DNA of 64,000 nucleotides, taken from positions 1 through 64,000 of the forward strand of contig NZ_BCWN01000013.1 in assembly GCF_001592225.1 (NCBI RefSeq), written 5' to 3'. Made by a program: the position numbers and the translations under genes. A model generated the notes under the pieces. The model did no database searches, had not been told where the DNA came from, and worked only from the letters and a program-made list of their open reading frames with translations. Positions 1 to 64,000 of this stretch are shown one piece after another (within the stretch, counting starts at the first letter, position 1; every line of letters begins with the position of its first letter). Origin of the DNA: Castellaniella caeni NBRC 101664 (lineage in GTDB: Bacteria > Pseudomonadota > Gammaproteobacteria > Burkholderiales > Burkholderiaceae_B).

Positions 1-330
1 GCAACGCAGGATGGGCTGTGCAGACACCAAATTTAAGTACGAGTATTAACCGAACAGCACACTAAGCAAGCGGAACACCGCGTATTTGAAACACGACAGA
101 CGATCACGACCAGCGCGATCCATGCCGCCATCTTGCCAGACTCGCCCCGCGCGTGCCACGCCATCCCTGCGGCCTCGGGATCCGCCCGCCGACGCGCCGC
201 GTCACGCGCGAACGGGCACGAACAGGCACAAGACGCCAGACGGCGCCCGTGCCTGCAATAAAAACGTGGACGGACAGCCTGAGCAGGCCAGGGAGCACAA
301 CCTTGGCCGCCGCCCACAAACCGCGCTGCG
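1..330. other. No supported gene downstream of nirK copy 1
   Basis: This stretch lies beyond the stop codon of the first nirK. The open frames crossing it are arginine-, proline- and alanine-rich, lack a credible ribosome binding site and resemble no family I recognise. A GGCCA/TGGCC hairpin at about 286-308 lies roughly 22 nt past the nirK stop and could serve as a weak terminator, but no T-run follows it. The A+T-richer first 90 bases may be the promoter region of a gene outside the window. Confidence 0.5.
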
Positions 331-1509
331 TCAGGCCGGAATCGGGGCTGGCGCGTGGATTTGCTTCATCAGATCGTCATCCCACTTGCCTTCCACCTTG
401 AAGTGCCCGGCGGCCCCCAGATCGAAGGCCTCGATGAGGTTATGGTTGAGATACGCGTAGATGCCCGGCTGGCGGAAGGTATACAGCGCCGCTCCGGCCG
501 ACCCGCCGCGCACGAACCACGTTTCCAGGTTGCGCTCGGGCGGATTGACGAATTTCCCGGTTTCCCAGACATAATCGCCATGGCCGCCGATCAGATGCGG
601 ACGCGTGTCGCGATTGGCCGACGAGTGGATGATGAGCACCGTCTCGCCCACCTTGGCCGTCATGGCGTTGGCACCGGTCAGCGCCCCTACCTTGCCGTTG
701 AAGACGACATAGGACGGAATGAGCCCCTTCATGACCTCGGTGGTGTCGCCAAAGCTTTCGAGCGGCGTCTCGTATTTCTTGTAATTGCCTGCTTCGTCCT
801 TGGGAATGTAGAGATCGAACTCGCCCACCGTGTAGACCCGGTCGTAGTGCAAAGGTCGGCCCTGCCCGTCTTTCAGGCCATCGCGCGGCAAGACCATGAC
901 CACCCCGCTCATGCCCGACACCACGTGCCAGGGCACCATGTTGGGCGGCGCACAGTGATAGATGAACGTACCGCTGCGCGTGGCCTTGAAACGCAAAGTC
1001 ACCTGCTCCCCCGGTTTGATGTGGGTGAGGTCGCCCCCGCCCAACGCCCCGGTGGAGGCATGGAAATCGATGTTGTGTTCGAGCGTGTTGCTGGCCGGGT
1101 TGATGAGCGTGAGCTGCAGATAGTCGCCTTCGTGCACCACCATCGTGGGCCCGGGCATCGAGCCGTTGAAAGTCATGGCCTGCAGCACGGTGCCGTGCTC
1201 TTCATCGACGACCACCTGCTTTTCCTCGATGGTCATGGTGAATTCGACCACTCGCGGAGGCGCCTTGGTGGCCTGCTCGTGCGCCATGACGAAGGGCGGC
1301 TTGAGCAGCGTGGGGCGGACGTGTTCGAGCTTGTCTACCGGAATCGACGCGCCATGAGAGGCCGCGCCCGCCCCCGGAGCACCACCCGCGCGGGCATGTG
1401 CCACCGACACGGGCAGCAGTTCGGCGGCTGCCACGCCGACCGTTGCGGCCACTGCGCCATTCTTGAGCCAATAGCGTCGGCCGGCGTCGAACGCTGCGAT
1501 TTTCTTCAT
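331..1509 (-). CDS. nirK: Copper-containing nitrite reductase, copy 1 (Tat-type signal)
   Basis: A 392-residue periplasmic enzyme that reduces nitrite to nitric oxide in denitrification. Two cupredoxin domains carry all expected ligands: type 1 copper at H145, C186, H195 and M200; type 2 copper at H150, H185 and H356; catalytic D148 and H305. The N-terminus carries GRRYWLK before a hydrophobic stretch ending in AHA, a twin-arginine signal. I start at 1509 because AGGAG sits six bases upstream; an in-frame upstream start at 1557 has no such site. A perfect FNR-type box lies about 100 bp upstream. A second nirK at 53.4-54.4 kb aligns without gaps over the mature part but has a Sec-type signal. 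No nirV or cytochrome adjoins this copy. Confidence 0.97.
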
Positions 1510-1609
1510 GAAAGCTCCTGGAAAGATTACGGGGTGGTCTCGTGGCGAGGCCTTCACGCGGGTAGCACCGCCAACACAATCATTTTCAATCGTTAAGGGT
1601 TAATGCCCA

Positions 1610-1623
1610 TTGATTTCAATCAA
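1610..1623 (-). promoter_or_regulatory. Perfect FNR/DNR-type box upstream of nirK copy 1
   Basis: TTGATTTCAATCAA matches TTGAT-N4-ATCAA at all ten conserved positions. Its centre at 1616.5 would place a class II start site near 1575, with GAAAAT (1582-1587, minus strand) as the -10. The 5' leader to the nirK ATG would be about 65 nt. No suitable -10 is seen on the plus strand, so the box is assigned to nirK and not to the divergent CheW-like gene. Confidence 0.88.
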
Positions 1624-1677
1624 TATGTTCAAATTCTGACATTTACCTGAATTAATATGCATAAAACGACATAACGA

Positions 1678-1707
1678 TTGCAGTTGCAGTTGCGATTGCG
1701 ATTGCAG
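1678..1707 (+). repeat. Five imperfect hexamer units at the CheW-like gene start
   Basis: Five consecutive six-base units (TTGCAG, TTGCAG, TTGCGA, TTGCGA, TTGCAG) sit 15 bp before the ATG at 1723. They are in frame with the gene, so unit gain or loss would not shift the frame even if a TTG start inside the repeat were used. Confidence 0.75.
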
Positions 1708-1722
1708 GAGATCGGCAAGGCC

Positions 1723-2340
1723 ATGGACATTGACCATCATCAAGACCCCTTGGCCTTTTCCCGCCACGACCCGGCACGCAGGCACGATACTGGGCATCAG
1801 GAAACGAACTTGGCAACGTCTGCAATGGAAACCATCTACGACAGTCACGGTGAGGCCCTGGACATCCTGGGACAGGATTTTCTGGCCTTCGACTTGGCGG
1901 GGCGCGCTTATGGCGTGGATTACGCCGCCGTCGAGGAAATCCGCCGCTTCGAAGCGGGCATGATCACCGGCATTCAGGGGGCGCCCGCTTTCGTGCGGGG
2001 CGCGGGCTACATTGCCGGGCGCCACGTCCCCGTGCTCGACCTCGCGTCCCGTCTGGGGCAGCCACCCGTCGATGCCCGGTCGCAAGCCCGCATTATTTTT
2101 CTGACGCTGCACGGACAACTGCTGGGCCTGCTCGTCGATCAGGTCGCGGGCGTCACCATCCAGCAGGCCGACGACATCAGCCCGCCTCCCGCCGCCGACC
2201 CCGTCATGCCCGCCGCCGTCATCCAGGGGGTCGGCACGCATCACAACCAGCCCCTCGTCCTGGTCAGCCTCGAACAGCTGATTCCCAGCGACGAAGCGGC
2301 TCGGCTGTGCGAATCGGCCTCACAGGCAAAGTTCGCCTGA
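1723..2340 (+). CDS. CheW-like chemotaxis adaptor domain protein
   Basis: About 205 residues with one CheW domain over roughly residues 45-190, recognisable from FLAFDLAGRAYGVDYAAVEEI, the GRHVPVLDL strand and the GLLVDQVAGV strand. CheW proteins couple receptors to the kinase CheA or to CheA-like kinases. The first 45 residues are His/Asp-rich and unlike typical CheW. Start choice is uncertain: ATG 1723 follows GGAG by about 12 nt; a TTG at 1678 and an ATG at 1825 are alternatives. No other chemotaxis gene is in the window, so it is a stand-alone adaptor. It is divergent from nirK. Confidence 0.8.
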   Translation: MDIDHHQDPLAFSRHDPARRHDTGHQETNLATSAMETIYDSHGEALDILGQDFLAFDLAGRAYGVDYAAVEEIRRFEAGMITGIQGAPAFVRGAGYIAGRHVPVLDLASRLGQPPVDARSQARIIFLTLHGQLLGLLVDQVAGVTIQQADDISPPPAADPVMPAAVIQGVGTHHNQPLVLVSLEQLIPSDEAARLCESASQAKFA

Positions 2341-2450
2341 TGCCGCCCAGCCCGCCCGCCCCCGGACGGTGACCGGCGCCCATGCACGGCCGCCTCCGTC
2401 GCACCCGGCGGCGCCAGGCCGCCCCGATGGCACAACAACATCCCCCTCTT

Positions 2451-2477
2451 CGACACGACCGGCATCAGTTCGTGTCG
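2451..2477. promoter_or_regulatory. Inverted repeat upstream of the AhpD-family gene
   Basis: CGACACGA and TCGTGTCG are perfect complementary arms separated by 11 nt, ending about 25 bp before the ATG of the following gene. It could be an operator or a leader hairpin. The cognate factor is unknown. Confidence 0.45.
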
Positions 2478-2502
2478 TTCACGTTTTTTCAGGAGTAATC
2501 AC

Positions 2503-2958
2503 ATGACAATCTCGCAACGCATGGACATCCACGCCGTCGACCCTGAAGCCTACAAGCCGATGATGGCGCTCGAGCACTACGTGCATTCGGGCTCGCTGGG
2601 CGAAGCCCTGATCGGGCTGGTGAAGTTTCGCGCTTCGCAGATCAACGGCTGCGCCTATTGCCTGGACATGCACGGGCGCGAATGCCGGGCCGCGGGCGTC
2701 GATCAGCGCAAGATCGACGTGCTGGGCGGCTGGCACGAGGCCCCCGCGCTATACACCGAGCGCGAACAGGCCGCGCTGGCGTTGACCGAAGAAGTCACCC
2801 GCATCAGCGAACACGGGGTGTCGGACGCCACCTGGCAGCGCGTGCAGGCGGCGTTTTCCGAGAAGGAAACCGTGCAGCTGCTGATGGGGATATCCGCCAT
2901 CAACGTCTGGAACCGCCTGGCCATCACGGCGCACCTCGACCTGCCCAAAAAGGCCTGA
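2503..2958 (+). CDS. Carboxymuconolactone decarboxylase / AhpD-family protein with CxxC
   Basis: A 151-residue all-alpha protein of the AhpD-like superfamily. The redox motif CAYCLDMH (C50, C53, H57) is intact, as in alkylhydroperoxidase AhpD-type thiol peroxidases. The surrounding KFRASQINGC and a later AINVWNRLAI segment are typical of the family. CAGGAG lies eight bases before the ATG. It stands alone between the CheW-like gene and a small membrane protein gene, so its peroxide or thiol partner is not evident. A second family member at 48.8-49.4 kb lacks these cysteines. Confidence 0.88.
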   Translation: MTISQRMDIHAVDPEAYKPMMALEHYVHSGSLGEALIGLVKFRASQINGCAYCLDMHGRECRAAGVDQRKIDVLGGWHEAPALYTEREQAALALTEEVTRISEHGVSDATWQRVQAAFSEKETVQLLMGISAINVWNRLAITAHLDLPKKA

Positions 2959-3046
2959 GTCCACACACCGGCGGCCTGGGCCCGACGGGCCTTGGCCACA
3001 CATAGGGTAGCCGCACCGGACAAAACGATGCCACAGGCACGTGGCA

Positions 3047-3325
3047 TCAACGCTGGGCGGCGGCCTGCTGCCCCGACTGAAACGCCCCCAGCATGTTGGA
3101 CGTCAGCGCGGCATTGAACGCCGCCACGCCCAACACGATGGTGAGCACGGCGCCAATGGCCGTGACAGCCACCGTGACCTTCAAACTGGCGATGCCGCCC
3201 CGAATGGCCGTGTTGTCTGCGGCAATGCGGTTGACCGCGTCTTCGATACGCGCAACCCTGCCGTCCATCGTGGCTTCGATAGTAGCGAGGCGGGCATCGA
3301 GTTCGGTATGGGTGACGGGCTTCAT
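3047..3325 (-). CDS. Small coiled-coil protein with one membrane segment, function unknown
   Basis: About 92 residues. Residues 5-45 are predicted amphipathic helix or coiled coil (ELDARLATIEATMDGRVARI). One membrane segment follows (VTVAVTAIGAVLTIVLGVAA), then a short Gln/Ala-rich tail. This resembles small membrane-anchored coiled-coil proteins, but I cannot name a family. I prefer the ATG at 3325, which has GGGAG about 11 nt upstream; an in-frame ATG at 3364 would add 13 residues. It is divergent from nrdJ and convergent with the AhpD-like gene. Confidence 0.6.
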   Translation of the reverse strand: MKPVTHTELDARLATIEATMDGRVARIEDAVNRIAADNTAIRGGIASLKVTVAVTAIGAVLTIVLGVAAFNAALTSNMLGAFQSGQQAAAQR

Positions 3326-3416
3326 GGGCTCATTATCTCCCGGCCTCCTTCCGGTGTCATCCACCGCGAGACCATTTCAGCCCATGCCACCGCGGGTATG
3401 CGCGAGGCAGCGACCT

Positions 3417-3430
3417 TTGATCTGCGTTAA
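3417..3430 (+). promoter_or_regulatory. FNR/DNR-like box upstream of nrdJ
   Basis: TTGATCTGCGTTAA matches TTGAT-N4-ATCAA at 8 of 10 positions, and 9 of 10 against the DNR-type variant TTGAT-N4-GTCAA. Centring it at -41.5 puts TACCAT (3453-3458) exactly at -10 and the start near 3465. That geometry supports a real class II site. Confidence 0.6.
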
Positions 3431-3451
3431 GGATCGCAGGCGTGATTTCAA

Positions 3452-3467
3452 ATACCATATGTTGTGT
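3452..3467 (+). promoter_or_regulatory. NrdR box 1
   Basis: ATACCATATGTTGTGT matches the consensus acaCwAtATaTwGtgt at 13 of 16 positions. It overlaps the proposed -10 and start of the nrdJ promoter, where NrdR would block RNA polymerase when dATP is high. Confidence 0.85.
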
Positions 3468-3482
3468 TTGACCTGCTTTTTA

Positions 3483-3498
3483 GCACAACAAATTGTGT
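3483..3498 (+). promoter_or_regulatory. NrdR box 2
   Basis: GCACAACAAATTGTGT matches the NrdR consensus at 13 of 16 positions. It lies 31 bp (three helical turns) from box 1, the characteristic spacing of paired NrdR boxes. Confidence 0.85.
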
Positions 3499-3511
3499 AA
3501 TCACACCACTC

Positions 3512-5731
3512 ATGACCTCTCCCACCGCACCCGACGTCGGCCAGCGCATGCTGGCCGAAAGCAAATTCTTCATGGGCTACGCCCGCTGGGACGACGCCGC
3601 CAGCGCGTATGAAACCTGGCCCAAGGCCGTGGCGCGCGTCATGCGCATGCACGCGGAAAAATACGCGCAACGCCTCACCCCCGAACTGACCGATCTCATG
3701 GCCCAGGCGCGGCAGGCCTACGAAAACCAGCTCATTCTCGGGGCGCAGCGCGCCCTGCAGTTCGGTGGCGAGCAAATCCGCAAGCACGAAGCGAAGATGT
3801 ACAACTGCAGCTTTTCGTACGCCGACCGCCCGCGCTTCTTCCAAGAGACCATGTACCTGCTGCTGTGCGGCTGCGGCGTGGGCTTTTCGGTGCAACAGCG
3901 CCACGTCGGCCGGCTGCCCGCGATCGCCGCCCGCGCCGCCCAGGAAGCACGCATTTTCCAGATACCCGACTGCATCGAAGGCTGGGCCGACGCCTTCGGG
4001 GTGCTGCTGTCGTCGTACTTCGTCGAAGGCAGCACGTTTCCCCAGTACCAGGGCGCTCCAGTGCACTTCGACTACAGCCGCATCCGCCCGGCGGGCGCGC
4101 TCATCAGCGGCGGCTTCAAGGCCCCGGGGCCCGACGGCCTGCGCCGCGCGCTCGAACACTGCGAAGCCCTGCTCGAACGCACGCTGGCGCAGGGCATGCG
4201 CTATCTCTCACCCATCGTCGTCTACGATTTCGTCATGCACATGGCCGATGCCGTGCTCTCGGGCGGCGTGCGCCGCTCGGCCACCATCTGCCTGTTCGAC
4301 AAAGACGACGAAGACATGCTGGCCGCCAAGACGGGCAACTGGTTCGTCGCCAACCCGCAGCGCGGGCGCAGCAACAACTCGGTCATCATCCAGCGCGACC
4401 AGCTCACGCGCGACGAATGGGCGCGCATCATGCATTCGGTGCGCGACTACGGCGAGCCAGGCTTCGTCTTCACCGACAACCTCGACTTCGGCTTCAACCC
4501 GTGCGTGGAAATCGGCCTGTACCCCATCAGCGAGGCGGGTGAAACCGGCTTTCAGTTCTGCAATCTGTCGGAAATCAACGGTGCCGCCTGCGATACGCGC
4601 GAAACCTTCCTGCAGGCTTGCCAGGCAGCCGCCATCCTGGGCACCCTGCAGGCGGGCTATACCGAGTTCACGTACCTGGGCCCGGCCTCGCGCCAGATCA
4701 CCGAGCGCGAGGCGCTCATCGGTGTCTCGATCACCGGCTGGATGAACAACCCCAAGGTGCTGTTCAACGAAGCCCTGCTGCAAGAAGGCGCCGAGCTGGT
4801 GCGCGCCACCAACCGGCGGGTGGCGCAACTGCTGGGCATCCGGGCCGCGGCGCGCACCACCTGCGTCAAGCCCAGCGGCAATGCCTCGGTGTTGCTGGGC
4901 ACGGCCTCGGGCATCCATGGCGAACACGCGCCGCGCTACCTGCGCCACGTGCAGATGAACGCGCAAGACGAAGTGGCGCGCCTGCTGCAAGCCGAAAACC
5001 CCGACATGTGCCAGGCGTCGGTCTGGAACCCGCAGGACATCGTCGTGGCGTTTCCGCTCATCCCCAAGGCGGGCTCCATCTACAAAGAACAGCTGCTGGG
5101 CGTGCGGCAACTGGAATACGTCAAGAAAGTGCAGCGCAGCTGGATCGCCCACGGCACCGACCCCGCGCTGTGCCGCGACCCGCGCCTGCGCCACAACGTC
5201 TCGAACACCGTCACGGTGGACGACTGGGACGAAGTCGAGCAATACATCTTCGACAACCGCGCCTGGTTTGCCGGCATCTCGCTGCTGGCCGCGCATGGCG
5301 ACCGCGCCTATCCGCAGGCGCCCTTCACGCAGATTTTCACCGCCGAGCAGATCATCGCCCGCTATGGCCAGGGCGCCATGTTCGCCTCGGGCCTGATCGT
5401 CGATGGCCTGCATGCCTTCAACGACAACTTCTGGCTGGCCTGCGACACGGCGCTGGGCCAGGGGCTGACGCTGTCGGACGGCGCCAGCGACCTGCTCAAG
5501 CGCGACTGGGTGCGCCGCTTCGCCAAGTTTGCCCGCAACTACTTCGGCGGCGACGGCCTGCAAACCTCGTTCTGCCTGAAGGACTGCTACAACCTGCACA
5601 AGTGGCAGGGCATCCTCAACACGCTGCGGCCCATCGATTTCGCCCAGCGCCTGGGCGAACCCCGCTACACCGCCGCCGATTCCCTGGCCAGCCAGGCCTG
5701 CGTCGGCGGTGCGTGCGAAGTCGCGTTCTGA
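3512..5731 (+). CDS. nrdJ: Adenosylcobalamin-dependent (class II) ribonucleotide reductase
   Basis: A 739-residue single-chain reductase making deoxyribonucleotides with an adenosylcobalamin-derived thiyl radical, so it needs no oxygen. Visible active-site features are MYNCSF with C99, NPCVEI with N329, the radical cysteine C331 and E333, FQFCNL with C350, and a C-terminal CVGGAC pair (C730, C735) for re-reduction. C99/C350 form the substrate-reducing pair in this family. The ATG at 3512 has no Shine-Dalgarno; the in-frame upstream start at 3464 lies inside NrdR box 1 and is unlikely. Tandem NrdR boxes and an FNR-like box precede it. A cobalamin adenosyltransferase for the cofactor lies at 46.5 kb. 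Confidence 0.95.
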   Translation: MTSPTAPDVGQRMLAESKFFMGYARWDDAASAYETWPKAVARVMRMHAEKYAQRLTPELTDLMAQARQAYENQLILGAQRALQFGGEQIRKHEAKMYNCSFSYADRPRFFQETMYLLLCGCGVGFSVQQRHVGRLPAIAARAAQEARIFQIPDCIEGWADAFGVLLSSYFVEGSTFPQYQGAPVHFDYSRIRPAGALISGGFKAPGPDGLRRALEHCEALLERTLAQGMRYLSPIVVYDFVMHMADAVLSGGVRRSATICLFDKDDEDMLAAKTGNWFVANPQRGRSNNSVIIQRDQLTRDEWARIMHSVRDYGEPGFVFTDNLDFGFNPCVEIGLYPISEAGETGFQFCNLSEINGAACDTRETFLQACQAAAILGTLQAGYTEFTYLGPASRQITEREALIGVSITGWMNNPKVLFNEALLQEGAELVRATNRRVAQLLGIRAAARTTCVKPSGNASVLLGTASGIHGEHAPRYLRHVQMNAQDEVARLLQAENPDMCQASVWNPQDIVVAFPLIPKAGSIYKEQLLGVRQLEYVKKVQRSWIAHGTDPALCRDPRLRHNVSNTVTVDDWDEVEQYIFDNRAWFAGISLLAAHGDRAYPQAPFTQIFTAEQIIARYGQGAMFASGLIVDGLHAFNDNFWLACDTALGQGLTLSDGASDLLKRDWVRRFAKFARNYFGGDGLQTSFCLKDCYNLHKWQGILNTLRPIDFAQRLGEPRYTAADSLASQACVGGACEVAF

Positions 5732-5736
5732 CGACA

Positions 5737-5763
5737 GCGCGCCGACCGTACCGGGCGGCGCGC
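5737..5763. terminator. GC hairpin between convergent nrdJ and glmS
   Basis: GCGCGCCG pairs with CGGCGCGC across an 11-nt loop, immediately after the nrdJ stop and before the glmS stop. No T-run follows on either strand, so termination strength is uncertain. Confidence 0.5.
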
Positions 5764-5771
5764 CACCGCCA

Positions 5772-7604
5772 TCATTCCACCGTCACGCTCTTGGCCAGGT
5801 TGCGCGGCTTGTCCACGTCGGTGCCACGGGCGCAGGCCGTGTGGTAGGCCAGCAGCTGCAGCGGGATGGTGTGCAGGATGGGCGAGAGCTTGCCGTAGTG
5901 TTCGGGCATGCGGATGACGTGCATGCCCGGCGCGCTGGTGATCTGCGAATCGGCGTCGGCAAAGACATACAGCTCGCCGCCACGCGCGCGCACTTCCTGC
6001 ATATTGGATTTCAGCTTTTCCAGCAGTTCGTCATGCGGCGCCACCGTGACCACCGGCATGGCGTCGGTCACCAGGGCCAGCGGGCCGTGCTTGAGTTCAC
6101 CCGCCGGGTAGGCCTCGGCGTGGATGTAGCTGATTTCTTTCAGTTTCAGGGCGCCTTCGAGCGCGATCGGGTAGTGCATGCCGCGCCCCAGGAACAACGC
6201 ATTTTCTTTGCTGGCAAAGCGCTCGGACCAGGCGATGATCTGCGGCTCGAGCGCCAGCACGGCGGCCACGGCGGCGGGCAGGTGACGCAGCGACTTGATG
6301 GCCTGCTGCTCGGCGGCGTCGTCCAGCCGCCCCCGCGTCTGGGCCAGCGCCAGCGTCAACAGGTACAGCGCCGTGAGCTGCGTGGTAAAGGCCTTGGTGG
6401 ACGCCACCCCGATCTCGACCCCGGCGCGCGTGATGAACGCCAGCTTGCACTCGCGCACCATGGCGCTGGTGGCGACGTTGCAGATGGTGAGCGTGTGCGC
6501 CATGCCCAGGCTGCGGGCGTGCTTCAGGGCGGCCAAGGTGTCAGCGGTTTCGCCCGACTGCGAAATCGTCACCACCAGGGTGCGCGGGTCGGGCACGCTG
6601 GTGCGGTAGCGGTATTCGCTGGCGATTTCCACGTTGACGGGGATGCCCGCCAGCGATTCGATCCAGTAGCGCGCCGTGAGCCCGGCGTAATAACTGGTGC
6701 CGCAGGCGAGGATGAGTACCTTGTCGATGGCCTTGAAGACGGCGTGCGCGCCGTCGCCGAACAGCTCGGGCATGACAGAATCGATGCCCTGCAGGGTGTC
6801 GCCCACCGCGCGCGGCTGCTCGAAGATTTCTTTTTGCATGAAGTGGCGGTAGGGGCCCAGCTCGGCCTCGCCCGTGTGCGCCTGCACGGTATGCACGGCG
6901 CGCTCGACGGTATTGCCCGAGGCGTCGCTCACCCACACGCGCGACAGCTGCAGATCGACCACGTCGCCGTCTTCCAGGTACATGATCTGGTCGGTGGTGC
7001 CGGCCAGCGCCAGCGCGTCCGACGCCAGATAATTGCCCTCTTCGCCGCAGCCTACCACCAGGGGCGAGCCCTGGCGCGCGCCCACCACCCGGTGCGGCTC
7101 TTGGGCGCAGAACACGGCGATGGCGTAGGCGCCTTCGAGGCGGCGCGTGGCCTGCTGCACGGCGGCCAGCAGATCGCCGTCATACAGGTGATCGACCAAG
7201 TGGGCGATGACTTCGGTATCGGTCTGGCTGTGAAAGACGTAACCCGCCGCCTGCAGCTCGGCGCGCAGGGTGTCGTGGTTTTCGATGATGCCGTTGTGTA
7301 CCAGCGCGATGCGCGGCGCGCCGTTTTCCGGGCCGGAAAAATGGGGGTGCGCGTTGTGCGTGAGCGGCGCGCCGTGCGTGGCCCAGCGGGTGTGGGCGAT
7401 GCCGGTGAGGCCTTCGACCTGGTCTTGCGCCGCCTGGGCCATGAGCTCGGCTACACGCTGGGTGCTGCGCACGCGCAACAGGCTGGTGCCAGTGTGCACG
7501 GCCACGCCGCACGAGTCGTAGCCGCGGTATTCCAGGCGCCGCAGGCCTTCGAGCAAAATGGGAACGATGTTGTGACGCGCCACGGCGCCGACGATGCCAC
7601 ACAT
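5772..7604 (-). CDS. glmS: Glutamine--fructose-6-phosphate aminotransferase (isomerizing)
   Basis: A 610-residue cytoplasmic enzyme that converts fructose-6-phosphate and glutamine to glucosamine-6-phosphate, the first step to UDP-GlcNAc for peptidoglycan and LPS. MCGIVGA at the start supplies the N-terminal nucleophile cysteine of the glutaminase domain (about 1-240), with RWATHG and NGIIEN loops. Two SIS isomerase domains follow (about 285-425 and 460-600), showing [16 protein letters not shown] and the C-terminal KSVTVE. Length is normal. It is divergent from the Lrp-type regulator gene and convergent with nrdJ. No glmU is adjacent and no glmS ribozyme is expected or seen. Confidence 0.97.
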
Positions 7605-7685
7605 GAATCAGGCTCCTGAGTAGAGGTTCGCCAGCCTCCAAGATACGGAAGGCGGCATGCAGCTGCTATTGTGGCGTGAGCATCA

Positions 7686-7759
7686 AGAAATTTGATTTCT
7701 ATTTTTAGACTTATATGAAATCTGATTTCTTCATACAATTAGTGTGAAATTATCTTTCA
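7686..7759 (+). promoter_or_regulatory. Three phased palindromes between glmS and the Lrp/AsnC gene
   Basis: AGAAAT-TTG-ATTTCT (7686-7700), TGAAAT-CTG-ATTTCT (7716-7730) and TGAAA-TTATC-TTTCA (7745-7759) are spaced 30 and 29 bp centre to centre. This regular array of inverted repeats on one DNA face suits an Lrp-family octamer. It probably mediates autoregulation and may also influence glmS. Confidence 0.7.
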
Positions 7760-7770
7760 TACGCAAGATT

Positions 7771-8280
7771 ATGCACACGCTGCCCGCCCCCATCGAACTC
7801 GACGAGCTCGACCGCCGCATTCTCGACCAGCTGCAGCGCGACAGCGCCCAGACCAACCAGACGCTGGCCAGGCTCGTGCACGCCTCGCCGCCCACCACGC
7901 TGCGCCGCGTACGCCGCCTGGTGCAGGCCGGCATCATCGAGCGCCAGGTGGCGCTGCTCGACCCGGCCCGGATGGCCGCGAGCCTGACCGCCATCATCGA
8001 AGTGTCGCTGGATGCGCAGTCGGCCGATCAGCTCGATGCCTTCGAGGCCGTGCTCGTCCAAGAGCCCGCCATCCAGCAGTGCTACCGCGTCAGCAGCGGC
8101 CCCGACTTCATCCTGATCGCCCAGGTGGCCGACATGGCCGCCTACCAGGCGCTGGCGCTGCGCTGCCTCACGGGCAACCCGCGCGTGCGCAACGTGCGCA
8201 GCTTCTTTGCCACGCATCGCAGCAAATTTGAAACGTACATCCCCTTGCCTGCAAGGCCGGGCGGCCTGGCCTCACCCTGA
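7771..8280 (+). CDS. Lrp/AsnC-family transcriptional regulator
   Basis: About 169 residues. An N-terminal winged helix (LDELDRRILDQLQRDS, then the recognition region PPTTLRRVRRLVQAGII) is followed by an AsnC-type ligand-binding RAM domain from about residue 75. Members bind amino acids and assemble as dimers to octamers. I start at ATG 7771; a GTG at 7744 would add nine residues but lies at the edge of the palindrome array. Three phased palindromes lie directly upstream. The glmS gene is divergent. The effector and other targets cannot be read from sequence. Confidence 0.9.
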   Translation: MHTLPAPIELDELDRRILDQLQRDSAQTNQTLARLVHASPPTTLRRVRRLVQAGIIERQVALLDPARMAASLTAIIEVSLDAQSADQLDAFEAVLVQEPAIQQCYRVSSGPDFILIAQVADMAAYQALALRCLTGNPRVRNVRSFFATHRSKFETYIPLPARPGGLASP

Positions 8281-8365
8281 GCCCGCCCGCGCAACGACGG
8301 CGCCGCGGCCGTCTTCCGACAAACGATGCCGGACACCGGCCACAAAGGGGCCCGGAACCGGCCGT

Positions 8366-9400
8366 TCAGCAGCGCTCTACCTCGGGCGCTTCGATGTGAT
8401 CGGCCCAGCGCTGGCGGATGTCGAGTATCTCGGGCATGCAGCCCATGAAGGCCTCGACGAGCACCGGGTCGAAGTGATGACCGCTTTGCGCGCGGATGTA
8501 GGCCAGGGCCTCGTCCACCGGCCAGGCGCGCTTGTACGGGCGCACGCTGGTGAGCGCGTCGAACACATCCACCAACGCCACGATGCGCGCCTCGTGGGGG
8601 ATGGCCTCGCCCGCCAGGCCATCCGGATAGCCGCTGCCGTCCCACTTCTCGTGGTGGCGCAAGGCGATGGTGGCGGCCATGCGCAGCAGGCGCGACGGAT
8701 GGTCGCCGATGATCTGCGCGCCGATGGCCGGGTGCCGGCGCATGATGCGCCACTCGTCGTCGGTGAGCTTGCCCGGCTTGAGCAAGATGGCGTCCGGAAT
8801 GCCGATCTTGCCCACGTCGTGCATCGGTGAGGCATGCAGCAAGTCATCGGCCTCGGCTTCGTCGTAGCCCACGGCCCGCGCCAGACAGCGGGCAAAGTGG
8901 CTGATGCGGATGATGTGCATGCCGGTTTCGTTGTCGCGATATTCGGCCGCCGCCCCCAGGCACTGGATGATACGCAGCCGCGTATCGCGCACCTCGTCGG
9001 CCGCGACCAGCGACAGGTGCGTGCGCACGCGGGCGCGAATGATGGCCGGGCTGAAAGGCTTGGTGACGTAATCGACGGCGCCCAGTTCGAGGCCGTGGTA
9101 TTCGTCATCGGCATCGCTCATGGCCGTCACGAAAATGACGGGGATGCCGCGCGTCGCCGGATCCTGCTTGAGCGCCTGGCAGACGGCGTGGCCCGACATG
9201 CCCGGCATCATGACGTCCAGCAAGATGAGATCGGGGCGCTCTTTGCGCACCAGCTCGAGCGCGGTGGCCCCATCCTTGGCAAACAGCAGGCGGTACTCGT
9301 CCTGCAGCGTATGCCGCAAGACCTGCAGGTTGGTGGGTTCGTCGTCGACCAGCAGCAGGGCGCGCCGGGCATCGATCTGTCGGTTGGAAGGGTGGGACAT
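8366..9400 (-). CDS. Response regulator with HD-GYP phosphodiesterase domain
   Basis: 344 residues. A receiver domain (about 13-130) carries phospho-acceptor D62 in LLDVMMPG, T92 and K114. An HD-GYP domain (about 140-330) has HD at 193-194 (HDVGKIGIPD) and the GYP signature in DGSGYPDGL (256-258). HD-GYP proteins with these residues hydrolyse cyclic di-GMP, lowering it and favouring motility over biofilm. It lies 5 bp downstream of the MHYT hybrid kinase gene on the same strand, so the two almost certainly form an operon and a phosphorelay. Confidence 0.93.
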   Translation of the reverse strand: MSHPSNRQIDARRALLLVDDEPTNLQVLRHTLQDEYRLLFAKDGATALELVRKERPDLILLDVMMPGMSGHAVCQALKQDPATRGIPVIFVTAMSDADDEYHGLELGAVDYVTKPFSPAIIRARVRTHLSLVAADEVRDTRLRIIQCLGAAAEYRDNETGMHIIRISHFARCLARAVGYDEAEADDLLHASPMHDVGKIGIPDAILLKPGKLTDDEWRIMRRHPAIGAQIIGDHPSRLLRMAATIALRHHEKWDGSGYPDGLAGEAIPHEARIVALVDVFDALTSVRPYKRAWPVDEALAYIRAQSGHHFDPVLVEAFMGCMPEILDIRQRWADHIEAPEVERC

Positions 9401-9405
9401 GACGT

Positions 9406-12375
<2,970 letters not shown>

Positions 12376-12796
12376 CGGCACGGCTTCCTGTCTGCAATCA
12401 CAAAACAATTCTTGGTGACGAGAGTAACGGCAGCCATGCTTGAAACTTAAACCGCTGGGGCTCGGGGCTCGGGGTCTGGGGCCCAGGGGCGGACATTCTC
12501 ACGTTGCACCAACAATACATCATCAAAATACTTGCTATCAGGGTAAATCCCTAGCATAATGGCGGATTGCCTGTTTTCTGACCTCCTGACCTTGGTTTCG
12601 CACCCGGCGTCCGGCGCCTGGCATTCGCCCCGAGCGAAAAGCCCATCTTGCGCCCGCCCCGCCACTGTGCCATTTAGGTTGATCCGGTCGGCACATGCGA
12701 CTGTTCTCTGCGGCAGACATCCGCAGCAGCAACCTGATGGGGCCATCCTCCAGCGCCCCCTGGCACATTGCCCGCACACGCGGGCCCAAGGAAATC
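12376..12796 (+). other. Non-coding region: divergent promoter and long rhlE leader
   Basis: About 420 bp without a credible gene. It holds a GGGGCTCGGG-type short repeat near 12455-12480, the rhlE promoter described separately, and an approximately 230-nt transcribed leader. Reading frames across the leader have no ribosome binding site and no family resemblance. Confidence 0.6.
12532..12560 (+). promoter_or_regulatory. Sigma-70-type promoter of rhlE
   Basis: TTGCTA (12532-12537) and CATAAT (12555-12560) are separated by 17 bp. The spacer contains the inverted repeat AGGG-TAAAT-CCCT, a possible operator. Transcription would begin near 12567, giving a leader of about 230 nt before the ATG at 12797. 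Confidence 0.7.
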
Positions 12797-14527
12797 ATGT
12801 CTTTCGACTCTCTGGGGCTCGGCCCCAAGCTCGTGTCCGCCCTGCGCGAACTCGGTATCGACACGCCCACATCCGTTCAATCCGCCGCCATCCCGCAGGC
12901 CCTGGCCGGCCACGACCTGATGGTGTCGTCGCAGACCGGCAGCGGCAAGACCGCCGCCTTCATGCTGCCCGCCCTGGAACACCTGAGCCACACCATGGGC
13001 CCCGGCGGCCGTGGCGTGCGTGTGCTGGTGCTGGCCCCCACGCGTGAACTGGCCATGCAGGTGGCCGACGCCACCAAGGGCTATGGCAAGCACCTGGACG
13101 GCCTGCGCGTGGCCACCGTGGTGGGCGGCATGCCCTATGGCGCGCAGATCAAGTCGCTGTCGCGCCGCGTGGACGTGCTCGTCGCCACGCCGGGACGCCT
13201 GATCGATCACCTGCAGGCGGGCCGCGTCAAGCTGTCCACCGTCGAGACCCTGGTGCTCGACGAAGCCGACCGCATGCTGGACATGGGCTTCATCGAAGAC
13301 ATCGAAACCATCGTCGGCGCGACGTCCAACGAACGCCAGACGCTGCTGTTCTCCGCCACGCTGGACGGCACGGTGGCCAAGCTCGCGGCCAATCTGATGC
13401 ACGATCCCAAGCGCATCGAGATCGCCTCGGCGCACCAGAAGCACACCAACATCACGCAACACCTGTTGTACGCCGACGACCGCGCCCACAAGCTGCGCCT
13501 GCTGGATCACCTGCTGCGCGACACCACGCTCGACCAGGCCATCGTCTTCACCGCCACCAAACGCGGCGCCGACGACCTGGCCGAACACCTGGCCGACGAA
13601 GGCTTTGCCACGGCGGCCCTGCACGGCGACATGAACCAACGCCAGCGCACCCGCACCCTGGGCCTGCTGCAAAAGGGCCGCGTGCGCGTGCTCGTGGCCA
13701 CCGACGTGGCGGCGCGCGGCATCGACGTGCAAACCATCACCCACGCGGTCAACTACGACCTGCCCATGCAGGCCGAAGACTACGTGCACCGCATCGGCCG
13801 CACGGGCCGCGCCGGACGCGACGGCCAGGCCATCACGCTGGCCGTCACCGCCGAGCGCCACAAGATCCGCCGCATCGAACAGTTCATCGGCCAGTCGATC
13901 CCCACCGAGACCATCCCCGGGCTCGAACCCCAGCGCGCCCCGCGTCCCACCTGGAAAGACCGCCCCAGCAAGGGCCGTCCGCACAGCGGCAAGCCGGGTG
14001 GCTACCAAGGCAAGCCCGGCGGCTACCAGGGCCGCAAACCCTGGCAACAGGAACGCGACGACGCTGCCCCGCGCGCCGGGGGCGACAAGCCCTGGCAGCG
14101 GGACGGCGGCGACAGCAAGCCGTGGCACAAGGCCAACGATGCAGCCGAAGGCGGCAAACCGTGGCATAAGTCACGCGACGCGGCCGAAGGTGGCAAGCCC
14201 TGGCACAAGTCGCGCGATGTGGCCGGTGGCGACAAGCCCTGGCAAAAGGCGCGCGATGCCGCCGGCAGCAAACCGTGGCACAAAGAGCGTGACGGCGGCC
14301 AGGGCTTCGCGGCCCGCCCCGCCCGCAAGCCCTGGGAACGCGACGAGCGCCGCTCGGACGACGACACCCGCCCGGCGCGCGCCCCGCGCCATGCCCACGG
14401 CGACCACGCCGAGCGCAGCGCCCGCGGCGACAAACCCGGCTTCAAGAGCGACTTCAAGCCCGGCTTCAAGCGCCAGGCGCGCCAGGGGCAAGACAAGAAG
14501 CCCGCCGCGCGCCCCCGCTTCGCCTGA
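12797..14527 (+). CDS. rhlE: DEAD-box ATP-dependent RNA helicase, RhlE type
   Basis: 576 residues. A complete helicase core occupies about 1-370: a Q-motif region (TPTSVQSAAIP), Walker A SQTGSGKTAAF, PTRELA, TPGRLIDHL, the DEAD box in LDEADRMLDMGF, FSAT, and HRIGRTGRAGR. It unwinds short RNA duplexes in ribosome assembly and mRNA turnover. A basic disordered tail follows, with eight KPW units, five of them KPWxK, separated by acidic/alanine spacers. The start has AAGGA five bases upstream. A long leader precedes it and a strong hairpin follows it. The tail probably binds RNA or promotes condensates; that is inference. Confidence 0.95.
   Translation: MSFDSLGLGPKLVSALRELGIDTPTSVQSAAIPQALAGHDLMVSSQTGSGKTAAFMLPALEHLSHTMGPGGRGVRVLVLAPTRELAMQVADATKGYGKHLDGLRVATVVGGMPYGAQIKSLSRRVDVLVATPGRLIDHLQAGRVKLSTVETLVLDEADRMLDMGFIEDIETIVGATSNERQTLLFSATLDGTVAKLAANLMHDPKRIEIASAHQKHTNITQHLLYADDRAHKLRLLDHLLRDTTLDQAIVFTATKRGADDLAEHLADEGFATAALHGDMNQRQRTRTLGLLQKGRVRVLVATDVAARGIDVQTITHAVNYDLPMQAEDYVHRIGRTGRAGRDGQAITLAVTAERHKIRRIEQFIGQSIPTETIPGLEPQRAPRPTWKDRPSKGRPHSGKPGGYQGKPGGYQGRKPWQQERDDAAPRAGGDKPWQRDGGDSKPWHKANDAAEGGKPWHKSRDAAEGGKPWHKSRDVAGGDKPWQKARDAAGSKPWHKERDGGQGFAARPARKPWERDERRSDDDTRPARAPRHAHGDHAERSARGDKPGFKSDFKPGFKRQARQGQDKKPAARPRFA
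14036..14341 (+). repeat. In-gene repeat encoding KPW units in the RhlE tail
   Basis: Eight KPW tripeptides occur at 11-23-residue intervals, with the best-conserved copies reading GGKPWHKSRDAAE. The DNA copies are near identical over 30-40 bp, so unit number could change by slippage or recombination without shifting the frame. Confidence 0.85.
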
Positions 14528-14539
14528 TCTTTCCCGCCA

Positions 14540-14581
14540 CGATTCAGGGCACGCCGAGTGATGTCGGCGTGCCCTGAATCG
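14540..14581 (+). terminator. Strong hairpin downstream of rhlE
   Basis: An 18-bp perfect stem (14540-14557 with 14564-14581) encloses the loop GTGATG, 13 bp after the rhlE stop. The following bases (GCTTTGC) form only a weak T-tract. Confidence 0.75.
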
Positions 14582-14647
14582 CTTTGCATCGAGCAGCGCG
14601 CTGGCCCAGGCGGCAGGGGATTCGCCCGCCTGTTATGCTTGCGCCCC

Positions 14648-15829
14648 ATGAATGCACTGCCCATCATCCAGACACCCACCGGCCTGCCCGAACCCGATGC
14701 CGATGCGCTGGCGCACAGCGCCCGCGTGCAGGCCATGCTCATCGAACGCATCCGGCAGGCGGGTGGCTGGCTGCCCTTTGACGCCTGGATGCAGGCCGCG
14801 CTCTATGCGCCCGGCCTGGGCTATTACAGCGCGGGCAGCGTCAAGTTCCAGCGCGAGGGCGACTTCACCACGGCGCCCGAAATCAGCCCGCTGTTTGGCC
14901 AGGCCCTGGCCCCGCAGGTGGCGCAGATCCTGCAAGCCAGCGGCAGCACCACGGTACTGGAATTCGGCGCGGGCTCCGGCGCGCTGGCCGCCGCCCTGAT
15001 CCCGGCGCTGCAAGGCCTGGGCATCCAGGCGCACTATCAAATTCTCGAACTCTCCGCCGATTTGCGCGCCCGCCAACAGGCCAAGCTTGGCTGGTGGCGC
15101 GGCCAGGTGCAATGGCTCGACGCCCTGCCCGCCCGGTTCTCAGGCTGTGTGCTGGCCAACGAAGTGCTGGATGCCATGCCCGCCGTTCTCTTTCAGTGGG
15201 ACGAGCACGGGCAGCTGCGGCAGCTTGGGGTCACGCATGATCCGGCCCCCCAAGCCGCCAGCCCGTTTGCCTGGGCGACACGCCCCGCCCCAGAGCCCCT
15301 GGCGACCAAGGTGCGGTCCCGCGTCCCGCCGCTGCCTGGGTATCTGTCGGAGATCAACGAACAGGCAGAGGCCTGGGTGCGCCAGATGGGCCAATGGCTG
15401 CGGCGCGGCGCGGCCCTGCTGATCGACTACGGCTTTCCGCAAGCCGAGTACTACCATCCACAGCGCCTGCACGGCACGCTGATGTGCCATTTTCGGCATC
15501 ACGCTCACGACCAGCCCCTGATCCTGCCCGGCCTGCAGGACATCACGGCGCACGTCGATTTCACCGCCATGGCCGACGCGGCCCTGGAAGGCGGCCTGGA
15601 CGTGCTGGGCTATACGTCGCAGGCGCGGTTTCTGATGAACAGCGGGCTGGTGCAACTGATCCGCGCCCCCGGCTGCGACCCCGCCGCCCGCGCCCGCGAA
15701 CTGACGGCGCTGAACCTGCTGACCGGCGAAGCGGAAATGGGCGAGCTTTTCAAGGTACTGGCCGTGGGCCGGGACATCGATGGCCCGCTGCTGGGCTTTT
15801 CCCGGGGCGACCGCCGCGACCGCCTGTAA
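14648..15829 (+). CDS. SAM-dependent methyltransferase, MidA/NDUFAF7 family
   Basis: 393 residues of the COG1565 family. GDFTTAPEISPLFGQ and the SAM-binding loop EFGAGSGALA are characteristic, as are a later ANEVLDAMPA, IDYGFPQAEYY and a C-terminal MGELFKVLAV. Mitochondrial members methylate an arginine of complex I subunit NDUFS2; the bacterial substrate is not known. The ATG at 14648 is preceded by GCCCC and not a ribosome site. A TATGCT hexamer sits about 12 bp upstream, so a very short leader is possible. The gene converges with the cytosine methyltransferase gene, with 10 bp between stops. Confidence 0.9.
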   Translation: MNALPIIQTPTGLPEPDADALAHSARVQAMLIERIRQAGGWLPFDAWMQAALYAPGLGYYSAGSVKFQREGDFTTAPEISPLFGQALAPQVAQILQASGSTTVLEFGAGSGALAAALIPALQGLGIQAHYQILELSADLRARQQAKLGWWRGQVQWLDALPARFSGCVLANEVLDAMPAVLFQWDEHGQLRQLGVTHDPAPQAASPFAWATRPAPEPLATKVRSRVPPLPGYLSEINEQAEAWVRQMGQWLRRGAALLIDYGFPQAEYYHPQRLHGTLMCHFRHHAHDQPLILPGLQDITAHVDFTAMADAALEGGLDVLGYTSQARFLMNSGLVQLIRAPGCDPAARARELTALNLLTGEAEMGELFKVLAVGRDIDGPLLGFSRGDRRDRL

Positions 15830-15839
15830 GGCGACGGGC

Positions 15840-17282
15840 TCAGGCAAACAGCTCCAGGTTTTCGGCGCGCGGCTGCGCCGCAGGGCGCTTGCCGTGCAAG
15901 GGCTCGTGCTTGCCCAGCCAGCGCGCATGCGCCGTGTCCTTATACCGGGAATACGGAAAATCCGGATACTGTTTTATCTGCCGACCAGCGCGATGGTCGA
16001 GGATGAGCCTGCCGATGGCGCGCCCCAGCCCGATGGGCACCGCGTTGCCCACCTGCCGGTATCGTTCCAATAGCGAGCCGCACAACACCCAGTCGTCGGG
16101 AAACTCCTGGATGCGCATGTATTCCTGGATGCTCAGCGGCCGGGGCGCGACGGGATGCGCCAGGTCGGTTGCCGGCATGGCGGGATGCGTCACGAGCGTG
16201 GGCGACGGCTTGTCCCAGGCCAGCCGACGCAAGAAGCCGGTTTTTCCGCCACCGGCAAAAAACGATTTTCCCAGCGCTTCTTTCTGCAGTTCGACGGGCA
16301 AGTTTTTCCAATACTGCCCAGGCCCGAGCATGCGGTAATACTTCAAGCGCTTCTCGGGAAAATCGAGGTGATCCTGCCCTTGCGCATCCAGGCCCGCGAC
16401 CGCCTCTTTGAAGGTGCGCCACCGGGGCAGGCCGAATTTCGGATCGTCGCTATGCGTGGGCGTCAGATAGGGCAGCTCGTCCTGCCCCCGGTGGCAAATG
16501 AGCACCACGCGCTCGCGCACCTGGGGCGAGCCGAAATTTGCCGAATTATAGAGATTGAACGACACCGCATACCCCGCGGCGCGCAGGCGCTGCACGATCA
16601 GCAACAGCGCCCCGCCCGGCTGTTCATCGGCGCTCACGCGCCATTCAGCGGTGCGCTCGGCATGCGGACGGTGCACCAGCGGCGCGGACAACAGCCCCCG
16701 GACGTTCTCCAGCACCGCGTATTCCGGCTGCAGCTGCTCGATCAGCTCGACGTAGCGGATCAAGGCACTGCCGCGCTTGTCGCGCAAGCCTTTTCTGGCG
16801 CCCGCTGTACTGAAGGACTGGCACGGAGGCCCCCCCACGATCAGATCGATTTGGTCAGACGCACCCAGCCCCGCCGCCGCGCGAATCTGTTCGGCTGAAT
16901 AATCCCAGACGTCCCCAAGGAGGCCGATGTCGGGCTTGTTGGCCACGATGGTCTTGCGGCACGATTTGTCCAGATCGCACGCCAACAACACGTCGATGCC
17001 CGCCGCCTCCAGGCCCAGATCCAGCCCCATCGCCCCGGAAAAAAAGCTCAGGGCGACGAAACCCGGCTTGCCAGCGCCCGTCTCTGTTCTGTTTCGATCC
17101 GTGGGATTGACGCGATGTTCGGGATTGGACAAGTATTTCTGGAGATGATCGAGGCTGATGACCCACTGCTTGCCGATCTGCTGGCCTTCGATTTTCCCGG
17201 TTTTGAGCAAAGAACGAACCCGTTGTTCCGTCAGTTGCATCATGTCGGCTGCCTGCGCAGTGGAAATCAGGTCTGGGATCAT
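15840..17282 (-). CDS. DNA (cytosine-5) methyltransferase with N-terminal helix-turn-helix
   Basis: 480 residues. Residues 1-55 form an excisionase/MerR-like helix-turn-helix (ISTAQAADMMQLTEQRVRSL). The C5-methyltransferase core follows with motif I (FFSGAMGLDLGLEAAG), catalytic GGPPCQSFS, ENVRG, QVRERVVL and RQVGNAVP. All catalytic motifs are present, so it should be active. The recognition sequence cannot be deduced. No restriction endonuclease gene adjoins: the neighbours are midA and murI, so it is an orphan. An imperfect palindrome (CGGATA...TAGTCCG, 17291-17315) lies about 10 bp before the ATG and could be its own operator. Insertion among housekeeping genes suggests acquisition. Confidence 0.94.
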   Translation of the reverse strand: MIPDLISTAQAADMMQLTEQRVRSLLKTGKIEGQQIGKQWVISLDHLQKYLSNPEHRVNPTDRNRTETGAGKPGFVALSFFSGAMGLDLGLEAAGIDVLLACDLDKSCRKTIVANKPDIGLLGDVWDYSAEQIRAAAGLGASDQIDLIVGGPPCQSFSTAGARKGLRDKRGSALIRYVELIEQLQPEYAVLENVRGLLSAPLVHRPHAERTAEWRVSADEQPGGALLLIVQRLRAAGYAVSFNLYNSANFGSPQVRERVVLICHRGQDELPYLTPTHSDDPKFGLPRWRTFKEAVAGLDAQGQDHLDFPEKRLKYYRMLGPGQYWKNLPVELQKEALGKSFFAGGGKTGFLRRLAWDKPSPTLVTHPAMPATDLAHPVAPRPLSIQEYMRIQEFPDDWVLCGSLLERYRQVGNAVPIGLGRAIGRLILDHRAGRQIKQYPDFPYSRYKDTAHARWLGKHEPLHGKRPAAQPRAENLELFA

Positions 17283-17431
17283 GTTTGTTTCGGATACGAA
17301 AATTTTTATAGTCCGCTGAATTTTAAGTGAAACCGGCCTGGCAGCACAATGCGCTTTGTCCAGGGCTCGTGCGAGCCCCCTGGCGCGCCGCCTGCATTTG
17401 CCGACCGTCCGGCGGGCTCAGAAAGCCGGGA

Positions 17432-18259
17432 TCAGGACACCCGCAGGCCGAAACTGTTCATCAGCCGCCGCGTGGCAAAGTCCGCCGGGCCGGCGGTCAA
17501 CCGCGCTTCGTCGGCGGCATCCGGGTGCAAGGCCTGTTCGATACGCGGCACCAGGCTGCGGGCGCGCCGGGCGATGGCCTCGGCGGGATCGAGCCAGTCT
17601 ACCGGCCAGGGGGCCAGACGGCGAAAGACGTTCGCCAGAAACGGATAGTGGGTGCAGCCCAGCACGACGATATCCGTGCGCGCGCTGGCCGTCTCGACGA
17701 AGCACGGGGCGATTTCGGCCCGGATGGCGTCATCCGGCACGTTTTCGCCACGGACATAGGCCTCGGCCAGGGCGGCCAGGCGCGGCGAACCCACCAGCCG
17801 CACCTGGCAGCGCGCGGCAAACGAGCGGATCAGGCCACGCGTGTATTCGCGGCGCACCGTGCCCGGCGTGGCCAGCACCGACACCAGGCCCGAGCGCGTG
17901 CGCTCGGCGGCCGGCTTGATGGCGGGCACCGTGCCCACGAAGCGCATGTCGGGGTAGGCCGCCCGCAAGGCGGCCCCCGCCACGGTAAAGGCCGTATTGC
18001 AGGCCACGATGCACAGCAGCGGCGCGTGCTCGCGCAGCAGGCGGCCAAAAAGCCGCACCAGATGCGCGCGCAAATCGGCCTCGGCCCAGCCACCATAGGG
18101 AAACGCGGCGTCATCGGCCACATAAACAAAGCGCCGCTCGGGGATGAGCACCCGCGCCTCGCGCAGTACGGTCAGCCCGCCGATGCCCGAATCAAACACC
18201 AGAATCGGCTGATCCACCGCCACGGCGGCAGCGGAAAGCGGGTGAACGGAAGCAGGCAT
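17432..18259 (-). CDS. murI: Glutamate racemase
   Basis: 275 residues from the ATG at 18259; a GTG at 18271 would add four. It interconverts L- and D-glutamate, supplying D-Glu for peptidoglycan. Both catalytic cysteines are visible in VACNTA and LGCTHYP, and the phosphate/carboxylate loop [10 protein letters not shown] and [10 protein letters not shown] are typical. The length is normal. It lies between the orphan methyltransferase and cca on the same strand, with gaps of roughly 150-180 bp on each side, so it is probably its own unit. Confidence 0.95.
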
Positions 18260-18441
18260 GGAGCAATACACGATAAAAGCGGATGAACGAGCGGATCAAG
18301 CCAAGCGTGCAGCGCACGGATCGCCCGGCGATCGCGCGACCAGGCCGGGAAAGGGCGCTGATCCGGACACGAGGGCACCGCGAATACGGCACAAGCCTGC
18401 GCGCGGCGCGCGGCAGGGCCATGCCGCGCAACGCCCCGCCA

Positions 18442-19812
18442 TTATCCGCTCGATTCGGGCGTCAGTGTGCCCAACACCTGCAAGCGCGCCACACGCAGCC
18501 GGGCCCGGATTTCCTCGGGCTGGCCGCGCGCGGCCCGCGCGATGGCGCCCGCATCGATACCCCGGACGGCCTGCAACGCCTGCGCCCAATGATCGAGTGC
18601 GATCGACGGCTGCAGGCACTGCGCCGCTGCCAGCAAGGCCAGACAACGCTCGGGGCGACGCAGCGCATCGCACGTTTCGAACACATCCAGTTGCTGCTCT
18701 GCCAGATCGTGGCTGCAAGACGGCCTCGCGGCAGGCTGCGCGGCCCGCGCTGCTTCTACCCGGATCCCAGCCGTTTCCGCGCCGGCGGGTGCCTCACGTA
18801 TGGCAGACGCCACAGCCGCGTCCGATAAACGCCGCAGCCGCTGCAGCACATCAGGCAGGAGCCGCGCCAGGTCGCGGCAGGCCGTGGGCACGCGCAGGTG
18901 ATCTTGCAGGCTGGCGGCGGATTTCCAGCACAGCAGGGCATAGCGCTGGGCCAGATCCAGCCCACGCGCGGGCGACGCCCCTTCTTGCAGGCCAGCGGCC
19001 ACTTCGGCATCCCAGACCAGGCCGGGGGCCACGCGCGCCAGCGCCCCGCACTCGGCGAGCACCGCCAGCATGCGCCCGGGATGAGCGGTCATCAGGCCCT
19101 TGGCAAACTCTTGCCAGACCCGCTCGGGCACCAAGGCATCCACCTCGCCGCTGGTCACCAGCTGGCGGCACAGCGTCAGGGTCTCGGGCGCGATGGAAAA
19201 ATCGTGGAAGCGCGCGGCAAAGCGGGCCAGGCGCAGCAGGCGCACCGGGTCTTCGACGAACGCGTCGCCCACGTGCCGCAGTACGCGGGCACGCACGTCG
19301 GCCACCCCGCCCAGCGGATCGACCAGCGTGCCGTCCGGCGCCTGGGCAATGGCATTGACGGTGAGGTCGCGGCGCCGCAGGTCTTCTTCGAGCGTGACCG
19401 CTTGCCCCGCATGAAACACGAAGCCATGGTAGCCGCGCCCCGATTTACGCTCGGTGCGCGCGAGCGCATATTCTTCGTGCGTGCGAGGATGCAGGAACAC
19501 CGGGAAATCGCCCCCCACGGGGGTGAAGCCGCGCGCCGCCATCTGTTCGGGCGTGGCCCCCACCACCACCCAGTCGCGGTCGCCCGCGGGGCGCCCCAGC
19601 AGGGCGTCGCGCACGGCGCCGCCCACGACGTAGACGGCCAGGCCCGCCACCGCCGGGTCGGCCTCGGCATCGATCAGGGCCGATTGCAGCGCATCGGCAG
19701 CGGCCACCTGGGCAACTGGCAGCGGTCGGCCACCACCCGGCGCCTCTCGCTGCGCGGTCGCCCGGGTGCGGGCCTCAGCGTGCCGGGCAGCGTCCTGGTG
19801 CGGCTTGCTCAC
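18442..19812 (-). CDS. cca: tRNA nucleotidyltransferase (CCA-adding enzyme)
   Basis: 456 residues. It adds or repairs the 3' CCA end of tRNAs using CTP and ATP. Class II nucleotidyltransferase motifs are present: [12 protein letters not shown], the catalytic [21 protein letters not shown], and [15 protein letters not shown]. An N-terminal extension of about 45 residues precedes the fold and looks unstructured. The GTG start overlaps the slt stop (GTGA at 19809-19812), indicating translational coupling. The C-terminal third is low in recognisable motifs and no HD phosphohydrolase motif is seen, so it resembles short E. coli-type Cca without full tail conservation. Confidence 0.92.
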
Positions 19813-22055
19813 GGCATGGCCGTTTTGACGGTATCCGGGCTGACCGTGCCCAGCCGCGCCTTGAGCGAGTCGGGCTTGCCGGAAAACAGCATCGAATACC
19901 AGACGGCGTTGGACAATACGTTTTTCACGTACAGGCGCGTTTCGGTAAAGGGGATGGTCTCGGCGAAGATGGCCCCCTCGACTGGCGCCTGCAACTGCGC
20001 GCGCCAGCGCTTGGGGCGCCCCGGCCCGGCGTTGTAGCCCGCCGTGGCCAGCAGCTGTGAACCATCCAGCCCCTGCAGCACCATGTCCATGTAGCGGGTG
20101 CCCAACACCGTGTTGGTATCGAAATCGTTGACCTGGCCGGGGGTAAAACCCTTGAGGCCGATCTTGCGCGCCACATACTTGGCCGTGGACGGCATCAGCT
20201 GCATCAAGCCGGAAGCCCCCACGTGCGAACGCGCATCCATGATGAAGCGCGACTCTTGGCGGATGAGGCCATACACCCAGGCGGGGTCGAGGTCGATCTG
20301 GCGCGCCTTGGCCGCCACCCGCCCTTCAAAGGGGGCGATGAAGCGCTGGCTGAAATCGACCACCTGCCGGGTCTGCAGCGAGGTATTGACCACGCGGTCG
20401 TAGATCTGCTGCTGGCGGGCGAACTCGGCGGCGCCGCGCAGCTGGGTGTCGCTCATGCCGCGCAGGGCGAAATTCCATTCAGGCACGGCCTCGCGCCGCC
20501 AGCCCAGATCGAACAGGGCGACGGCCCGTTCGAGCCCGGGGTTGGCCCGCGCCTGGGCCACCCAGGCCGGATCGACTGGCGCGGGCTCGGCGGGCAGACG
20601 CGGCGTGTGCCCCAGTTCTTCGGAAGCGAGCTGCCCGTAGAAACCCAGATCACCCGAGATCGACTCGAAATACTGCCGCGCCGCCTGCTCGTTGCCCTGG
20701 GCCGCCAGCGCGCGGCCATACCAGTAGCGCCACACGGGCTCGTCGGCCTGCGCGCCCGACATCTTGCGAATGGCCGCCGCCACGCGATCCCACTGAATGG
20801 GCGAGACACGCAGCTCGGCGCGCACTTCCCAGGCGTGGTTGAAGTCGGTCATGGGCACGAAGCCCGACTGCCGATACCAGCGCGCCGCGTCGGGCTCGAC
20901 CGCCAACGCGGCGGCCAGGCCGAACTGCCCCCAGACCCACTGGATATCCGCCTTGGGCACGCGCGAGGCCCACTGCGATTGCACGTATTGCGCAGCCTCG
21001 GCGCGGTCGTCGCCGCGCGCCAGACGCGCCAGCGCCGCGGTGACCAGCTCGACATCCACCGCCGCCTTGGGCTGCGGGCGCGCGTCGAGCCACTTGCGCG
21101 GATTTTTCATGAGCGCGGCAAATTGCACCATGGCACTGTCGTCAAACACCACCGACGCCATGCGGTTGATGTCCGACACTTTGCCGGATTCGAGCGTATC
21201 GCGCAGCAGGCCATTGAGTTCTTTGCGGCTGAGTACGTGGTCGGCATTGACCTGATCCAGCATCCCCCAGCAGTCGGCATTGGGTTTGAAGATCTCTTGC
21301 ACTTCGGCGGCCCGGGCGTGCTTGGCCGTCATGTGGCGCGCCAGCAGCAGGGCGCACTGGACGGCGGACGAGGGGTCGCGCACCGGCGCAATGCGCAACG
21401 CCTGCGTGTAGTTGCTGGCCCGCACCGAGGCGACGATCCAGTCGGCGCGCAGGCGTTCGTCCAGGTAGGTATCTTGCGCCTTGCCAAGAAACTGCCGCAC
21501 AGCCGCATCGGGCACGGGTTGCGTGGGGTCTTGCAGGCGACGACGCAAAGCCCAGTATTGGGGATACATGCCCAACACCGGGTCGGCAGCGGCGGTCGGC
21601 GCCAGCTGGTCGAGGTCGGCCCAGCGGCGTTTTTGCACGGCATCGTAGGCGTCTTGCACCGCCTGCCGGGCGGCGGCGGGCACTGTGGGCGGCACGTAAG
21701 CGGCCACGTGCGGCACGGCTTCGCGCGTCGCTGCCGCAGCGGCAACCACCTGCCCCTTGGCAGCGCCTTGCGGCGGCCCGGCGGGCGCGGCAGCCGATGG
21801 CGAGGCCGTCAGGGCCACCGAAGGGGCTTCTCCGGCCTGCTCTTCAGCGGCCGAGGGCGCCTGGGCCCCGGCACAGGCGCTGAGCCCCAGCGATGCGACC
21901 AGCCCCAGCGCCAGCCAATGGCGCGCCGCCCCCTGCGGCGGCACTGCGGCGGCACCGGGCGCCACGCAAGCCAACGCACCGGATGCACGACAAGCGCGTG
22001 CGCGGCGGTCGGCACGCCACTGGCTTTTGCGATACCTTAGAATGTCCCACCACAT
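19809..22055 (-). CDS. slt: Soluble lytic murein transglycosylase, Slt type (lipoprotein)
   Basis: Up to 748 residues. A signal sequence ends in the lipobox LSAC, predicting an outer-membrane lipoprotein. An Ala/Pro-rich linker and a long alpha-superhelical U-domain (about 150-560) precede the C-terminal lysozyme-like SLT domain. The catalytic glutamate lies in [11 protein letters not shown], followed by [13 protein letters not shown] and AGYNAGPG. It cleaves glycan strands to anhydro-muropeptides. The annotated ATG gives about 45 residues before the hydrophobic core, which is long; a GTG or TTG further in may be the true start. It is divergent from fau with 28 bp between starts and is coupled to cca. 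Confidence 0.93.
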
Positions 22056-22083
22056 CGTGCTTACCCCACCGACAGCCTGCCAT

Positions 22084-22731
22084 ATGAATCAGAACGCACA
22101 GGATACCGCAGTCGCCCTGCGCAAGCGACTCAAACAGCGCCGCGCCGCGCAAGCCAACGCAGAGCGCGATCGCGGCGCCTTGCTGATCCGCGGGCGCCTG
22201 TACACCTGGCTGGCTGGCCAGCGCACGCAGCGGCGCGAATCCGGCTTGGCGGACATCCGCCACATCGCCGCCTTCTGGCCGATGGCGCAAGAGCCCGCGC
22301 TCGCACCCTTGCTGCGCCAGTGGGCCGAGGACGAATCGCTCACGGTCTCGCTGCCCGTGGTGACGGGCCCGGACACCCCACTGGAATTCCACCTCTGGAC
22401 GCCCGACGCGCCCATGCGCACCGGCGCCTACGGCATCGAAGAGCCCACCGGCCCGCTGGCCCCGCCCCCCGACCTGGTGCTGGTGCCCACGCTGGGCTTC
22501 ACCCGCCAGGGCGACCGCCTGGGCTATGGCGGCGGCTACTACGACCGCACGCTGGCCGCCCTGAAGGCCGCCGGCCACCCCTGCACCACCATCGGCATTG
22601 CCTGGGCCTGCGGCGACCTCAGCGGCGAACCCTATACCCCCGCCGCGCACGACGTGCGGCTCGACGCCATCCTCACCGACAAGGGCTGGGCCGTGGGCGC
22701 GCCCGCGCGCCAAGAACCTACTCATAAATAA
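22084..22731 (+). CDS. fau: 5-formyltetrahydrofolate cyclo-ligase
   Basis: 215 residues. It converts 5-formyl-THF to 5,10-methenyl-THF using ATP, returning a storage or inhibitory folate to the one-carbon pool. Family motifs are the N-terminal RKRLKQRRAAQ, the PTLGFTRQGDRLGYGGGYYDR substrate/ATP segment, and the final DAILTD. The ATG at 22084 fits the usual N-terminus. In enterobacteria this gene follows 6S RNA; here only 28 bp separate it from slt, so no ssrS is present. About 90 A+T-richer bases follow the stop. Confidence 0.93.
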   Translation: MNQNAQDTAVALRKRLKQRRAAQANAERDRGALLIRGRLYTWLAGQRTQRRESGLADIRHIAAFWPMAQEPALAPLLRQWAEDESLTVSLPVVTGPDTPLEFHLWTPDAPMRTGAYGIEEPTGPLAPPPDLVLVPTLGFTRQGDRLGYGGGYYDRTLAALKAAGHPCTTIGIAWACGDLSGEPYTPAAHDVRLDAILTDKGWAVGAPARQEPTHK

Positions 22732-22822
22732 TATTTACGGTTGATAGCCCATAGCGCCCGATTAAAAACCAAATAAATTCAATGTGGCACCCGAGCAACC
22801 GCCACAAGCTGCCGGGACAGGC

Positions 22823-23734
22823 CTAACCGCCGCACATGCCCTGGCCCGCCAGATAATCGCGCGCCAGATCCAGGAATGCCTGCGCGATAGCGCTCAGGGG
22901 CAGGTCAGCCGCGCTGGCCAACACAATTCTCTGTGGTGGAGGTGTATCCCGCAAGGGCCGACACACCAGCGGACTGCCGTCGTAGGCCAGATCACCCGCC
23001 GGGCGGGTCACCAGGATCGACACCCCATGCCCATTGGCTACCAGGGCCCGAACCATTTCGAAGGAACCGACTTCCGCCACGACGTGCGGCCGCGCTCCAG
23101 CATGGCTGAACAGGGATAGGAAATACTCACGGCTATGGGGCGGATTGATCAGGATGAAGGGATACCGCGCCATATCCACCACCGATACATCGGCCTGCAG
23201 GGCCAGCGGATGCCCAACCGGCAGCACGGCATAAGGCAGGCTGGCACCGATATCGTGCAAGCGGATACGCCCGTCCGCCAGACTGGTGTCGTAGACCAGG
23301 GCCAGTTCCATGGTGCCGTCGGCTACCTGGCTCAACAAGTCGGCGATATGGCCTTCGTGGGGCCGTAGTTGTACGTCCGGATAGCGCCGCTGGAATGCCT
23401 TCATCAGAGCCGGAAACACCAAAGGCCCCAGCGTATCGAAGCAGCCCACCACCAGGACACCGCGGACGTCTTTTTCGCCCCGCTGCGCCAGCGAATCAGC
23501 TTCGCGCAGCAGCCGCAGGGCCTGGCGGAACCGCAGTTCGCCTTCCGCGGTCAGCTGCAGGCCACGCGCATGCTGGCGCACGAACAGGGACACCCCCCAG
23601 TTGGCTTCAAGCATACAGATGGCATGGGAGATCGAAGGTTGCGAGACGTTCAGGGCGCGCGCTGCCTGCAGCGTGCCGCCATGCTTGGCGACCGCGACGA
23701 AGTATTCCAACTGTCGAATTGAAAATTGAATCAT
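22823..23734 (-). CDS. LysR-family transcriptional regulator
   Basis: 303 residues. An N-terminal winged helix-turn-helix (RQLEYFVAVAKHGGTLQAARALNVSQPSIS) is followed by a two-lobed effector-binding domain (about 90-295). It is divergent from the CoA-transferase/acyl-CoA dehydrogenase pair, the usual arrangement of a LysR regulator with its target operon. The 158-bp intergenic region is A+T-rich and contains several T-N11-A candidates, but I cannot single out one operator. The effector is probably the substrate or a CoA-ester intermediate of that pathway; its identity cannot be read. Confidence 0.9.
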   Translation of the reverse strand: MIQFSIRQLEYFVAVAKHGGTLQAARALNVSQPSISHAICMLEANWGVSLFVRQHARGLQLTAEGELRFRQALRLLREADSLAQRGEKDVRGVLVVGCFDTLGPLVFPALMKAFQRRYPDVQLRPHEGHIADLLSQVADGTMELALVYDTSLADGRIRLHDIGASLPYAVLPVGHPLALQADVSVVDMARYPFILINPPHSREYFLSLFSHAGARPHVVAEVGSFEMVRALVANGHGVSILVTRPAGDLAYDGSPLVCRPLRDTPPPQRIVLASAADLPLSAIAQAFLDLARDYLAGQGMCGG

Positions 23735-23892
23735 TAAATTCTATTCAATCAATTAATCTTTAATGTTTTAAATTATACAAAGAGGCTCTTACCATATCGT
23801 CGAAGCAAGGCACCGAACCTTGCCGTCCGGCAACCGGCAACCGCCGCCCCGCAGACTGGGTACGTTACTCATCATCACGATAGAGGCAAGAC

Positions 23893-25104
23893 ATGGTGCA
23901 AGATATCGATACAGACGCAGGTCCCCTGACGGGCCTGCGCGTGCTGGATTTCACGCGAGTGCTGTCCGGCCCATTTTGCACTGCACTGCTGGGCGACCTG
24001 GGCGCGCACATCATCAAGGTGGAGCCCCCCCAGGGCGATGACTACCGGGCGATCGGCCCCATGCGTGACGGGCACAGCGCCCTGTTCAGCGTCGTCAACC
24101 GGAACAAGCAGAGTCTGGTGCTGGATTTGAAGCAGCCCGAAGCAGTCGCGCTGGTGCATCAGCTCGTGGCAGAAGTCGATATCGTGGTCGAGAATTTCCG
24201 GCCCGGAGTGGCGGATAAACTAGGCATCGGATACGGCCAACTCAGTTCGCTGAACCCTCGGCTGGTCTACACCAGCATTTCCGGCTTTGGTCAGGATGGC
24301 CCAGCCTCACCTCGCCCCGCCTACGATATCGTCATCCAGGCCATGAGCGGGATCATGGAATCTACGGGTTTCCCGGACGGCCCGCCGACGCTGGTCGGGG
24401 AAGCCATTAGCGATGTGATCAGCGGTCTGTTCGCATCCTGGGGCACCCTGGCGGCACTGCTCGGCCGCGACCGCAGCGGCCAGGGCACCCATGTGGACGC
24501 TGCGATGTTCGATACCACCCTTTCGTTCACCGTCACTGCTGTCGCCCGCTACCTGTTCACTGGCCAGGATACCCGGCGAGTGGGCAACAGGCACCCGCTA
24601 TCGGCCCCCTTCGGTGCCTATCGGGCCAAGGACGGCTACTTCGTCCTGGCGATTCTGAACAACAAGCTGTTCGCACAGTTCGCCCAGATCATCGACCGCG
24701 ACGACCTGGTGCGGGACGCCCGATTCGCCAGCGACGAACAGCGTTCGCGGCACGAGCCGCTACTGCGCAGCGCCATCGAATCCTGGGCAGCCAGCCGAAC
24801 CGTGGCCGAGGTGGTCGGGCGCTTCGAGGAGGGCGCCATTCCCGCTGCGCCGATCTGGACGGTACGCCAGGCACTGAATAGCGATCAGGCGCGACACCGC
24901 AAGCTGCTGTGGGACACGGACGATCCCCGCCTACCGGGCCTGCGACTACCCCATCAGCCAATCCGGTTTTCCGCCTGGGACACCCGGCCAACGCGCCCGG
25001 CTCCGGACCTGGGGGCAGATACCGACACGATTCTGCACAGCCTGCTGGGCCTGAGTCTGGACAAGATCGCCGCGCTGCGCGACTTGGGTGCCTTCGGGCG
25101 CTGA
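23893..25104 (+). CDS. Family III CoA-transferase (CaiB/BaiF)
   Basis: 403 residues. The N-terminus GLRVLDFTRVLSGPFCTALLGDLGA and the VEPPQGDDYR segment are classic family III. The catalytic aspartate is expected in the HVDAAMFDTTLS region. Such enzymes move CoA between an acyl-CoA and a free acid (often succinyl-CoA or acetyl-CoA as donor). It lies 29 bp upstream of an acyl-CoA dehydrogenase gene, forming a two-gene operon to activate an organic acid and then oxidise it. The specific acid is unknown. A glutaryl-CoA or branched/dicarboxylic acid route is possible but not shown. Confidence 0.9.
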   Translation: MVQDIDTDAGPLTGLRVLDFTRVLSGPFCTALLGDLGAHIIKVEPPQGDDYRAIGPMRDGHSALFSVVNRNKQSLVLDLKQPEAVALVHQLVAEVDIVVENFRPGVADKLGIGYGQLSSLNPRLVYTSISGFGQDGPASPRPAYDIVIQAMSGIMESTGFPDGPPTLVGEAISDVISGLFASWGTLAALLGRDRSGQGTHVDAAMFDTTLSFTVTAVARYLFTGQDTRRVGNRHPLSAPFGAYRAKDGYFVLAILNNKLFAQFAQIIDRDDLVRDARFASDEQRSRHEPLLRSAIESWAASRTVAEVVGRFEEGAIPAAPIWTVRQALNSDQARHRKLLWDTDDPRLPGLRLPHQPIRFSAWDTRPTRPAPDLGADTDTILHSLLGLSLDKIAALRDLGAFGR

Positions 25105-25133
25105 ACCTTTCTTGAACATACAGGAGATCCACC

Positions 25134-26276
25134 ATGAACCCGCGTCTAGGCGTCAATGAAAATGACTTGGAAATCGCCGCGGCCATTGATCGCTACGCGG
25201 CAGCCGAAATTGCTCCCCAGGCGGCCAAACTGGACGAGCAGGCCCAGTCCGCGACATGCCACGTGCCGGGCCTGTCAACCCTGGGCGTCATGGGCATGAA
25301 TCTGCCAGAACGCTGGGATGGCCCCGGAGTCAGCCCCACAGCGCTGGTACTGGCGATTGCCAGTATCGCCCGCCACTGCGCGGCAACGGCCTCAATGATC
25401 GGCGCCCATTACCTGGCCACGGATTCGATCCTGATCGGGGCGGACGACTCCTTGCGCGCACTCTACCTGCCCCGAGCGGCCCGAGGCGAAATCCTGGGAG
25501 CCTTCGCGCTGACCGAGCCCCGGGCGGGATCCAATCCGGCGGATATGAGTGCCCGGGCACACCTCGATGGCGACCAGTACCATCTGATCGGGGTCAAGCA
25601 CTTCATCTCGAACGCGGGCGAGGCCGATTTCATCGTGGTCTACGCCAAAACCGACCCCCAGGCTGGCAACCGGGGCATCAGCGCCTTCATCGTCGATAAG
25701 AACACCCCAGGTCTGCAGATTTCCCAGCCCGAAAAACTGATGGTTATCCGTGGCGGCCATGCATTCGAGGTGGCGCTGGACTGCCGGGTGCCGGCAAGCC
25801 AGCGGCTGGGAGAGGAAGGCAGCGGCTTTCGCACCGCCATGAAGGTGCTGGACAACAGCCGCCTGGATGTGGCCGCCACCAGCCTGGGCATTGCAGAGGC
25901 GGCGTTGGCGGCTGCCGTGTCCTGGTCGCGGCAGCGTCTAATCGGCGGTCAGCCACTGGCCGACAAACAGGGAATCCAGTGGATGCTGGCTGATATGAAG
26001 CTGCGGCTGGAAGCCGCCTGGGCGCTGACACTGCAGGCCACCCACAAGCGCAGTCTGGGGGAACCATTCTCCATGGAATCCGCCATGGCAAAACTGTATG
26101 CATCCGAAGCCGTCGGCTTCATCACCGACCGTGCCCTGCAGATCCACGGCGGTTATGGCTACACGCGCGATATGCCGCTGGAACGCTACGCGCGCGATGC
26201 CAGGATCCTGCGCATCTACGAGGGTTCATCTGAGATCCAGCGTACCATCATCGCCCGGCGGATGCTGGCCGCGTAA
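25134..26276 (+). CDS. Acyl-CoA dehydrogenase
   Basis: 380 residues of FAD-dependent alpha,beta-dehydrogenase. Visible features are LTEPRAGSNPADM (FAD/substrate loop), VKHFISNAGEAD, the central ESAMAKLYASEA helix, QIHGGYGYTRDMP, and the C-terminal RIYEGSSEIQRTI containing the usual catalytic glutamate. CAGGAG precedes the ATG by about eight bases. It is co-transcribed with the CoA-transferase gene. Electrons would go to ETF, encoded elsewhere. Substrate chain length or branching cannot be judged by eye. Confidence 0.92.
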   Translation: MNPRLGVNENDLEIAAAIDRYAAAEIAPQAAKLDEQAQSATCHVPGLSTLGVMGMNLPERWDGPGVSPTALVLAIASIARHCAATASMIGAHYLATDSILIGADDSLRALYLPRAARGEILGAFALTEPRAGSNPADMSARAHLDGDQYHLIGVKHFISNAGEADFIVVYAKTDPQAGNRGISAFIVDKNTPGLQISQPEKLMVIRGGHAFEVALDCRVPASQRLGEEGSGFRTAMKVLDNSRLDVAATSLGIAEAALAAAVSWSRQRLIGGQPLADKQGIQWMLADMKLRLEAAWALTLQATHKRSLGEPFSMESAMAKLYASEAVGFITDRALQIHGGYGYTRDMPLERYARDARILRIYEGSSEIQRTIIARRMLAA

Positions 26277-26400
26277 CGGCCACAGGCCCTACGCGCCGAG
26301 AACGAAGCTGCGCCACGGCATGATCGCCGATGCCACGATCATCGCAGCGCCAGGCTTGGCGAAAAACAGCGCGGCAGGCGGTTCGTCCCTGGCGCTTTGC

Positions 26401-26442
26401 TTGACGGTCATCAAAGAGCCGACACGCCAGGCCCGATAGAAT
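26401..26442 (+). promoter_or_regulatory. FNR/DNR-type promoter of the DUF2946-copper receptor unit
   Basis: TTGACGGTCATCAA (26401-26414) matches TTGAT-N4-ATCAA at 9 of 10 positions. If it is centred at -41.5, transcription starts near 26449 and TAGAAT (26437-26442) falls exactly at -12 to -7. The predicted leader is only 2 nt before the ATG at 26451, so the first gene may be translated from a nearly leaderless transcript. Confidence 0.75.
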
Positions 26443-26450
26443 GCCTGCCT

Positions 26451-26861
26451 ATGCAACACACCGGCAAGCGTACTCGCGGGCGTTCCTGCATCCACTGGCT
26501 GCTGATCCTGGGGCTCTGGCTTCAGATCGTCGGGCCGGTGTTCGCCCGTCCTTTGCCGCTGAATGCCCTGCAAGGACTGCAAATCGTTGCCTGCACACCA
26601 GCAGGCATGGTCACGATCGACCTGGCCGACACAGACCAGGATTCAAAGGCGTCCGGCAAGCCCCAGACACACCAGACAGGCCACTGCCTGCTGTGCGCCA
26701 CACATCCCCTGCCCCCCTCCACCGTGGTCGCCGACGCCGTCGCGCCGGTTGCCCGCCAGGCCCAGCCCGCGCCAGGGTTCGACGAAACTCCCTGCGATGC
26801 CCGGATCACTGGAACCTGGGAATGGCCACCCTCCCGCTGCCCACCCACAGACTGCTGCTGA
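26451..26861 (+). CDS. DUF2946-type protein next to the copper receptor
   Basis: 136 residues. A basic N-terminus and a membrane segment (IHWLLILGLWLQIVGPVF) are followed by a periplasmic region with the HCLLCATHP Cys/His motif typical of DUF2946, and a Cys-rich end (CPPTDCC). DUF2946 genes commonly sit beside TonB-dependent copper receptors; the Cys/His motif may bind copper. Its stop lies about 85 bp before the receptor gene, which it probably precedes in one operon. The ATG at 26451 is chosen because upstream in-frame sequence contains the promoter. Function is otherwise unknown. Confidence 0.8.
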   Translation: MQHTGKRTRGRSCIHWLLILGLWLQIVGPVFARPLPLNALQGLQIVACTPAGMVTIDLADTDQDSKASGKPQTHQTGHCLLCATHPLPPSTVVADAVAPVARQAQPAPGFDETPCDARITGTWEWPPSRCPPTDCC

Positions 26862-26947
26862 ATCCCTGTTTTTACTCCTGAGATGGCCTGCTCCCCGTGC
26901 ACGGCAATCTCAGGCTGTGCCCAGCATTTCTGTGATTGGATATTTTG

Positions 26948-28966
26948 ATGAAAAAGGAAACCCCATGGGTGGCCGGGATACCGTTCGCCCTGACGTTGTG
27001 CGGCCTGCCACATCCCGGCACCGCCCAGCCCCTGCAAACCCTGTCCCCCGTCGTGGTCACGGCACCGACACTGGATGAGCCGCTGGTGGTGCGCACCGAC
27101 CCCAAGGCCCCGCGCCAGCCCCTGCCCGCGCACGATGGCGCTGATTTTCTCAAGAGCATTCCCGGATTTTCCGTGATCCGCAAGGGTGGCACGGACGGCG
27201 ACCCGGTACTGCGCGGATTCTCCGGCTCGCGCCTGGGCATTCTGCTGGACGGCCAGGAAATCTATGGCGGTTGCGGTGGGCGCATGGATCCGCCCACCGC
27301 CTATGTCTACCCCGAATCGTACGACCGCGTCACCGTGCTCAAGGGGCCGCAATCGGTACGCTACGGCGCGGGTCAGTCGGCTGGCGTCGTCTTGTTCGAA
27401 CGCGACACCCCGCGCATGACGCACTTTGGCTGGAAGGCCAACGGCAGCCTGACCCTGGGCCGCTTCGGGCGCAACGACCAGATGGCCGATGTGCAGGTGG
27501 GCGGGCCGCAGGGCTACGTGCGGGCGGGTGGCACCCGGGCCCAGGCCAACGACTATCACGATGGTGACGGCAATCGGGTGCACTCTGAATACCTGCGCTG
27601 GAGCAGCCACGCCGCCATCGGCCTGACGCCGGACGATCACACGCGCATCGAGCTTTCGGCCGCGCTCAGCGACGGACGCGCCGCCTACGCCGACCGAGGC
27701 ATGGACGGCGCCAAGTTCCGCCGCGAGAACGTTTCGTTATTGTTCGAGCGCAAGCGCCTGAGCGGTCTGGTCGAGGCCGTGGACGCCCGCCTGTACTACA
27801 ACTACGTTGACCACGTCATGGACAACTACACCTTGCGCACGCCGGGCAAAATGTACATGGCCAGCAACCCCGACCGCCGCACGTCTGGCGGGCGCTTCAG
27901 CGCCACCCTGCGGCCCGTCGATGCCTGGAAGCTGGTACTGGGCGGCGACACCCGCCAGGACGTGCATCGCCTGCGCAGCGGCAAAGGGACGAGCGCCAGC
28001 GCCGCCACGGACGGCTATCGGGACGCCGCCTGGGTCGAAGATGCACGCTTCGAGCAATACGGCCTGTTTGCCGAAAGCACCTGGGATCTGAGCGATACCC
28101 GCCGCCTCATCAGCGGCGCGCGGCTCGACTGGCACACGGCCCGCGACAAGCGCCCGGCAAGCGCCTCGGCCACCGCCGGGCAATCAGACAAGCGCTCCTT
28201 GCCCAGCGGCTTCGCGCGCTATGAGCAAGACTACGGGGCCGACGCAACCTGGTACGCCGGTCTGGGCCATGCCGAGCGCTTTCCCGATTATTGGGAGCGC
28301 ATGAAAGGCAGCCCGGCCGGCGGGAACAGCGCCTTCTTGTCCACCCGTCCCGAGAAGACCACGCAACTGGATGCGGGCACCCGCTGGCGACATGACACCG
28401 TCAGCCTGTCGGCCTCGGCTTTCTATGGACAGATCGACGACTACATCCTGATCAACTGGGATCGGGGCATCACGCGCAACGTGGATGCGACCGTGATGGG
28501 TGGCGAGCTGGAAGGTACGTGGCAGTTCACGCCTGCCTGGCAGGCCGTCTCCAGCCTGGCCTACGTCTACGGTCGCAATCGCAGCGACCACAAGCCGCTG
28601 GCGCAGCAGCCGCCGCTGGAAGTGCGCCTGGGACTGAACTACGCCCAGGGGCCGTATTCCGCAGGCATGCTGTGGCGCCTGGTGGCCGCACAGCACCGCT
28701 ACGACCTGGGCTCGGGCGGCATCGTCGCCAACGGCAAGGACATCGGGCCGACCGGCGGCTTCGGCGTGCTGTCACTCAATGCCGGCTGGCGGCCCAACAA
28801 GACGGTGCTGCTGACGGCGGGCGTCGACAACGTGCTCAACAAGACCTACGCCGAGCACCTGTCCAAATCGGGGGCCGATATCCCCGGCAATGTCTCGTTT
28901 GCCAACACGCGCATCAACGAGCCGGGGCGGGTGTTCTGGCTGAAGGTACAGGTCGCGCTCGACTGA
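26948..28966 (+). CDS. oprC: TonB-dependent copper receptor, OprC/NosA type
   Basis: 672 residues. A signal peptide, a plug domain (about 30-150, with VVVTAP and the VLKGPQSVRYGAGQSAG segment) and a beta-barrel ending in FWLKVQVALD are seen. The copper site known from Pseudomonas OprC, a CxxxM plus HxM pair, is present: C109/M113 in CGGRMDPP and H289/M291 in DHVMD. It should import copper across the outer membrane with TonB energy. The ATG at 26948 is taken over an in-frame TTG at 26936. The upstream FNR-type promoter fits supply of copper to the two nitrite reductases under low oxygen. Confidence 0.95.
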   Translation: MKKETPWVAGIPFALTLCGLPHPGTAQPLQTLSPVVVTAPTLDEPLVVRTDPKAPRQPLPAHDGADFLKSIPGFSVIRKGGTDGDPVLRGFSGSRLGILLDGQEIYGGCGGRMDPPTAYVYPESYDRVTVLKGPQSVRYGAGQSAGVVLFERDTPRMTHFGWKANGSLTLGRFGRNDQMADVQVGGPQGYVRAGGTRAQANDYHDGDGNRVHSEYLRWSSHAAIGLTPDDHTRIELSAALSDGRAAYADRGMDGAKFRRENVSLLFERKRLSGLVEAVDARLYYNYVDHVMDNYTLRTPGKMYMASNPDRRTSGGRFSATLRPVDAWKLVLGGDTRQDVHRLRSGKGTSASAATDGYRDAAWVEDARFEQYGLFAESTWDLSDTRRLISGARLDWHTARDKRPASASATAGQSDKRSLPSGFARYEQDYGADATWYAGLGHAERFPDYWERMKGSPAGGNSAFLSTRPEKTTQLDAGTRWRHDTVSLSASAFYGQIDDYILINWDRGITRNVDATVMGGELEGTWQFTPAWQAVSSLAYVYGRNRSDHKPLAQQPPLEVRLGLNYAQGPYSAGMLWRLVAAQHRYDLGSGGIVANGKDIGPTGGFGVLSLNAGWRPNKTVLLTAGVDNVLNKTYAEHLSKSGADIPGNVSFANTRINEPGRVFWLKVQVALD

Positions 28967-29007
28967 GCCGCGGCCAAAGCCTGGTGTGCCGTTCAAACAG
29001 CATACTG

Positions 29008-29057
29008 GCCACCCCCTTGGGGCGCCCGACCCGAACAGCGCACCAGGGGGTGCCGGC
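29008..29057. terminator. Long-loop hairpin between convergent oprC and metF
   Basis: CACCCCCT pairs with AGGGGGTG, with flanking GG/CC extensions and one-base bulges, around a loop of about 24 nt. It lies between the two stop codons and could act on both strands. There is no T-run. Confidence 0.45.
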
Positions 29058-29066
29058 CAGGGGCGC

Positions 29067-29909
29067 TCAGGCGCCCAAACCCAGGTTCTCGCAGACTTGC
29101 ACCACGGCGTCCGCGTGATTGAGGGTATAGAAGTGCACCCCGGGCGCGCCCTGTTCGAGCAGCCGGGCCGTCAGGCGCGTGACGACATCCACCCCGTAGG
29201 CCCGGATGGACGCCTTGTCGTCGCCGAAATCTTGCAGGCGCAGACGCATCCAGCGGGGGATTTCAGCCCCGCACATGGACGAGAAGCGCGCCAGCTGCGT
29301 GTAGTTGGTGACCGGCATGATGCCCGGCGTGATGGGGATGTCCACCCCCTTGGCGCGAGCGCGATCCACGAAATCGAAATAGGCGTCGGGATTGAAGAAA
29401 TACTGTGTGATGGCGCCATCGGCCCCGGCACGCACTTTGTTGACGAAGCGCTGCAGGTCTTGCGCGGCGTTTTCCGCCTGCGGATGCATCTCGGGGTACG
29501 CCGCCACCTCGATGTGGAAGGTGTCGCCATAGTGTTCGCGCACAAAGCGCACCAGCTCGCTGGCGTAGTGCAGGTCGCCCGTGTCGCCGCCCATGCCCGA
29601 GGGCATATCGCCGCGCAAGGCCACCAGACGACGCACGCCGCGGGCCACGTAATCGTCGAGGATGGCGCGCAGGTCGTCACGCGTGGCCCCCATGCACGAC
29701 AGGTGCGGCGCCACGTCGGTGCCCAGATTGCGCAACATCTGCACGGTATCGACCGTGCCCGAACGGGTAGAGCCGCCCGCGCCGAAGGTGACGCTGACGT
29801 AGGCGGGGTTGAGCGCCGCCAGCCGCTTGGCCGAACGCACCAGGCGCTCTTGCGCGGCTATGTCGCGCGGCGGGAAATATTCCAGACTGAGAAGAGACTG
29901 CGAACTCAT
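29067..29909 (-). CDS. metF: 5,10-methylenetetrahydrofolate reductase
   Basis: 280 residues. An FAD enzyme making 5-methyl-THF for methionine synthase. The start MSSQSLLSLEYFPPRD, the SVTFGAGGSTR loop, HLSCMGATRDD, the VALRGDMP FAD segment and the PGIMPVTNY substrate segment are all typical. Its ATG overlaps the stop of the upstream holin-like gene (ATGA), showing coupling. With ahcY further upstream it forms an ahcY-membrane protein-metF operon downstream of the SAH riboswitch. Confidence 0.96.
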   Translation of the reverse strand: MSSQSLLSLEYFPPRDIAAQERLVRSAKRLAALNPAYVSVTFGAGGSTRSGTVDTVQMLRNLGTDVAPHLSCMGATRDDLRAILDDYVARGVRRLVALRGDMPSGMGGDTGDLHYASELVRFVREHYGDTFHIEVAAYPEMHPQAENAAQDLQRFVNKVRAGADGAITQYFFNPDAYFDFVDRARAKGVDIPITPGIMPVTNYTQLARFSSMCGAEIPRWMRLRLQDFGDDKASIRAYGVDVVTRLTARLLEQGAPGVHFYTLNHADAVVQVCENLGLGA

Positions 29910-30241
29910 GAGAGCAATAATCCTGAAAGGGCCGTGGACACGATGCTGTAGACGATGGCGCCGATCACCGCCCACCAGAAGCCATCCACCTGAAAGCCCT
30001 TGAGAATCGAGCCCGCAAACCAGAAGACCAGGGCGTTGAGCACCAGCAGAAACAAGCCCAGCGTCACGACCGTGAGCGGCAAGGTCAGGAGCACCAGCAG
30101 CGGCTTGACGATGGCATTGAGCAGGCCCAGCACCAGCGCGGCGATGAGCGCCGAACCAAACGAGGCCACCGTGATGCCCGGCAGCAGATAAGCCACCACC
30201 AGCAAGGCCACGGCATTCAGAATCCAGACGAGCAGCAACAT
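29906..30241 (-). CDS. Phage holin family 4 / YvlD-like small membrane protein
   Basis: 111 residues with four hydrophobic helices (starting LVWILNAVALLVVAYLLPG) and the conserved NAIVKPLLVLLTLPLTVVT loop of the PF04020 family. Despite the family name these are chromosomal membrane proteins of unknown function, not lysis genes. It lies between ahcY and metF; its stop overlaps the metF start and it begins about 90 bp after the ahcY stop. Its recurring place in the methyl-cycle operon of beta-proteobacteria is familiar but unexplained. Confidence 0.88.
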   Translation of the reverse strand: MLLLVWILNAVALLVVAYLLPGITVASFGSALIAALVLGLLNAIVKPLLVLLTLPLTVVTLGLFLLVLNALVFWFAGSILKGFQVDGFWWAVIGAIVYSIVSTALSGLLLS

Positions 30242-30329
30242 GATGGAGCTCCTTGTGACGAGAAAGCGGGCCTGTCAGCCCGGGCCGACGAACCGGGAGC
30301 GGGACAGCCCGCCCCCGGCTCGACGCGGA

Positions 30330-31736
30330 TCAATATCGGTAATGACCGGGCTTGAACGGCCCGGTGACCGGCACACCGATGTAGTCTGCCTGTTTTTGCG
30401 ACAGGGTGCTGAGCTTCACGCCCAGTTTTTTCAGGTGCAGGCGGGCCACTTTTTCATCCAGGTGCTTGGGCAGCACATAGACCTGGCCGGTGGTGTAGTG
30501 TTCGCCGCGGGTGAAGAGTTCGATCTGCGCGATGGTCTGGTTGGTAAACGACGCCGACATCACAAAGGACGGGTGGCCGGTGGCGCAGCCCAGGTTCACC
30601 AGGCGCCCCTTGGCCAGCAGGATGACGCGCTTGCCGTCGGGGAAGATGATGTGATCCACCTGCGGCTTGATCTCTTCCCAGGGCAGGTCTTCGACCGACG
30701 CGACGTTGATCTCGCTGTCGAAGTGGCCGATATTGCAGACGATGGCCTGGTCTTTCATGCGATACAGGTGGTCGCGGTCGATGACGTGGTAGTTGCCCGT
30801 GGCGGTGACGAAGATGTCGGCGGCCTCGACCACGCCCGCGTCGTTGAGATCGACCACCCGGAAGCCTTCCATCGAGGCCTGCAGGGCGCAGATGGGATCG
30901 ACTTCGGTGACCCACACCTGGGCGCGCAAGGCGGCCAGGGCCTGGGCGCAGCCCTTGCCCACGTCACCAAAGCCGCAGACGATGGCGATCTTGCCCGCCA
31001 CCATGACGTCGGTGGCGCGCTTGATGCCGTCCACCAGGGATTCGCGGCAGCCGTAGAGGTTGTCGAACTTGGATTTGGTGACCGAGTCGTTGACGTTGAT
31101 GGCGGGGATTTTCAGTTCGCCGCGCTGCGACATCTGGTAGAGACGGTGCACGCCCGTGGTGGTTTCTTCGGTGACGCCCTGGATTTTCGCCAGGCGGCTG
31201 GAATACCAGGTGGCGTCTTGTGCCAGCTTGGCCTTGATGGCGGCAAAGAGCACGCGCTCTTCTTCGTTTTCGGGCTTGGCGATGACAGAGGCATCTTGTT
31301 CGGCGCGCGCGCCCAGGTGCAGCAGCAGCGTAGCGTCGCCGCCGTCGTCGAGAATCATGTTGGCCTGCTCGCCGGGCCAGTCGAAGATGCGGTGGGTGTA
31401 TTGCCAGTAGTCTTCGAGCGATTCGCCCTTGACGGCAAACACCGGCGTGCCGCCCGCGGCGATGGCCGCCGCGGCGTGATCCTGCGTGGAAAAGATGTTG
31501 CACGACGCCCAGCGCACCTCGGCCCCCAGGGCCTTGAGGGTTTCGATCAGCACCCCGGTTTGAATGGTCATGTGCAGGCTGCCGGCAATGCGCGCGCCCT
31601 TGAGGGGCTGCGAAGCAGCAAATTCTTCGCGCGTGGCCATGAGGCCCGGCATTTCGGTTTCGGCGATGGTGAGTTCGCGGCGGCCCCAGTCGGCCAGGGC
31701 GATGTCGGCAATGACGTAATCGTGTGCAGTGCTCAT
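30330..31736 (-). CDS. ahcY: S-adenosylhomocysteine hydrolase
   Basis: 468 residues. An NAD-dependent enzyme that splits S-adenosylhomocysteine to adenosine and homocysteine, removing the inhibitor of methyltransferases. [15 protein letters not shown], the [13 protein letters not shown] active-site region, the [13 protein letters not shown] Rossmann loop, GHFDSEI and the C-terminal PFKPGHYRY are diagnostic. It starts at ATG 31736 ([11 protein letters not shown]). An SAH riboswitch sits in its leader, so expression rises when its substrate accumulates. Confidence 0.98.
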
Positions 31737-31806
31737 AAGTATCCTAGAGCCTGCGCAAAACAAGGGGATCGGCATGCCGCCCACCCCTGCCCGCGCAGGG
31801 CAACGA

Positions 31807-31889
31807 TGGGCGCCGTTCGAAAAGAAGGTTCCTGAGCCTGGCGACCCGTCACGCCGATGGTGACCGGGCCGGTGCAGCGCCCCTCAGGA
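31807..31889 (-). ncRNA. S-adenosylhomocysteine (SAH) riboswitch
   Basis: Read on the minus strand, the leader has the conserved core GAGGGGCGCTGC, then a P2 hairpin (GTCAC/GTGAC), then GCCAGGCTCAG, and downstream AACGGCGCCC. P1 pairs CTGAG with CTCAG, and the P4 pseudoknot-type helix pairs GGGCGC with GCGCCC. This is the SAH riboswitch architecture known upstream of ahcY in beta-proteobacteria. It ends about 70 nt before the ahcY ATG and acts as a genetic ON switch in known examples. Confidence 0.94.
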
Positions 31890-31899
31890 AAGGAGGGTC

Positions 31900-31905
31900 A
31901 TTATA
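31900..31905 (-). promoter_or_regulatory. -10 element of the ahcY promoter
   Basis: A perfect TATAAT on the minus strand places the start site near 31893, just before the first nucleotide of the riboswitch. The -35 position falls inside the metK terminator stem and is poor (GCGGGC). Confidence 0.65.
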
Positions 31906-31919
31906 CCGAATGCGGCCTG

Positions 31920-31958
31920 CCGCGCCCGCCCACGGCAATACGCGGCAGGCGGGCGCGG
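31920..31958 (-). terminator. GC hairpin downstream of metK
   Basis: An 11-bp perfect stem (CCGCGCCCGCC with GGCGGGCGCGG) with a 17-nt loop starts 6 bp after the metK stop. No T-run follows. It separates metK from the riboswitch-controlled ahcY unit. Confidence 0.6.
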
Positions 31959-31964
31959 GATCGA

Positions 31965-33128
<1,164 letters not shown>

Positions 33129-33143
33129 AGCGATACGTCCTTT

Positions 33144-33164
33144 AAAACACCGGACCGACCGGTG
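33144..33164 (-). promoter_or_regulatory. Hairpin plus T-tract in the metK leader
   Basis: On the minus strand CACCGG-TCGGT-CCGGTG is followed at once by TTTT and then AAAGGAC, the metK ribosome site. This looks like a small intrinsic terminator or translation-blocking hairpin, a possible attenuator. I do not recognise a known SAM riboswitch class upstream. Confidence 0.5.
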
Positions 33165-33354
33165 CGAGGTTGAACGAAACGCGTTGCACCTCTGGGATGA
33201 ATCGGGGCGCGACGCTTTAGCGGATAAGACGCGCTGTCGCCAGCGCGAGATCGCTCCGCAAGTTGTCGGTTAACTCAGCGATCGCAGGCATTTTAAGCGA
33301 AAATACCCCACTCCCGCAGAAATCGCTGCGCTCAACAGGGTCATCGTCCCCCTC

Positions 33355-34296
33355 ATGCTGTTGTTTCTCGTCCGCTCTCTGGCTGCGCTGCCGCTGTCCT
33401 GGCTGCAGGGTTTCGGGCGCCTCGTCGGTCTGCTCGTCTACGCTTTCCCGGGGCGCTATCGCCGCCGCCTGCGGGCCAACGCCTGCCGCGCGGGCTACAC
33501 GAGCCCCGCCTTCCACCGCCGGACCGCCGCCGAATCGGGCGCCATGATCCTCGAAATCCCCAAGGTCTGGTGGCGCACCCGGCAGTGCCTGGCCATCACC
33601 CGCAGCGAGCAGGAAGCCGTCGTACAGACGGCCCTGGCCGAGGGGCGCGGCGTGCTGTATCTCACGCCGCACCTGGGCTGCTTCGAGATGACGGCGCGCC
33701 ACCTCACGCAGCACGGGCCGCTCACGGTGATGTTCCGCCCCTCGCGCAGCCGCCACCTCGACCCCATCGTCGAATCGGCGCGCGACATGCACAATCTGCG
33801 CGCCGTGCCCGCCAACCGCCACGGGGTGCGCGAATTCGTGCGCGCGCTCAAGCGCGGCGAGGCCGTAGGCATGCTGCCCGATCAGGTGCCGCGCGAAGGC
33901 GACGGCCTGTGGCTGCCGTTTTTCGGCGACTACGCCCTCACCATGACGCTGGCCGCCCGGCTGGCGCTGCAGACCGGCGTGGCCGTGATCCTCACGGCGG
34001 GCGAGCGCCTGCCCCACGGGCGCGGCTGGCGCATCCACTACCTGCGCCTGCCCGAACCCCTGCCCGCCACCCCCGAGGCCCTGGCGCTGGCCATCAACCA
34101 GGCCATGGAGACCCTCATCCGGCGCTTTCCCGCGCAATATCTCTGGAGCTACAACCGCTACAAGCGGCCCGACGACGCGCCGCCCTACCCCGATGCGCCG
34201 CCAGTGCAGCCGGACGACTCCGCCGCCGTGCCGCCCCCGCCGCGGACGAACGCGCCAGCCCCCGTCCGCCCGGACATCCCGCCTGCGGCGGACTGA
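33355..34296 (+). CDS. lpxL: Lipid A late acyltransferase (first copy)
   Basis: 313 residues of the LPLAT family that adds secondary acyl chains to lipid A at the inner membrane. A hydrophobic N-terminus (LFLVRSLAALPLSWLQ) anchors it. The catalytic HX4E is in LTPHLGCFE, with a later GMLPDQVPREGDG motif and an FRPSR segment. The C-terminus has a Pro-rich extension of about 40 residues. The paralogous gene follows after 23 bp, an arrangement seen in Bordetella-type genomes, and dapF follows that. Substrate chain length is not deducible. Confidence 0.93.
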   Translation: MLLFLVRSLAALPLSWLQGFGRLVGLLVYAFPGRYRRRLRANACRAGYTSPAFHRRTAAESGAMILEIPKVWWRTRQCLAITRSEQEAVVQTALAEGRGVLYLTPHLGCFEMTARHLTQHGPLTVMFRPSRSRHLDPIVESARDMHNLRAVPANRHGVREFVRALKRGEAVGMLPDQVPREGDGLWLPFFGDYALTMTLAARLALQTGVAVILTAGERLPHGRGWRIHYLRLPEPLPATPEALALAINQAMETLIRRFPAQYLWSYNRYKRPDDAPPYPDAPPVQPDDSAAVPPPPRTNAPAPVRPDIPPAAD

Positions 34297-34319
34297 TTCA
34301 CTTCTACAATGCCGTGATC

Positions 34320-35210
34320 ATGGCTATCGACAAGAAACCGCTGCTGCGCGCCGTCCTGGGCTATTTTGGCCGCTGCCCCACCGCCACCCGCTTGCGCTGG
34401 GGGCGGGTACTGGGTCGGCTCGTGCCGCGCCTGCTGAAATCGCGCGCCCACATCGTGCGCGTGAATCTCGCGCACTGCTTCCCCGAACTGCGCCACGACC
34501 AGCGCGAGGCCTTGCTGCGGCGGCACTTCCAGCTGCTCGCCCAATCGTTCATCGATCGCGGGCTGTGCTGGTTTGGCGCGCCCGAGCGCATCCTGGCCAC
34601 GGTCGAGCTGCACGGTGAACACCATCTGCAACGGCTGCTGGACGACGGGCGGCGCGTCCTCATGTTCGCGCCCCACTTCATCGCGCTGGACGCCGCCGCC
34701 ACCCGCCTGACGCTGTTCCTGAAAGAGTCCGCCACGCTCTACACAAAGCAGAGCGACGCCGACGTGGACGAGATCGTGCGCCTGGGGCGCGGGCGCTTCA
34801 ACCAGGTGCACCTGGTCAGCCGCCACGACGGGGTGCGCGGGCTCATCCGCCAGCTGCGCAAAGGCATTCCGGTGTACTACCTGCCCGACATGGATTTTGG
34901 CCGCCAGGGCAGCGCCTTCATCCCCTTTTTCGGCGTGCCCGCCGCCACGCTGCTGTCGGCGGCGCACATTGCCGCCGCCTGGGACGCCGCCGTCGTGCCC
35001 ATCATCAGCCGCCTGAACCCCGAAACCGGGCAGTATCAGGTGCACGTCGGCGCGCCCGTCGAAAATTTCCCGGGGGGCGACACGCCCGAGGCGGCCACCG
35101 CCCGGCTCAACGCCCTCATCGAAGCCGAAGTGCGCCCCGATCCGGCGCAATACTATTGGGTGCACCGGCGCTTCAAGACCCGTCCGGAAGGCGAGCCGGG
35201 TTTTTACTGA
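34320..35210 (+). CDS. lpxL: Lipid A late acyltransferase (second copy)
   Basis: 296 residues. Same family as the preceding gene but clearly diverged. The catalytic motif is HFIALD, an HX4D variant found in several beta-proteobacterial members, and [15 protein letters not shown] matches the second conserved block. There is no long hydrophobic anchor; a basic amphipathic start ([19 protein letters not shown]) suggests peripheral attachment. It probably adds a different acyl chain or acts at another position from the first copy; that is inference. dapF follows after about 120 bp. Confidence 0.92.
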
Positions 35211-35329
35211 ACCACGAACCACATGGCCCTGCTGACGCCCCTGGTGCGGCGGCTGGCCCCGCCAGCCAGCCGTCCGGACACGCCAGCGCACCGCACCGCC
35301 ACAGCCCGTTTTTACAGGATAATGCTTCG

Positions 35330-36211
35330 ATGATCTGGAACTTCACCAAGATGCACGGCGCAGGCAACGATTTCGTCATGCTCGACGGCGTGCGGCAATC
35401 GATACAGCTCACGCCCGAGCGCGCCCGCGCCCTCGCCGACCGCCACTTCGGCGTCGGCGCCGACCAGATCCTGTTGGTCGAAGACCCGCTCGACCCCAGC
35501 GCCGATTTCCGCTACCGCATCTTCAACGCCGACGGCGGCGAGGTCGAACACTGCGGCAACGGCGCACGCTGCTTCGTGCGCTTCGTGCACGAGCAGGGTC
35601 TGTCGCGGCGCAACCCGCTGCGCGCCGAAATCGCCACCGGGCTGATCGTGCTCACCGCCGCCGAAAACGGCGAAGTGGCCGTCGATATGGGCCACACCTG
35701 GTTCACTCCCGAACGCCTGGCCTTCGACCCGCGCGGCCTGCCCACCCGCGCCAGCGGCGGCGACACGCAATACGGCTTGGACGTGGCCGATGCCGCAGCC
35801 CCCGTCTGGTGCTCGCTGGTGGCAATCTCCAACCCGCACGCCGTCATGCAGGTGGACGACGTCGAGGCCTACCCGGTGGCCCGCATCGGGCCGCTCGTCG
35901 AAAGCCATCCGCGCTTCGCCCAGCGGGTCAATGCAGGCTTCATGCAGGTGCTCGGGCGCCACCACATCCGCCTGCGCGTCTACGAACGCGGCGCGGGCGA
36001 AACGCTGGCCTGCGGCACGGGCGCCTGCGCCGCCGCCGTGGCGGGCATCCGCCGCGGCCTGCTCGACAGCCCCGTGCAAGTGGATACCCACGGCGGCACC
36101 TTGCACATAGAATGGACGGGTGAGACCCTGCGCATGCGCGGGCCCACCACCACGGTCTTCCAAGGGCAGATCGACATCGACGCGCTCGTGGCGACCCAGG
36201 CGGGCCGCTAG
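35330..36211 (+). CDS. dapF: Diaminopimelate epimerase
   Basis: 293 residues. A cofactor-independent racemase converting LL-DAP to meso-DAP for lysine and peptidoglycan. The two catalytic cysteines lie in CGNGARCF and ACGTGACAAA, and the start [15 protein letters not shown] is diagnostic. CAGGA lies about 10 bases before the ATG. It follows the two lpxL genes and precedes DUF484 and xerC; dapF-DUF484-xerC is a widely conserved proteobacterial order. Confidence 0.97.
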
Positions 36212-36301
36212 CGCCGGGCCGCCGCACGACGGCGCATGCCGCGCGCCGCGTGACTGCCCACCTGGCAGCTTCATCCGCCCCTATTCCTTCGACAAAGACA
36301 C

Positions 36302-36988
36302 ATGGACACTCAGACCACCGCTCTCACCGCCCAGGACGTGGCCAGCTTTCTGGGCCAGAATCCGCAGTTCTTCGAAGAACACGCCGAGCTTTTCGCCACG
36401 CTGAGCGTGCCCCACCCCTACCAGGGGCGCGCCATCTCGCTGGGCGAACGCCAGATCATGACGCTGCGGGGCCGTGTCAAAGAACACGAACAACGCCTCA
36501 TGCAGCTGTTGCACCAGGCGGGCGGCAACGAACGCATCAGCCAGCACCTCATGCAGTGGTGCGCCCGCATGCTGGCCGAGACCGACGCCCGCAAGCTGCC
36601 GACTCACATCCGCGACAGCCTCAGCGAACAATTCCAGCTCAGCGACATCGCCCTGCGCCTCTGGGGCCTGTCCCAGCTCGAAGAAGGCGAATTCACCCAA
36701 GGCGCCACGGCCGCCATCCGGCACTACGCCGACACCCTTGCCCAACCCTACTGCGGGCCGCTCAAAGACCACGAGGCCGCCAGCTGGCTGGCCGCGCCGC
36801 CCACCTCGCTGGCCATCCTGCCGCTGCGCCCGCTCGCGGGCGGCGGCACCATCGGCCTGCTGGTGCTGGGGTCGGACGACGCCCAGCGCTTCACTGCCGA
36901 CATGGGCACCACCTTTCTCGAACAGATCGCCGCGCTGGCGGGCGCGGCACTGGGACGGCTGAACGCCAACACCCCGGATGCCGCCTGA
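36302..36988 (+). CDS. DUF484 family protein
   Basis: 228 residues. The N-terminal VASFLGQNPQFFEEHAELF and the VPHPYQGRAISLGERQ block define DUF484, followed by a short coiled coil and a GAF-like domain ending near FLEQIAALAGAALGRL. The gene is conserved between dapF and xerC, but its role is not established. The stop overlaps the xerC start by 11 bp, so the two are translationally coupled. Confidence 0.9.
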   Translation: MDTQTTALTAQDVASFLGQNPQFFEEHAELFATLSVPHPYQGRAISLGERQIMTLRGRVKEHEQRLMQLLHQAGGNERISQHLMQWCARMLAETDARKLPTHIRDSLSEQFQLSDIALRLWGLSQLEEGEFTQGATAAIRHYADTLAQPYCGPLKDHEAASWLAAPPTSLAILPLRPLAGGGTIGLLVLGSDDAQRFTADMGTTFLEQIAALAGAALGRLNANTPDAA

Positions 36989-38021
36989 GTCCAGAACCCA
37001 CCCCCAGCCCAGCGCCGGCGATACCGCCCAGACCGTGCCCGGTGCCTCATCGAGCGCCCCGCTGGCGGCAGACCAGCAGCGCATCGAGGCCTGGCTGACC
37101 GAGCTGGGCGCCCAGCAGCGCTATTCGCCGCACACGGTGGCCGCCTACCGGCGTGACCTGTACACCCTGCAGCGGTGCCACCCCGGACTGGCGCTCGACG
37201 CGCTCACCGAAGCCCACATCCGCCAGGCCCTGGGACGCCTGCACGCCCAGGGACGGCAGCCGCGCGGCCTGGCGCGCACGCTGTCGGCCTGGCGCAGCTA
37301 CTTCGAATGGCGCGCGCCCCAGGCAGGCCTGAGCAGCAATCCGGCGCACGGGGTGCGCGCGCCAAAAATCCCGCGCAGCCTGCCCAAGGCGCTGTCCGTG
37401 GATCAGGCGCAGGCCCTGCTCGACCGCCCGCGTCTGCCTCCGCCGCAGACACCCGTCGAAAAACGCGACATGGCGATGTTCGAGGTGCTGTATTCCAGCG
37501 GGCTGCGGCTCGCCGAACTGGTGGGGCTCGACTGGCGGCCCCTGCGCGAAGACGGCTACGCCTCGCACAGCTGGGTCGATCTGGACGAGCGCGAGGCCAC
37601 CGTGCGCGGCAAGGGCGGCAAGACTCGCGCCGTGCCGCTGGGCCAGCACGCTGTGGCGGCCTTGCAGGCCTGGCTCGCCGTGCGCGGCGAACTGCTGCCC
37701 GCCGCTGCCGACGCGAACACCCGGGCGGCCCTGTTTCTGGGGGCCCGGGGGCGGCGCATCAGCCCACGCGTCGTCCAGCTGCAGCTGCAGGCCCTGGGGC
37801 AGCAGGCCGGGCTGCCGCTGCACGTGCACCCGCACAGCCTGCGCCACAGCTTTGCCAGCCACCTGCTGCAATCGGCCCAGGATCTGCGCGCGGTGCAAGA
37901 GCTGCTGGGCCACGCCAACATCGCCACCACGCAGATCTACACCCGGCTGGATTTCCAGCACCTGGCCGCCAGCTACGACCAGGCGCACCCGCGCGCCAAG
38001 CGACGCACGAAAGATGAGTAA
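36978..38021 (+). CDS. xerC: Tyrosine recombinase XerC
   Basis: 347 residues. It resolves chromosome dimers at dif with XerD during FtsK-driven segregation. The SAM-like N-terminal domain (about 30-125) is followed by the catalytic domain with R in SSGLRLAEL, K in the GKGGKTR hairpin, HSLRHSFASHLL, LGHANIATTQIYT and the nucleophile tyrosine in that last motif. An unstructured N-terminal stretch of about 30 residues precedes the fold; a later start is possible, but the overlap with DUF484 supports this one. Confidence 0.94.
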   Translation: MPPESRTHPQPSAGDTAQTVPGASSSAPLAADQQRIEAWLTELGAQQRYSPHTVAAYRRDLYTLQRCHPGLALDALTEAHIRQALGRLHAQGRQPRGLARTLSAWRSYFEWRAPQAGLSSNPAHGVRAPKIPRSLPKALSVDQAQALLDRPRLPPPQTPVEKRDMAMFEVLYSSGLRLAELVGLDWRPLREDGYASHSWVDLDEREATVRGKGGKTRAVPLGQHAVAALQAWLAVRGELLPAAADANTRAALFLGARGRRISPRVVQLQLQALGQQAGLPLHVHPHSLRHSFASHLLQSAQDLRAVQELLGHANIATTQIYTRLDFQHLAASYDQAHPRAKRRTKDE

Positions 38022-38132
38022 TGCGTCGCATCAGTGACGCCCGCCGCGCCAACGCCGCCCCGCACGACCTCCGCGCATCCGCGCCAGGCTAGCCAGTGGA
38101 CGGCCAGACCATCGAATCGGCAAGCGCCCGCG

Positions 38133-39215
38133 CTACTGCTCGCCCGCAAAACCCTTCAACAGCTGCTGAGCGTTCCAGCGGAACATGCCCAGGTAGGTCG
38201 AGGCTTCCTGGCCCGCCGGGGCCAGGGTGTCGGCGTACAGCGTGCCGCCCATGGTGACCCCGGCCTCGCGCGCAACCTGCTGCAAGGCCCGCGAATTGCC
38301 GCCGTGTTCGAGGAACAGGGCGCGTACGTGCTGCGCGCGCACCTGCTTGAGCAGATTGGCCATGGCGCGCGCCGAGGGCTCGGCCTCGCTGGAGACCCCT
38401 ACGAGCGACAGGATGCGGATGCCGTAGGCCGCCCCCAGATAGCCGAACGCGTCGTGCGAGGTGGCCAGCACGCGCTGGTCTTCGGGCACGTCGGCCAGCG
38501 CCTGGCGCCACCGGGTGTCTTCCTGGCGCAGCTTGTGCACGTAGGCATCGGCCCGGGCAAAATAGGCCGACTCGTGCGCCGGATCGGCCTGCGCCAGCCC
38601 CTGGGCAATGTTCTGCACGTACTGCACGCCATTGGCAAGGTTCTGCCAGGCATGCGGATCGACCGAGCCTGGCGCGGCATCGCCGCTTTCGCCCGCCGCC
38701 ACGGTGCGCGGCGTGACGCCGTGCGACGCGACGACCTCACGCCCCTTGAAGCCCGAGGCCTCGATCAGGCGCGGCATCCATGACTCAAAGCCCAGGCCAT
38801 TGAGCACCAGCACCCGGGCGGCCCCCAGGGTGCGGACATCCCGCGGGCCCGGTTCAAACGAATGCGCCTCGCGCAAGGGGCCCACCAGCACGTCCAGGCG
38901 GATGTCGTCGCCACCGACCTCGCGCACCATGTCGCCCACGATGGAAAACGAAGCCACCACGCGCAGCCGCTGGTCGGCGGCAGGCGCGGTCGCGGCGGTT
39001 GCGGCGGTTGCGGCAGTCGCCATGCCTGCTTGCGCCGCCCCCTCGGCCGACACCTGGGCCCGCGCCGCCGCCAGCCCGAGCATCATCAGCCCCACGGCCA
39101 GCAGCACGCTCCGCGCGGCATGCCAAATCGGCATCACCCCACGCGCCCGCGCCCGGATGAGCCCCCGTGAAGCGACCGGGAGCAGCGCCCCACGGTTCCA
39201 TACATCGACCATCAT
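38133..39215 (-). CDS. Zinc/manganese ABC transporter substrate-binding protein
   Basis: 360 residues of the cluster A-I (ZnuA/MntC) family. Likely metal ligands are the histidines in REAHSFEPGPRD, DPHAWQN and FLEHGGNS and an aspartate in YADTL. A hydrophobic signal ends in AAARA, preceded by a long basic N-terminus; ATG 39215 has GGGAG upstream, but ATG 39134 would give a more usual signal peptide. The linker TAATAATAATAP is a short repeat. There is no His-rich loop typical of ZnuA, so manganese is possible. A Zur operator at the head of the operon favours zinc. Confidence 0.88.
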   Translation of the reverse strand: MMVDVWNRGALLPVASRGLIRARARGVMPIWHAARSVLLAVGLMMLGLAAARAQVSAEGAAQAGMATAATAATAATAPAADQRLRVVASFSIVGDMVREVGGDDIRLDVLVGPLREAHSFEPGPRDVRTLGAARVLVLNGLGFESWMPRLIEASGFKGREVVASHGVTPRTVAAGESGDAAPGSVDPHAWQNLANGVQYVQNIAQGLAQADPAHESAYFARADAYVHKLRQEDTRWRQALADVPEDQRVLATSHDAFGYLGAAYGIRILSLVGVSSEAEPSARAMANLLKQVRAQHVRALFLEHGGNSRALQQVAREAGVTMGGTLYADTLAPAGQEASTYLGMFRWNAQQLLKGFAGEQ

Positions 39216-39219
39216 GTGT

Positions 39220-40116
39220 TCACTCTCCCATGGATTCCAGCAAGCGGGCGCGCCGCGCGCGCGCCTGGCGCACGGTCTGCAGCAGGCCGCCGTGCGGCCC
39301 CAGCCCCACCGAGGCAAAGTGCGCCACCCCGGCGGCCAGGATGATGGCGGGCGAGGCCGCCACATCCGCGTAATACGACACCAGCAGGCCGACATACGAG
39401 GCCAGCGCCCCCAGCACGGCGGCCAGCACCATTTGCGCCCCCACCGCGCGTACCCAGAAGCGCGCCGCCGTAGCGGGCAGCATCATGATGCCCACCACCA
39501 TGAGCGTGCCCAGCACCTGGAAGCCCGCCACCAGATTGAGCACCAGCAGCAGCAGAAACCCCATGTGCGCCCAGGCGCCGATGCGCCCCTCGGTGCGCAG
39601 GAACAGCGGGTCGAGACATTCGGTGACCAGCACGCGAAACAGGCCCGCCAGCGCCAGCAACGTGACGCTGCTGACCAGCGTCACCAGCAGCAGGGCGCCT
39701 TCGCTCAGGCCCAGCACGGTGCCGAACAGCACGTGGATCAAATCCAGGTTGGTGCCCTTCAGAGACACCAGCAAGACCCCCAGCCCCAGGGACACCAGGT
39801 AAAAGGCGGCAAAGCTGGCGTCCTCGCGCAAGGGGGTGAGGCGCGAGATCACCCCGGCCAGCAGGGCCACCAGCACGCCGGTGACGAGCCCGCCCAGCGT
39901 CATGGCCGTCATGGACAGGCCCGCCGTGAGAAACCCCACCGCCACCCCCGGCAAGATGGCGTGCGCCATGGCGTCGCCGATGAGGCTCAGGCGCCGCAGC
40001 ACCAGAAACACCCCCAGCGGCCCGGCGGCGAAGGCCAGCGCCCAGGAACCTGCCAGCGCGCGGCGCATGAAGGCGTAATCGATGAAAGGCTGAACCAGCA
40101 CGCTCCAGAGCGTCAT
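39220..40116 (-). CDS. Zinc/manganese ABC transporter permease
   Basis: 298 residues with about eight membrane helices. Family landmarks are the MRRALAGSWALAFAAGPLGVFLVLRRLSLIGDAMAHA start region, containing the RRLSLIGDAMAHAILPG block, and the GTLMVVGIMMLPATAA motif typical of ZnuB/MntB. Its ATG overlaps the ATPase stop by one base (TGATG), and its stop lies 4 bp before the substrate-binding protein start, so the three genes are one operon. Confidence 0.92.
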   Translation of the reverse strand: MTLWSVLVQPFIDYAFMRRALAGSWALAFAAGPLGVFLVLRRLSLIGDAMAHAILPGVAVGFLTAGLSMTAMTLGGLVTGVLVALLAGVISRLTPLREDASFAAFYLVSLGLGVLLVSLKGTNLDLIHVLFGTVLGLSEGALLLVTLVSSVTLLALAGLFRVLVTECLDPLFLRTEGRIGAWAHMGFLLLLVLNLVAGFQVLGTLMVVGIMMLPATAARFWVRAVGAQMVLAAVLGALASYVGLLVSYYADVAASPAIILAAGVAHFASVGLGPHGGLLQTVRQARARRARLLESMGE

Positions 40117-40916
40117 CAGACCGCCCCCCCGGCGCACAGGTGGCGCGCCAGATGCAGGTTGGCGGCGCTGAGCACGCGCTCGGTGGGGCCCCAATCGACC
40201 ACCTGCCCGCCCAGCAGCAGGGCCTGGGGAAAGTGGCCGCGCACCATGTCCAGGTCGTGCAGCACGGCAATGATGGTGCGCCCCTGCGCGTGCCACTGGT
40301 GCAGCAGCGCGAGCAGGTCTTCGGTGGTGGCGCGATCGACGGCGGCAAAGGGCTCGTCGAGCAGGATCACCTGCGCATCACGCAGCATGAGGCGCGCAAA
40401 GAGGGCGCGCTGCAGCTGACCACCCGACAGGGTATCGACCGGCTGATGGCCGAAGCCCGCCAGGCCCACCGCCAGCAAGGCCGCCTCGACGGCCTCGCGG
40501 TCGGCGGCCCCCATGCCACGCCAGGCGCCCAGGCGGTGCCAGGCCCCCAGCGCCACGAGATCGAAGGTGCTGATGGGAAAGCTGAGATCGAGTTCCGCCG
40601 ACTGCGGCAGGCAGGCCAGGCTGTGCGCCAGACCCGGTTCGATGCGGATGCGGCCCCGGGCCGGGCTCAGGCGCCCGGTGAGCGCCTTGATGAGGGTGGA
40701 TTTGCCCGCCCCGTTGGGGCCCACCAGCGCCGTCAGGGTGCCCTGGGGAAACACGCCGCAGGCATCGCGCACGGCGATGCGGTCGTGCCAGCCCAGCCAC
40801 ACCTGCTGCAGCTCGATAGCGGGCGACAGGGCCGCCGCCGGCAGCGCGGACCCGCCCGGCGCGGCCACGCCATGCACCGAACAGCCGACCAGGCTTTCGT
40901 GTGCGCTCACCACCAT
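40116..40916 (-). CDS. Zinc/manganese ABC transporter ATP-binding protein
   Basis: 266 residues from the ATG at 40916. Walker A GPNGAGKST, Q-loop LPQSAELD, signature LSGGQLQRA and Walker B VILLDEPFAAVD are intact, with an H-switch in AVLHDLD. Three start candidates exist (40943 GTG, 40928 ATG, 40916 ATG). I choose 40916 because it overlaps the end of the 47-codon upstream reading frame by 10 bp, implying coupling. It powers metal uptake by the following permease and binding protein. Confidence 0.92.
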   Translation of the reverse strand: MVVSAHESLVGCSVHGVAAPGGSALPAAALSPAIELQQVWLGWHDRIAVRDACGVFPQGTLTALVGPNGAGKSTLIKALTGRLSPARGRIRIEPGLAHSLACLPQSAELDLSFPISTFDLVALGAWHRLGAWRGMGAADREAVEAALLAVGLAGFGHQPVDTLSGGQLQRALFARLMLRDAQVILLDEPFAAVDRATTEDLLALLHQWHAQGRTIIAVLHDLDMVRGHFPQALLLGGQVVDWGPTERVLSAANLHLARHLCAGGAV

Positions 40917-41050
40917 TGCAGCGCCCATCCGGTGAGCGCCCACAGCAGCAGCACGGCCCAGGCCACCCGCCGCATGCGCTGGGCGGCCGACAGCAGCAGG
41001 GACGAGCCCCGGTAGTGATCCGGGCGGGAAAAGGGAAAGAGTCGCGGCAT
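40907..41050 (-). CDS. Small membrane protein at the head of the metal-uptake operon (putative)
   Basis: A 47-residue frame reading MPRLFPFSRPDHYRGSSLLL, then AAQRMRRVAWAVLLLWALTG, then WALQWW. It has a basic N-terminal half and one membrane helix with a Trp-rich end. It begins 27 bp from the Zur palindrome and its stop (TGGTGGTGA) overlaps the ABC ATPase start, so it would be the first gene of the Zur-controlled operon. The ribosome site is weak. I recognise no family. It could assist the transporter or be a leader peptide; or the frame could be chance. Confidence 0.5.
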   Translation of the reverse strand: MPRLFPFSRPDHYRGSSLLLSAAQRMRRVAWAVLLLWALTGWALQWW

Positions 41051-41077
41051 GGACGGCAAGATCGAACAGGGAATTGC

Positions 41078-41095
41078 GTTATGTTATAACATAAC
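41078..41095. promoter_or_regulatory. Zur operator between zur and the metal ABC operon
   Basis: GTTATGTTATAACATAAC is a perfect 18-bp palindrome of the Zur-box type. It lies 4 bp before the zur ATG (41100) and 27 bp before the divergent small membrane protein gene. One operator can therefore repress both directions when zinc is replete. Confidence 0.9.
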
Positions 41096-41099
41096 AACC

Positions 41100-41582
41100 A
41101 TGAACACGACGTCTCACGCACATTCCGAGGCCGCCGTCACCCGGCGCCTGCAGACGGCCGAACAGCTCTGCAAGCAGCGCGGCACGCGGCTGACGCCCTT
41201 GCGGCGCCTGGTGCTGGAAACCCTGCTGCGCCAGCCGGGCAGCATGAAAGCCTACGATCTGCTCGACGCCCTGCGCCAGGCCCAGCCGGGGGCGGCCCCG
41301 CCCACGGTCTACCGCGCACTCGACTTCCTCACCGAGCAAGGCCTCATCCACCGGCTCGATGCCGTCAACGCCTGGAGCGCCTGCACCGACGCGGCGGGCC
41401 ACCCGCACGATCTGCTGATCGTCTGCATCCGCTGCGGCACGGTGGCCGAACTCAGCGACCCGGCGCTCAGCCAGCGCCTGGCCGACTGCGTGTCTCAGGC
41501 GGGCTTCGTGCTCGACGGCCACGAAACCGAGCTTCGCGCCGTCTGCGCGCGCTGCCAGGCGGCCCCGCCGGGCGCCCCGTAA
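41100..41582 (+). CDS. zur: Fur-family zinc uptake regulator Zur
   Basis: 160 residues. The winged helix has TRLTPLRRLVLETLL and PPTVYRALDFLTEQGLIHRLD, as in Zur. The metal sites show HPHDLLIVCIRCG and a C-terminal CARC, giving the structural Cys4 zinc site, with the GHPHD histidines for sensing. The ATG at 41100 has no ribosome site because the Zur palindrome occupies that space; an in-frame ATG at 41049 lies upstream of the operator and is unlikely. The gene is divergent from the metal ABC operon and upstream of a CobW-type GTPase. Confidence 0.92.
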   Translation: MNTTSHAHSEAAVTRRLQTAEQLCKQRGTRLTPLRRLVLETLLRQPGSMKAYDLLDALRQAQPGAAPPTVYRALDFLTEQGLIHRLDAVNAWSACTDAAGHPHDLLIVCIRCGTVAELSDPALSQRLADCVSQAGFVLDGHETELRAVCARCQAAPPGAP

Positions 41583-41811
41583 GGCGCGGGCCAACGCGCG
41601 CCACAAGGCGCTACGCGGCACGAACCACAGCACGCCAACCCGCGCGCACGCCGCCGGACGAAGTACCGGTGTTTGCCCTAAACCCCCGCCTATGATGTAA
41701 TCGCATGCTGATCGCTCAAGCCGCTTGACAAGAGACCGCAAAGCAGAATGCATATTCTGTGCCGCGAGTTCCGCCAGAACAGGCGGCAGCGTATCGCTCT
41801 CGAGACTCGCC

Positions 41812-42921
41812 ATGAACACTGCTGCACCGACCACCGACACCATGATCCCCGTCACCGTCCTCACCGGCTTTCTGGGGGCGGGCAAAACCACTTTGCTGCG
41901 GCGCATCCTCACCGAGTTCCATGGCCAGCGCATTGCCGTCATCGAAAATGAATTCGGCGAAGAAAACATCGACAACGACGTGCTGGTGCAAGACAGCGAC
42001 GAGCAGATCGTCGAGCTGAGCAACGGCTGCGTCTGCTGCACCGTGCGCGGCGACCTCATCCGCACGCTCAACGATCTGGCCAGCCGCCGCAAGGCCGGCG
42101 CCATCCACTTCGACCGCGTCATCATTGAAACCACCGGCATGGCCAACCCCGGGCCGGTGTGCCAGACGTTTTTCATGGACGACGACATCGCCGAAGCCTA
42201 CCGGCTCGACGCCGTCATCACCGTGGTCGATGCCAAGCACGGCATGGCCACGCTCGACCGCCAGGAAGAAGCGCAGCGCCAGGTGGGCTTTGCCGACCGC
42301 ATCCTCATCTCCAAGAAAGACCTGGTCAACGAGGCCGACTACGAAGCGCTGCGCGCGCGTCTGGTACGCATCAACCCGCGCGCCTCGATCACCCCGGCGC
42401 ACTTCGGCGAAACCGACCTGCACACGCTGCTGGACGTCAGCGGCTTCGATCTGGACGCCATTCTCGACATCGACCCCGAATTCCTGGCCGAAGAAGAGGC
42501 GCACGCCCACGATCACCACGATCACAGCCATGATCACGATCACGACCATGCGCACGACGACGAGGACGGCTACCACGAGTGCGGTCCCAGCTGCGGCCAC
42601 GACCACCATCACGCGCACCACAGCGACGAGATCGGCGCCTTCGTGTTTCGCTCGAACAAGGCCTTCGACCCCGAACGGCTCGAAGACTTCCTGGGCGGCA
42701 TCGTCCAGGTGTATGGCCCCGACCTGCTGCGCTACAAGGGCATTCTCTACATCAAGGGCATCAACCGCCGCATGGTGTTCCAGGGCGTGCACATGATGAT
42801 GGGCGCCGAGCCCGGCACCCCCTGGAAAGCCAGTGAAAAACCGAATACCCGACTGGTCTTCATCGGCCGTAAACTGCCCCAAGACATCTTTACCCAGGGG
42901 CTCGAACAATGCCTGGCCTGA
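41812..42921 (+). CDS. CobW/COG0523-family GTPase metallochaperone
   Basis: 369 residues. A G3E GTPase with Walker A GFLGAGKTTLL, the metal-binding CVCC motif in NGCVCCTVRGD, ETTGMANP and SKKDLV. A histidine/aspartate-rich loop (about 220-265; HAHDHHDHSHDHDHDHAHDD) and a second HDHHHAHH cluster bind zinc. A CobW C-terminal domain follows (RSNKAFDPERLEDFL). Next to zur and a metal ABC system it is most likely a zinc chaperone of the ZNG/ZigA type, not a cobalamin biosynthesis protein. No Zur box is seen in the 229 bp upstream. dksA follows after about 80 bp. Confidence 0.92.
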   Translation: MNTAAPTTDTMIPVTVLTGFLGAGKTTLLRRILTEFHGQRIAVIENEFGEENIDNDVLVQDSDEQIVELSNGCVCCTVRGDLIRTLNDLASRRKAGAIHFDRVIIETTGMANPGPVCQTFFMDDDIAEAYRLDAVITVVDAKHGMATLDRQEEAQRQVGFADRILISKKDLVNEADYEALRARLVRINPRASITPAHFGETDLHTLLDVSGFDLDAILDIDPEFLAEEEAHAHDHHDHSHDHDHDHAHDDEDGYHECGPSCGHDHHHAHHSDEIGAFVFRSNKAFDPERLEDFLGGIVQVYGPDLLRYKGILYIKGINRRMVFQGVHMMMGAEPGTPWKASEKPNTRLVFIGRKLPQDIFTQGLEQCLA

Positions 42922-42999
42922 CCGCCCACCCCACGCTGCCCCGCTGTACTTTCGGGATGCGGACGACAGGCCCCGGCACATAATAAGGAAGGACACAAC

Positions 43000-43440
43000 A
43001 TGGCTACCAAATCCAGCTCAAAATCCCCGGTCAAGATTCCGACTGAGCAAGAACTGTTGGCAATGCCAGAACAGGACTACATGAACGACGCCCAACTGGC
43101 GTTCTTCCGCGACCGCCTGCACCAGCTCGAGCACGAAATTCTCACCAACGCCGGGGCCACCACCGAAAACCTGCGCGAAACGCAATACGTGCCCGACCCG
43201 GCCGACCGCGCCACCATCGAAGAAGAGCACGCCCTCGAACTGCGCACGCGCGACCGCGAGCGCAAGCTGCTCAAGAAGGTGCAGCAGTCCATCGCCCGCA
43301 TCGACAGCGGCGAATACGGCTGGTGCGAAGAAACCGGCGAACCCATCGGCATCCCACGCCTGCTGGCTCGCCCCACCGCCACCCTGTCGCTCGAAGCGCA
43401 AGAACGCCGCGAAATGCGCCAGAAGCTCTACGGCGACTGA
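43000..43440 (+). CDS. dksA: RNA polymerase-binding factor DksA (degenerate zinc finger)
   Basis: 146 residues. DksA enters the secondary channel of RNA polymerase and, with ppGpp, inhibits rRNA promoters. The coiled coil (about 30-105) contains the acidic tip region PDPADRATIEEEHA. The zinc-finger region reads WCEETGEPIGIPRL then TATLSLEAQERRE: only the first of the four cysteines remains, with Thr, Ser and Ala at the other positions. Such Cys-poor DksA works without zinc. This form is common in alpha- and beta-proteobacteria, so it may simply be the main DksA; its place beside cobW and zur is notable. Confidence 0.95.
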   Translation: MATKSSSKSPVKIPTEQELLAMPEQDYMNDAQLAFFRDRLHQLEHEILTNAGATTENLRETQYVPDPADRATIEEEHALELRTRDRERKLLKKVQQSIARIDSGEYGWCEETGEPIGIPRLLARPTATLSLEAQERREMRQKLYGD

Positions 43441-43501
43441 ACCTGCACCCGGGGCATAGGCCGCTACGGCACGCGGCCCAACCCCGCCAAGCAGCTCCCC
43501 G

Positions 43502-43543
43502 CACCCCAACGCCCCGGAGAACGACCGGGCCTTGGGGTGTTTT
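43502..43543 (+). terminator. Intrinsic terminator after dksA
   Basis: CACCCCAA pairs with TTGGGGTG around an inner GC stem (GCCCCGG/CCGGGC), followed immediately by TTTT. It lies 60 bp after the dksA stop and before hslV. Confidence 0.88.
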
Positions 43544-43630
43544 CATGAAGACATGCCCGGCAAACCGGCTCCCGCCTTGAATTTCCCGCCCATCGCCCCC
43601 ACTTGCAAGGTCTTGGACGAAGAGAACACC

Positions 43631-44164
43631 ATGGAACAATTTCACGCCACCACCATCATCAGCGTTCGGCGCGGCAACGAAGTCGCCCTGGGCGGAGACG
43701 GCCAGGTCACCCTGGGCAACATCGTCATCAAGGGCACAGCCCGCAAGATCCGCCGCCTGTACCACGACAAGGTGCTGGCAGGCTTTGCCGGCGCCACCGC
43801 CGACGCCTTCACGCTGCAAGAACGCTTCGAGGCCAAGCTGGAAAAACACCAGGGGCACCTGATGCGCGCCGCCGTCGAACTCACGCGCGACTGGCGCACC
43901 GACCGCGTGCTGCGCCGCCTCGAAGCCATGCTGATCGTGGCCGATGCCGAACACACGCTGGTGCTCACCGGCAACGGCGACGTGCTCGAACCCGAACACG
44001 GCATCGCCGCCATCGGTTCGGGCGGCCCCTACGCCCAGTCGGCGGCCCGCGCGCTGCTGGAAGCCACCACGCTGTCGCCCGCCGAGATCATCAAGAAGTC
44101 GCTCGAAATCGCTGGCGACCTCTGCATCTACACCAACCAGAATCACATCGTCGAAACGCTATAA
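43631..44164 (+). CDS. hslV: ATP-dependent protease subunit HslV
   Basis: 177 residues. The proteasome-like peptidase of the HslUV complex. The N-terminus [19 protein letters not shown] carries a six-residue propeptide before the catalytic threonine in TTIISVRR, as in beta-proteobacterial Hsl[11 protein letters not shown] and [14 protein letters not shown] are conserved. It sits 8 bp upstream of hslU in an operon and is preceded by the dksA terminator. Confidence 0.96.
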
Positions 44165-44172
44165 GGCCCGCC

Positions 44173-45504
44173 ATGTCCGCCACCCCCATGACCCCCAAAG
44201 AAATTGTCTCGGAACTGGACAAGCACATCGTCGGCCAGGAAAAAGCCAAGCGCTCGGTGGCCGTCGCCCTGCGCAACCGCTGGCGCCGCCAGCAGGTGGC
44301 CGAGCCGCTGCGCCACGAGATCGTGCCCAAGAACATCCTCATGATCGGGCCCACGGGCGTGGGCAAGACCGAAATCGCCCGCCGCCTGGCCCGCCTGGCC
44401 AACGCGCCCTTCATCAAGATCGAGGCCACCAAGTTCACCGAAGTGGGCTACGTGGGCCGCGACGTGGACACCATCGTGCGCGACCTGGTGGATGTGGCCG
44501 TCAAGCAGATGCGCGAGACCGAAACCCGGCGCGTGCGCACCCAGGCCGAGGACGCCGCCGAAGACCGCATCCTCGACGCGCTGCTGCCGCCGCCGCGCAA
44601 CGCCTCGGGCGAACCCGAGCGCGAAGAAAACAACACGCGCCAGGTGTTTCGCAAGCGCCTGCGCGAAGGCAAGCTCGACGACACCATGATCGACATCGAA
44701 GTGGCGCAGGCCCCGGCGCACATGGAAATCATGGCGCCCCCGGGCATGGAAGAAATGACCGAGCAGCTGCGCGGCATGTTTGCCGGGTTGTCGCAGGGCA
44801 AGACCAAGGCGCGCAAGCTGTCGGTGAAAGAGGCCTTCCGCCTGCTCACCGAAGAAGAAGCCGCGCGGCGCATCAACGAAGAAGAAATCCGCACCCAGGC
44901 CGTGGCGCTGGCCGAGCAGCACGGCATCGTGTTTCTCGATGAAATCGACAAGATCGCGGCGCGCCAGGAAAGCGGCGGGGCCGACGTCTCGCGCCAGGGC
45001 GTGCAGCGCGACCTGCTGCCCTTGGTGGAAGGCACCAGCGTCAATACCAAGTACGGCATGGTGCACACGGATCACATCCTCTTCATCGCCTCGGGCGCTT
45101 TTCACCTGTCGCGGCCCTCGGATCTCATCCCCGAGCTGCAGGGGCGCTTTCCGATCCGGGTCGAGCTCGATTCGCTCACGGCGGACGACTTCGTGCGCAT
45201 TCTCAGCACGACGGATGCTTCGCTCACCAAGCAGTACACGGCGCTCATGGCCACCGAGGACGTGACGCTGGAATTCACCGAGGACGGCATCCAGCGCCTG
45301 GCACAGCTGGCGTTCGAGGTCAACGAGCGCACCGAGAACATCGGCGCCCGCCGTCTGTACACGGTGATAGAAAAGCTGCTCGAAGACCTGTCGTTCGAGG
45401 CCGCCAGCCCCGGCAAGGACACGGTGGTCATCGACGAAGCCTACGTCAACGACAAGCTGTCGGAAGCCGCGGGCAGCCAGGACTTGGCGCGCTACGTGCT
45501 GTAA
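44173..45504 (+). CDS. hslU: ATP-dependent protease ATPase subunit HslU
   Basis: 443 residues. A AAA+ unfoldase that feeds substrates to Hsl[21 protein letters not shown] is the conserved N-terminus, Walker A is [15 protein letters not shown], the pore loop is GYVGRD, and an I-domain spans about 110-240. Walker [10 protein letters not shown] and sensor [13 protein letters not shown] follow. The C-terminus LARYVL is the tail that docks into HslV. It converges with the CusF-like gene, with 3 bp between stop codons. Confidence 0.97.
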
Positions 45505-45507
45505 GGC

Positions 45508-45846
45508 TTATTTCTTTTCGAGCGCCACCAGCCGGTATTGCCCGTCGGCGCGCTCGGCGGTGAAGCTGACGGTATCGCCCACGGCGATGCCGCGCAGCAG
45601 AGCGGGATTGACGTGGTACACAAGGGTCATGGCGGGCAGATCGAGCTTGCCGATGGCGCCGTGCTTGATGGCGATCTTGCCCTGATCCGGGTTGACGCGC
45701 ACCACCTGCCCGCTGGCCTGCGCCTGCACGGGTTGCGCGGCCTGCACCTGCGCCACGGGGCACAGCATCACAGGCAGCGCGGCCATCACCCAAGCGGCGT
45801 GCCTTGGCACCGCACACCGCGCTTGCGCAAACATCCTGGGCTTCAT
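45508..45846 (-). CDS. CusF-like periplasmic copper-binding protein with altered site
   Basis: 112 residues. A signal peptide (about 1-36) precedes a small OB-fold with ASGQVVRVNPDQGKIAIKHG and LPAMTLVYHV. In E. coli CusF copper is held by H36, M47, M49 and W44; here the histidine and first methionine are present, but W is leucine and the second methionine is leucine. Copper or silver binding may therefore be weaker or different. No cusCBA genes accompany it. CAGGAG lies seven bases before the ATG. A 15-bp palindrome lies in the divergent promoter region. Confidence 0.8.
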   Translation of the reverse strand: MKPRMFAQARCAVPRHAAWVMAALPVMLCPVAQVQAAQPVQAQASGQVVRVNPDQGKIAIKHGAIGKLDLPAMTLVYHVNPALLRGIAVGDTVSFTAERADGQYRLVALEKK

Positions 45847-45862
45847 ATCAAGACTCCTGAGC

Positions 45863-45877
45863 TAAACTGCCAGTTTA
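45863..45877. promoter_or_regulatory. Palindrome between the CusF-like and acetyltransferase genes
   Basis: TAAACTG-C-CAGTTTA is a perfect 15-bp inverted repeat in the 50-bp divergent intergenic region, 17 bp from one start and 20 bp from the other. It probably binds a regulator. The identity is unknown. Confidence 0.55.
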
Positions 45878-45896
45878 AGCATACTGCACGCTGACC

Positions 45897-46403
45897 TTGG
45901 CTACTCCTGTTCCCGGCTACCTTCTTCGGCCCGCCACCGAAGCCGACATCCCCGCCATCCATGCACTGATGCTGGAAATGGCCACGTTCGAGAAGCTCAC
46001 CGACACCTTCAAGGCCACGCACGAGAGCCTGCGCGCCAGCTTCTTTGGCCCGCAGCCCGCTGCGCACTGCCTGGTGATCGCCACCGAAGCGGCACCCGCC
46101 GTGCCCATCGCGTACATCATGTGGTTTCACAATTATTCCAGCTTCCTCGACCGACGCGGCCTGTACCTGGAAGACGTGTATATATCGCCCGCCCACCGCG
46201 GGCGCGGCCTGGGCGGCTGGGTGCTCAAGCACCTGGCGGCCCTGGCCGTGGAGCTGGGCTGCGGGCGCTTCGAATGGGTGGTGCTCGACTGGAACCAGAA
46301 TGCCATCGATTTCTACAAGCATCACGGCGGCGAGATTCTGAACGACTGGCGCATCGTGCGCGTGACGGGTGACGCCCTGCGGCGCCTGGCCGGCCAGGCA
46401 TAA
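45897..46403 (+). CDS. GNAT-family N-acetyltransferase
   Basis: 168 residues. RPATEADIPAIHALM opens the fold and YLEDVYISPAHRGRGLGGWVL supplies the acetyl-CoA pyrophosphate loop; the WVVLDWNQNAIDFYKHHGG tail resembles diamine (spermidine/spermine) acetyltransferases, though substrate is not certain. The only in-frame start near the fold is TTG 45897, with no ribosome site; the transcript may be leaderless or nearly so. It is divergent from the CusF-like gene. Confidence 0.85.
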   Translation: MATPVPGYLLRPATEADIPAIHALMLEMATFEKLTDTFKATHESLRASFFGPQPAAHCLVIATEAAPAVPIAYIMWFHNYSSFLDRRGLYLEDVYISPAHRGRGLGGWVLKHLAALAVELGCGRFEWVVLDWNQNAIDFYKHHGGEILNDWRIVRVTGDALRRLAGQA

Positions 46404-46542
46404 AGCCTGCCCGCAGCCGTCCCGGTCAGGCGGGCGGCTGCACGCACCACAGCACACTGCCTACACGCGGCAACCGCAACACCGCCGCCCCCAGGAAACG
46501 GCCGCGAGCGTAAGCACCGGCCCCAGCCAAGGAGCACATCAC

Positions 46543-47091
46543 ATGTCGATTCGCGTTTCCATCGTCGCCACCCGCACCGGGGACGACGGCACCACGGGCC
46601 TGGGCGACAAGACCCGGGTGCCCAAGGACGCCCCGCGCATCGCGGCCCTGGGCGACGTCGATGAGCTGAACAGCGCCATCGGCGTCTGGCGCACCCACAA
46701 CCTGCCCGAAGCCGTGGACGCTCTGCTCGCACGCATCCAGAACGAACTCTTCGATCTGGGCGGCGAACTGAGCATCCCCGGCTGGACGGCGCTGAAAGAC
46801 ACGCACGTGCAAGCCCTGGACGAGGCCCTGGCGCACTACAACCAGGCCCTGGGCCCGCTCAAGGAATTCATCCTGCCCGGCGGCTGCCCCGCCGCAGCCC
46901 AGGCCCACATGGCCCGCACCATCGCCCGCCGCGCCGAACGCGCGGTGGTCACCCTGGCACGCACGGAACCCGTCAACCCGCCCATCCTGCACTACCTGAA
47001 CCGCCTCTCCGACCTGTGCTTCGTCCTGGCCCGCCACCTGAACCAAGCCACCCACCACCCAGAAACATTATGGATGAGGCAGGACTATTGA
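46543..47091 (+). CDS. pduO: Cob(I)alamin adenosyltransferase, PduO type
   Basis: 182 residues. It transfers adenosine from ATP to cob(I)alamin to make adenosylcobalamin. The motif set TRTGDDGTTGLGDKTRVPKD, GDVDELNSAIGV, RRAERAVVTLAR and YLNRLSDLCFVLARHLN is diagnostic. AAGGAG lies eight bases before the ATG. No other B12 gene is nearby, so cobalamin is presumably imported or made elsewhere. Its most obvious client in this window is the class II ribonucleotide reductase. The stop codon lies inside a strong hairpin. Confidence 0.95.
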   Translation: MSIRVSIVATRTGDDGTTGLGDKTRVPKDAPRIAALGDVDELNSAIGVWRTHNLPEAVDALLARIQNELFDLGGELSIPGWTALKDTHVQALDEALAHYNQALGPLKEFILPGGCPAAAQAHMARTIARRAERAVVTLARTEPVNPPILHYLNRLSDLCFVLARHLNQATHHPETLWMRQDY

Positions 47092-47120
47092 CCGTCCCTG
47101 CGGACGGTCAATAGCCTGCC
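47078..47120. terminator. Strong hairpin spanning the pduO stop codon
   Basis: GGCAGG plus CTATTGACCGTCC pairs with GGACGGTCAATAG plus CCTGCC: 19 base pairs with a single bulged A and a CTGC loop. The TGA of pduO is within the 5' arm. It is likely a terminator or 3'-end stabiliser for pduO, and may also act for the convergent fic-like gene. Confidence 0.7.
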
Positions 47121-47145
47121 GAATCGGAGCGGCTTGCAAGCCGCG
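47120..47145 (+). repeat. Left copy of 26-bp imperfect repeat flanking the fic-like gene
   Basis: This 26-mer beginning CGAATCGGAGCGGCTTGC matches the sequence at 48824-48849 at 22 of 26 positions, in the same orientation. The pair brackets the fic-like gene. Confidence 0.6.
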
Positions 47146-47149
47146 ACGT

Positions 47150-47229
47150 GGAGAGATGCCCCGCCCCAAGACAAGCCCCGCCTGCCGATGGAGAGATATC
47201 CCGCCCCAAGACAAGCCCCGCCTGCCGAA
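47150..47229 (+). repeat. Two tandem 40-bp repeats downstream of the fic-like gene
   Basis: 47150-47189 and 47190-47229 are direct repeats differing at 3 of 40 positions; both contain GGAGAGAT and CGCCCCAAGACAAGCCCC. They end about 11 bp before the fic-like stop. Confidence 0.9.
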
Positions 47230-47240
47230 TCAATACACCA

Positions 47241-48653
47241 CTACTTTCTCTGCCGCCAAGCCAGATACTCGGCGCGCCGCAGCCGATACCGCGCCACGCT
47301 GCCTTCGTGCAGATGCCGCAAGGCCTCACCGAGCAGCCCGACGAAAATGGCACGATCAGCAGCATCGGCGTATCGAACAGCCAAGCTTTCAAGCAGTGGC
47401 GCAACGGGTTCTTGCACACCCCGGACAACGTCTTGCACAGCCCGGATAAGCGCCTCACGGTAGCGAATTTTGACGGGGTCTGGCGCCACCATTTCTTGCG
47501 TAACGGCCAGATACCGCTGGCAAGAACGCTCGTACGCCCAGACGAAGACATCGCGCAAGAGTGCTACCTGGTTGAGTTCGTACACCCCCAACGTGCCATC
47601 AATATAGGCACGATCAGGCACATCGATGAACGACAGCGGGCATAAATTGTGGCGAATCAAAGAAATATTGGCCCCCAGCCGCGACACCCGTTTATTGACG
47701 TCATCAAATGGCTGCAAATACGGCAATTGCACCATCAGAAAAAACGCCTGTTCGAATGGGTCGGGTATCGCCGCTGCCTTGGCCAACAGCACATGGAAGC
47801 AATCGGCCAGCACTTGAGGAAACGTCAAAGGGTGAAACACCGTGCCTGAGATTTCGACAGGCCTGTTGCGCAAGCGCCCACAAGCATCTGGATCGGACAA
47901 TAAATCTTGCGAGAGCACGGCATGCAAATTTTGAAAGGTAAACGCATCGAAACCAATGTCATCGGCCGACTCAACCAGCATCTCGATGGCTGCCTTGTGG
48001 TTAAGGATCATCTGGGTTTCAAAAGCGTCTTTGCCCTGCGCCACTTGACCAAACTCGATGAGGTTTTGGGTATCGAGGCGGCTATACGTATTGCCCTCGA
48101 GTTGTGACGAAGCCCAGGACAAATCAACCAGGAGGCGCCCGAGGATGTCCCGGGCATAAGTGCCTGCGGGCCGTTGATCGGCTGGGGTACGGCCAATGGC
48201 ATGCAGCTGCTGCCGCAAAGGCTCTGGCAGGTAGAAAGTGACGCCAGGCTGGTACTGGTCAAGAAATTGCCGTTGATAGCCCACCGGGCGACGCCGCATC
48301 AGTGGCAGGTTGACATGGTCGCGTATCGTTTGCCCGTCTGGGGAAACCGTAATGTAAGGTGCCTCGGTGGTTTCTTTGAGCACGAGCGGTGTACTGGCCC
48401 CCAGAGCGGCGTGCCAAGCGCTGATGCTGGGCACGGCCCCTTGCCCGACGGGGCAATAGACCAGCGCGACGCTGTCGCCCTGGGTGCTGAGTCGTTGTTC
48501 TCGCACAAGCCGATGCAGACGACGCTGAAGGGTGCGCCGGTGAAGAGAGACGCCAAACCGCTGCGTCAGTGCCACTTGGATGTCAGTGACGCCGACACCC
48601 TGCGGATGACTTGCAACGATCGACAAGATGGCCTGAATTTCTGCGGCTGACAT
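47241..48653 (-). CDS. Fic-domain protein with degenerate catalytic motif
   Basis: 470 residues. An N-terminal winged helix (about 1-60), then a Fic fold. The inhibitory-helix motif is intact in SSQLEGNTYS. The catalytic loop, normally HPFxxGNGRxxR, reads QPFDDVNKRVSR: the catalytic histidine is glutamine and both glycines of the anion-hole stretch are Val and Lys. Classical AMP transfer therefore looks unlikely; it may be inactive, act as a regulator, or use another chemistry. The rest is intact, without frameshift. A large inverted repeat lies just upstream. Imperfect direct repeats and tandem 40-mers bound the gene, suggesting insertion between pduO and the CMD gene. Confidence 0.85.
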   Translation of the reverse strand: MSAAEIQAILSIVASHPQGVGVTDIQVALTQRFGVSLHRRTLQRRLHRLVREQRLSTQGDSVALVYCPVGQGAVPSISAWHAALGASTPLVLKETTEAPYITVSPDGQTIRDHVNLPLMRRRPVGYQRQFLDQYQPGVTFYLPEPLRQQLHAIGRTPADQRPAGTYARDILGRLLVDLSWASSQLEGNTYSRLDTQNLIEFGQVAQGKDAFETQMILNHKAAIEMLVESADDIGFDAFTFQNLHAVLSQDLLSDPDACGRLRNRPVEISGTVFHPLTFPQVLADCFHVLLAKAAAIPDPFEQAFFLMVQLPYLQPFDDVNKRVSRLGANISLIRHNLCPLSFIDVPDRAYIDGTLGVYELNQVALLRDVFVWAYERSCQRYLAVTQEMVAPDPVKIRYREALIRAVQDVVRGVQEPVAPLLESLAVRYADAADRAIFVGLLGEALRHLHEGSVARYRLRRAEYLAWRQRK

Positions 48654-48722
48654 GACAGTGCTCTATAAAAAATGGCGATGGAGCCATTACTGTCGCACAT
48701 ATCGCTGAAGAGCGTCAATAGC

Positions 48723-48758
48723 GCGACAAAGCACGACATGAATGTCGCGCTTTGTCGC
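48723..48758. promoter_or_regulatory. Large inverted repeat upstream of the fic-like gene
   Basis: Arms GCGACAAAGC-A-CGACAT and ATGTCG-C-GCTTTGTCGC form 16 of 17 pairs around a 2-nt centre, about 70 bp before the ATG. TGTCGCAC recurs near 48691 and 48754. The N-terminal winged helix of the Fic protein is a candidate binder. Confidence 0.6.
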
Positions 48759-48823
48759 ACAGCAACTGCCCGCCACAAGCAAACCGACCCGGCACCTGAA
48801 ACAGGGATGCCCTGTCAGCCCGT

Positions 48824-48849
48824 CGAATCGCAGCGGCTTGCCTACCGCG
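48824..48849 (+). repeat. Right copy of 26-bp imperfect repeat flanking the fic-like gene
   Basis: Matches 47120-47145 at 22 of 26 positions and overlaps the last codons of the following CMD-family gene (stop at 48842-48844). Confidence 0.6.
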
Positions 48850-49369
48850 CATCCTCCGAATGCACCTGCAGCGCCTCGAGAAAGCGCGACACCATGTTGT
48901 AGGCCGCGATCGTGGCAGTCAGCTCGACCAACCGGGCCTCGGTGAAATGCGCGCGCACCGCCGCGAACACGGCATCGGGCACCTGCACCGAGCGCGTCAT
49001 GGCGTCGGTATAGTCCAGCACCGCCCGCTCGCGGGCGTCGAACAGCGCAACAGGCAGCTCGGGCAGCGCCAGGGCATCCAGCTGAGAAGGCCGCAGGCCC
49101 TCGGCCAGCGCGATGGGCGCGTGCTGGTCGGCCTCGTAGGGCGCCCGGTTCAGGTGCGCGATGCGCATGATGACCAGCTCGCGGATCGCCCCGTCCAGGC
49201 GCGACTTCTGCCGAATGGCCGTGAGGTACGTCAGCCAGCCCTCGGCCACGGCGGGGCTGTGCAGCAACATCTGATACAGATGCAGCACGCTGCCGCGCGC
49301 GGCGCTGATGCGCTGCGCCAAAACAGCGGCCTCCCCCGTGTCCAGATCGGCATAGTCCAGTCGAGCCAT
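48842..49369 (-). CDS. CMD/AhpD-fold family protein without redox cysteines
   Basis: 175 residues. The fold is recognised from IRELVIMRIAHLNRAPYEADQHAPIALAEGL, where the usual ExxxCxxC...H reads YEADQHAPIA without cysteines. It therefore resembles the carboxymuconolactone decarboxylase side of the superfamily rather than thiol peroxidases. AGGA lies before the ATG at 49369. It follows the class III aminotransferase gene on the same strand after 90 bp, and both probably belong to the same catabolic unit. Substrate unknown. Confidence 0.82.
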   Translation of the reverse strand: MARLDYADLDTGEAAVLAQRISAARGSVLHLYQMLLHSPAVAEGWLTYLTAIRQKSRLDGAIRELVIMRIAHLNRAPYEADQHAPIALAEGLRPSQLDALALPELPVALFDARERAVLDYTDAMTRSVQVPDAVFAAVRAHFTEARLVELTATIAAYNMVSRFLEALQVHSEDAR

Positions 49370-49382
49370 CCTGTTTTCCTCA

Positions 49383-49406
49383 GTCAATCAATCAGTCAAT
49401 CAATCA
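49383..49406 (+). repeat. Tandem 12-mer of TCAA-type tetranucleotides
   Basis: GTCAATCAATCA occurs twice in tandem just upstream of the CMD-family start. On the coding strand it reads as TGAT/TGAC units ending at the ribosome site. Length change here could alter spacing of expression signals. Confidence 0.8.
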
Positions 49407-49459
49407 GCCAGCCAAACCGGCGCCCTGGGCCGCGGCAACACCACGGCCCGTCGGTACGT

Positions 49460-50785
49460 TCAGCACGGCAAGACTTGCCGCACGGTGCGGGCCAGCCGCC
49501 CGACGATCTCTTCGATGTCCGCCGGGGTGCAGATGAAGGGTGGCGCCAACAGCACGTGATCACCCTGCGCGCCATCGATGGTGCCGCCCGAGGGGTAGAC
49601 CATCAGGCCATTGTCCAGCGCGACGCGCTTGAGCTGCGCGTGCGTCTTGAGCGCCGGGGCCAGCGGCGCCTTGGTCTGACGATCCTGCACGAACTCGATG
49701 CCGACGAACAGGCCGCGCCCGCGCACGTCGCCCACATTGGGGTGATCGGCGAAGACCTCGCGCAGGCGCGTGCGCAGCTGCTCGCCACGCGCACGCACAT
49801 TGGTGAGCAGATCGTCGCGTTCGATGATGGTCTGCACCGCCAGGGCCGCCGCGCACGCCGTGGCGTGCCCCATATACGTATGCCCGTGCTGGAAAAAACC
49901 GCTGCCGCCGACGATGGTGTCGTAAATGGTGTCGCTCGCCAGCATGGCGCCGATTGGCTGATAGCCCGCACCCAGGCCCTTGGCAACCGTGAGAATGTCC
50001 GGGCGCACGCCGTCTTCGGTGCAGGCGTACTGATAGCCGGTACGCCCCATGCCCGACATCACCTCATCAAGAATCAGCAGCACGCCATAACGGTCGCAGA
50101 CTTCGCGAATGCGCTGGAAATACGTGCGCACCGGCGGCACCGCCCCCGCCGTGGCCCCCACCACCGTCTCGGCCACGAACGCCGCCACGCGCCCCGGCCC
50201 CACGGCCAGAATCGTTTCTTCCAGCTCGGTGGCCAGGCGTTGGGCGTAGGCCGCTTCGGTTTCTCCAGCCTGCTGATCGCGATAGGCATAGCAGGGCGAC
50301 ACGTGATAGGCGGGAATCAGCAGCGGCAGGAACTTCTGCCGCCGCAAGGCGTTGCCGCCGATGGCCAACGCTCCCAGCGTATTGCCGTGATAACTTTGGC
50401 GCCGGGCGATGAACTGGCTGCGCTCGGGCTCGCCGCGCTCGACGAAATATTGGCGCGCCAGCTTGAGCGCCGCCTCGATGGCCTCTGACCCGCCAGAGAC
50501 AAAATACACGTGATTCAATTCGCCCGGCGCGCGGCGCACGAGGCAGTCGGCCAGTTCTTCGCAGGCCTGCGTCGTGAAGAAGGACGAATGAACGTAGGCC
50601 AGCTGATCCAGCTGCGCCTTGATGGCCGCAATCACCTCGGGATGGCCGTGCCCCAGGCAGGACACTGCCGCGCCGCCCGAAGCGTCCAGATACGAGCGGC
50701 CAGCCTCGTCGAAAACGAAAATACCCTCTCCGCGCACGGCGCGTTTCAGCGTATGCTGGGGGTTGCGATGAAAGACATGAGTCAT
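49460..50785 (-). CDS. Class III PLP-dependent aminotransferase
   Basis: 441 residues. Omega/beta-amino acid type transaminase. SGGSEAIEAALKLARQ, the LDEVMSGMGRTG segment with the PLP-interacting aspartate, and TVAKGLGAGYQPIGA with the Schiff-base lysine are clear. HGHTYMGHATACAAA is typical of the family that uses beta-alanine, taurine, or amines with pyruvate or glutamate. It is divergent from an RpiR regulator and a C45 hydrolase and upstream of a CMD-family gene. A role in breaking down an amino compound released by the hydrolase is inference. Confidence 0.92.
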   Translation of the reverse strand: MTHVFHRNPQHTLKRAVRGEGIFVFDEAGRSYLDASGGAAVSCLGHGHPEVIAAIKAQLDQLAYVHSSFFTTQACEELADCLVRRAPGELNHVYFVSGGSEAIEAALKLARQYFVERGEPERSQFIARRQSYHGNTLGALAIGGNALRRQKFLPLLIPAYHVSPCYAYRDQQAGETEAAYAQRLATELEETILAVGPGRVAAFVAETVVGATAGAVPPVRTYFQRIREVCDRYGVLLILDEVMSGMGRTGYQYACTEDGVRPDILTVAKGLGAGYQPIGAMLASDTIYDTIVGGSGFFQHGHTYMGHATACAAALAVQTIIERDDLLTNVRARGEQLRTRLREVFADHPNVGDVRGRGLFVGIEFVQDRQTKAPLAPALKTHAQLKRVALDNGLMVYPSGGTIDGAQGDHVLLAPPFICTPADIEEIVGRLARTVRQVLPC

Positions 50786-50852
50786 GGAGAGCCTCTTTGG
50801 GCCTGTTGGGGGTTTGGGCCCGGCGTGCTCAGGCTCAAAAGTAGAACAACGA

Positions 50853-50882
50853 ATGTTTCATGAATCATATATCATGAAACAT
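50853..50882. promoter_or_regulatory. 30-bp palindromic operator between aminotransferase and RpiR genes
   Basis: ATGTTTCATGA and TCATGAAACAT are perfect 11-bp arms around an 8-bp A+T centre. The site lies 40 bp before the RpiR ATG (50922) and about 68 bp before the divergent aminotransferase start, so one regulator could control both directions. Confidence 0.8.
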
Positions 50883-50921
50883 GTAATTCATACCCCGTTG
50901 ACACTTTCAAACAGTCCTACC

Positions 50922-51791
50922 ATGCCTGTTCCACGCTCCCCGGATGAACTGATCCAGACCATCCAGTCGCGCTACGCCCAGCTCAGCCCGCAGTTTCAGG
51001 CGGCGGCGCGCTACCTGATCGACCACCCGGCCCAGGTATCCACGCTGTCGGCCCGCAAGCTGTCGCTGCTGGCCGGGGTGCAGCCCGCCACCCTGGTGCG
51101 TCTGGCGCAGCACCTGGGCTACGTCGGCTGGGACGCCCTGAAATCCGTCTTCACACACGAGCTGCAGCAGCACCACCCCAGCGGCTACACCGCCCGCGCC
51201 CAGTCGCTGGTCGCCAGCCCGCAATCCGCCCAGGCCAGCTGGGCCGCCGCCTCGCAGCAGCAGTCGCACAACCTGATGGCGCTCGAACCCGCCAACCGGC
51301 AGGCCTTCAACCGGGTGGTCGCCCACCTCGTCCAGGCGCAGCGCATCATCATCGCGGGCTTTCGCTCCTCGTATCCCGCCGCCTTCAGCCTGCGCTACCT
51401 GTGCAGCCTCTTTCGCCCGGACATTCACCTGCTGCACAACGCGGGCGGCACCATGAGCCTCGACCTACAACACCTGCAGCCCAGCGACACCGTCGTGCTC
51501 ATCAGCTACAGCCCCTACTCGCGCGAAATCATCCAGGTGGCCGCGGCCGCCCGCGCACAGGGCTGCACGATCCTCGCCCTGTGCGACAGCCAGGTTGCGC
51601 CCATCGCGCTCCAGGCGGATCATGTCCTGACCTTCACCACTCAGGGGCATTCCTTCTTTCCATCCACCGTGGCCATCCAGTCGCTGGTCGAAATGCTCGC
51701 CCAGCAGTTTCTGGTGCGCAGCGGCGAACACGCCATCGCCGAGCTGTCTCACACCGAATCCCAGCTGCACGCCACGGGCGCTTACGTCTAG
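50922..51791 (+). CDS. MurR/RpiR-family transcriptional regulator
   Basis: 289 residues. An N-terminal HTH_6 domain (about 1-80; RKLSLLAGVQPATLVRLAQHLGYVGWD) and a C-terminal SIS domain (about 120-265; AGFRSSYPAAFSLRY, SYSPYSREI). RpiR regulators often sense phosphosugars, but members of this subtype control amino-acid and amine catabolism. I start at 50922, downstream of the operator; an upstream ATG at 50874 lies inside it. The C45 hydrolase gene follows after 11 bp. Confidence 0.9.
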   Translation: MPVPRSPDELIQTIQSRYAQLSPQFQAAARYLIDHPAQVSTLSARKLSLLAGVQPATLVRLAQHLGYVGWDALKSVFTHELQQHHPSGYTARAQSLVASPQSAQASWAAASQQQSHNLMALEPANRQAFNRVVAHLVQAQRIIIAGFRSSYPAAFSLRYLCSLFRPDIHLLHNAGGTMSLDLQHLQPSDTVVLISYSPYSREIIQVAAAARAQGCTILALCDSQVAPIALQADHVLTFTTQGHSFFPSTVAIQSLVEMLAQQFLVRSGEHAIAELSHTESQLHATGAYV

Positions 51792-51802
51792 TAGAACCCG
51801 CC

Positions 51803-52846
51803 ATGACCACCACACCCGCTCCACAGACGCTCTCCTGGCTCGACGCCCACGGCTCACACCACGAAATCGGCCGGGCGCTCGGGCAATGGGGGGCCAGGGC
51901 CTGCCAGCGCTACCTGGTGGCCTCGCCCGCCTGGGCTCAGGTGATGGCTTTTCGCAGCCACCCAGGTATCGCCACGATGCAAGGCCTGGTGCACCATCAC
52001 TTCCCCTGGATCGAACACGAACTCATGGGCCTGGCCGAAGGCCTGGGCCTGTCCTACGAAGAAGTGTTTCTCTGGAACTGCCGCGGCGACCTCTGGGCGC
52101 TGGCCCCCGACGGCTGCACCACCGTGCTGGCGGCCCAGCGCCTCAGCCACAACGAAGACGGCGACCCGGGCTTTGCCGGGGCCTGCGGGCTCGTCAAGGC
52201 GCGCCCCATCGACGCCCCGGCCTTCGTCTCGTTCATCTATCCGGGCTCACTGCCCGGACACACCTTCGCCGTCACCCAGACAGGGATGGCGATCACCGTC
52301 AACAACATCCGCGCGCGCCAGGCACAGGCGACAGGGCTGCCACGCATGGTACTCACGCGCGCCCTGCTCACGGCCCAGACGCCGGCCCAGGCGGTGCAGA
52401 TGCTGCAGTCACACCCACGCATGGGCGCCTTTCACCTGGGCATCGGCCAGGCGGCCAGCCCCTGCTCCTTCAGCGTCGAATTCACCCAGGACAGGGTCTC
52501 GGTGCAGCCCGTGCGCCAAGGCCGCCGCCTGCACGCCAACCACGCCATCCACGAAGCCCAGCAGGCGTTGGCGCAAGTGGTCACGGCCTCGTCCGCGCAC
52601 CGGCAGGCGCGCGGTGACGCCCTGCTGGCCGAAGACGCCGACGCGCTCGACATTCTGCGCGACACGCAAGACACCGCCGAACCCATCCTGCGCCGCGCGC
52701 CAGGCGACACCGACCAGGAAAACACGCTCGCCACCGCCGACATCGACCTCACCGGCGACCTCGCGCGCTGGGATGTCTACGCACCCGGGGCGCGCGAACC
52801 ACACTACACGTTCCACGGCCTCAAGCGGCTGGCCGAACCCGCATAA
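51803..52846 (+). CDS. C45-family peptidase / acyltransferase-like Ntn hydrolase
   Basis: 347 residues. Related to isopenicillin N acyltransferase: the self-processing nucleophile is C104 in DGCTTVLA, giving a short alpha and a longer beta chain, and the HNEDGDP and VNNIRARQA segments are conserved. Bacterial members hydrolyse amide bonds of small N-acylated or beta-peptide-like compounds. It is in an operon with the RpiR regulator and divergent from a class III aminotransferase, suggesting hydrolysis followed by transamination. The substrate is unknown. A bidirectional terminator follows. Confidence 0.88.
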   Translation: MTTTPAPQTLSWLDAHGSHHEIGRALGQWGARACQRYLVASPAWAQVMAFRSHPGIATMQGLVHHHFPWIEHELMGLAEGLGLSYEEVFLWNCRGDLWALAPDGCTTVLAAQRLSHNEDGDPGFAGACGLVKARPIDAPAFVSFIYPGSLPGHTFAVTQTGMAITVNNIRARQAQATGLPRMVLTRALLTAQTPAQAVQMLQSHPRMGAFHLGIGQAASPCSFSVEFTQDRVSVQPVRQGRRLHANHAIHEAQQALAQVVTASSAHRQARGDALLAEDADALDILRDTQDTAEPILRRAPGDTDQENTLATADIDLTGDLARWDVYAPGAREPHYTFHGLKRLAEPA

Positions 52847-52895
52847 CCCCAAACCGGTGTCCGCAGCCCGGCGGCGGCATTGGCGGCGCACGTAA

Positions 52896-52919
52896 AAAAG
52901 GGTGCCAAGGCACCCTTTT
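52896..52919. terminator. Bidirectional intrinsic terminator
   Basis: AAAAGGGTGCC-AA-GGCACCCTTTT forms a 7-bp GC stem flanked by A and T tracts on both sides. It separates the C45 gene from the convergent cytochrome c gene. Confidence 0.92.
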
Positions 52920-52939
52920 ACCGCCATCCCGCCACGGGC

Positions 52940-53260
52940 TTACTTCACGCGGCTGACCATGTATTCGACGGCGGCACGCAGCGTGGCGTCGTCCGCCTTG
53001 GTGCCGCCACGCGCCGGCATGGCACCTTTGCCGTGGGTGGCCACGTTCATCATCTGATCCATGCCCTGCGCGATGATCGGCTCCCAGGCGGCTTTGTTGC
53101 CCAGCTTCGGCGCATTGGCCGCACCCGTGCTGTGGCAGGCCACGCAGGCCGACTTGTACAGCTTCTCGCCTTGCTGCAAGGTGCCGGCGTCGCTGGCCAT
53201 CGACAGGGTCGGCAGCAGGGCGGCAACACTCAGGGCGGCGATACTCAGGGTCTTCAACAT
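52940..53260 (-). CDS. Periplasmic monohaem cytochrome c (c5-like)
   Basis: 106 residues. A Sec signal peptide (MLKTLSIAALSVAALLPTLS) leads to one haem site CVACH and a distal axial methionine in GAMPARGG. The layout GEKLYKSACVACHSTGAANAPKLG is that of cytochrome c5/c-551 types. The ATG at 53260 has GGAG six bases upstream; an ATG six bases earlier overlaps the ribosome site. Located 95 bp downstream of nirK copy 2 on the same strand, it is a likely electron donor to that enzyme. Confidence 0.9.
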   Translation of the reverse strand: MLKTLSIAALSVAALLPTLSMASDAGTLQQGEKLYKSACVACHSTGAANAPKLGNKAAWEPIIAQGMDQMMNVATHGKGAMPARGGTKADDATLRAAVEYMVSRVK

Positions 53261-53314
53261 TTCCATCTCCACAATTGCGGGTGTTCCATCGCGGTGCACA
53301 CCCTTTTCAGTCAA

Positions 53315-53339
53315 CTCCGGCGGACTGTGCCGCCCGGAG
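53315..53339 (-). terminator. Hairpin between nirK copy 2 and the cytochrome gene
   Basis: On the minus strand CTCCGGGCGG pairs with CCGCCGGAG with one bulge, starting about 17 bp after the nirK stop. No T-run follows, so it may be a processing or partial-readthrough site between the two genes. Confidence 0.5.
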
Positions 53340-53355
53340 CCGTCGTTCACAGCAC

Positions 53356-54441
53356 TTACTTCTTGATGGGGGCCGGGGCCTTGACCTGTTTCATCAGGTC
53401 GTCGTTCCACTTGCCTTCCACCTTCACGTGACCCGCCGCACCCAGCTCGAAGGCTTCGATGAGGTTGTGGTTCACGTAGGCATACACGCCCGGCTGCTTG
53501 AAGGTGTAGAGCGCCACGCCCGCCGAGCCGCCGCGCACGAACCAGGTTTCGAGGTTGCGCTCGGGTTCGTTGATGAACTTGCCGGTTTCCCAGACGTAGT
53601 CACCGTGGCCGCCGATCAAGTGCGGACGCGTGTCGCGGTTGGCCGAGCCGTGGATGAACAGCACCGACTCGCCCACTTTGGCCGTCATTGCGCCTTCACC
53701 CGTCAGGGCCCCGACCTTGCCGTTGAACACGACGTGCGTGGGCACCAGCTTGCGCATGGCTTCGACCGTGTCGCCGTAGCTTTCGAGCGCGGTGTCGTAC
53801 GACTTGTAGTTGCCGTTCTCATCCTTGGGGATGTAGAGATCGAATTCGCCGATGGTGTAGGCCTTGTCGTAGTGCAGCTTCTTGCCGTGGCCATCGGTGA
53901 GGCCTTCGCGCGGCAGCACCATCAAGGTGCCGCTCATGCCCGAGACCACGTGCCAGGGCACCATGCCCTCGGGGGCGCAGTGATAGATGAAGGCGCCCGT
54001 GCGGTCGGCCTTGAAGCGCAACACCACCTGCTCGCCCGGCTTCACCTTGGTCAGGCCCGCGCCGCCCAGCGCGCCCGTGGCCGCGTGGAAGTCGATGTTG
54101 TGCTCAAGCGCGTTGGTGTCGGGGTTGATCAGCGTGAGCTGCACGTAGTCGCCTTCATGCACCACCATGGTGGGGCCGGGCATCGAGCCATTGAAGGTCA
54201 TGGCCTGCATTGTCGTGCCGTTTTCCGCATCGATGACGACTTGTTTTTCTTCGATGGTCATCGTGAATTCGACCACCTTCGGCTTGGCCGTGGTCGCCTG
54301 CTCGTGCTGCATGACATTTGGCGGCGCAACGAGCATGGGGCGGATGTGCTCCAGCTTGTCAGCAGGGTCTGCACTCGCGACACCGCCCACCAGCAAAGAG
54401 GCCAAGGCAGTGGCGGCCATACACAGACGAAATACCTTCAT
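53356..54441 (-). CDS. nirK: Copper-containing nitrite reductase, copy 2 (Sec signal)
   Basis: 361 residues. Ligands are complete: type 1 copper H114, C155, H164, M169; type 2 copper H119, H154, H325; catalytic D117 and H274. A conventional Sec signal ends VASA-DP, unlike the twin-arginine signal of copy 1. The mature proteins align without gaps and are mostly identical by eye. The gene is flanked by nirV upstream and a cytochrome c downstream, the usual nirK context, so this looks like the principal copy. An FNR-like box (8/10) lies about 70 bp before the start. Confidence 0.97.
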
Positions 54442-54512
54442 AAAGAACTCCCTGTTTGATAGCGTCGTTTTCTTCGACGGTTCTATCTTGTCACCTCCGG
54501 GGTTTACCCTTA

Positions 54513-54526
54513 TTGCGCTGGATCAA
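54513..54526 (-). promoter_or_regulatory. FNR/DNR-like box upstream of nirK copy 2
   Basis: On the minus strand TTGATCCAGCGCAA matches TTGAT-N4-ATCAA at 8 of 10 positions: the left half is perfect and the right half has CG for AT. Centred at 54519.5 it predicts a start near 54478 and a leader of about 37 nt. The -10 is weak. Confidence 0.6.
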
Positions 54527-54631
54527 ATTCATTCATCTAAAATTCAGCTTTCGCGGCGGCGGATTGATCTGGCGCAACAAAAGCCCCATCCCGAGCGGCA
54601 CGGCCCTGGACAAGCCCCTGGCGGAAGCGAT

Positions 54632-54668
54632 GGCTGTCGTCCCCCTCGCCGACAGGGGGACGACAGCC
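54632..54668 (-). terminator. Strong hairpin downstream of nirV
   Basis: A perfect 15-bp stem (GGCTGTCGTCCCCCT with AGGGGGACGACAGCC) with a 7-nt loop lies 10 bp after the nirV stop. It separates nirV from nirK copy 2, which then needs its own promoter. There is no T-run. Confidence 0.75.
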
Positions 54669-54677
54669 GGGGGAGCG

Positions 54678-55535
54678 CTAGCTTTCGCGCACCAGGCGAA
54701 AGCCCAGGTTGGCGGGCGGCAACCCGATGGAACAGGCGCCGTTGCGCGGGTCGCGGATGAAGTCGGGCATGGCCGCGACGTGCGCCCCGGCCAGGATGCG
54801 CACGCCGCAGTTTTCGCGTGGCGCCAGCGGCAGCACGCCCACGCTGTGGCTGGCAAAACAGGTGTCCGTCCATTCCCAGACGTTGCCCGCCATGTCGCTC
54901 AGCCCCAGGGCGTTGCGGCCAAAATGACCAAACGGCTGCACGGCCTTGATGCGCCCCCGGGCGCGGACGATCTCGCGCTCGTATTCGGCCAGCCAGCGCA
55001 CGGCGGGGTCGTCCGGGTCGGAAGGCAGGGCGCCTTCTTCTTTGTAGCGCTCGGCCGCCGCGCGTACCCATTCGGTGTACAGCGGCAGGCGCCAGCGCTG
55101 CCCGGTTTCTTGGGACAGCCACTGCGCATAGGCCGTGGCGTCGGCCCAGCTGACGCCCACGGCGGGCTTGTCGGGCGCGTTCAGGTCGCGAAAGCCCTTG
55201 TCAAGGCGCTTGCAGGCCCGCGCCCGCACACAGCGGGCGTATTCGGCCTGGCTGACCGGATGGCGCATGATGAAGCGCCCCGCCCCCACCTGCCCCTGCA
55301 CGCGCGGCGCGTCCACCGGGCGCCCCTGGTCGAGAAACTCGCCCGCGGCCTGGTAAGTGAAGGCTCCGGCGGGAATCGGCACGGGATCGGCGGCCGAACC
55401 GGCGAGAACGGGTGCCGCCAGCGCAGCGCCCCCGGCCAGCGTGGCAAACAGCGCACAGCCCAGGGATACCCGCGTCGTCAAACGGCGCAGGCGCAAGAAA
55501 GGATGAAGCGGACGAGCCATGGAGAGAGACCTCAT
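54678..55535 (-). CDS. nirV: NirV-type formylglycine-generating-enzyme family protein
   Basis: About 285 residues. A signal peptide (VSLGCALFATLAGGAALAA) precedes a SUMF1/FGE-sulfatase domain with RHPVSQAEYARCV, PAVGVSWADATAYAQWLS, RLPLYTEWVRAAA, GLSDMAGNVWEWT and a terminal LGFRLVRES. NirV is the recurrent partner of nirK, but its molecular role is not established; it is thought to assist maturation. ATG 55535 has AGAGAGG upstream; ATG 55520 is an alternative and fits better if the FNR-type promoter sets the start near 55541. Confidence 0.9.
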   Translation of the reverse strand: MRSLSMARPLHPFLRLRRLTTRVSLGCALFATLAGGAALAAPVLAGSAADPVPIPAGAFTYQAAGEFLDQGRPVDAPRVQGQVGAGRFIMRHPVSQAEYARCVRARACKRLDKGFRDLNAPDKPAVGVSWADATAYAQWLSQETGQRWRLPLYTEWVRAAAERYKEEGALPSDPDDPAVRWLAEYEREIVRARGRIKAVQPFGHFGRNALGLSDMAGNVWEWTDTCFASHSVGVLPLAPRENCGVRILAGAHVAAMPDFIRDPRNGACSIGLPPANLGFRLVRES

Positions 55536-55557
55536 ATCGACCTCTCTATTGGACGCG

Positions 55558-55578
55558 CAAGACGCCGTGGGCGTCTTG
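55558..55578 (-). terminator. Short perfect hairpin after the enoyl-CoA hydratase gene
   Basis: CAAGACGCC-GTG-GGCGTCTTG is a perfect 9-bp stem with a 3-nt loop. It lies 8 bp past the hydratase stop and upstream of nirV, and overlaps the FNR-type box by 3 bp. Confidence 0.5.
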
Positions 55579-55589
55579 AGACGGATCAA
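55576..55589 (-). promoter_or_regulatory. FNR/DNR-type box upstream of nirV
   Basis: On the minus strand TTGATCCGTCTCAA matches TTGAT-N4-ATCAA at 9 of 10 positions. It overlaps the hydratase stop codon. Centred at 55582.5, it predicts TCCAAT as -10 and a start near 55541. Confidence 0.65.
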
Positions 55590-56371
55590 GAAAAGCGCGG
55601 CGGGCGCTTCTCCATGAAGGCGTCGATGCCCTCGGACACGTCGTCGGCGAGCATGTTGCGCGCCATGACCCCGGCGGCGTAGTCGTAGGCCTGCGCCAAC
55701 GGCATGGCCAGCTGCCGGTAGACCATGGCCTTGCCCGTGCGCACAGCCACCGGGCTCTTGGCGAGGATGCTGTCCACCAGCCCGGCCACGGCCTGGTCGA
55801 GCTCGGCCTCGGGCACCGCGTGGTTGATGAGCCCGCGCTCGACCGCCTGGGCGGCACTGATGAACTGGCCCGTCACCAGCATCTCGAAGGCGTTCTTGAG
55901 CGGTACGTTACGCGTCAGCGCCACGGCGGGCGTGGAACAGAACAGCCCGACGTTGATGCCCGACACCGCAAAACGCGCGGTATCCGCCGCCACCGCGAGG
56001 TCGCAGCTGGCCACCAGCTGGCAGCCCGCCGCCGTGGCCGTACCCTGCACGCGGGCGATGACCGGCACCGGGCAGCTCACCATGGACTGCATGAGCCGCC
56101 CGCAGCGGGTGAACAGCGCCTGGTAGTAATCCAGGTCGCCCGCGTGGCTGCGCATCTGCTTGAGATCGTGTCCGGCGCAAAAGGCCCGGCCATTGGCCGC
56201 CAGCACCACGGCGCGCAAGGCCGCATCGTCGCGGCAGGCATCGAACTGTGCCTGCAGGGCCTGCAACATGGCTTCGGACAAGGCGTTGAACTGCTCGGGG
56301 CGATTGAGCGTCAGGGTGAGCACATCGCCATGCCGCTGGGCGAGCACCAGCGCGTCGGACGGGTTCTGCAT
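55586..56371 (-). CDS. Enoyl-CoA hydratase/isomerase family protein
   Basis: 261 residues of the crotonase fold, closest by eye to ECHDC3-type members. LTLNRPEQFNALSEAM, AFCAGHDLKQMRSH, GTATAAGCQLVASCDLAVAA and INVGLFCSTPAVAL are characteristic. Loss of one usual catalytic glutamate (the second region reads GLFCSTP) means the reaction may differ from simple hydration. It lies 47 bp downstream of lipB on the same strand; the link is probably positional. Confidence 0.9.
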   Translation of the reverse strand: MQNPSDALVLAQRHGDVLTLTLNRPEQFNALSEAMLQALQAQFDACRDDAALRAVVLAANGRAFCAGHDLKQMRSHAGDLDYYQALFTRCGRLMQSMVSCPVPVIARVQGTATAAGCQLVASCDLAVAADTARFAVSGINVGLFCSTPAVALTRNVPLKNAFEMLVTGQFISAAQAVERGLINHAVPEAELDQAVAGLVDSILAKSPVAVRTGKAMVYRQLAMPLAQAYDYAAGVMARNMLADDVSEGIDAFMEKRPPRFS

Positions 56372-56418
56372 GCGGGTCTCCTTGGGCCCCCGCGCGCCAG
56401 GCCGCCGGGGCGACGCGT

Positions 56419-57081
56419 TCAGGAGCGGGTTGGGTGTCCGGCGGCCTCCCAGGCCGCCGTGAAGCGGCGCGCCAGAAGCTCGCCGACCTCGGTGAGGTTT
56501 GCACGGATTCCGCAAGACTGCAAATCGACCGTCTGCAGCCCGGCATAGCCACACGGGTTGATGCCCAGAAAGGGCGACAAGTCCATGGCGACGTTGAGCG
56601 CCACGCCATGATAGGCGCGGCCATTGCGCACCTTGATGCCCAGCGCGGCGATCTTGGCCAGTGCCTGGCCGCTGGGCGCAAGCAGCGCCGACTGCGGCAC
56701 GTAGATGCCCGGCGCGCCCGGCTTGCGGCAGGCCTGAGCCACGCCCAGCTCGGCCAGTGTGTCGAGCACCGCCTGTTCGAGCAGTGTGACGAATTCGCGC
56801 ACGAAAATGCGCCGGCGGCGCAAATCGAGCAGCGTGTAGAGCACCACCTGGCCGGGGCCGTGGTAGGTGACCTGTCCGCCGCGATTGCAGTGCACCACCG
56901 GGATGCCGTGGGGATTGAGAATGTGCGATTCAAGCCCCGCCTGCCCCAGGGTATAGACCGGTGCGTGCTCGACCAGCCAGAGCTCGTCGGGCGTGTCGTC
57001 GCCGCGTTGCTCGGTGAAATCCTGCATTGCCTGCCACACCGGCAGGTACGCCGCGGGACGGTCGAGCCAGCGTAGCCGCAT
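56419..57081 (-). CDS. lipB: Octanoyl-[acyl carrier protein]:protein octanoyltransferase
   Basis: 220 residues. It transfers octanoate from ACP to the lipoyl domains of 2-oxoacid dehydrogenases and GcvH, before LipA inserts sulfur. [16 protein letters not shown], the catalytic lysine in [12 protein letters not shown] and the cysteine in INPCGYAGL are present. The start [14 protein letters not shown] is taken at 57081. It sits 10 bp downstream of the DUF493 gene, the order known from E. coli (dacA-ybeD-lipB). lipA is not in this interval. Confidence 0.95.
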
Positions 57082-57091
57082 CACCGCGCCC

Positions 57092-57367
57092 TCAGAGCAC
57101 GACCGAGACCAGCGCGTGCCCATGCAGGGCGCGGTACAGGTCGTCGAGCTGTGCGCGCGAGGTGACGCGCACGATGAGGGTGAGCCCCAGGTAGTTGCCG
57201 CTGCGGCTGGGGCGCACCTCGATCGTGGCCGGGTCGAAGGCCGGATCGAAACCCCGCACCAGCTCGGCCATGGCCGACTGGAAATCGTCGTGCGCGCGCC
57301 CCATCACCTTGATGGGAAAGTGGCAGGGATAGGTGATGAGAGAGTCTTCGGGGCGGATCTCTGGCAT
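57092..57367 (-). CDS. ybeD: DUF493 / YbeD family protein
   Basis: 91 residues. An ACT-like small alpha/beta fold with the conserved [18 protein letters not shown] start and [30 protein letters not shown]. It may act as a small-molecule-responsive regulator of the neighbouring genes, but no function is established. It is tightly packed between dacA (6 bp) and lipB (10 bp). Confidence 0.92.
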
Positions 57368-57373
57368 GGCGGG

Positions 57374-58636
57374 CTACTGGAACAGCAGACGGATTTTGTC
57401 GATGAGGCGCCCGAAAAAGCCCGCCTGGGGCACGGATTTCATCACCGTGAGCGGCACCTGGCGCAGCGTCTTGCCATCGAGCGAAACGAGCAGCGTGCCC
57501 GCCTTGTCGCCCTCGGTGAGCGGCGCCATCAGCGGCTGGGTATAGCGCGCCTCGGTCTTGATGTTGTCGGCCTGGCCGCGCGGCACGGTGACCCACAGGC
57601 TGTGTTCCACCCCGAGATCGGCGGTCTCGGTGGCACCTTCCCAGACGCGCGCCGACACGGCGGGCTTGGTCTTGTCGAGCAGCTTGACCGTATCGAAGTT
57701 CTTGAAGCTCCAGTTGAGCAGCTTCAGGCTGCTTTCGGTGCGCGCGGCGTCGCTGGCGGCCCCCACCAGCACCGACACCACCCGGCGGCCGTCGCGCATG
57801 GCCGTGGCCACCAGGCAATAGCCCGCCGACTGGGTGTGGCCGGTCTTCATGCCATCGACCGTGGCGTCGGCCCACAGCAGGCGGTTGCGGTTGCTCTGCT
57901 TGATCTTGTTATAGGTGAATTCTTTCTGGCTGTCGTAGTGGCGGTATTGCGGATACTGCTGCACCAGCGCGCGCGCCAGCGTGGCCAGGTCTTCGACCGT
58001 GGTCATGTGATCGGGGTCGGGCAGGCCGGTGGAATTGACGAAATGCGTGTGCGCCATGCCCAGGGCCTTGGCCTGCTGGTTCATCAGCGCCACGAAGGCC
58101 GATTCGCTGCCGGCCACGGCCTCGGCCAGCGCCACGGTGGCGTCGTTGCCCGACTGCACCAGCACGCCCTGCAGCAGATCATCCACCGAGACTTCGGTGT
58201 TGGGGTTGATGAACATGCGCGAGCCTTCGGTCTTCCAGGCCTTTTCGGACACGTGCACCATCTGGTCGAGCTTCAGGCGCCCGCTTTCGAGCGCCTCGAA
58301 GATGACGTAGGCCGACATCAGCTTGGTGAGCGAGGCCGGCTCGACCGCCTGCTTGGGGTTCTGCGCCGCGATGATCTGGCCGCTGTTGGCATCGAGCGTG
58401 AGCCAGGCCTTCACGCCCAGCGCGGGCACGGGGATGCTGGAGAGCGTGCTGACGCCTTCGGTGGTGGACTCGGCGGGCGCCGCAGCCGTATCGGCGGCCT
58501 GCGTGGCGGCGGGCGCCGGGGCGGCCTTCTGCGCCCAGGATGCACCCGGCAACACAGCGCAGCCCAGCACCAGAGACAGGGCCAGCGGGGCCAAACGGAA
58601 ACAACGGCGGGACGACGGGACAAATCTCGTGGGCAT
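57374..58636 (-). CDS. dacA: D-alanyl-D-alanine carboxypeptidase (PBP5/6 type)
   Basis: 420 residues. A periplasmic enzyme that trims the terminal D-Ala of pentapeptides. The signal peptide ends ASWAQ; an Ala/Pro-rich linker follows. Penicillin-binding motifs are SLTK (ASLTKLMSAY), SGN (QSGNDATVAL) and KTG (KTGHTQSAGY). A C-terminal beta-domain ends in the amphipathic anchor FFGRLIDKIRLLFQ, which attaches it to the inner membrane. A TATAAT -10 lies about 38 bp upstream. Confidence 0.96.
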   Translation of the reverse strand: MPTRFVPSSRRCFRLAPLALSLVLGCAVLPGASWAQKAAPAPAATQAADTAAAPAESTTEGVSTLSSIPVPALGVKAWLTLDANSGQIIAAQNPKQAVEPASLTKLMSAYVIFEALESGRLKLDQMVHVSEKAWKTEGSRMFINPNTEVSVDDLLQGVLVQSGNDATVALAEAVAGSESAFVALMNQQAKALGMAHTHFVNSTGLPDPDHMTTVEDLATLARALVQQYPQYRHYDSQKEFTYNKIKQSNRNRLLWADATVDGMKTGHTQSAGYCLVATAMRDGRRVVSVLVGAASDAARTESSLKLLNWSFKNFDTVKLLDKTKPAVSARVWEGATETADLGVEHSLWVTVPRGQADNIKTEARYTQPLMAPLTEGDKAGTLLVSLDGKTLRQVPLTVMKSVPQAGFFGRLIDKIRLLFQ

Positions 58637-58673
58637 GATCGCAACAAATAGGGGATGGCAAAACGTGAGGCCC

Positions 58674-58679
58674 ATTATA
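58674..58679 (-). promoter_or_regulatory. -10 element of the dacA-ybeD-lipB unit
   Basis: A perfect TATAAT on the minus strand predicts a start near 58667 and a leader of about 31 nt. No good -35 is visible. Confidence 0.55.
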
Positions 58680-58802
58680 GGCAGCGCGCCTGACAGGCAC
58701 ATGGAGCCAGCGTGCGGAAATCGAGACAAAACGCAAGCAACTGAAACCTGTGCGGCCCCGTGGCAGGCCGCCGGACGCGCGGCGCCGCACGTCCGGGCCG
58801 GT

Positions 58803-59447
58803 TCAAAGGCCGCTCAGGCTGCCGAGCACCACTTCGCGCAGCACGAGCAGCTTGCCATGGAAAAAATGCCCGGCATCCGGCACCACCGTAAGCGGCAGCT
58901 GATGCGCCCGGGCAAAATCCATGCCTTCGGACAGCGGCACCACCTCGTCTTGTTCGCCGTGAATCAGGAGCGTGTGGGCGGGCATGGCCAGGGGCCGATA
59001 GCGGAAGCGTTCGACCGCGCAGCCGATGAGCATCAGGCGCGCGGGCAGCGGCAGGCCCCGGTCGGCCAGCTCGGCATGCAATTGCGCCGCCACCGCCGAG
59101 CCAAACGAAAACCCCGCCAGCACCCAGGGGCCTTGCGCGGCCTGCGGATACTGCGCAAAGATGTGCTCGACGCAGGCCACCATGTCGGCGGTCTCGCCCA
59201 CGGCGGCATCGAACACACCCTCGGACGCCCCCACCCCGCGAAAATTGGGCCGAATGGCCAGCAGACCCTGCTGCACGCAGGTGCGCGCCACGGTGGTGAC
59301 GACCTTGTTGTCGCGCGTGCCGCCGTGCAGCGGGTGCGGATGCAGCACCAGCGCCCACCCCACAGGTGACTGTTCGGGGTGGTCCACAGTATATTCAACG
59401 CTTCCCGACATCCCCCGGAAGGCGGATTGTTCTGTACGCAGACTCAT
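58803..59447 (-). CDS. Alpha/beta hydrolase (COG2945 type)
   Basis: 214 residues. A small alpha/beta-hydrolase with HPHPLHGGTRDNKVV, the RPNFRGVGASEG loop, the nucleophile serine in GFSFGSAVA, an aspartate in HGEQDEVVPL and the catalytic histidine in DAGHFFHG. Family members are uncharacterised esterases or peptidases. It starts at ATG 59447; ATG 59411 is possible. It is divergent from birA across 90 bp and lies 166 bp upstream of dacA on the same strand. Confidence 0.88.
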   Translation of the reverse strand: MSLRTEQSAFRGMSGSVEYTVDHPEQSPVGWALVLHPHPLHGGTRDNKVVTTVARTCVQQGLLAIRPNFRGVGASEGVFDAAVGETADMVACVEHIFAQYPQAAQGPWVLAGFSFGSAVAAQLHAELADRGLPLPARLMLIGCAVERFRYRPLAMPAHTLLIHGEQDEVVPLSEGMDFARAHQLPLTVVPDAGHFFHGKLLVLREVVLGSLSGL

Positions 59448-59537
59448 GATCGCATGCACTCTTGACGGATATTGCCAGGCCCGCAGCCCCCGAAACAGCG
59501 TGTTCCGGCAGCCGCGACACCGGCTCATTCTACCCAC

Positions 59538-60404
59538 ATGACAGGCCTTCTCGCTGAATCCTCCCCACCGCTGCCCGCCCCTGATGCGCTGGCGGCCGCG
59601 CTGCGCCCGGCGCTGCCGCAGTTTCGCCAGATCGAATGGCTGGCGCAGACCGGCTCCACCAATGCCGACTTGCTGGCGCGCGCGCGCAGCGGGGTCGGCC
59701 TGCGCCCCTGGCTGCGCGGCACGCACCTGCAGACGCAGGGGCGCGGGCGCGCGGGGCGCACCTGGCAGAACCGGGTCGGCGCCAACCTGATGTTTTCCTG
59801 CGCCTTCGACGTCTTTCTGCCCGCCCGCCACCTGCCGACGCTCGCGCCGCTCATCGGCCTGGCCAGCTGCCAGGCCCTGCGCCAGCAGCTGGGCGCCGAG
59901 CAGCGCCACCGCCTGTGCATGAAGTGGCCCAACGACCTGCTCTTCGACCAGGCCAAGCTGGCCGGCATCCTCATCGAATCCACCCGCTCGGGCACGGCCC
60001 AGGTGCCCGACCACCACCTCATCATCATCGGCATGGGGCTCAACCTGCTCGATGCGCGCGCCCTGTCCCAGTCGCTGGATCGCAATGTGGCCGACTGGTC
60101 GGGCATTGCGGCGCTCGATGCGCAGGCCGCGCAAGCCGACGCGGCCCAGCTGGTGGCCTGCGCGGCCCAGGCCTGGTATCAGGCGCTCAACGAAGCCAGC
60201 GCCCAAGGCCTCGCTGGCCTGCCCGAACGCTACGCCGAGGTGGACGCCCTGGCCGGGCAACACGTGGACGTCATCGACGACGGCCATCTGAAACACACCG
60301 GCGTGGCCTGCGGCATCGACGCGCAAGGCCGCCTGCTGGTGCGCAACGCCCAGGGCACGCAGCCCATTTCGGTGGGCGAAATCTCCGTGCGGCTGAGCCG
60401 ATGA
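59538..60404 (+). CDS. birA: Biotin--[acetyl-CoA-carboxylase] ligase
   Basis: 288 residues. It activates biotin with ATP and attaches it to AccB. QTGSTNADLLARAR, QGRGRAGRTW, KWPNDLLFDQAKLAGILIE and GMGLNLL are the catalytic signatures, followed by a C-terminal SH3-like cap. The N-terminal DNA-binding domain of E. coli BirA is absent (group I), so it is not a repressor. Its stop overlaps the coaX start (ATGATGA region), as in Bordetella-type genomes. Confidence 0.95.
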   Translation: MTGLLAESSPPLPAPDALAAALRPALPQFRQIEWLAQTGSTNADLLARARSGVGLRPWLRGTHLQTQGRGRAGRTWQNRVGANLMFSCAFDVFLPARHLPTLAPLIGLASCQALRQQLGAEQRHRLCMKWPNDLLFDQAKLAGILIESTRSGTAQVPDHHLIIIGMGLNLLDARALSQSLDRNVADWSGIAALDAQAAQADAAQLVACAAQAWYQALNEASAQGLAGLPERYAEVDALAGQHVDVIDDGHLKHTGVACGIDAQGRLLVRNAQGTQPISVGEISVRLSR

Positions 60405-61231
60405 TGCTGCTGATCGACGCGGGCAACACCCGGGCCAAATACACCTGGCTAAACGGCGGACAGCGCCAGACAGCCGCCTGCCTGCTGGACTACGCCACGC
60501 TGCCCGCCTGGCCACGGCAGCAGGCCCGGCGCCCACAACGCATCCTGGGCTCGAACGTGGCCGGCCCCGACGTGGCGCGGCAGCTGGACGCCGCCTGCCA
60601 GGCCGCCTGGGGCGCGCGCGTCCAGTGGTGCACGGCGCAGCACGGGCAGACCCTGCTGCGCAACCACTATGCCGACCCCGCACGCCTGGGCGCCGACCGC
60701 TGGCTGGGCCTGCTGGGCCTGCTGCAGCACCTGCGCGGCACGGCCTCCTGGCAGGCGGGCCATCCCGCCATCCTGGCCAGCTTCGGCACGGCCACGACCA
60801 TCGACACCCTGCTGCCCGCCGCCAGCGGCGATGCGGATGGCCGTCCGGCCTTCATGGGCGGGCTCATCCTGCCCGGCCCTTCGCTCATGGCGCACAGCCT
60901 GACGCAAAGCACGGCGCACCTGCCACTGCCACAAGGCCACTGCGTCGATTTTCCGCGCGAGACGCACGATGCCATCACCAGCGGCATCGCCGCGGCGCAG
61001 GCAGGCGCCCTGCTGCGCCAATGGCGCCTGGCCCGCGCAGCGGCCCAGGGGCGCGCGCCGCTGGTGCACGCCACAGGCGGCGGCTGGCCACTGGTGCGCG
61101 AGGCCATCCAGGCCGAACAGGCGCTTGCCCGGCAGCACGAAGGCCTGCCCGCCGAACCCATCCAGTTTCTCGACGCGCCGGTGCTCGACGGGCTGGCCGT
61201 CCTGGCGGGCCTGCCCGCCGACGCCACCTGA
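60401..61231 (+). CDS. coaX: Type III pantothenate kinase
   Basis: 276 residues. It phosphorylates pantothenate, the first step of CoA synthesis, and is not feedback-inhibited by CoA in known members. LLIDAGNTRAKYTW (phosphate loop), GADRWLGLLG, FGTATTIDTL and GGLILPG are diagnostic. ATG 60401 overlaps the birA stop by four bases; ATG 60404 is equally possible. The pair birA-coaX is a frequent fusion or operon. Confidence 0.95.
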   Translation: MMLLIDAGNTRAKYTWLNGGQRQTAACLLDYATLPAWPRQQARRPQRILGSNVAGPDVARQLDAACQAAWGARVQWCTAQHGQTLLRNHYADPARLGADRWLGLLGLLQHLRGTASWQAGHPAILASFGTATTIDTLLPAASGDADGRPAFMGGLILPGPSLMAHSLTQSTAHLPLPQGHCVDFPRETHDAITSGIAAAQAGALLRQWRLARAAAQGRAPLVHATGGGWPLVREAIQAEQALARQHEGLPAEPIQFLDAPVLDGLAVLAGLPADAT

Positions 61232-61248
61232 AACAGCCCCCTTGGACA

Positions 61249-61278
61249 GGCGGTCTGAGCCAGTCGGCCCAGACCGCC
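61249..61278 (+). terminator. Hairpin downstream of coaX
   Basis: GGCGGTCTG pairs perfectly with CAGACCGCC around a 12-nt loop, 18 bp after the coaX stop. No T-run follows. Confidence 0.5.
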
Positions 61279-61366
61279 GATCAGGGCCACGCGCCACCGC
61301 CATCCACCCCCGTCCGGCGGCCACGTACTCGGCCAGACAGCCGGTTCTGCCCGCGCCCGTGCGCGA

Positions 61367-61372
61367 TATACT
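61367..61372 (+). promoter_or_regulatory. -10 element just before the small membrane protein gene
   Basis: TATACT lies 8 bp before the ATG at 61380, so transcription from it would start at or within 1-2 nt of the start codon. The -35 (TTCTGC, spacer 16) is weak. Confidence 0.4.
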
Positions 61373-61379
61373 AGGCGCC

Positions 61380-61556
61380 ATGCGCTTTCTACTGACTCTC
61401 GCGGTGGTCGCCAACCTGGCGCTGCTGGCCTATGGCCAGGGCTTCTTTGGCCCGCCGCCCGCCGAACAAGGCCGCACGCCGCGGCCCCTGTCGCAACGCA
61501 ACCAGCAGATGCTCACCCTGGCGCCTGCGCTGCCCCCCGAATTCTCGCCACAATGA
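61380..61556 (+). CDS. Small membrane-anchored protein between coaX and galU
   Basis: 58 residues. A membrane helix ([20 protein letters not shown]) is followed by a short Pro-rich tail. In related genomes this place after coaX often holds a longer SPOR-domain protein with a similar start; here the frame ends before any SPOR domain, so it may be a shortened version. That comparison is from memory. Its stop overlaps the galU ATG (ATGA), supporting translation and coupling. A possible leaderless promoter lies just upstream. Confidence 0.65.
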
Positions 61557-62392
61557 AACCTATCCGCAAAGCCGTCTTCCCCGTCGCCGGCCTGGGCACC
61601 CGTTTTCTGCCCGCCACCAAGGCCATGCCCAAGGAAATGCTGCCCATTGTGGACAAGCCCCTGATCCAGTACGCCGTCGAAGAAGCGCTGGCGGCGGGCA
61701 TCACCGAGCTCATCTTCGTCACGGGGCGCAACAAGCGCGCCATCGAAGACCACTTCGACCGTGCGCCAGAACTGGAATCCGAACTGCAGGCCAAGGGCAA
61801 GCAGGCCCTGCTCGATACCATCCGCACCATCCTGCCCGCGCACGTACACTGCATCTACACCCGGCAATCCCAGGCGCTGGGCCTGGGCCACGCCGTGCTG
61901 TGCGCCGCCCCCATCGTGGGCAACGAGCCCTTTGCCGTGCTGCTGGCCGACGACCTGCTCGATGCCGAAACCGCCGTCACGCGCCAGCTGGTGGATGCCG
62001 CCCATCAGCACGATGGCAGCGTGCTCGCCATCCAGACCATCGACCGCCAGGACACGCGCAAGTACGGCATCGTGGCCGGCTCCGCCGTGGACGCCCGCAA
62101 CACGCGCGTCGAACACATCGTCGAAAAACCGGCGCCACAAGACGCGCCCTCGAACCAGGCCGTGGTCGGGCGCTATGTGCTGGAGCCCGAAATCTTCGAT
62201 TTTCTACGCCAGACCCAGGCGGGCGTAGGCCAGGAAATCCAGCTGACCGACGCTATTTCCGCCATGCTGCGCCACCGGCGTGTGTTCGCCCACCGCTACG
62301 ACGGCGAGCGCTACGACTGCGGCAGCAAAGAGGGCTTCTTCCGAGCCACGATCGCCCTGGGCAAGAAATACCACGGCCTGAACGCCGACTGA
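61553..62392 (+). CDS. galU: UTP--glucose-1-phosphate uridylyltransferase
   Basis: 279 residues. It makes UDP-glucose for LPS, exopolysaccharide and trehalose pathways. [28 protein letters not shown], the [10 protein letters not shown] metal site, VEKP, GRYVL and [10 protein letters not shown] are characteristic. The ATG overlaps the preceding small gene. It converges with waaA; the 106 bp between them contain GC-rich short repeats but no clear terminator. Confidence 0.96.
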
Positions 62393-62498
62393 TCCGCCAC
62401 CATAAACCACCTGCCAACGGCCGGGCGCCGCCCCGCATTCCGGACAGCCGCCGGGCCAGCGCACCCAGGCGACACAACGCCCGGAAGGGATGGATCCA

Positions 62499-63830
62499 TC
62501 ACGCCTCGCGCCGCAGCAGCGCCTCGATGCCGTTGACCACGCGCGCCACGGCGCCCGCGTGCTCGCCCACCCAGTGGCGGCCCGCCGCGCCCATGCGCGT
62601 CAGCGTGGCCGGCTCTTCCAGCCATTGCGACGCCTGGCGCACGGCGCGCTCGGGGTCGTCGGCCCGGGCTACCGCCCCCGCCGCCAGCGCATCGGCCACG
62701 GCCTGCTCGAAATTGGCCGTATGCGGCCCGACGATGACGGGACAGCCCAGGGCGCTGGCCTCGATGAAATTCTGCCCGCCCAGCGGCGCGAAACTGCCGC
62801 CCACGATGGCCACCTGGCTGGCCGCGTAATACCAGGGCATTTCGCCCAAGGTATCGCCCAGCAGCACTTGCGCCTGCGCGCAGGCCGCCAGCGCCGAGCG
62901 GCTGCCGTCGCCCAGGCCGCGCAGCTGTGAACGGCGCACCAGCGCGAGCCCGGCAGCCTGCAGCTGGGCGGCGGCGGCCTCGAAACGCTGGGGGTGGCGA
63001 GGAATCAGCATGAACAGCACGGGCCGGTGGGCCGCCACCCCGCAGGCTGCGTCACGCGCCAACTGGCGCCGGATGGCGGCAATGAAGCGCGCATCTTCGC
63101 CCTCGCGCGTGCTGGCAATGGCCACCACCCGGCGCCCCAGTGCGGCGTTGAACGCGCGCCCGCGCGCCGCCAGGGCGGCATCGAGCCGGACGTCGAACTT
63201 GAAATTGCCCGAGACGCTGACCGGCTGCGCCCCCAACCGTTCGAGCCGCTGCGCATCGGCCAGGGACTGCGCATAGGTATGGGTGATCGCCCCGTAGGTG
63301 GTACGCATCAGGCTGCCCAGGCGCAGGGTGCTGCGCAGTGACGCGGCGGACAAGCGGGCGCTGGCCAGGATCAGCGGCAGATGGGCGCAGCGCGCGGCGT
63401 GCACCAGATTAGGCCACAGTTCGCGCTCGACGAGCACGCCCAGCGCCGGCCGATAGTGCCGCAGAAAGCGCCGCACGGCCCAGGGAAAGTCGTAGGGCAG
63501 CCAGGCCTGCCGCAGACGCCCGGCGGCGATGTCCGCCGCATAGGCGCGCTGGCCTTCGGCCCAGCCGGTGGCCGTCAGGTGCGTGAGCAGCACCCGGTGC
63601 CCACGATCGAGCAAGGCACGCAGCAAGGGATGCGCGGCACGCGTCTCGCCCAGGCTCACGGCATGCACCCAGATGGCGCCCGGCGCCACGGCGGCCTCGG
63701 CATAGCGGCCAAAGCGGCTGGCACCCAGCACCGCCCAGCGCCCGCCCGCGCGGCGCGCGCGCAGGCCCATCCAGGCCAGCAGCAAGGGTGACAGCAGCAC
63801 CAGCAGCGCGGAATACAGCCAGCGGCTCAC
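62499..63830 (-). CDS. waaA: 3-deoxy-D-manno-octulosonic acid (Kdo) transferase
   Basis: 443 residues. It adds Kdo to lipid IVA at the inner membrane. An N-terminal membrane anchor (WLYSALLVLLSPLLLAWMG) precedes a GT-B fold with HAVSLGETRAA, VERELWPNL, SGNFKFD, PRHPQRFE, GDTLGEMPWYYA and GGSFAPLGGQNFIE. The GTG start abuts the stop of an upstream gene with no intervening base (TGAGTG), so translation is coupled. Together with two lpxL genes and galU the window covers several envelope steps. Confidence 0.95.
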   Translation of the reverse strand: MSRWLYSALLVLLSPLLLAWMGLRARRAGGRWAVLGASRFGRYAEAAVAPGAIWVHAVSLGETRAAHPLLRALLDRGHRVLLTHLTATGWAEGQRAYAADIAAGRLRQAWLPYDFPWAVRRFLRHYRPALGVLVERELWPNLVHAARCAHLPLILASARLSAASLRSTLRLGSLMRTTYGAITHTYAQSLADAQRLERLGAQPVSVSGNFKFDVRLDAALAARGRAFNAALGRRVVAIASTREGEDARFIAAIRRQLARDAACGVAAHRPVLFMLIPRHPQRFEAAAAQLQAAGLALVRRSQLRGLGDGSRSALAACAQAQVLLGDTLGEMPWYYAASQVAIVGGSFAPLGGQNFIEASALGCPVIVGPHTANFEQAVADALAAGAVARADDPERAVRQASQWLEEPATLTRMGAAGRHWVGEHAGAVARVVNGIEALLRREA

Positions 63831-64000
63831 TCAGGCTCCTGGCCGCGGGTCGGCGCAGGCCTGTCTTGCCTGCGGCCCGTCGGCGTGGGGCGCGCCCGGC
63901 GGCAGCAGGGAAACCCCCGGCGCCGACTCGTTGCGAGCCGCATCCAGCGCCGAATCGATGGCCGCCATCACCTGCCCGGCATCCGGCTCTTGGCCGCGCT
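63831..64000 (-). CDS. C-terminal end of a gene upstream of waaA (partial)
   Basis: An open frame of about 55 codons runs in from the window edge on the minus strand and ends with TGA directly before the waaA GTG. It reads QEPDAGQVMAAIDSALDAA, then a Pro/Gly-rich tail ending DPRPGA. In Bordetella-type genomes a heptosyltransferase (waaC) often precedes waaA, and VMAAIDSALD would fit such a C-terminus, but the fragment is too short to identify. Confidence 0.6.
   Translation of the reverse strand, partial: RGQEPDAGQVMAAIDSALDAARNESAPGVSLLPPGAPHADGPQARQACADPRPGA

What the first reader, a model, noticed from the sequence alone, without database searches (positions are those of the whole stretch)
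47120..48849. Fic-like gene with a noncanonical catalytic loop bracketed by direct repeats
QPFDDVNKRVSR replaces HPFxxGNGRxxR, yet the frame is intact and the inhibitory SSQLEGN motif is kept. The gene is fused to a winged helix, has a 36-bp inverted repeat upstream with TGTCGCAC motifs, and is flanked by 26-bp imperfect direct repeats (22/26) plus tandem 40-mers. This looks like an acquired, maintained pseudo-Fic regulator or a Fic with different chemistry.
Basis: partly seen in the sequence, partly recalled or inferred. Interest (0 to 1): 0.62.

Follow-up and report, generated by a model that had tools for sequence, protein, structure and literature searches.

The report
Fic protein with self-binding operator array
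This gene belongs to a widespread, well-preserved family of Fic proteins that lack the usual catalytic histidine and carry a DNA-binding domain whose likely target sites are stacked in front of the gene itself, so it is most likely a self-controlling regulator rather than a dead or ordinary toxin gene.

Summary
The Fic ORF (47241-48653, minus strand, 470 aa) is real and its variant loop is a family trait: Gln replaces the catalytic His in 115 of 131 homologous ORFs and in 80 of 80 of a second collection. Selection is purifying.

The N-terminus is predicted to be a winged helix. Many members carry clustered short half-sites before the start codon, and the half-site word follows the recognition helix. 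The window has five in 68 bp; nowhere else in its 64 kb are there more than two so close. Best explanation: a one-component autorepressor whose histidine-less Fic domain senses a nucleotide or a modified partner. Binding, repression and ligand are untested.

The 'direct repeats' are not insertion scars but pieces of a dispersed, structured ~110-nt repeat. Five congeners have an empty or nearly empty site without the gene or either copy.

In print already: the Gln motif (Khater & Mohanty 2015, clade D2), Fic-HTH fusions (Kinch 2009) and an autorepressing Fic-HTH with His (CccR, 2022). Eight library searches showed no report of these arrays or the helix/operator match. New variant of a known kind.

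The parts
47241..48653 (-). Gln-type Fic protein, 470 aa: winged helix, linker, class II Fic domain, C-terminal helical part
48444..48653 (-). N-terminal winged helix (residues 1-70)
   Evidence: AlphaFold2 alone and in the full model; RosR, Nur, MecI and BlaI among neighbours at VIA Z 10.3-11.1
48501..48539 (-). recognition helix, residues 39-51, LQRR group (assignment as recognition helix is inference from the fold)
   Evidence: helix 39-51 in both models; follows operator word
47487..48341 (-). Fic domain, residues 105-389
   Evidence: FICD Z 25.2, 236 residues, rmsd 2.7
48090..48110 (-). inhibitory-helix motif SSQLEGN (residues 182-188)
   Evidence: S182, S183, E186, G187 invariant; SSxLEGN in 80 of 80
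47679..47714 (-). variant catalytic loop QPFDDVNKRVSR (residues 314-325)
   Evidence: Q aligns with the His of C. elegans FIC-1's HPF motif; Q in 80 of 80
48691..48696 (+). operator half-site TGTCGC
48723..48758 (.). 36-bp palindrome = four operator half-sites (48723, 48733, 48743, 48753) at 10-bp steps, two in each orientation
47066..47190 (+). complete copy of the dispersed structured repeat at the 3' end of the Fic gene (one of the model's seven training copies)
47149..47228 (+). tandem 40-mers; overlap the 3' part of the structured repeat
48824..48849 (+). fragment of the same repeat (second-hairpin region, palindrome spoiled)
46516..47091 (+). left neighbour, cobalamin adenosyltransferase
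   Evidence: Pfam Cob_adeno_trans 1e-57; lies 2 nt from the right neighbour in three empty-site congeners
48842..49387 (-). right neighbour, carboxymuconolactone decarboxylase family
   Evidence: Pfam CMD 1.5e-12

Best explanation
The gene encodes a one-component autoregulator. The N-terminal winged helix binds a cluster of half-sites (TGTCGC in this species) before its own start codon and represses transcription. The class II Fic domain keeps the nucleotide pocket, metal ligand and autoinhibitory glutamate, but not the histidine that acts as general base. It therefore most likely binds a ligand (a nucleotide or a modified protein) instead of efficiently transferring AMP or phosphate, and that binding changes the DNA-binding state. 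Supported here by comparison: clustered sites in much of the family, match of helix type and operator word, conserved pocket, purifying selection. Inferred: binding itself, repression rather than activation, the ligand, and the coupling. In a few lineages the same unit sits in a type I restriction operon and could control it.
For: Repeated words upstream: a 6-mer five or more times in 36 of 88 upstream windows against 5 of 528 control windows; 16 of 68 against 17 of 644 in a second set. LQRR-helix proteins: 59 of 76 loci have three or more TGKCGC sites in the 260 bp before the start, against 18 of 663 control windows; spacings cluster at 12-13, 18-22, 31-33 and 40-42 bp. Sites per locus: LQY with TTGCGC 4.0 (8 loci), AQR with TGGCGC 5.14 (14), TVKRQ with TGAGCT 4.17 (6), TVRR with TGAGCA 3.5 (4), T[VI]NR with TTATCA 3.43 (7). 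Among loci under 60% protein identity, 22 of 42 fell in these helix groups with enough flank: matched sites 82, permuted mean 40.0, reached in 0 of 20000. Out of sample: three viral-contig members at 28-29% identity with a TVKRIL helix carry AGCTCA 6-7 times. In the window the five-site cluster is the densest and the array pattern is unique in the genome. Pocket: F316, D318, N320, K321, R322, R325 and E186 invariant in 37 diverse members. Losing the Fic His abolishes AMPylation and deAMPylation in FICD and Fic-1 (passages). A Gln-type Fic was not toxic in E. coli (passages).
Against: No binding, repression or ligand experiment exists. Arrays are not universal: 17 of 76 LQRR loci have fewer than three sites, 32 of 68 loci in the second set had at most three copies of any 6-mer, like most controls, and viral L225 has none. 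The match of helix and word is not perfectly diagonal: TTGCGC also averages 0.78, 1.21 and 1.17 in the LQRR, AQR and TVKRQ groups, and GAGCAG in the joint TVKR/TVRR set reached three sites in only 2 of 12. Under 60% identity, five of the six helix groups rest on two loci each. The window copy alone failed the exact 7-mer test (p 0.985), and its four GCGACA copies are a count that 64 of 528 controls reach; it stands out by density. Its 10-bp steps are uncommon in the family. No residue cleanly separates TGTCGC from TGGCGC users. P275 invariant and P279 nearly so, which I take for the flap, would also suit a working transferase. Common descent of upstream DNA is reduced, not removed, by identity cut-offs.
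Confidence: 0.6

Rival explanations
1. A working Fic enzyme (AMP, other nucleotide or phosphate transfer) that uses Gln, the substrate or another residue in place of His, with the winged helix serving only to keep a toxic enzyme at low level, as in CccR.
For: The other motif residues and the inhibitory Glu are invariant in 37 diverse members; omega 0.05-0.21 in six pairs; NKR with Lys resembles Doc, reported as a kinase (passage). Khater & Mohanty argue the clade may not be dead (section 6 read). CccR is an active Fic with autorepression (passages).
Against: His mutants of FICD and Fic-1 lose both activities (passages); a Gln-type Fic expressed in E. coli was not toxic (passages), though it was not compared with this one by sequence.
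Confidence: 0.27
2. A controller of neighbouring defence genes (mainly type I restriction-modification) rather than mainly of itself.
For: Matches to HsdR, HsdM or HsdS start within 50 bp downstream at six loci (L193, L201, L177, L182, L051, L050) of 154 searched with nine reference proteins; 63 of the 154 hold 3 kb or more downstream. Pfam confirms HsdR in L193 and L201 and HsdM in L182; SIR2_2 (L039), DUF1016 (L210) and DUF6088 (L132) genes follow others (ten proteins scanned).
Against: No recurrent neighbour: the commonest cluster is in 5 of 71 loci; 20 of 67 have a codirectional next ORF within 100 bp (mechanical ORFs). In the window the neighbours are a cobalamin adenosyltransferase, convergent, and a carboxymuconolactone decarboxylase family gene upstream.
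Confidence: 0.08
3. A decaying pseudogene of a canonical Fic.
For: Loss of the catalytic His; some paralogues are broken or truncated (L124, L093, L075).
Against: Gln in 80 of 80 genome loci; seven canonical His rows and 46 Gln rows fall on two sides of one branch, 100/100 (53 selected rows, His rows L081 and L124 left out); omega 0.05-0.21.
Confidence: 0.02

Closest known systems
Gln-type Doc/Fic clade D2 of Khater & Mohanty 2015 (PMC4454073)
   Same: Motif Qx[F|Y]x[D|E][G|V]NKR with Gln for the catalytic His (section 6 read); the window's QPFDDVNKR fits.
   Different: They report 45 sequences, usually single-domain, placed in the Doc clade; regulatory DNA is not mentioned in that section. 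The present subfamily has a predicted winged helix and clustered upstream sites, and its closest fold is FICD, class II.
CccR of Yersinia pseudotuberculosis (PMC9755527)
   Same: Class II Fic with a DNA-binding domain that represses its own promoter through a palindrome (passages).
   Different: CccR keeps catalytic His192, AMPylates FtsZ, has a C-terminal HTH and one pair of 10-bp boxes 26 bp apart. Here the HTH is N-terminal, His is Gln, and 59 of 76 LQRR loci have three or more half-sites.
FICD/HYPE and BT_2513 (Fic with inhibitory helix)
   Same: Fold: FICD Z 25.2 over 236 residues, BT_2513 Z 22.5 over 237.
   Different: FIC-1 of that group has HPFTDGNGR; here Q and NKR.
Metagenomic ORF25, QFFFDGNKRTAR (PMC3948609)
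   Same: Gln-type motif; tested in E. coli and not toxic (passages).
   Different: Flanked there by two small ORFs; not compared with the window protein by sequence here.
PADLOC PDC-S04 and SoFic
   Same: Similarity E 2.1e-10 and 6.4e-08.
   Different: The matched stretches, 165-351 and 179-338, lie in the Fic part; I ran no search for a defence assay of this family.

Membership tests
Fic/DOC family (Pfam PF02661) | profile match above the curated cut-off | tested here: met
   30.3 bits, cut-off 24
Canonical Fic AMP-transferase | HPFx[D/E]GNGRxxR with catalytic His | tested here: not met
   QPFDDVNKRVSR; Gln in 80 of 80 relatives
Class II Fic (N-terminal inhibitory helix) | (S/T)xxxE(G/N) helix N-terminal to the Fic core (definition recalled) | tested here: met
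   SSQLEGN 182-188 aligned with the FIC-1 motif; FICD-like fold Z 25.2
Doc kinase toxin (Phd/Doc) | His-containing NKR motif plus a Phd antitoxin gene (definition partly recalled) | tested here: not met
   NKR present but His is Gln; no recurrent partner gene in 71 loci
Clade D2 Gln-type Fic/Doc (Khater & Mohanty) | Qx[F|Y]x[D|E][G|V]NKR | tested here: met
   QPFDDVNKR; their tree was not rebuilt
Fic-HTH autorepressor (CccR-like) | binds its own promoter | not testable with these tools
   indirect only: clustered sites and match of helix and operator word
Winged-helix DNA-binding domain | H-H-H-wing fold | tested here: met
   model of residues 1-71, pLDDT 81, Z 10-11 to several winged-helix repressors; weaker: Foldseek best E 4.8e-3, none under 1e-3; Pfam HTH hits below cut-off
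Transposon or cassette with target-site duplication | direct repeats made at the ends, one copy left in the empty site | tested here: not met
   repeat core at nine places in the genome; empty sites show neither copy; G116 and G117 hold one copy

The most novel reading that the evidence does not exclude
The histidine-less Fic domain is a reader: like FICD H363A, which forms a long-lived trapped complex with AMPylated BiP (passage), it would hold an AMPylated or otherwise nucleotidylated protein without releasing it and pass the signal to its winged helix, so that the gene, and in some lineages an attached defence operon, switches on when cellular proteins become nucleotidylated. It would be a transcriptional sensor of protein AMPylation.
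Probability: 0.15. Interest if true: 0.85.

Novelty: new variant of a known kind. Interest (0 to 1): 0.52.

Why it matters
A clade that I found in print only as an odd motif gets a testable job: the family seems to carry its own DNA-binding code, with matched operator words in several lineages, so the regulatory half can be tested at the bench with one gel shift. Knowing that half makes the open question sharp: what does a Fic pocket do that has kept everything except its catalytic base? If it senses ligands or modified proteins, Fic domains would join the receptor domains of one-component regulators.

Tried and rejected
Rejected: pseudogene. Rejected: segment bracketed by insertion-made repeats. 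Rejected: toxin-antitoxin operon with a fixed partner gene (commonest neighbour cluster in 5 of 71 loci). Thought unlikely: dedicated deAMPylase, because the His is needed for deAMPylation in FICD and Fic-1 (passages).

Led nowhere: exact 7-mer test on the window copy alone (p 0.985); promoter and terminator consensus scan (one promoter-like hit against 0.7 expected, two terminator-like against 2.5); specificity residue between TGTCGC and TGGCGC; DNA-level match in plasmids (none); Rfam on six repeat loci (three matches, all far under gathering score, best E 0.051).

Caveats on counts; the 115 'Q' rows include truncated or degenerate copies (such as L018, L075, L091, L098, L099, L120); of the 16 others, eight are distant canonical His proteins, one is the decayed paralogue L124, four have no residue there, and L100 (Leu), L093 (Arg) and a second L097 frame (Ser) are degenerate or misaligned; 88 ORFs kept at E under 1e-40 after dropping seven named fragments, one with short flank and 13 redundant rows; some control windows with four or more copies are tandem repeats; 68 of 80 loci used for upstream counts (short flank or redundant rows dropped). 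One search kept 154 of 168 at under 90% identity; 53 rows chosen by hand. One genome contigs pattern contained the Gln loop, so that scan favours Gln; the whole-genome searches do not choose on the loop, but overlap and include the window's own genome. ORFs and starts in scripts were set mechanically.

Literature: eight library searches listed no paper that I recognised as describing operator arrays for Gln-type Fics; most subscription papers are not held, and the listed papers were not all opened.

Full report
Observation. The window carries an intact 470-aa ORF at 47241-48653 on the minus strand. The loop QPFDDVNKRVSR lies at residues 314-325 and SSQLEGN at 182-188. Pfam finds a Fic domain (7.5e-07); the best solved structures by sequence are the C. 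elegans FICD homologue and FICD. In that alignment Q314 stands at the His of HPF and E186 at the Glu of the EGNT motif. The inverted repeat, direct repeats and tandem 40-mers are all present.

Family. Translated searches of whole genomes at E 1e-10 found relatives in 49 of 268 genomes of the family, 38 of 399 drawn from the order and 22 of 398 drawn from the phylum; the sets overlap, include the window's genome and include weak hits. In 131 ORFs from 130 loci, the first loop residue was Q in 115, H in 9, absent in 4, and L, R and S once each. Eight of the nine H rows are distant HPFxDGNGR proteins (E 8e-14 to 1.4e-11); the ninth, L124, is an ORF within a paralogue that has four stops. Some Q rows are truncated or otherwise degenerate. 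A separate collection gave Q in 80 of 80 and SSxLEGN in 80 of 80, though one scan pattern there included the Gln. In a tree of 53 hand-picked rows, seven His rows and 46 Gln rows fall on two sides of one branch with support 100/100 (several long branches were flagged, and His rows L081 and L124 were not included). Six pairs gave omega of 0.05 to 0.21 (YN00 failed for the window pair, whose dS of 2.9 is near saturation). The loop is a family trait under selection.

Structure. AlphaFold2 with 60 sequences: mean pLDDT 92, pTM 0.70, under 50 only at 71-96. Residues 105-388 match FICD at Z 25.2, rmsd 2.7 over 236 residues. Residues 1-71 alone give a winged helix (pLDDT 81) with neighbours such as RosR, Nur, MecI and BlaI at Z 10.3-11.1; Foldseek's best E was only 4.8e-3. 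Invariant residues in 37 diverse members include S182, S183, E186, G187, Q314, F316, D318, N320, K321, R322 and R325; in the 60-sequence alignment D318, K321 and R322 are nearly invariant rather than invariant.

Upstream arrays. Reading the upstream regions showed short words repeated several times up to the start codon (22 loci printed). With exact 7-mers, 38 of 88 upstream windows reached p 0.01 or less against shuffles, and four or more copies occurred in 40 of 88 against 29 of 1184 control windows. With 6-mers, five or more copies occurred in 36 of 88 against 5 of 528. In the second set it was 16 of 68 against 17 of 644; 32 of the 68 had three copies or fewer. The commonest top words there were again GCGACA and GCGCCA, ten loci each among the 36 with four or more copies.

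Helix and word. Sorting by recognition helix gives a word per helix type. Loci with three or more sites in the 260 bp before the start: LQRR with TGKCGC 59 of 76 (controls 18 of 663), LQY with TTGCGC 5 of 8 (0 of 71), AQR with TGGCGC 13 of 14 (1 of 118), TVKR with TGAGCT 6 of 8 (0 of 62), TV[NG]R with TTATCA 5 of 9 (0 of 65); against this, GAGCAG in the joint TVKR/TVRR set 2 of 12 (0 of 94). In the cross table each group's own word is the highest, but TTGCGC also averages 0.78 to 1.21 in three other groups. Spacings in the LQRR group cluster at 12-13, 18-22, 31-33 and 40-42 bp. Under 60% protein identity 42 loci remain, 22 of them in these helix groups with enough flank: matched count 82 against a permuted mean of 40.0, reached in 0 of 20000 permutations; LQRR has 12 loci and the other five groups two each. 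Three viral-contig members at 28-29% identity, not used to set the code, have helix TVKRIL and six or seven AGCTCA words; a fourth, L225, has no array. In one search, distant Gln-type Fics whose EGN lies at 61-134 of the open frame (154-200 in the members printed), and canonical HPF Fics, gave top counts of 2-4, except L092 with an A-rich word seven times; absence of a winged helix in these was not tested.

Window array. Half-sites TGTCGC/TGTCGT lie at 48691 (+), 48723 (-), 48733 (-), 48743 (+) and 48753 (+). Of 118 such sites in the window, no other place has more than two starting within 65 bp; random placement reached five in 5 of 2000 trials. The array pattern occurs nowhere else in the genome with up to 3 mismatches, so the likely target is the gene itself.

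Context. No neighbour recurs (commonest cluster in 5 of 71 loci); 20 of 67 have a codirectional next ORF within 100 bp. At six of 154 loci a type I restriction gene match starts within 50 bp downstream, and SIR2_2, DUF1016 and DUF6088 genes follow others. Plasmid copies sit near integrases, TniQ or HipA genes.

Site. In G116 and G117 the gene lies between the same two neighbours as in the window. In G112, G113 and G114 those neighbours are 2 nt apart by match ends, in G118 20 nt and in G119 67 nt. G118 has a homologue elsewhere. G115 and G120 lack the right neighbour at the threshold used and cannot be scored. The empty sites show no repeat copy; G116 and G117 hold the left copy only.

Repeats. 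The repeat core occurs at nine places in the genome with up to 2 mismatches and never in the reversed control. Seven copies align as a two-hairpin element with double changes at 15 of 31 predicted pairs. A covariance model finds 18 copies in this genome and up to 117 in congeners (at most 150 candidates scored per genome). The 40-mers overlap its 3' part.

How it works. Shown by comparison: clustered upstream sites tied to helix type, conserved pocket without His. Inferred: binding, repression, ligand. His is needed for both AMPylation and deAMPylation in FICD (passages) and in Fic-1 (passages), and a Gln-type Fic was not toxic in E. coli (passages); hence a sensing rather than transferring domain is favoured, at moderate confidence. 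The invariant pocket and Khater & Mohanty's argument (section 6 read) keep the enzyme rival alive.

Known. Gln motif: Khater & Mohanty 2015, PMC4454073 (passages, section 6). Fic-HTH fusions with suggested autorepression: Kinch 2009, PMC2686095 (passages). Autorepressing Fic-HTH with His: CccR, PMC9755527 (passages). The C. fetus paper PMC5651007 describes another degenerate motif, HPFREGNTRTIA in Fic2 (passages). I therefore call it a new variant of a known kind; the arrays and the helix/word match are the new part, as far as the eight library searches show.

Noticed in passing
window 47066-47190 and L245-L250, L252-L281: A dispersed ~110-nt structured repeat: GGATGAG, then a stem whose sequence differs between copies under a near-constant apex CC(CTGC)GG, then CGAATC and a second hairpin. 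At E 0.01, 18 copies in this genome and 117, 89, 66, 15, 12, 12, 8, 3 and 0 in nine congeners (at most 150 candidates scored per genome). In 36 distinct copies 96.7% of pair cells are standard and 23 of 31 pairs show double changes (shuffled mean 12.1; slid controls 5-12) (the alignment was fitted to the model). Rfam on six loci: nothing near a gathering score.
   Followed up: partly
L253-L255, L258-L260, L263, L265, L270, L271, L275, L277, L280, L281: The repeat's GGATGAG or its variant often holds a TGA that ends a long upstream frame: at 14 of the 22 pattern hits at the model-set position that frame is the longest (once tied) with 100 or more codons; 13 of 22 copies examined lie between convergent ORFs. 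Several are orthologous sites (e.g. L253, L254, L270 follow a 466-aa ORF), and frames are mechanical. Suggests insertion at gene ends or a terminator-like role.
   Followed up: partly
window 47040-47091: The cobalamin adenosyltransferase's last residues (after LW) are encoded by the repeat, unlike in the empty-site congeners, so the repeat seems to have replaced its C-terminus (read).
   Followed up: no
L193, L201, L177, L182, L051, L050: Gln-type winged-helix Fic genes placed directly before or among type I restriction genes.
   Followed up: partly
L124 (G072): Among the 131 ORFs, the only close relative with His at the catalytic position, LHPFQDVNKRVSR, lies in a paralogue with four stops.
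   Followed up: no
L036, L129, L130: On Undibacterium and Massilia plasmids an integrase gene follows the Fic gene within about 30-415 bp on the same strand.
   Followed up: no
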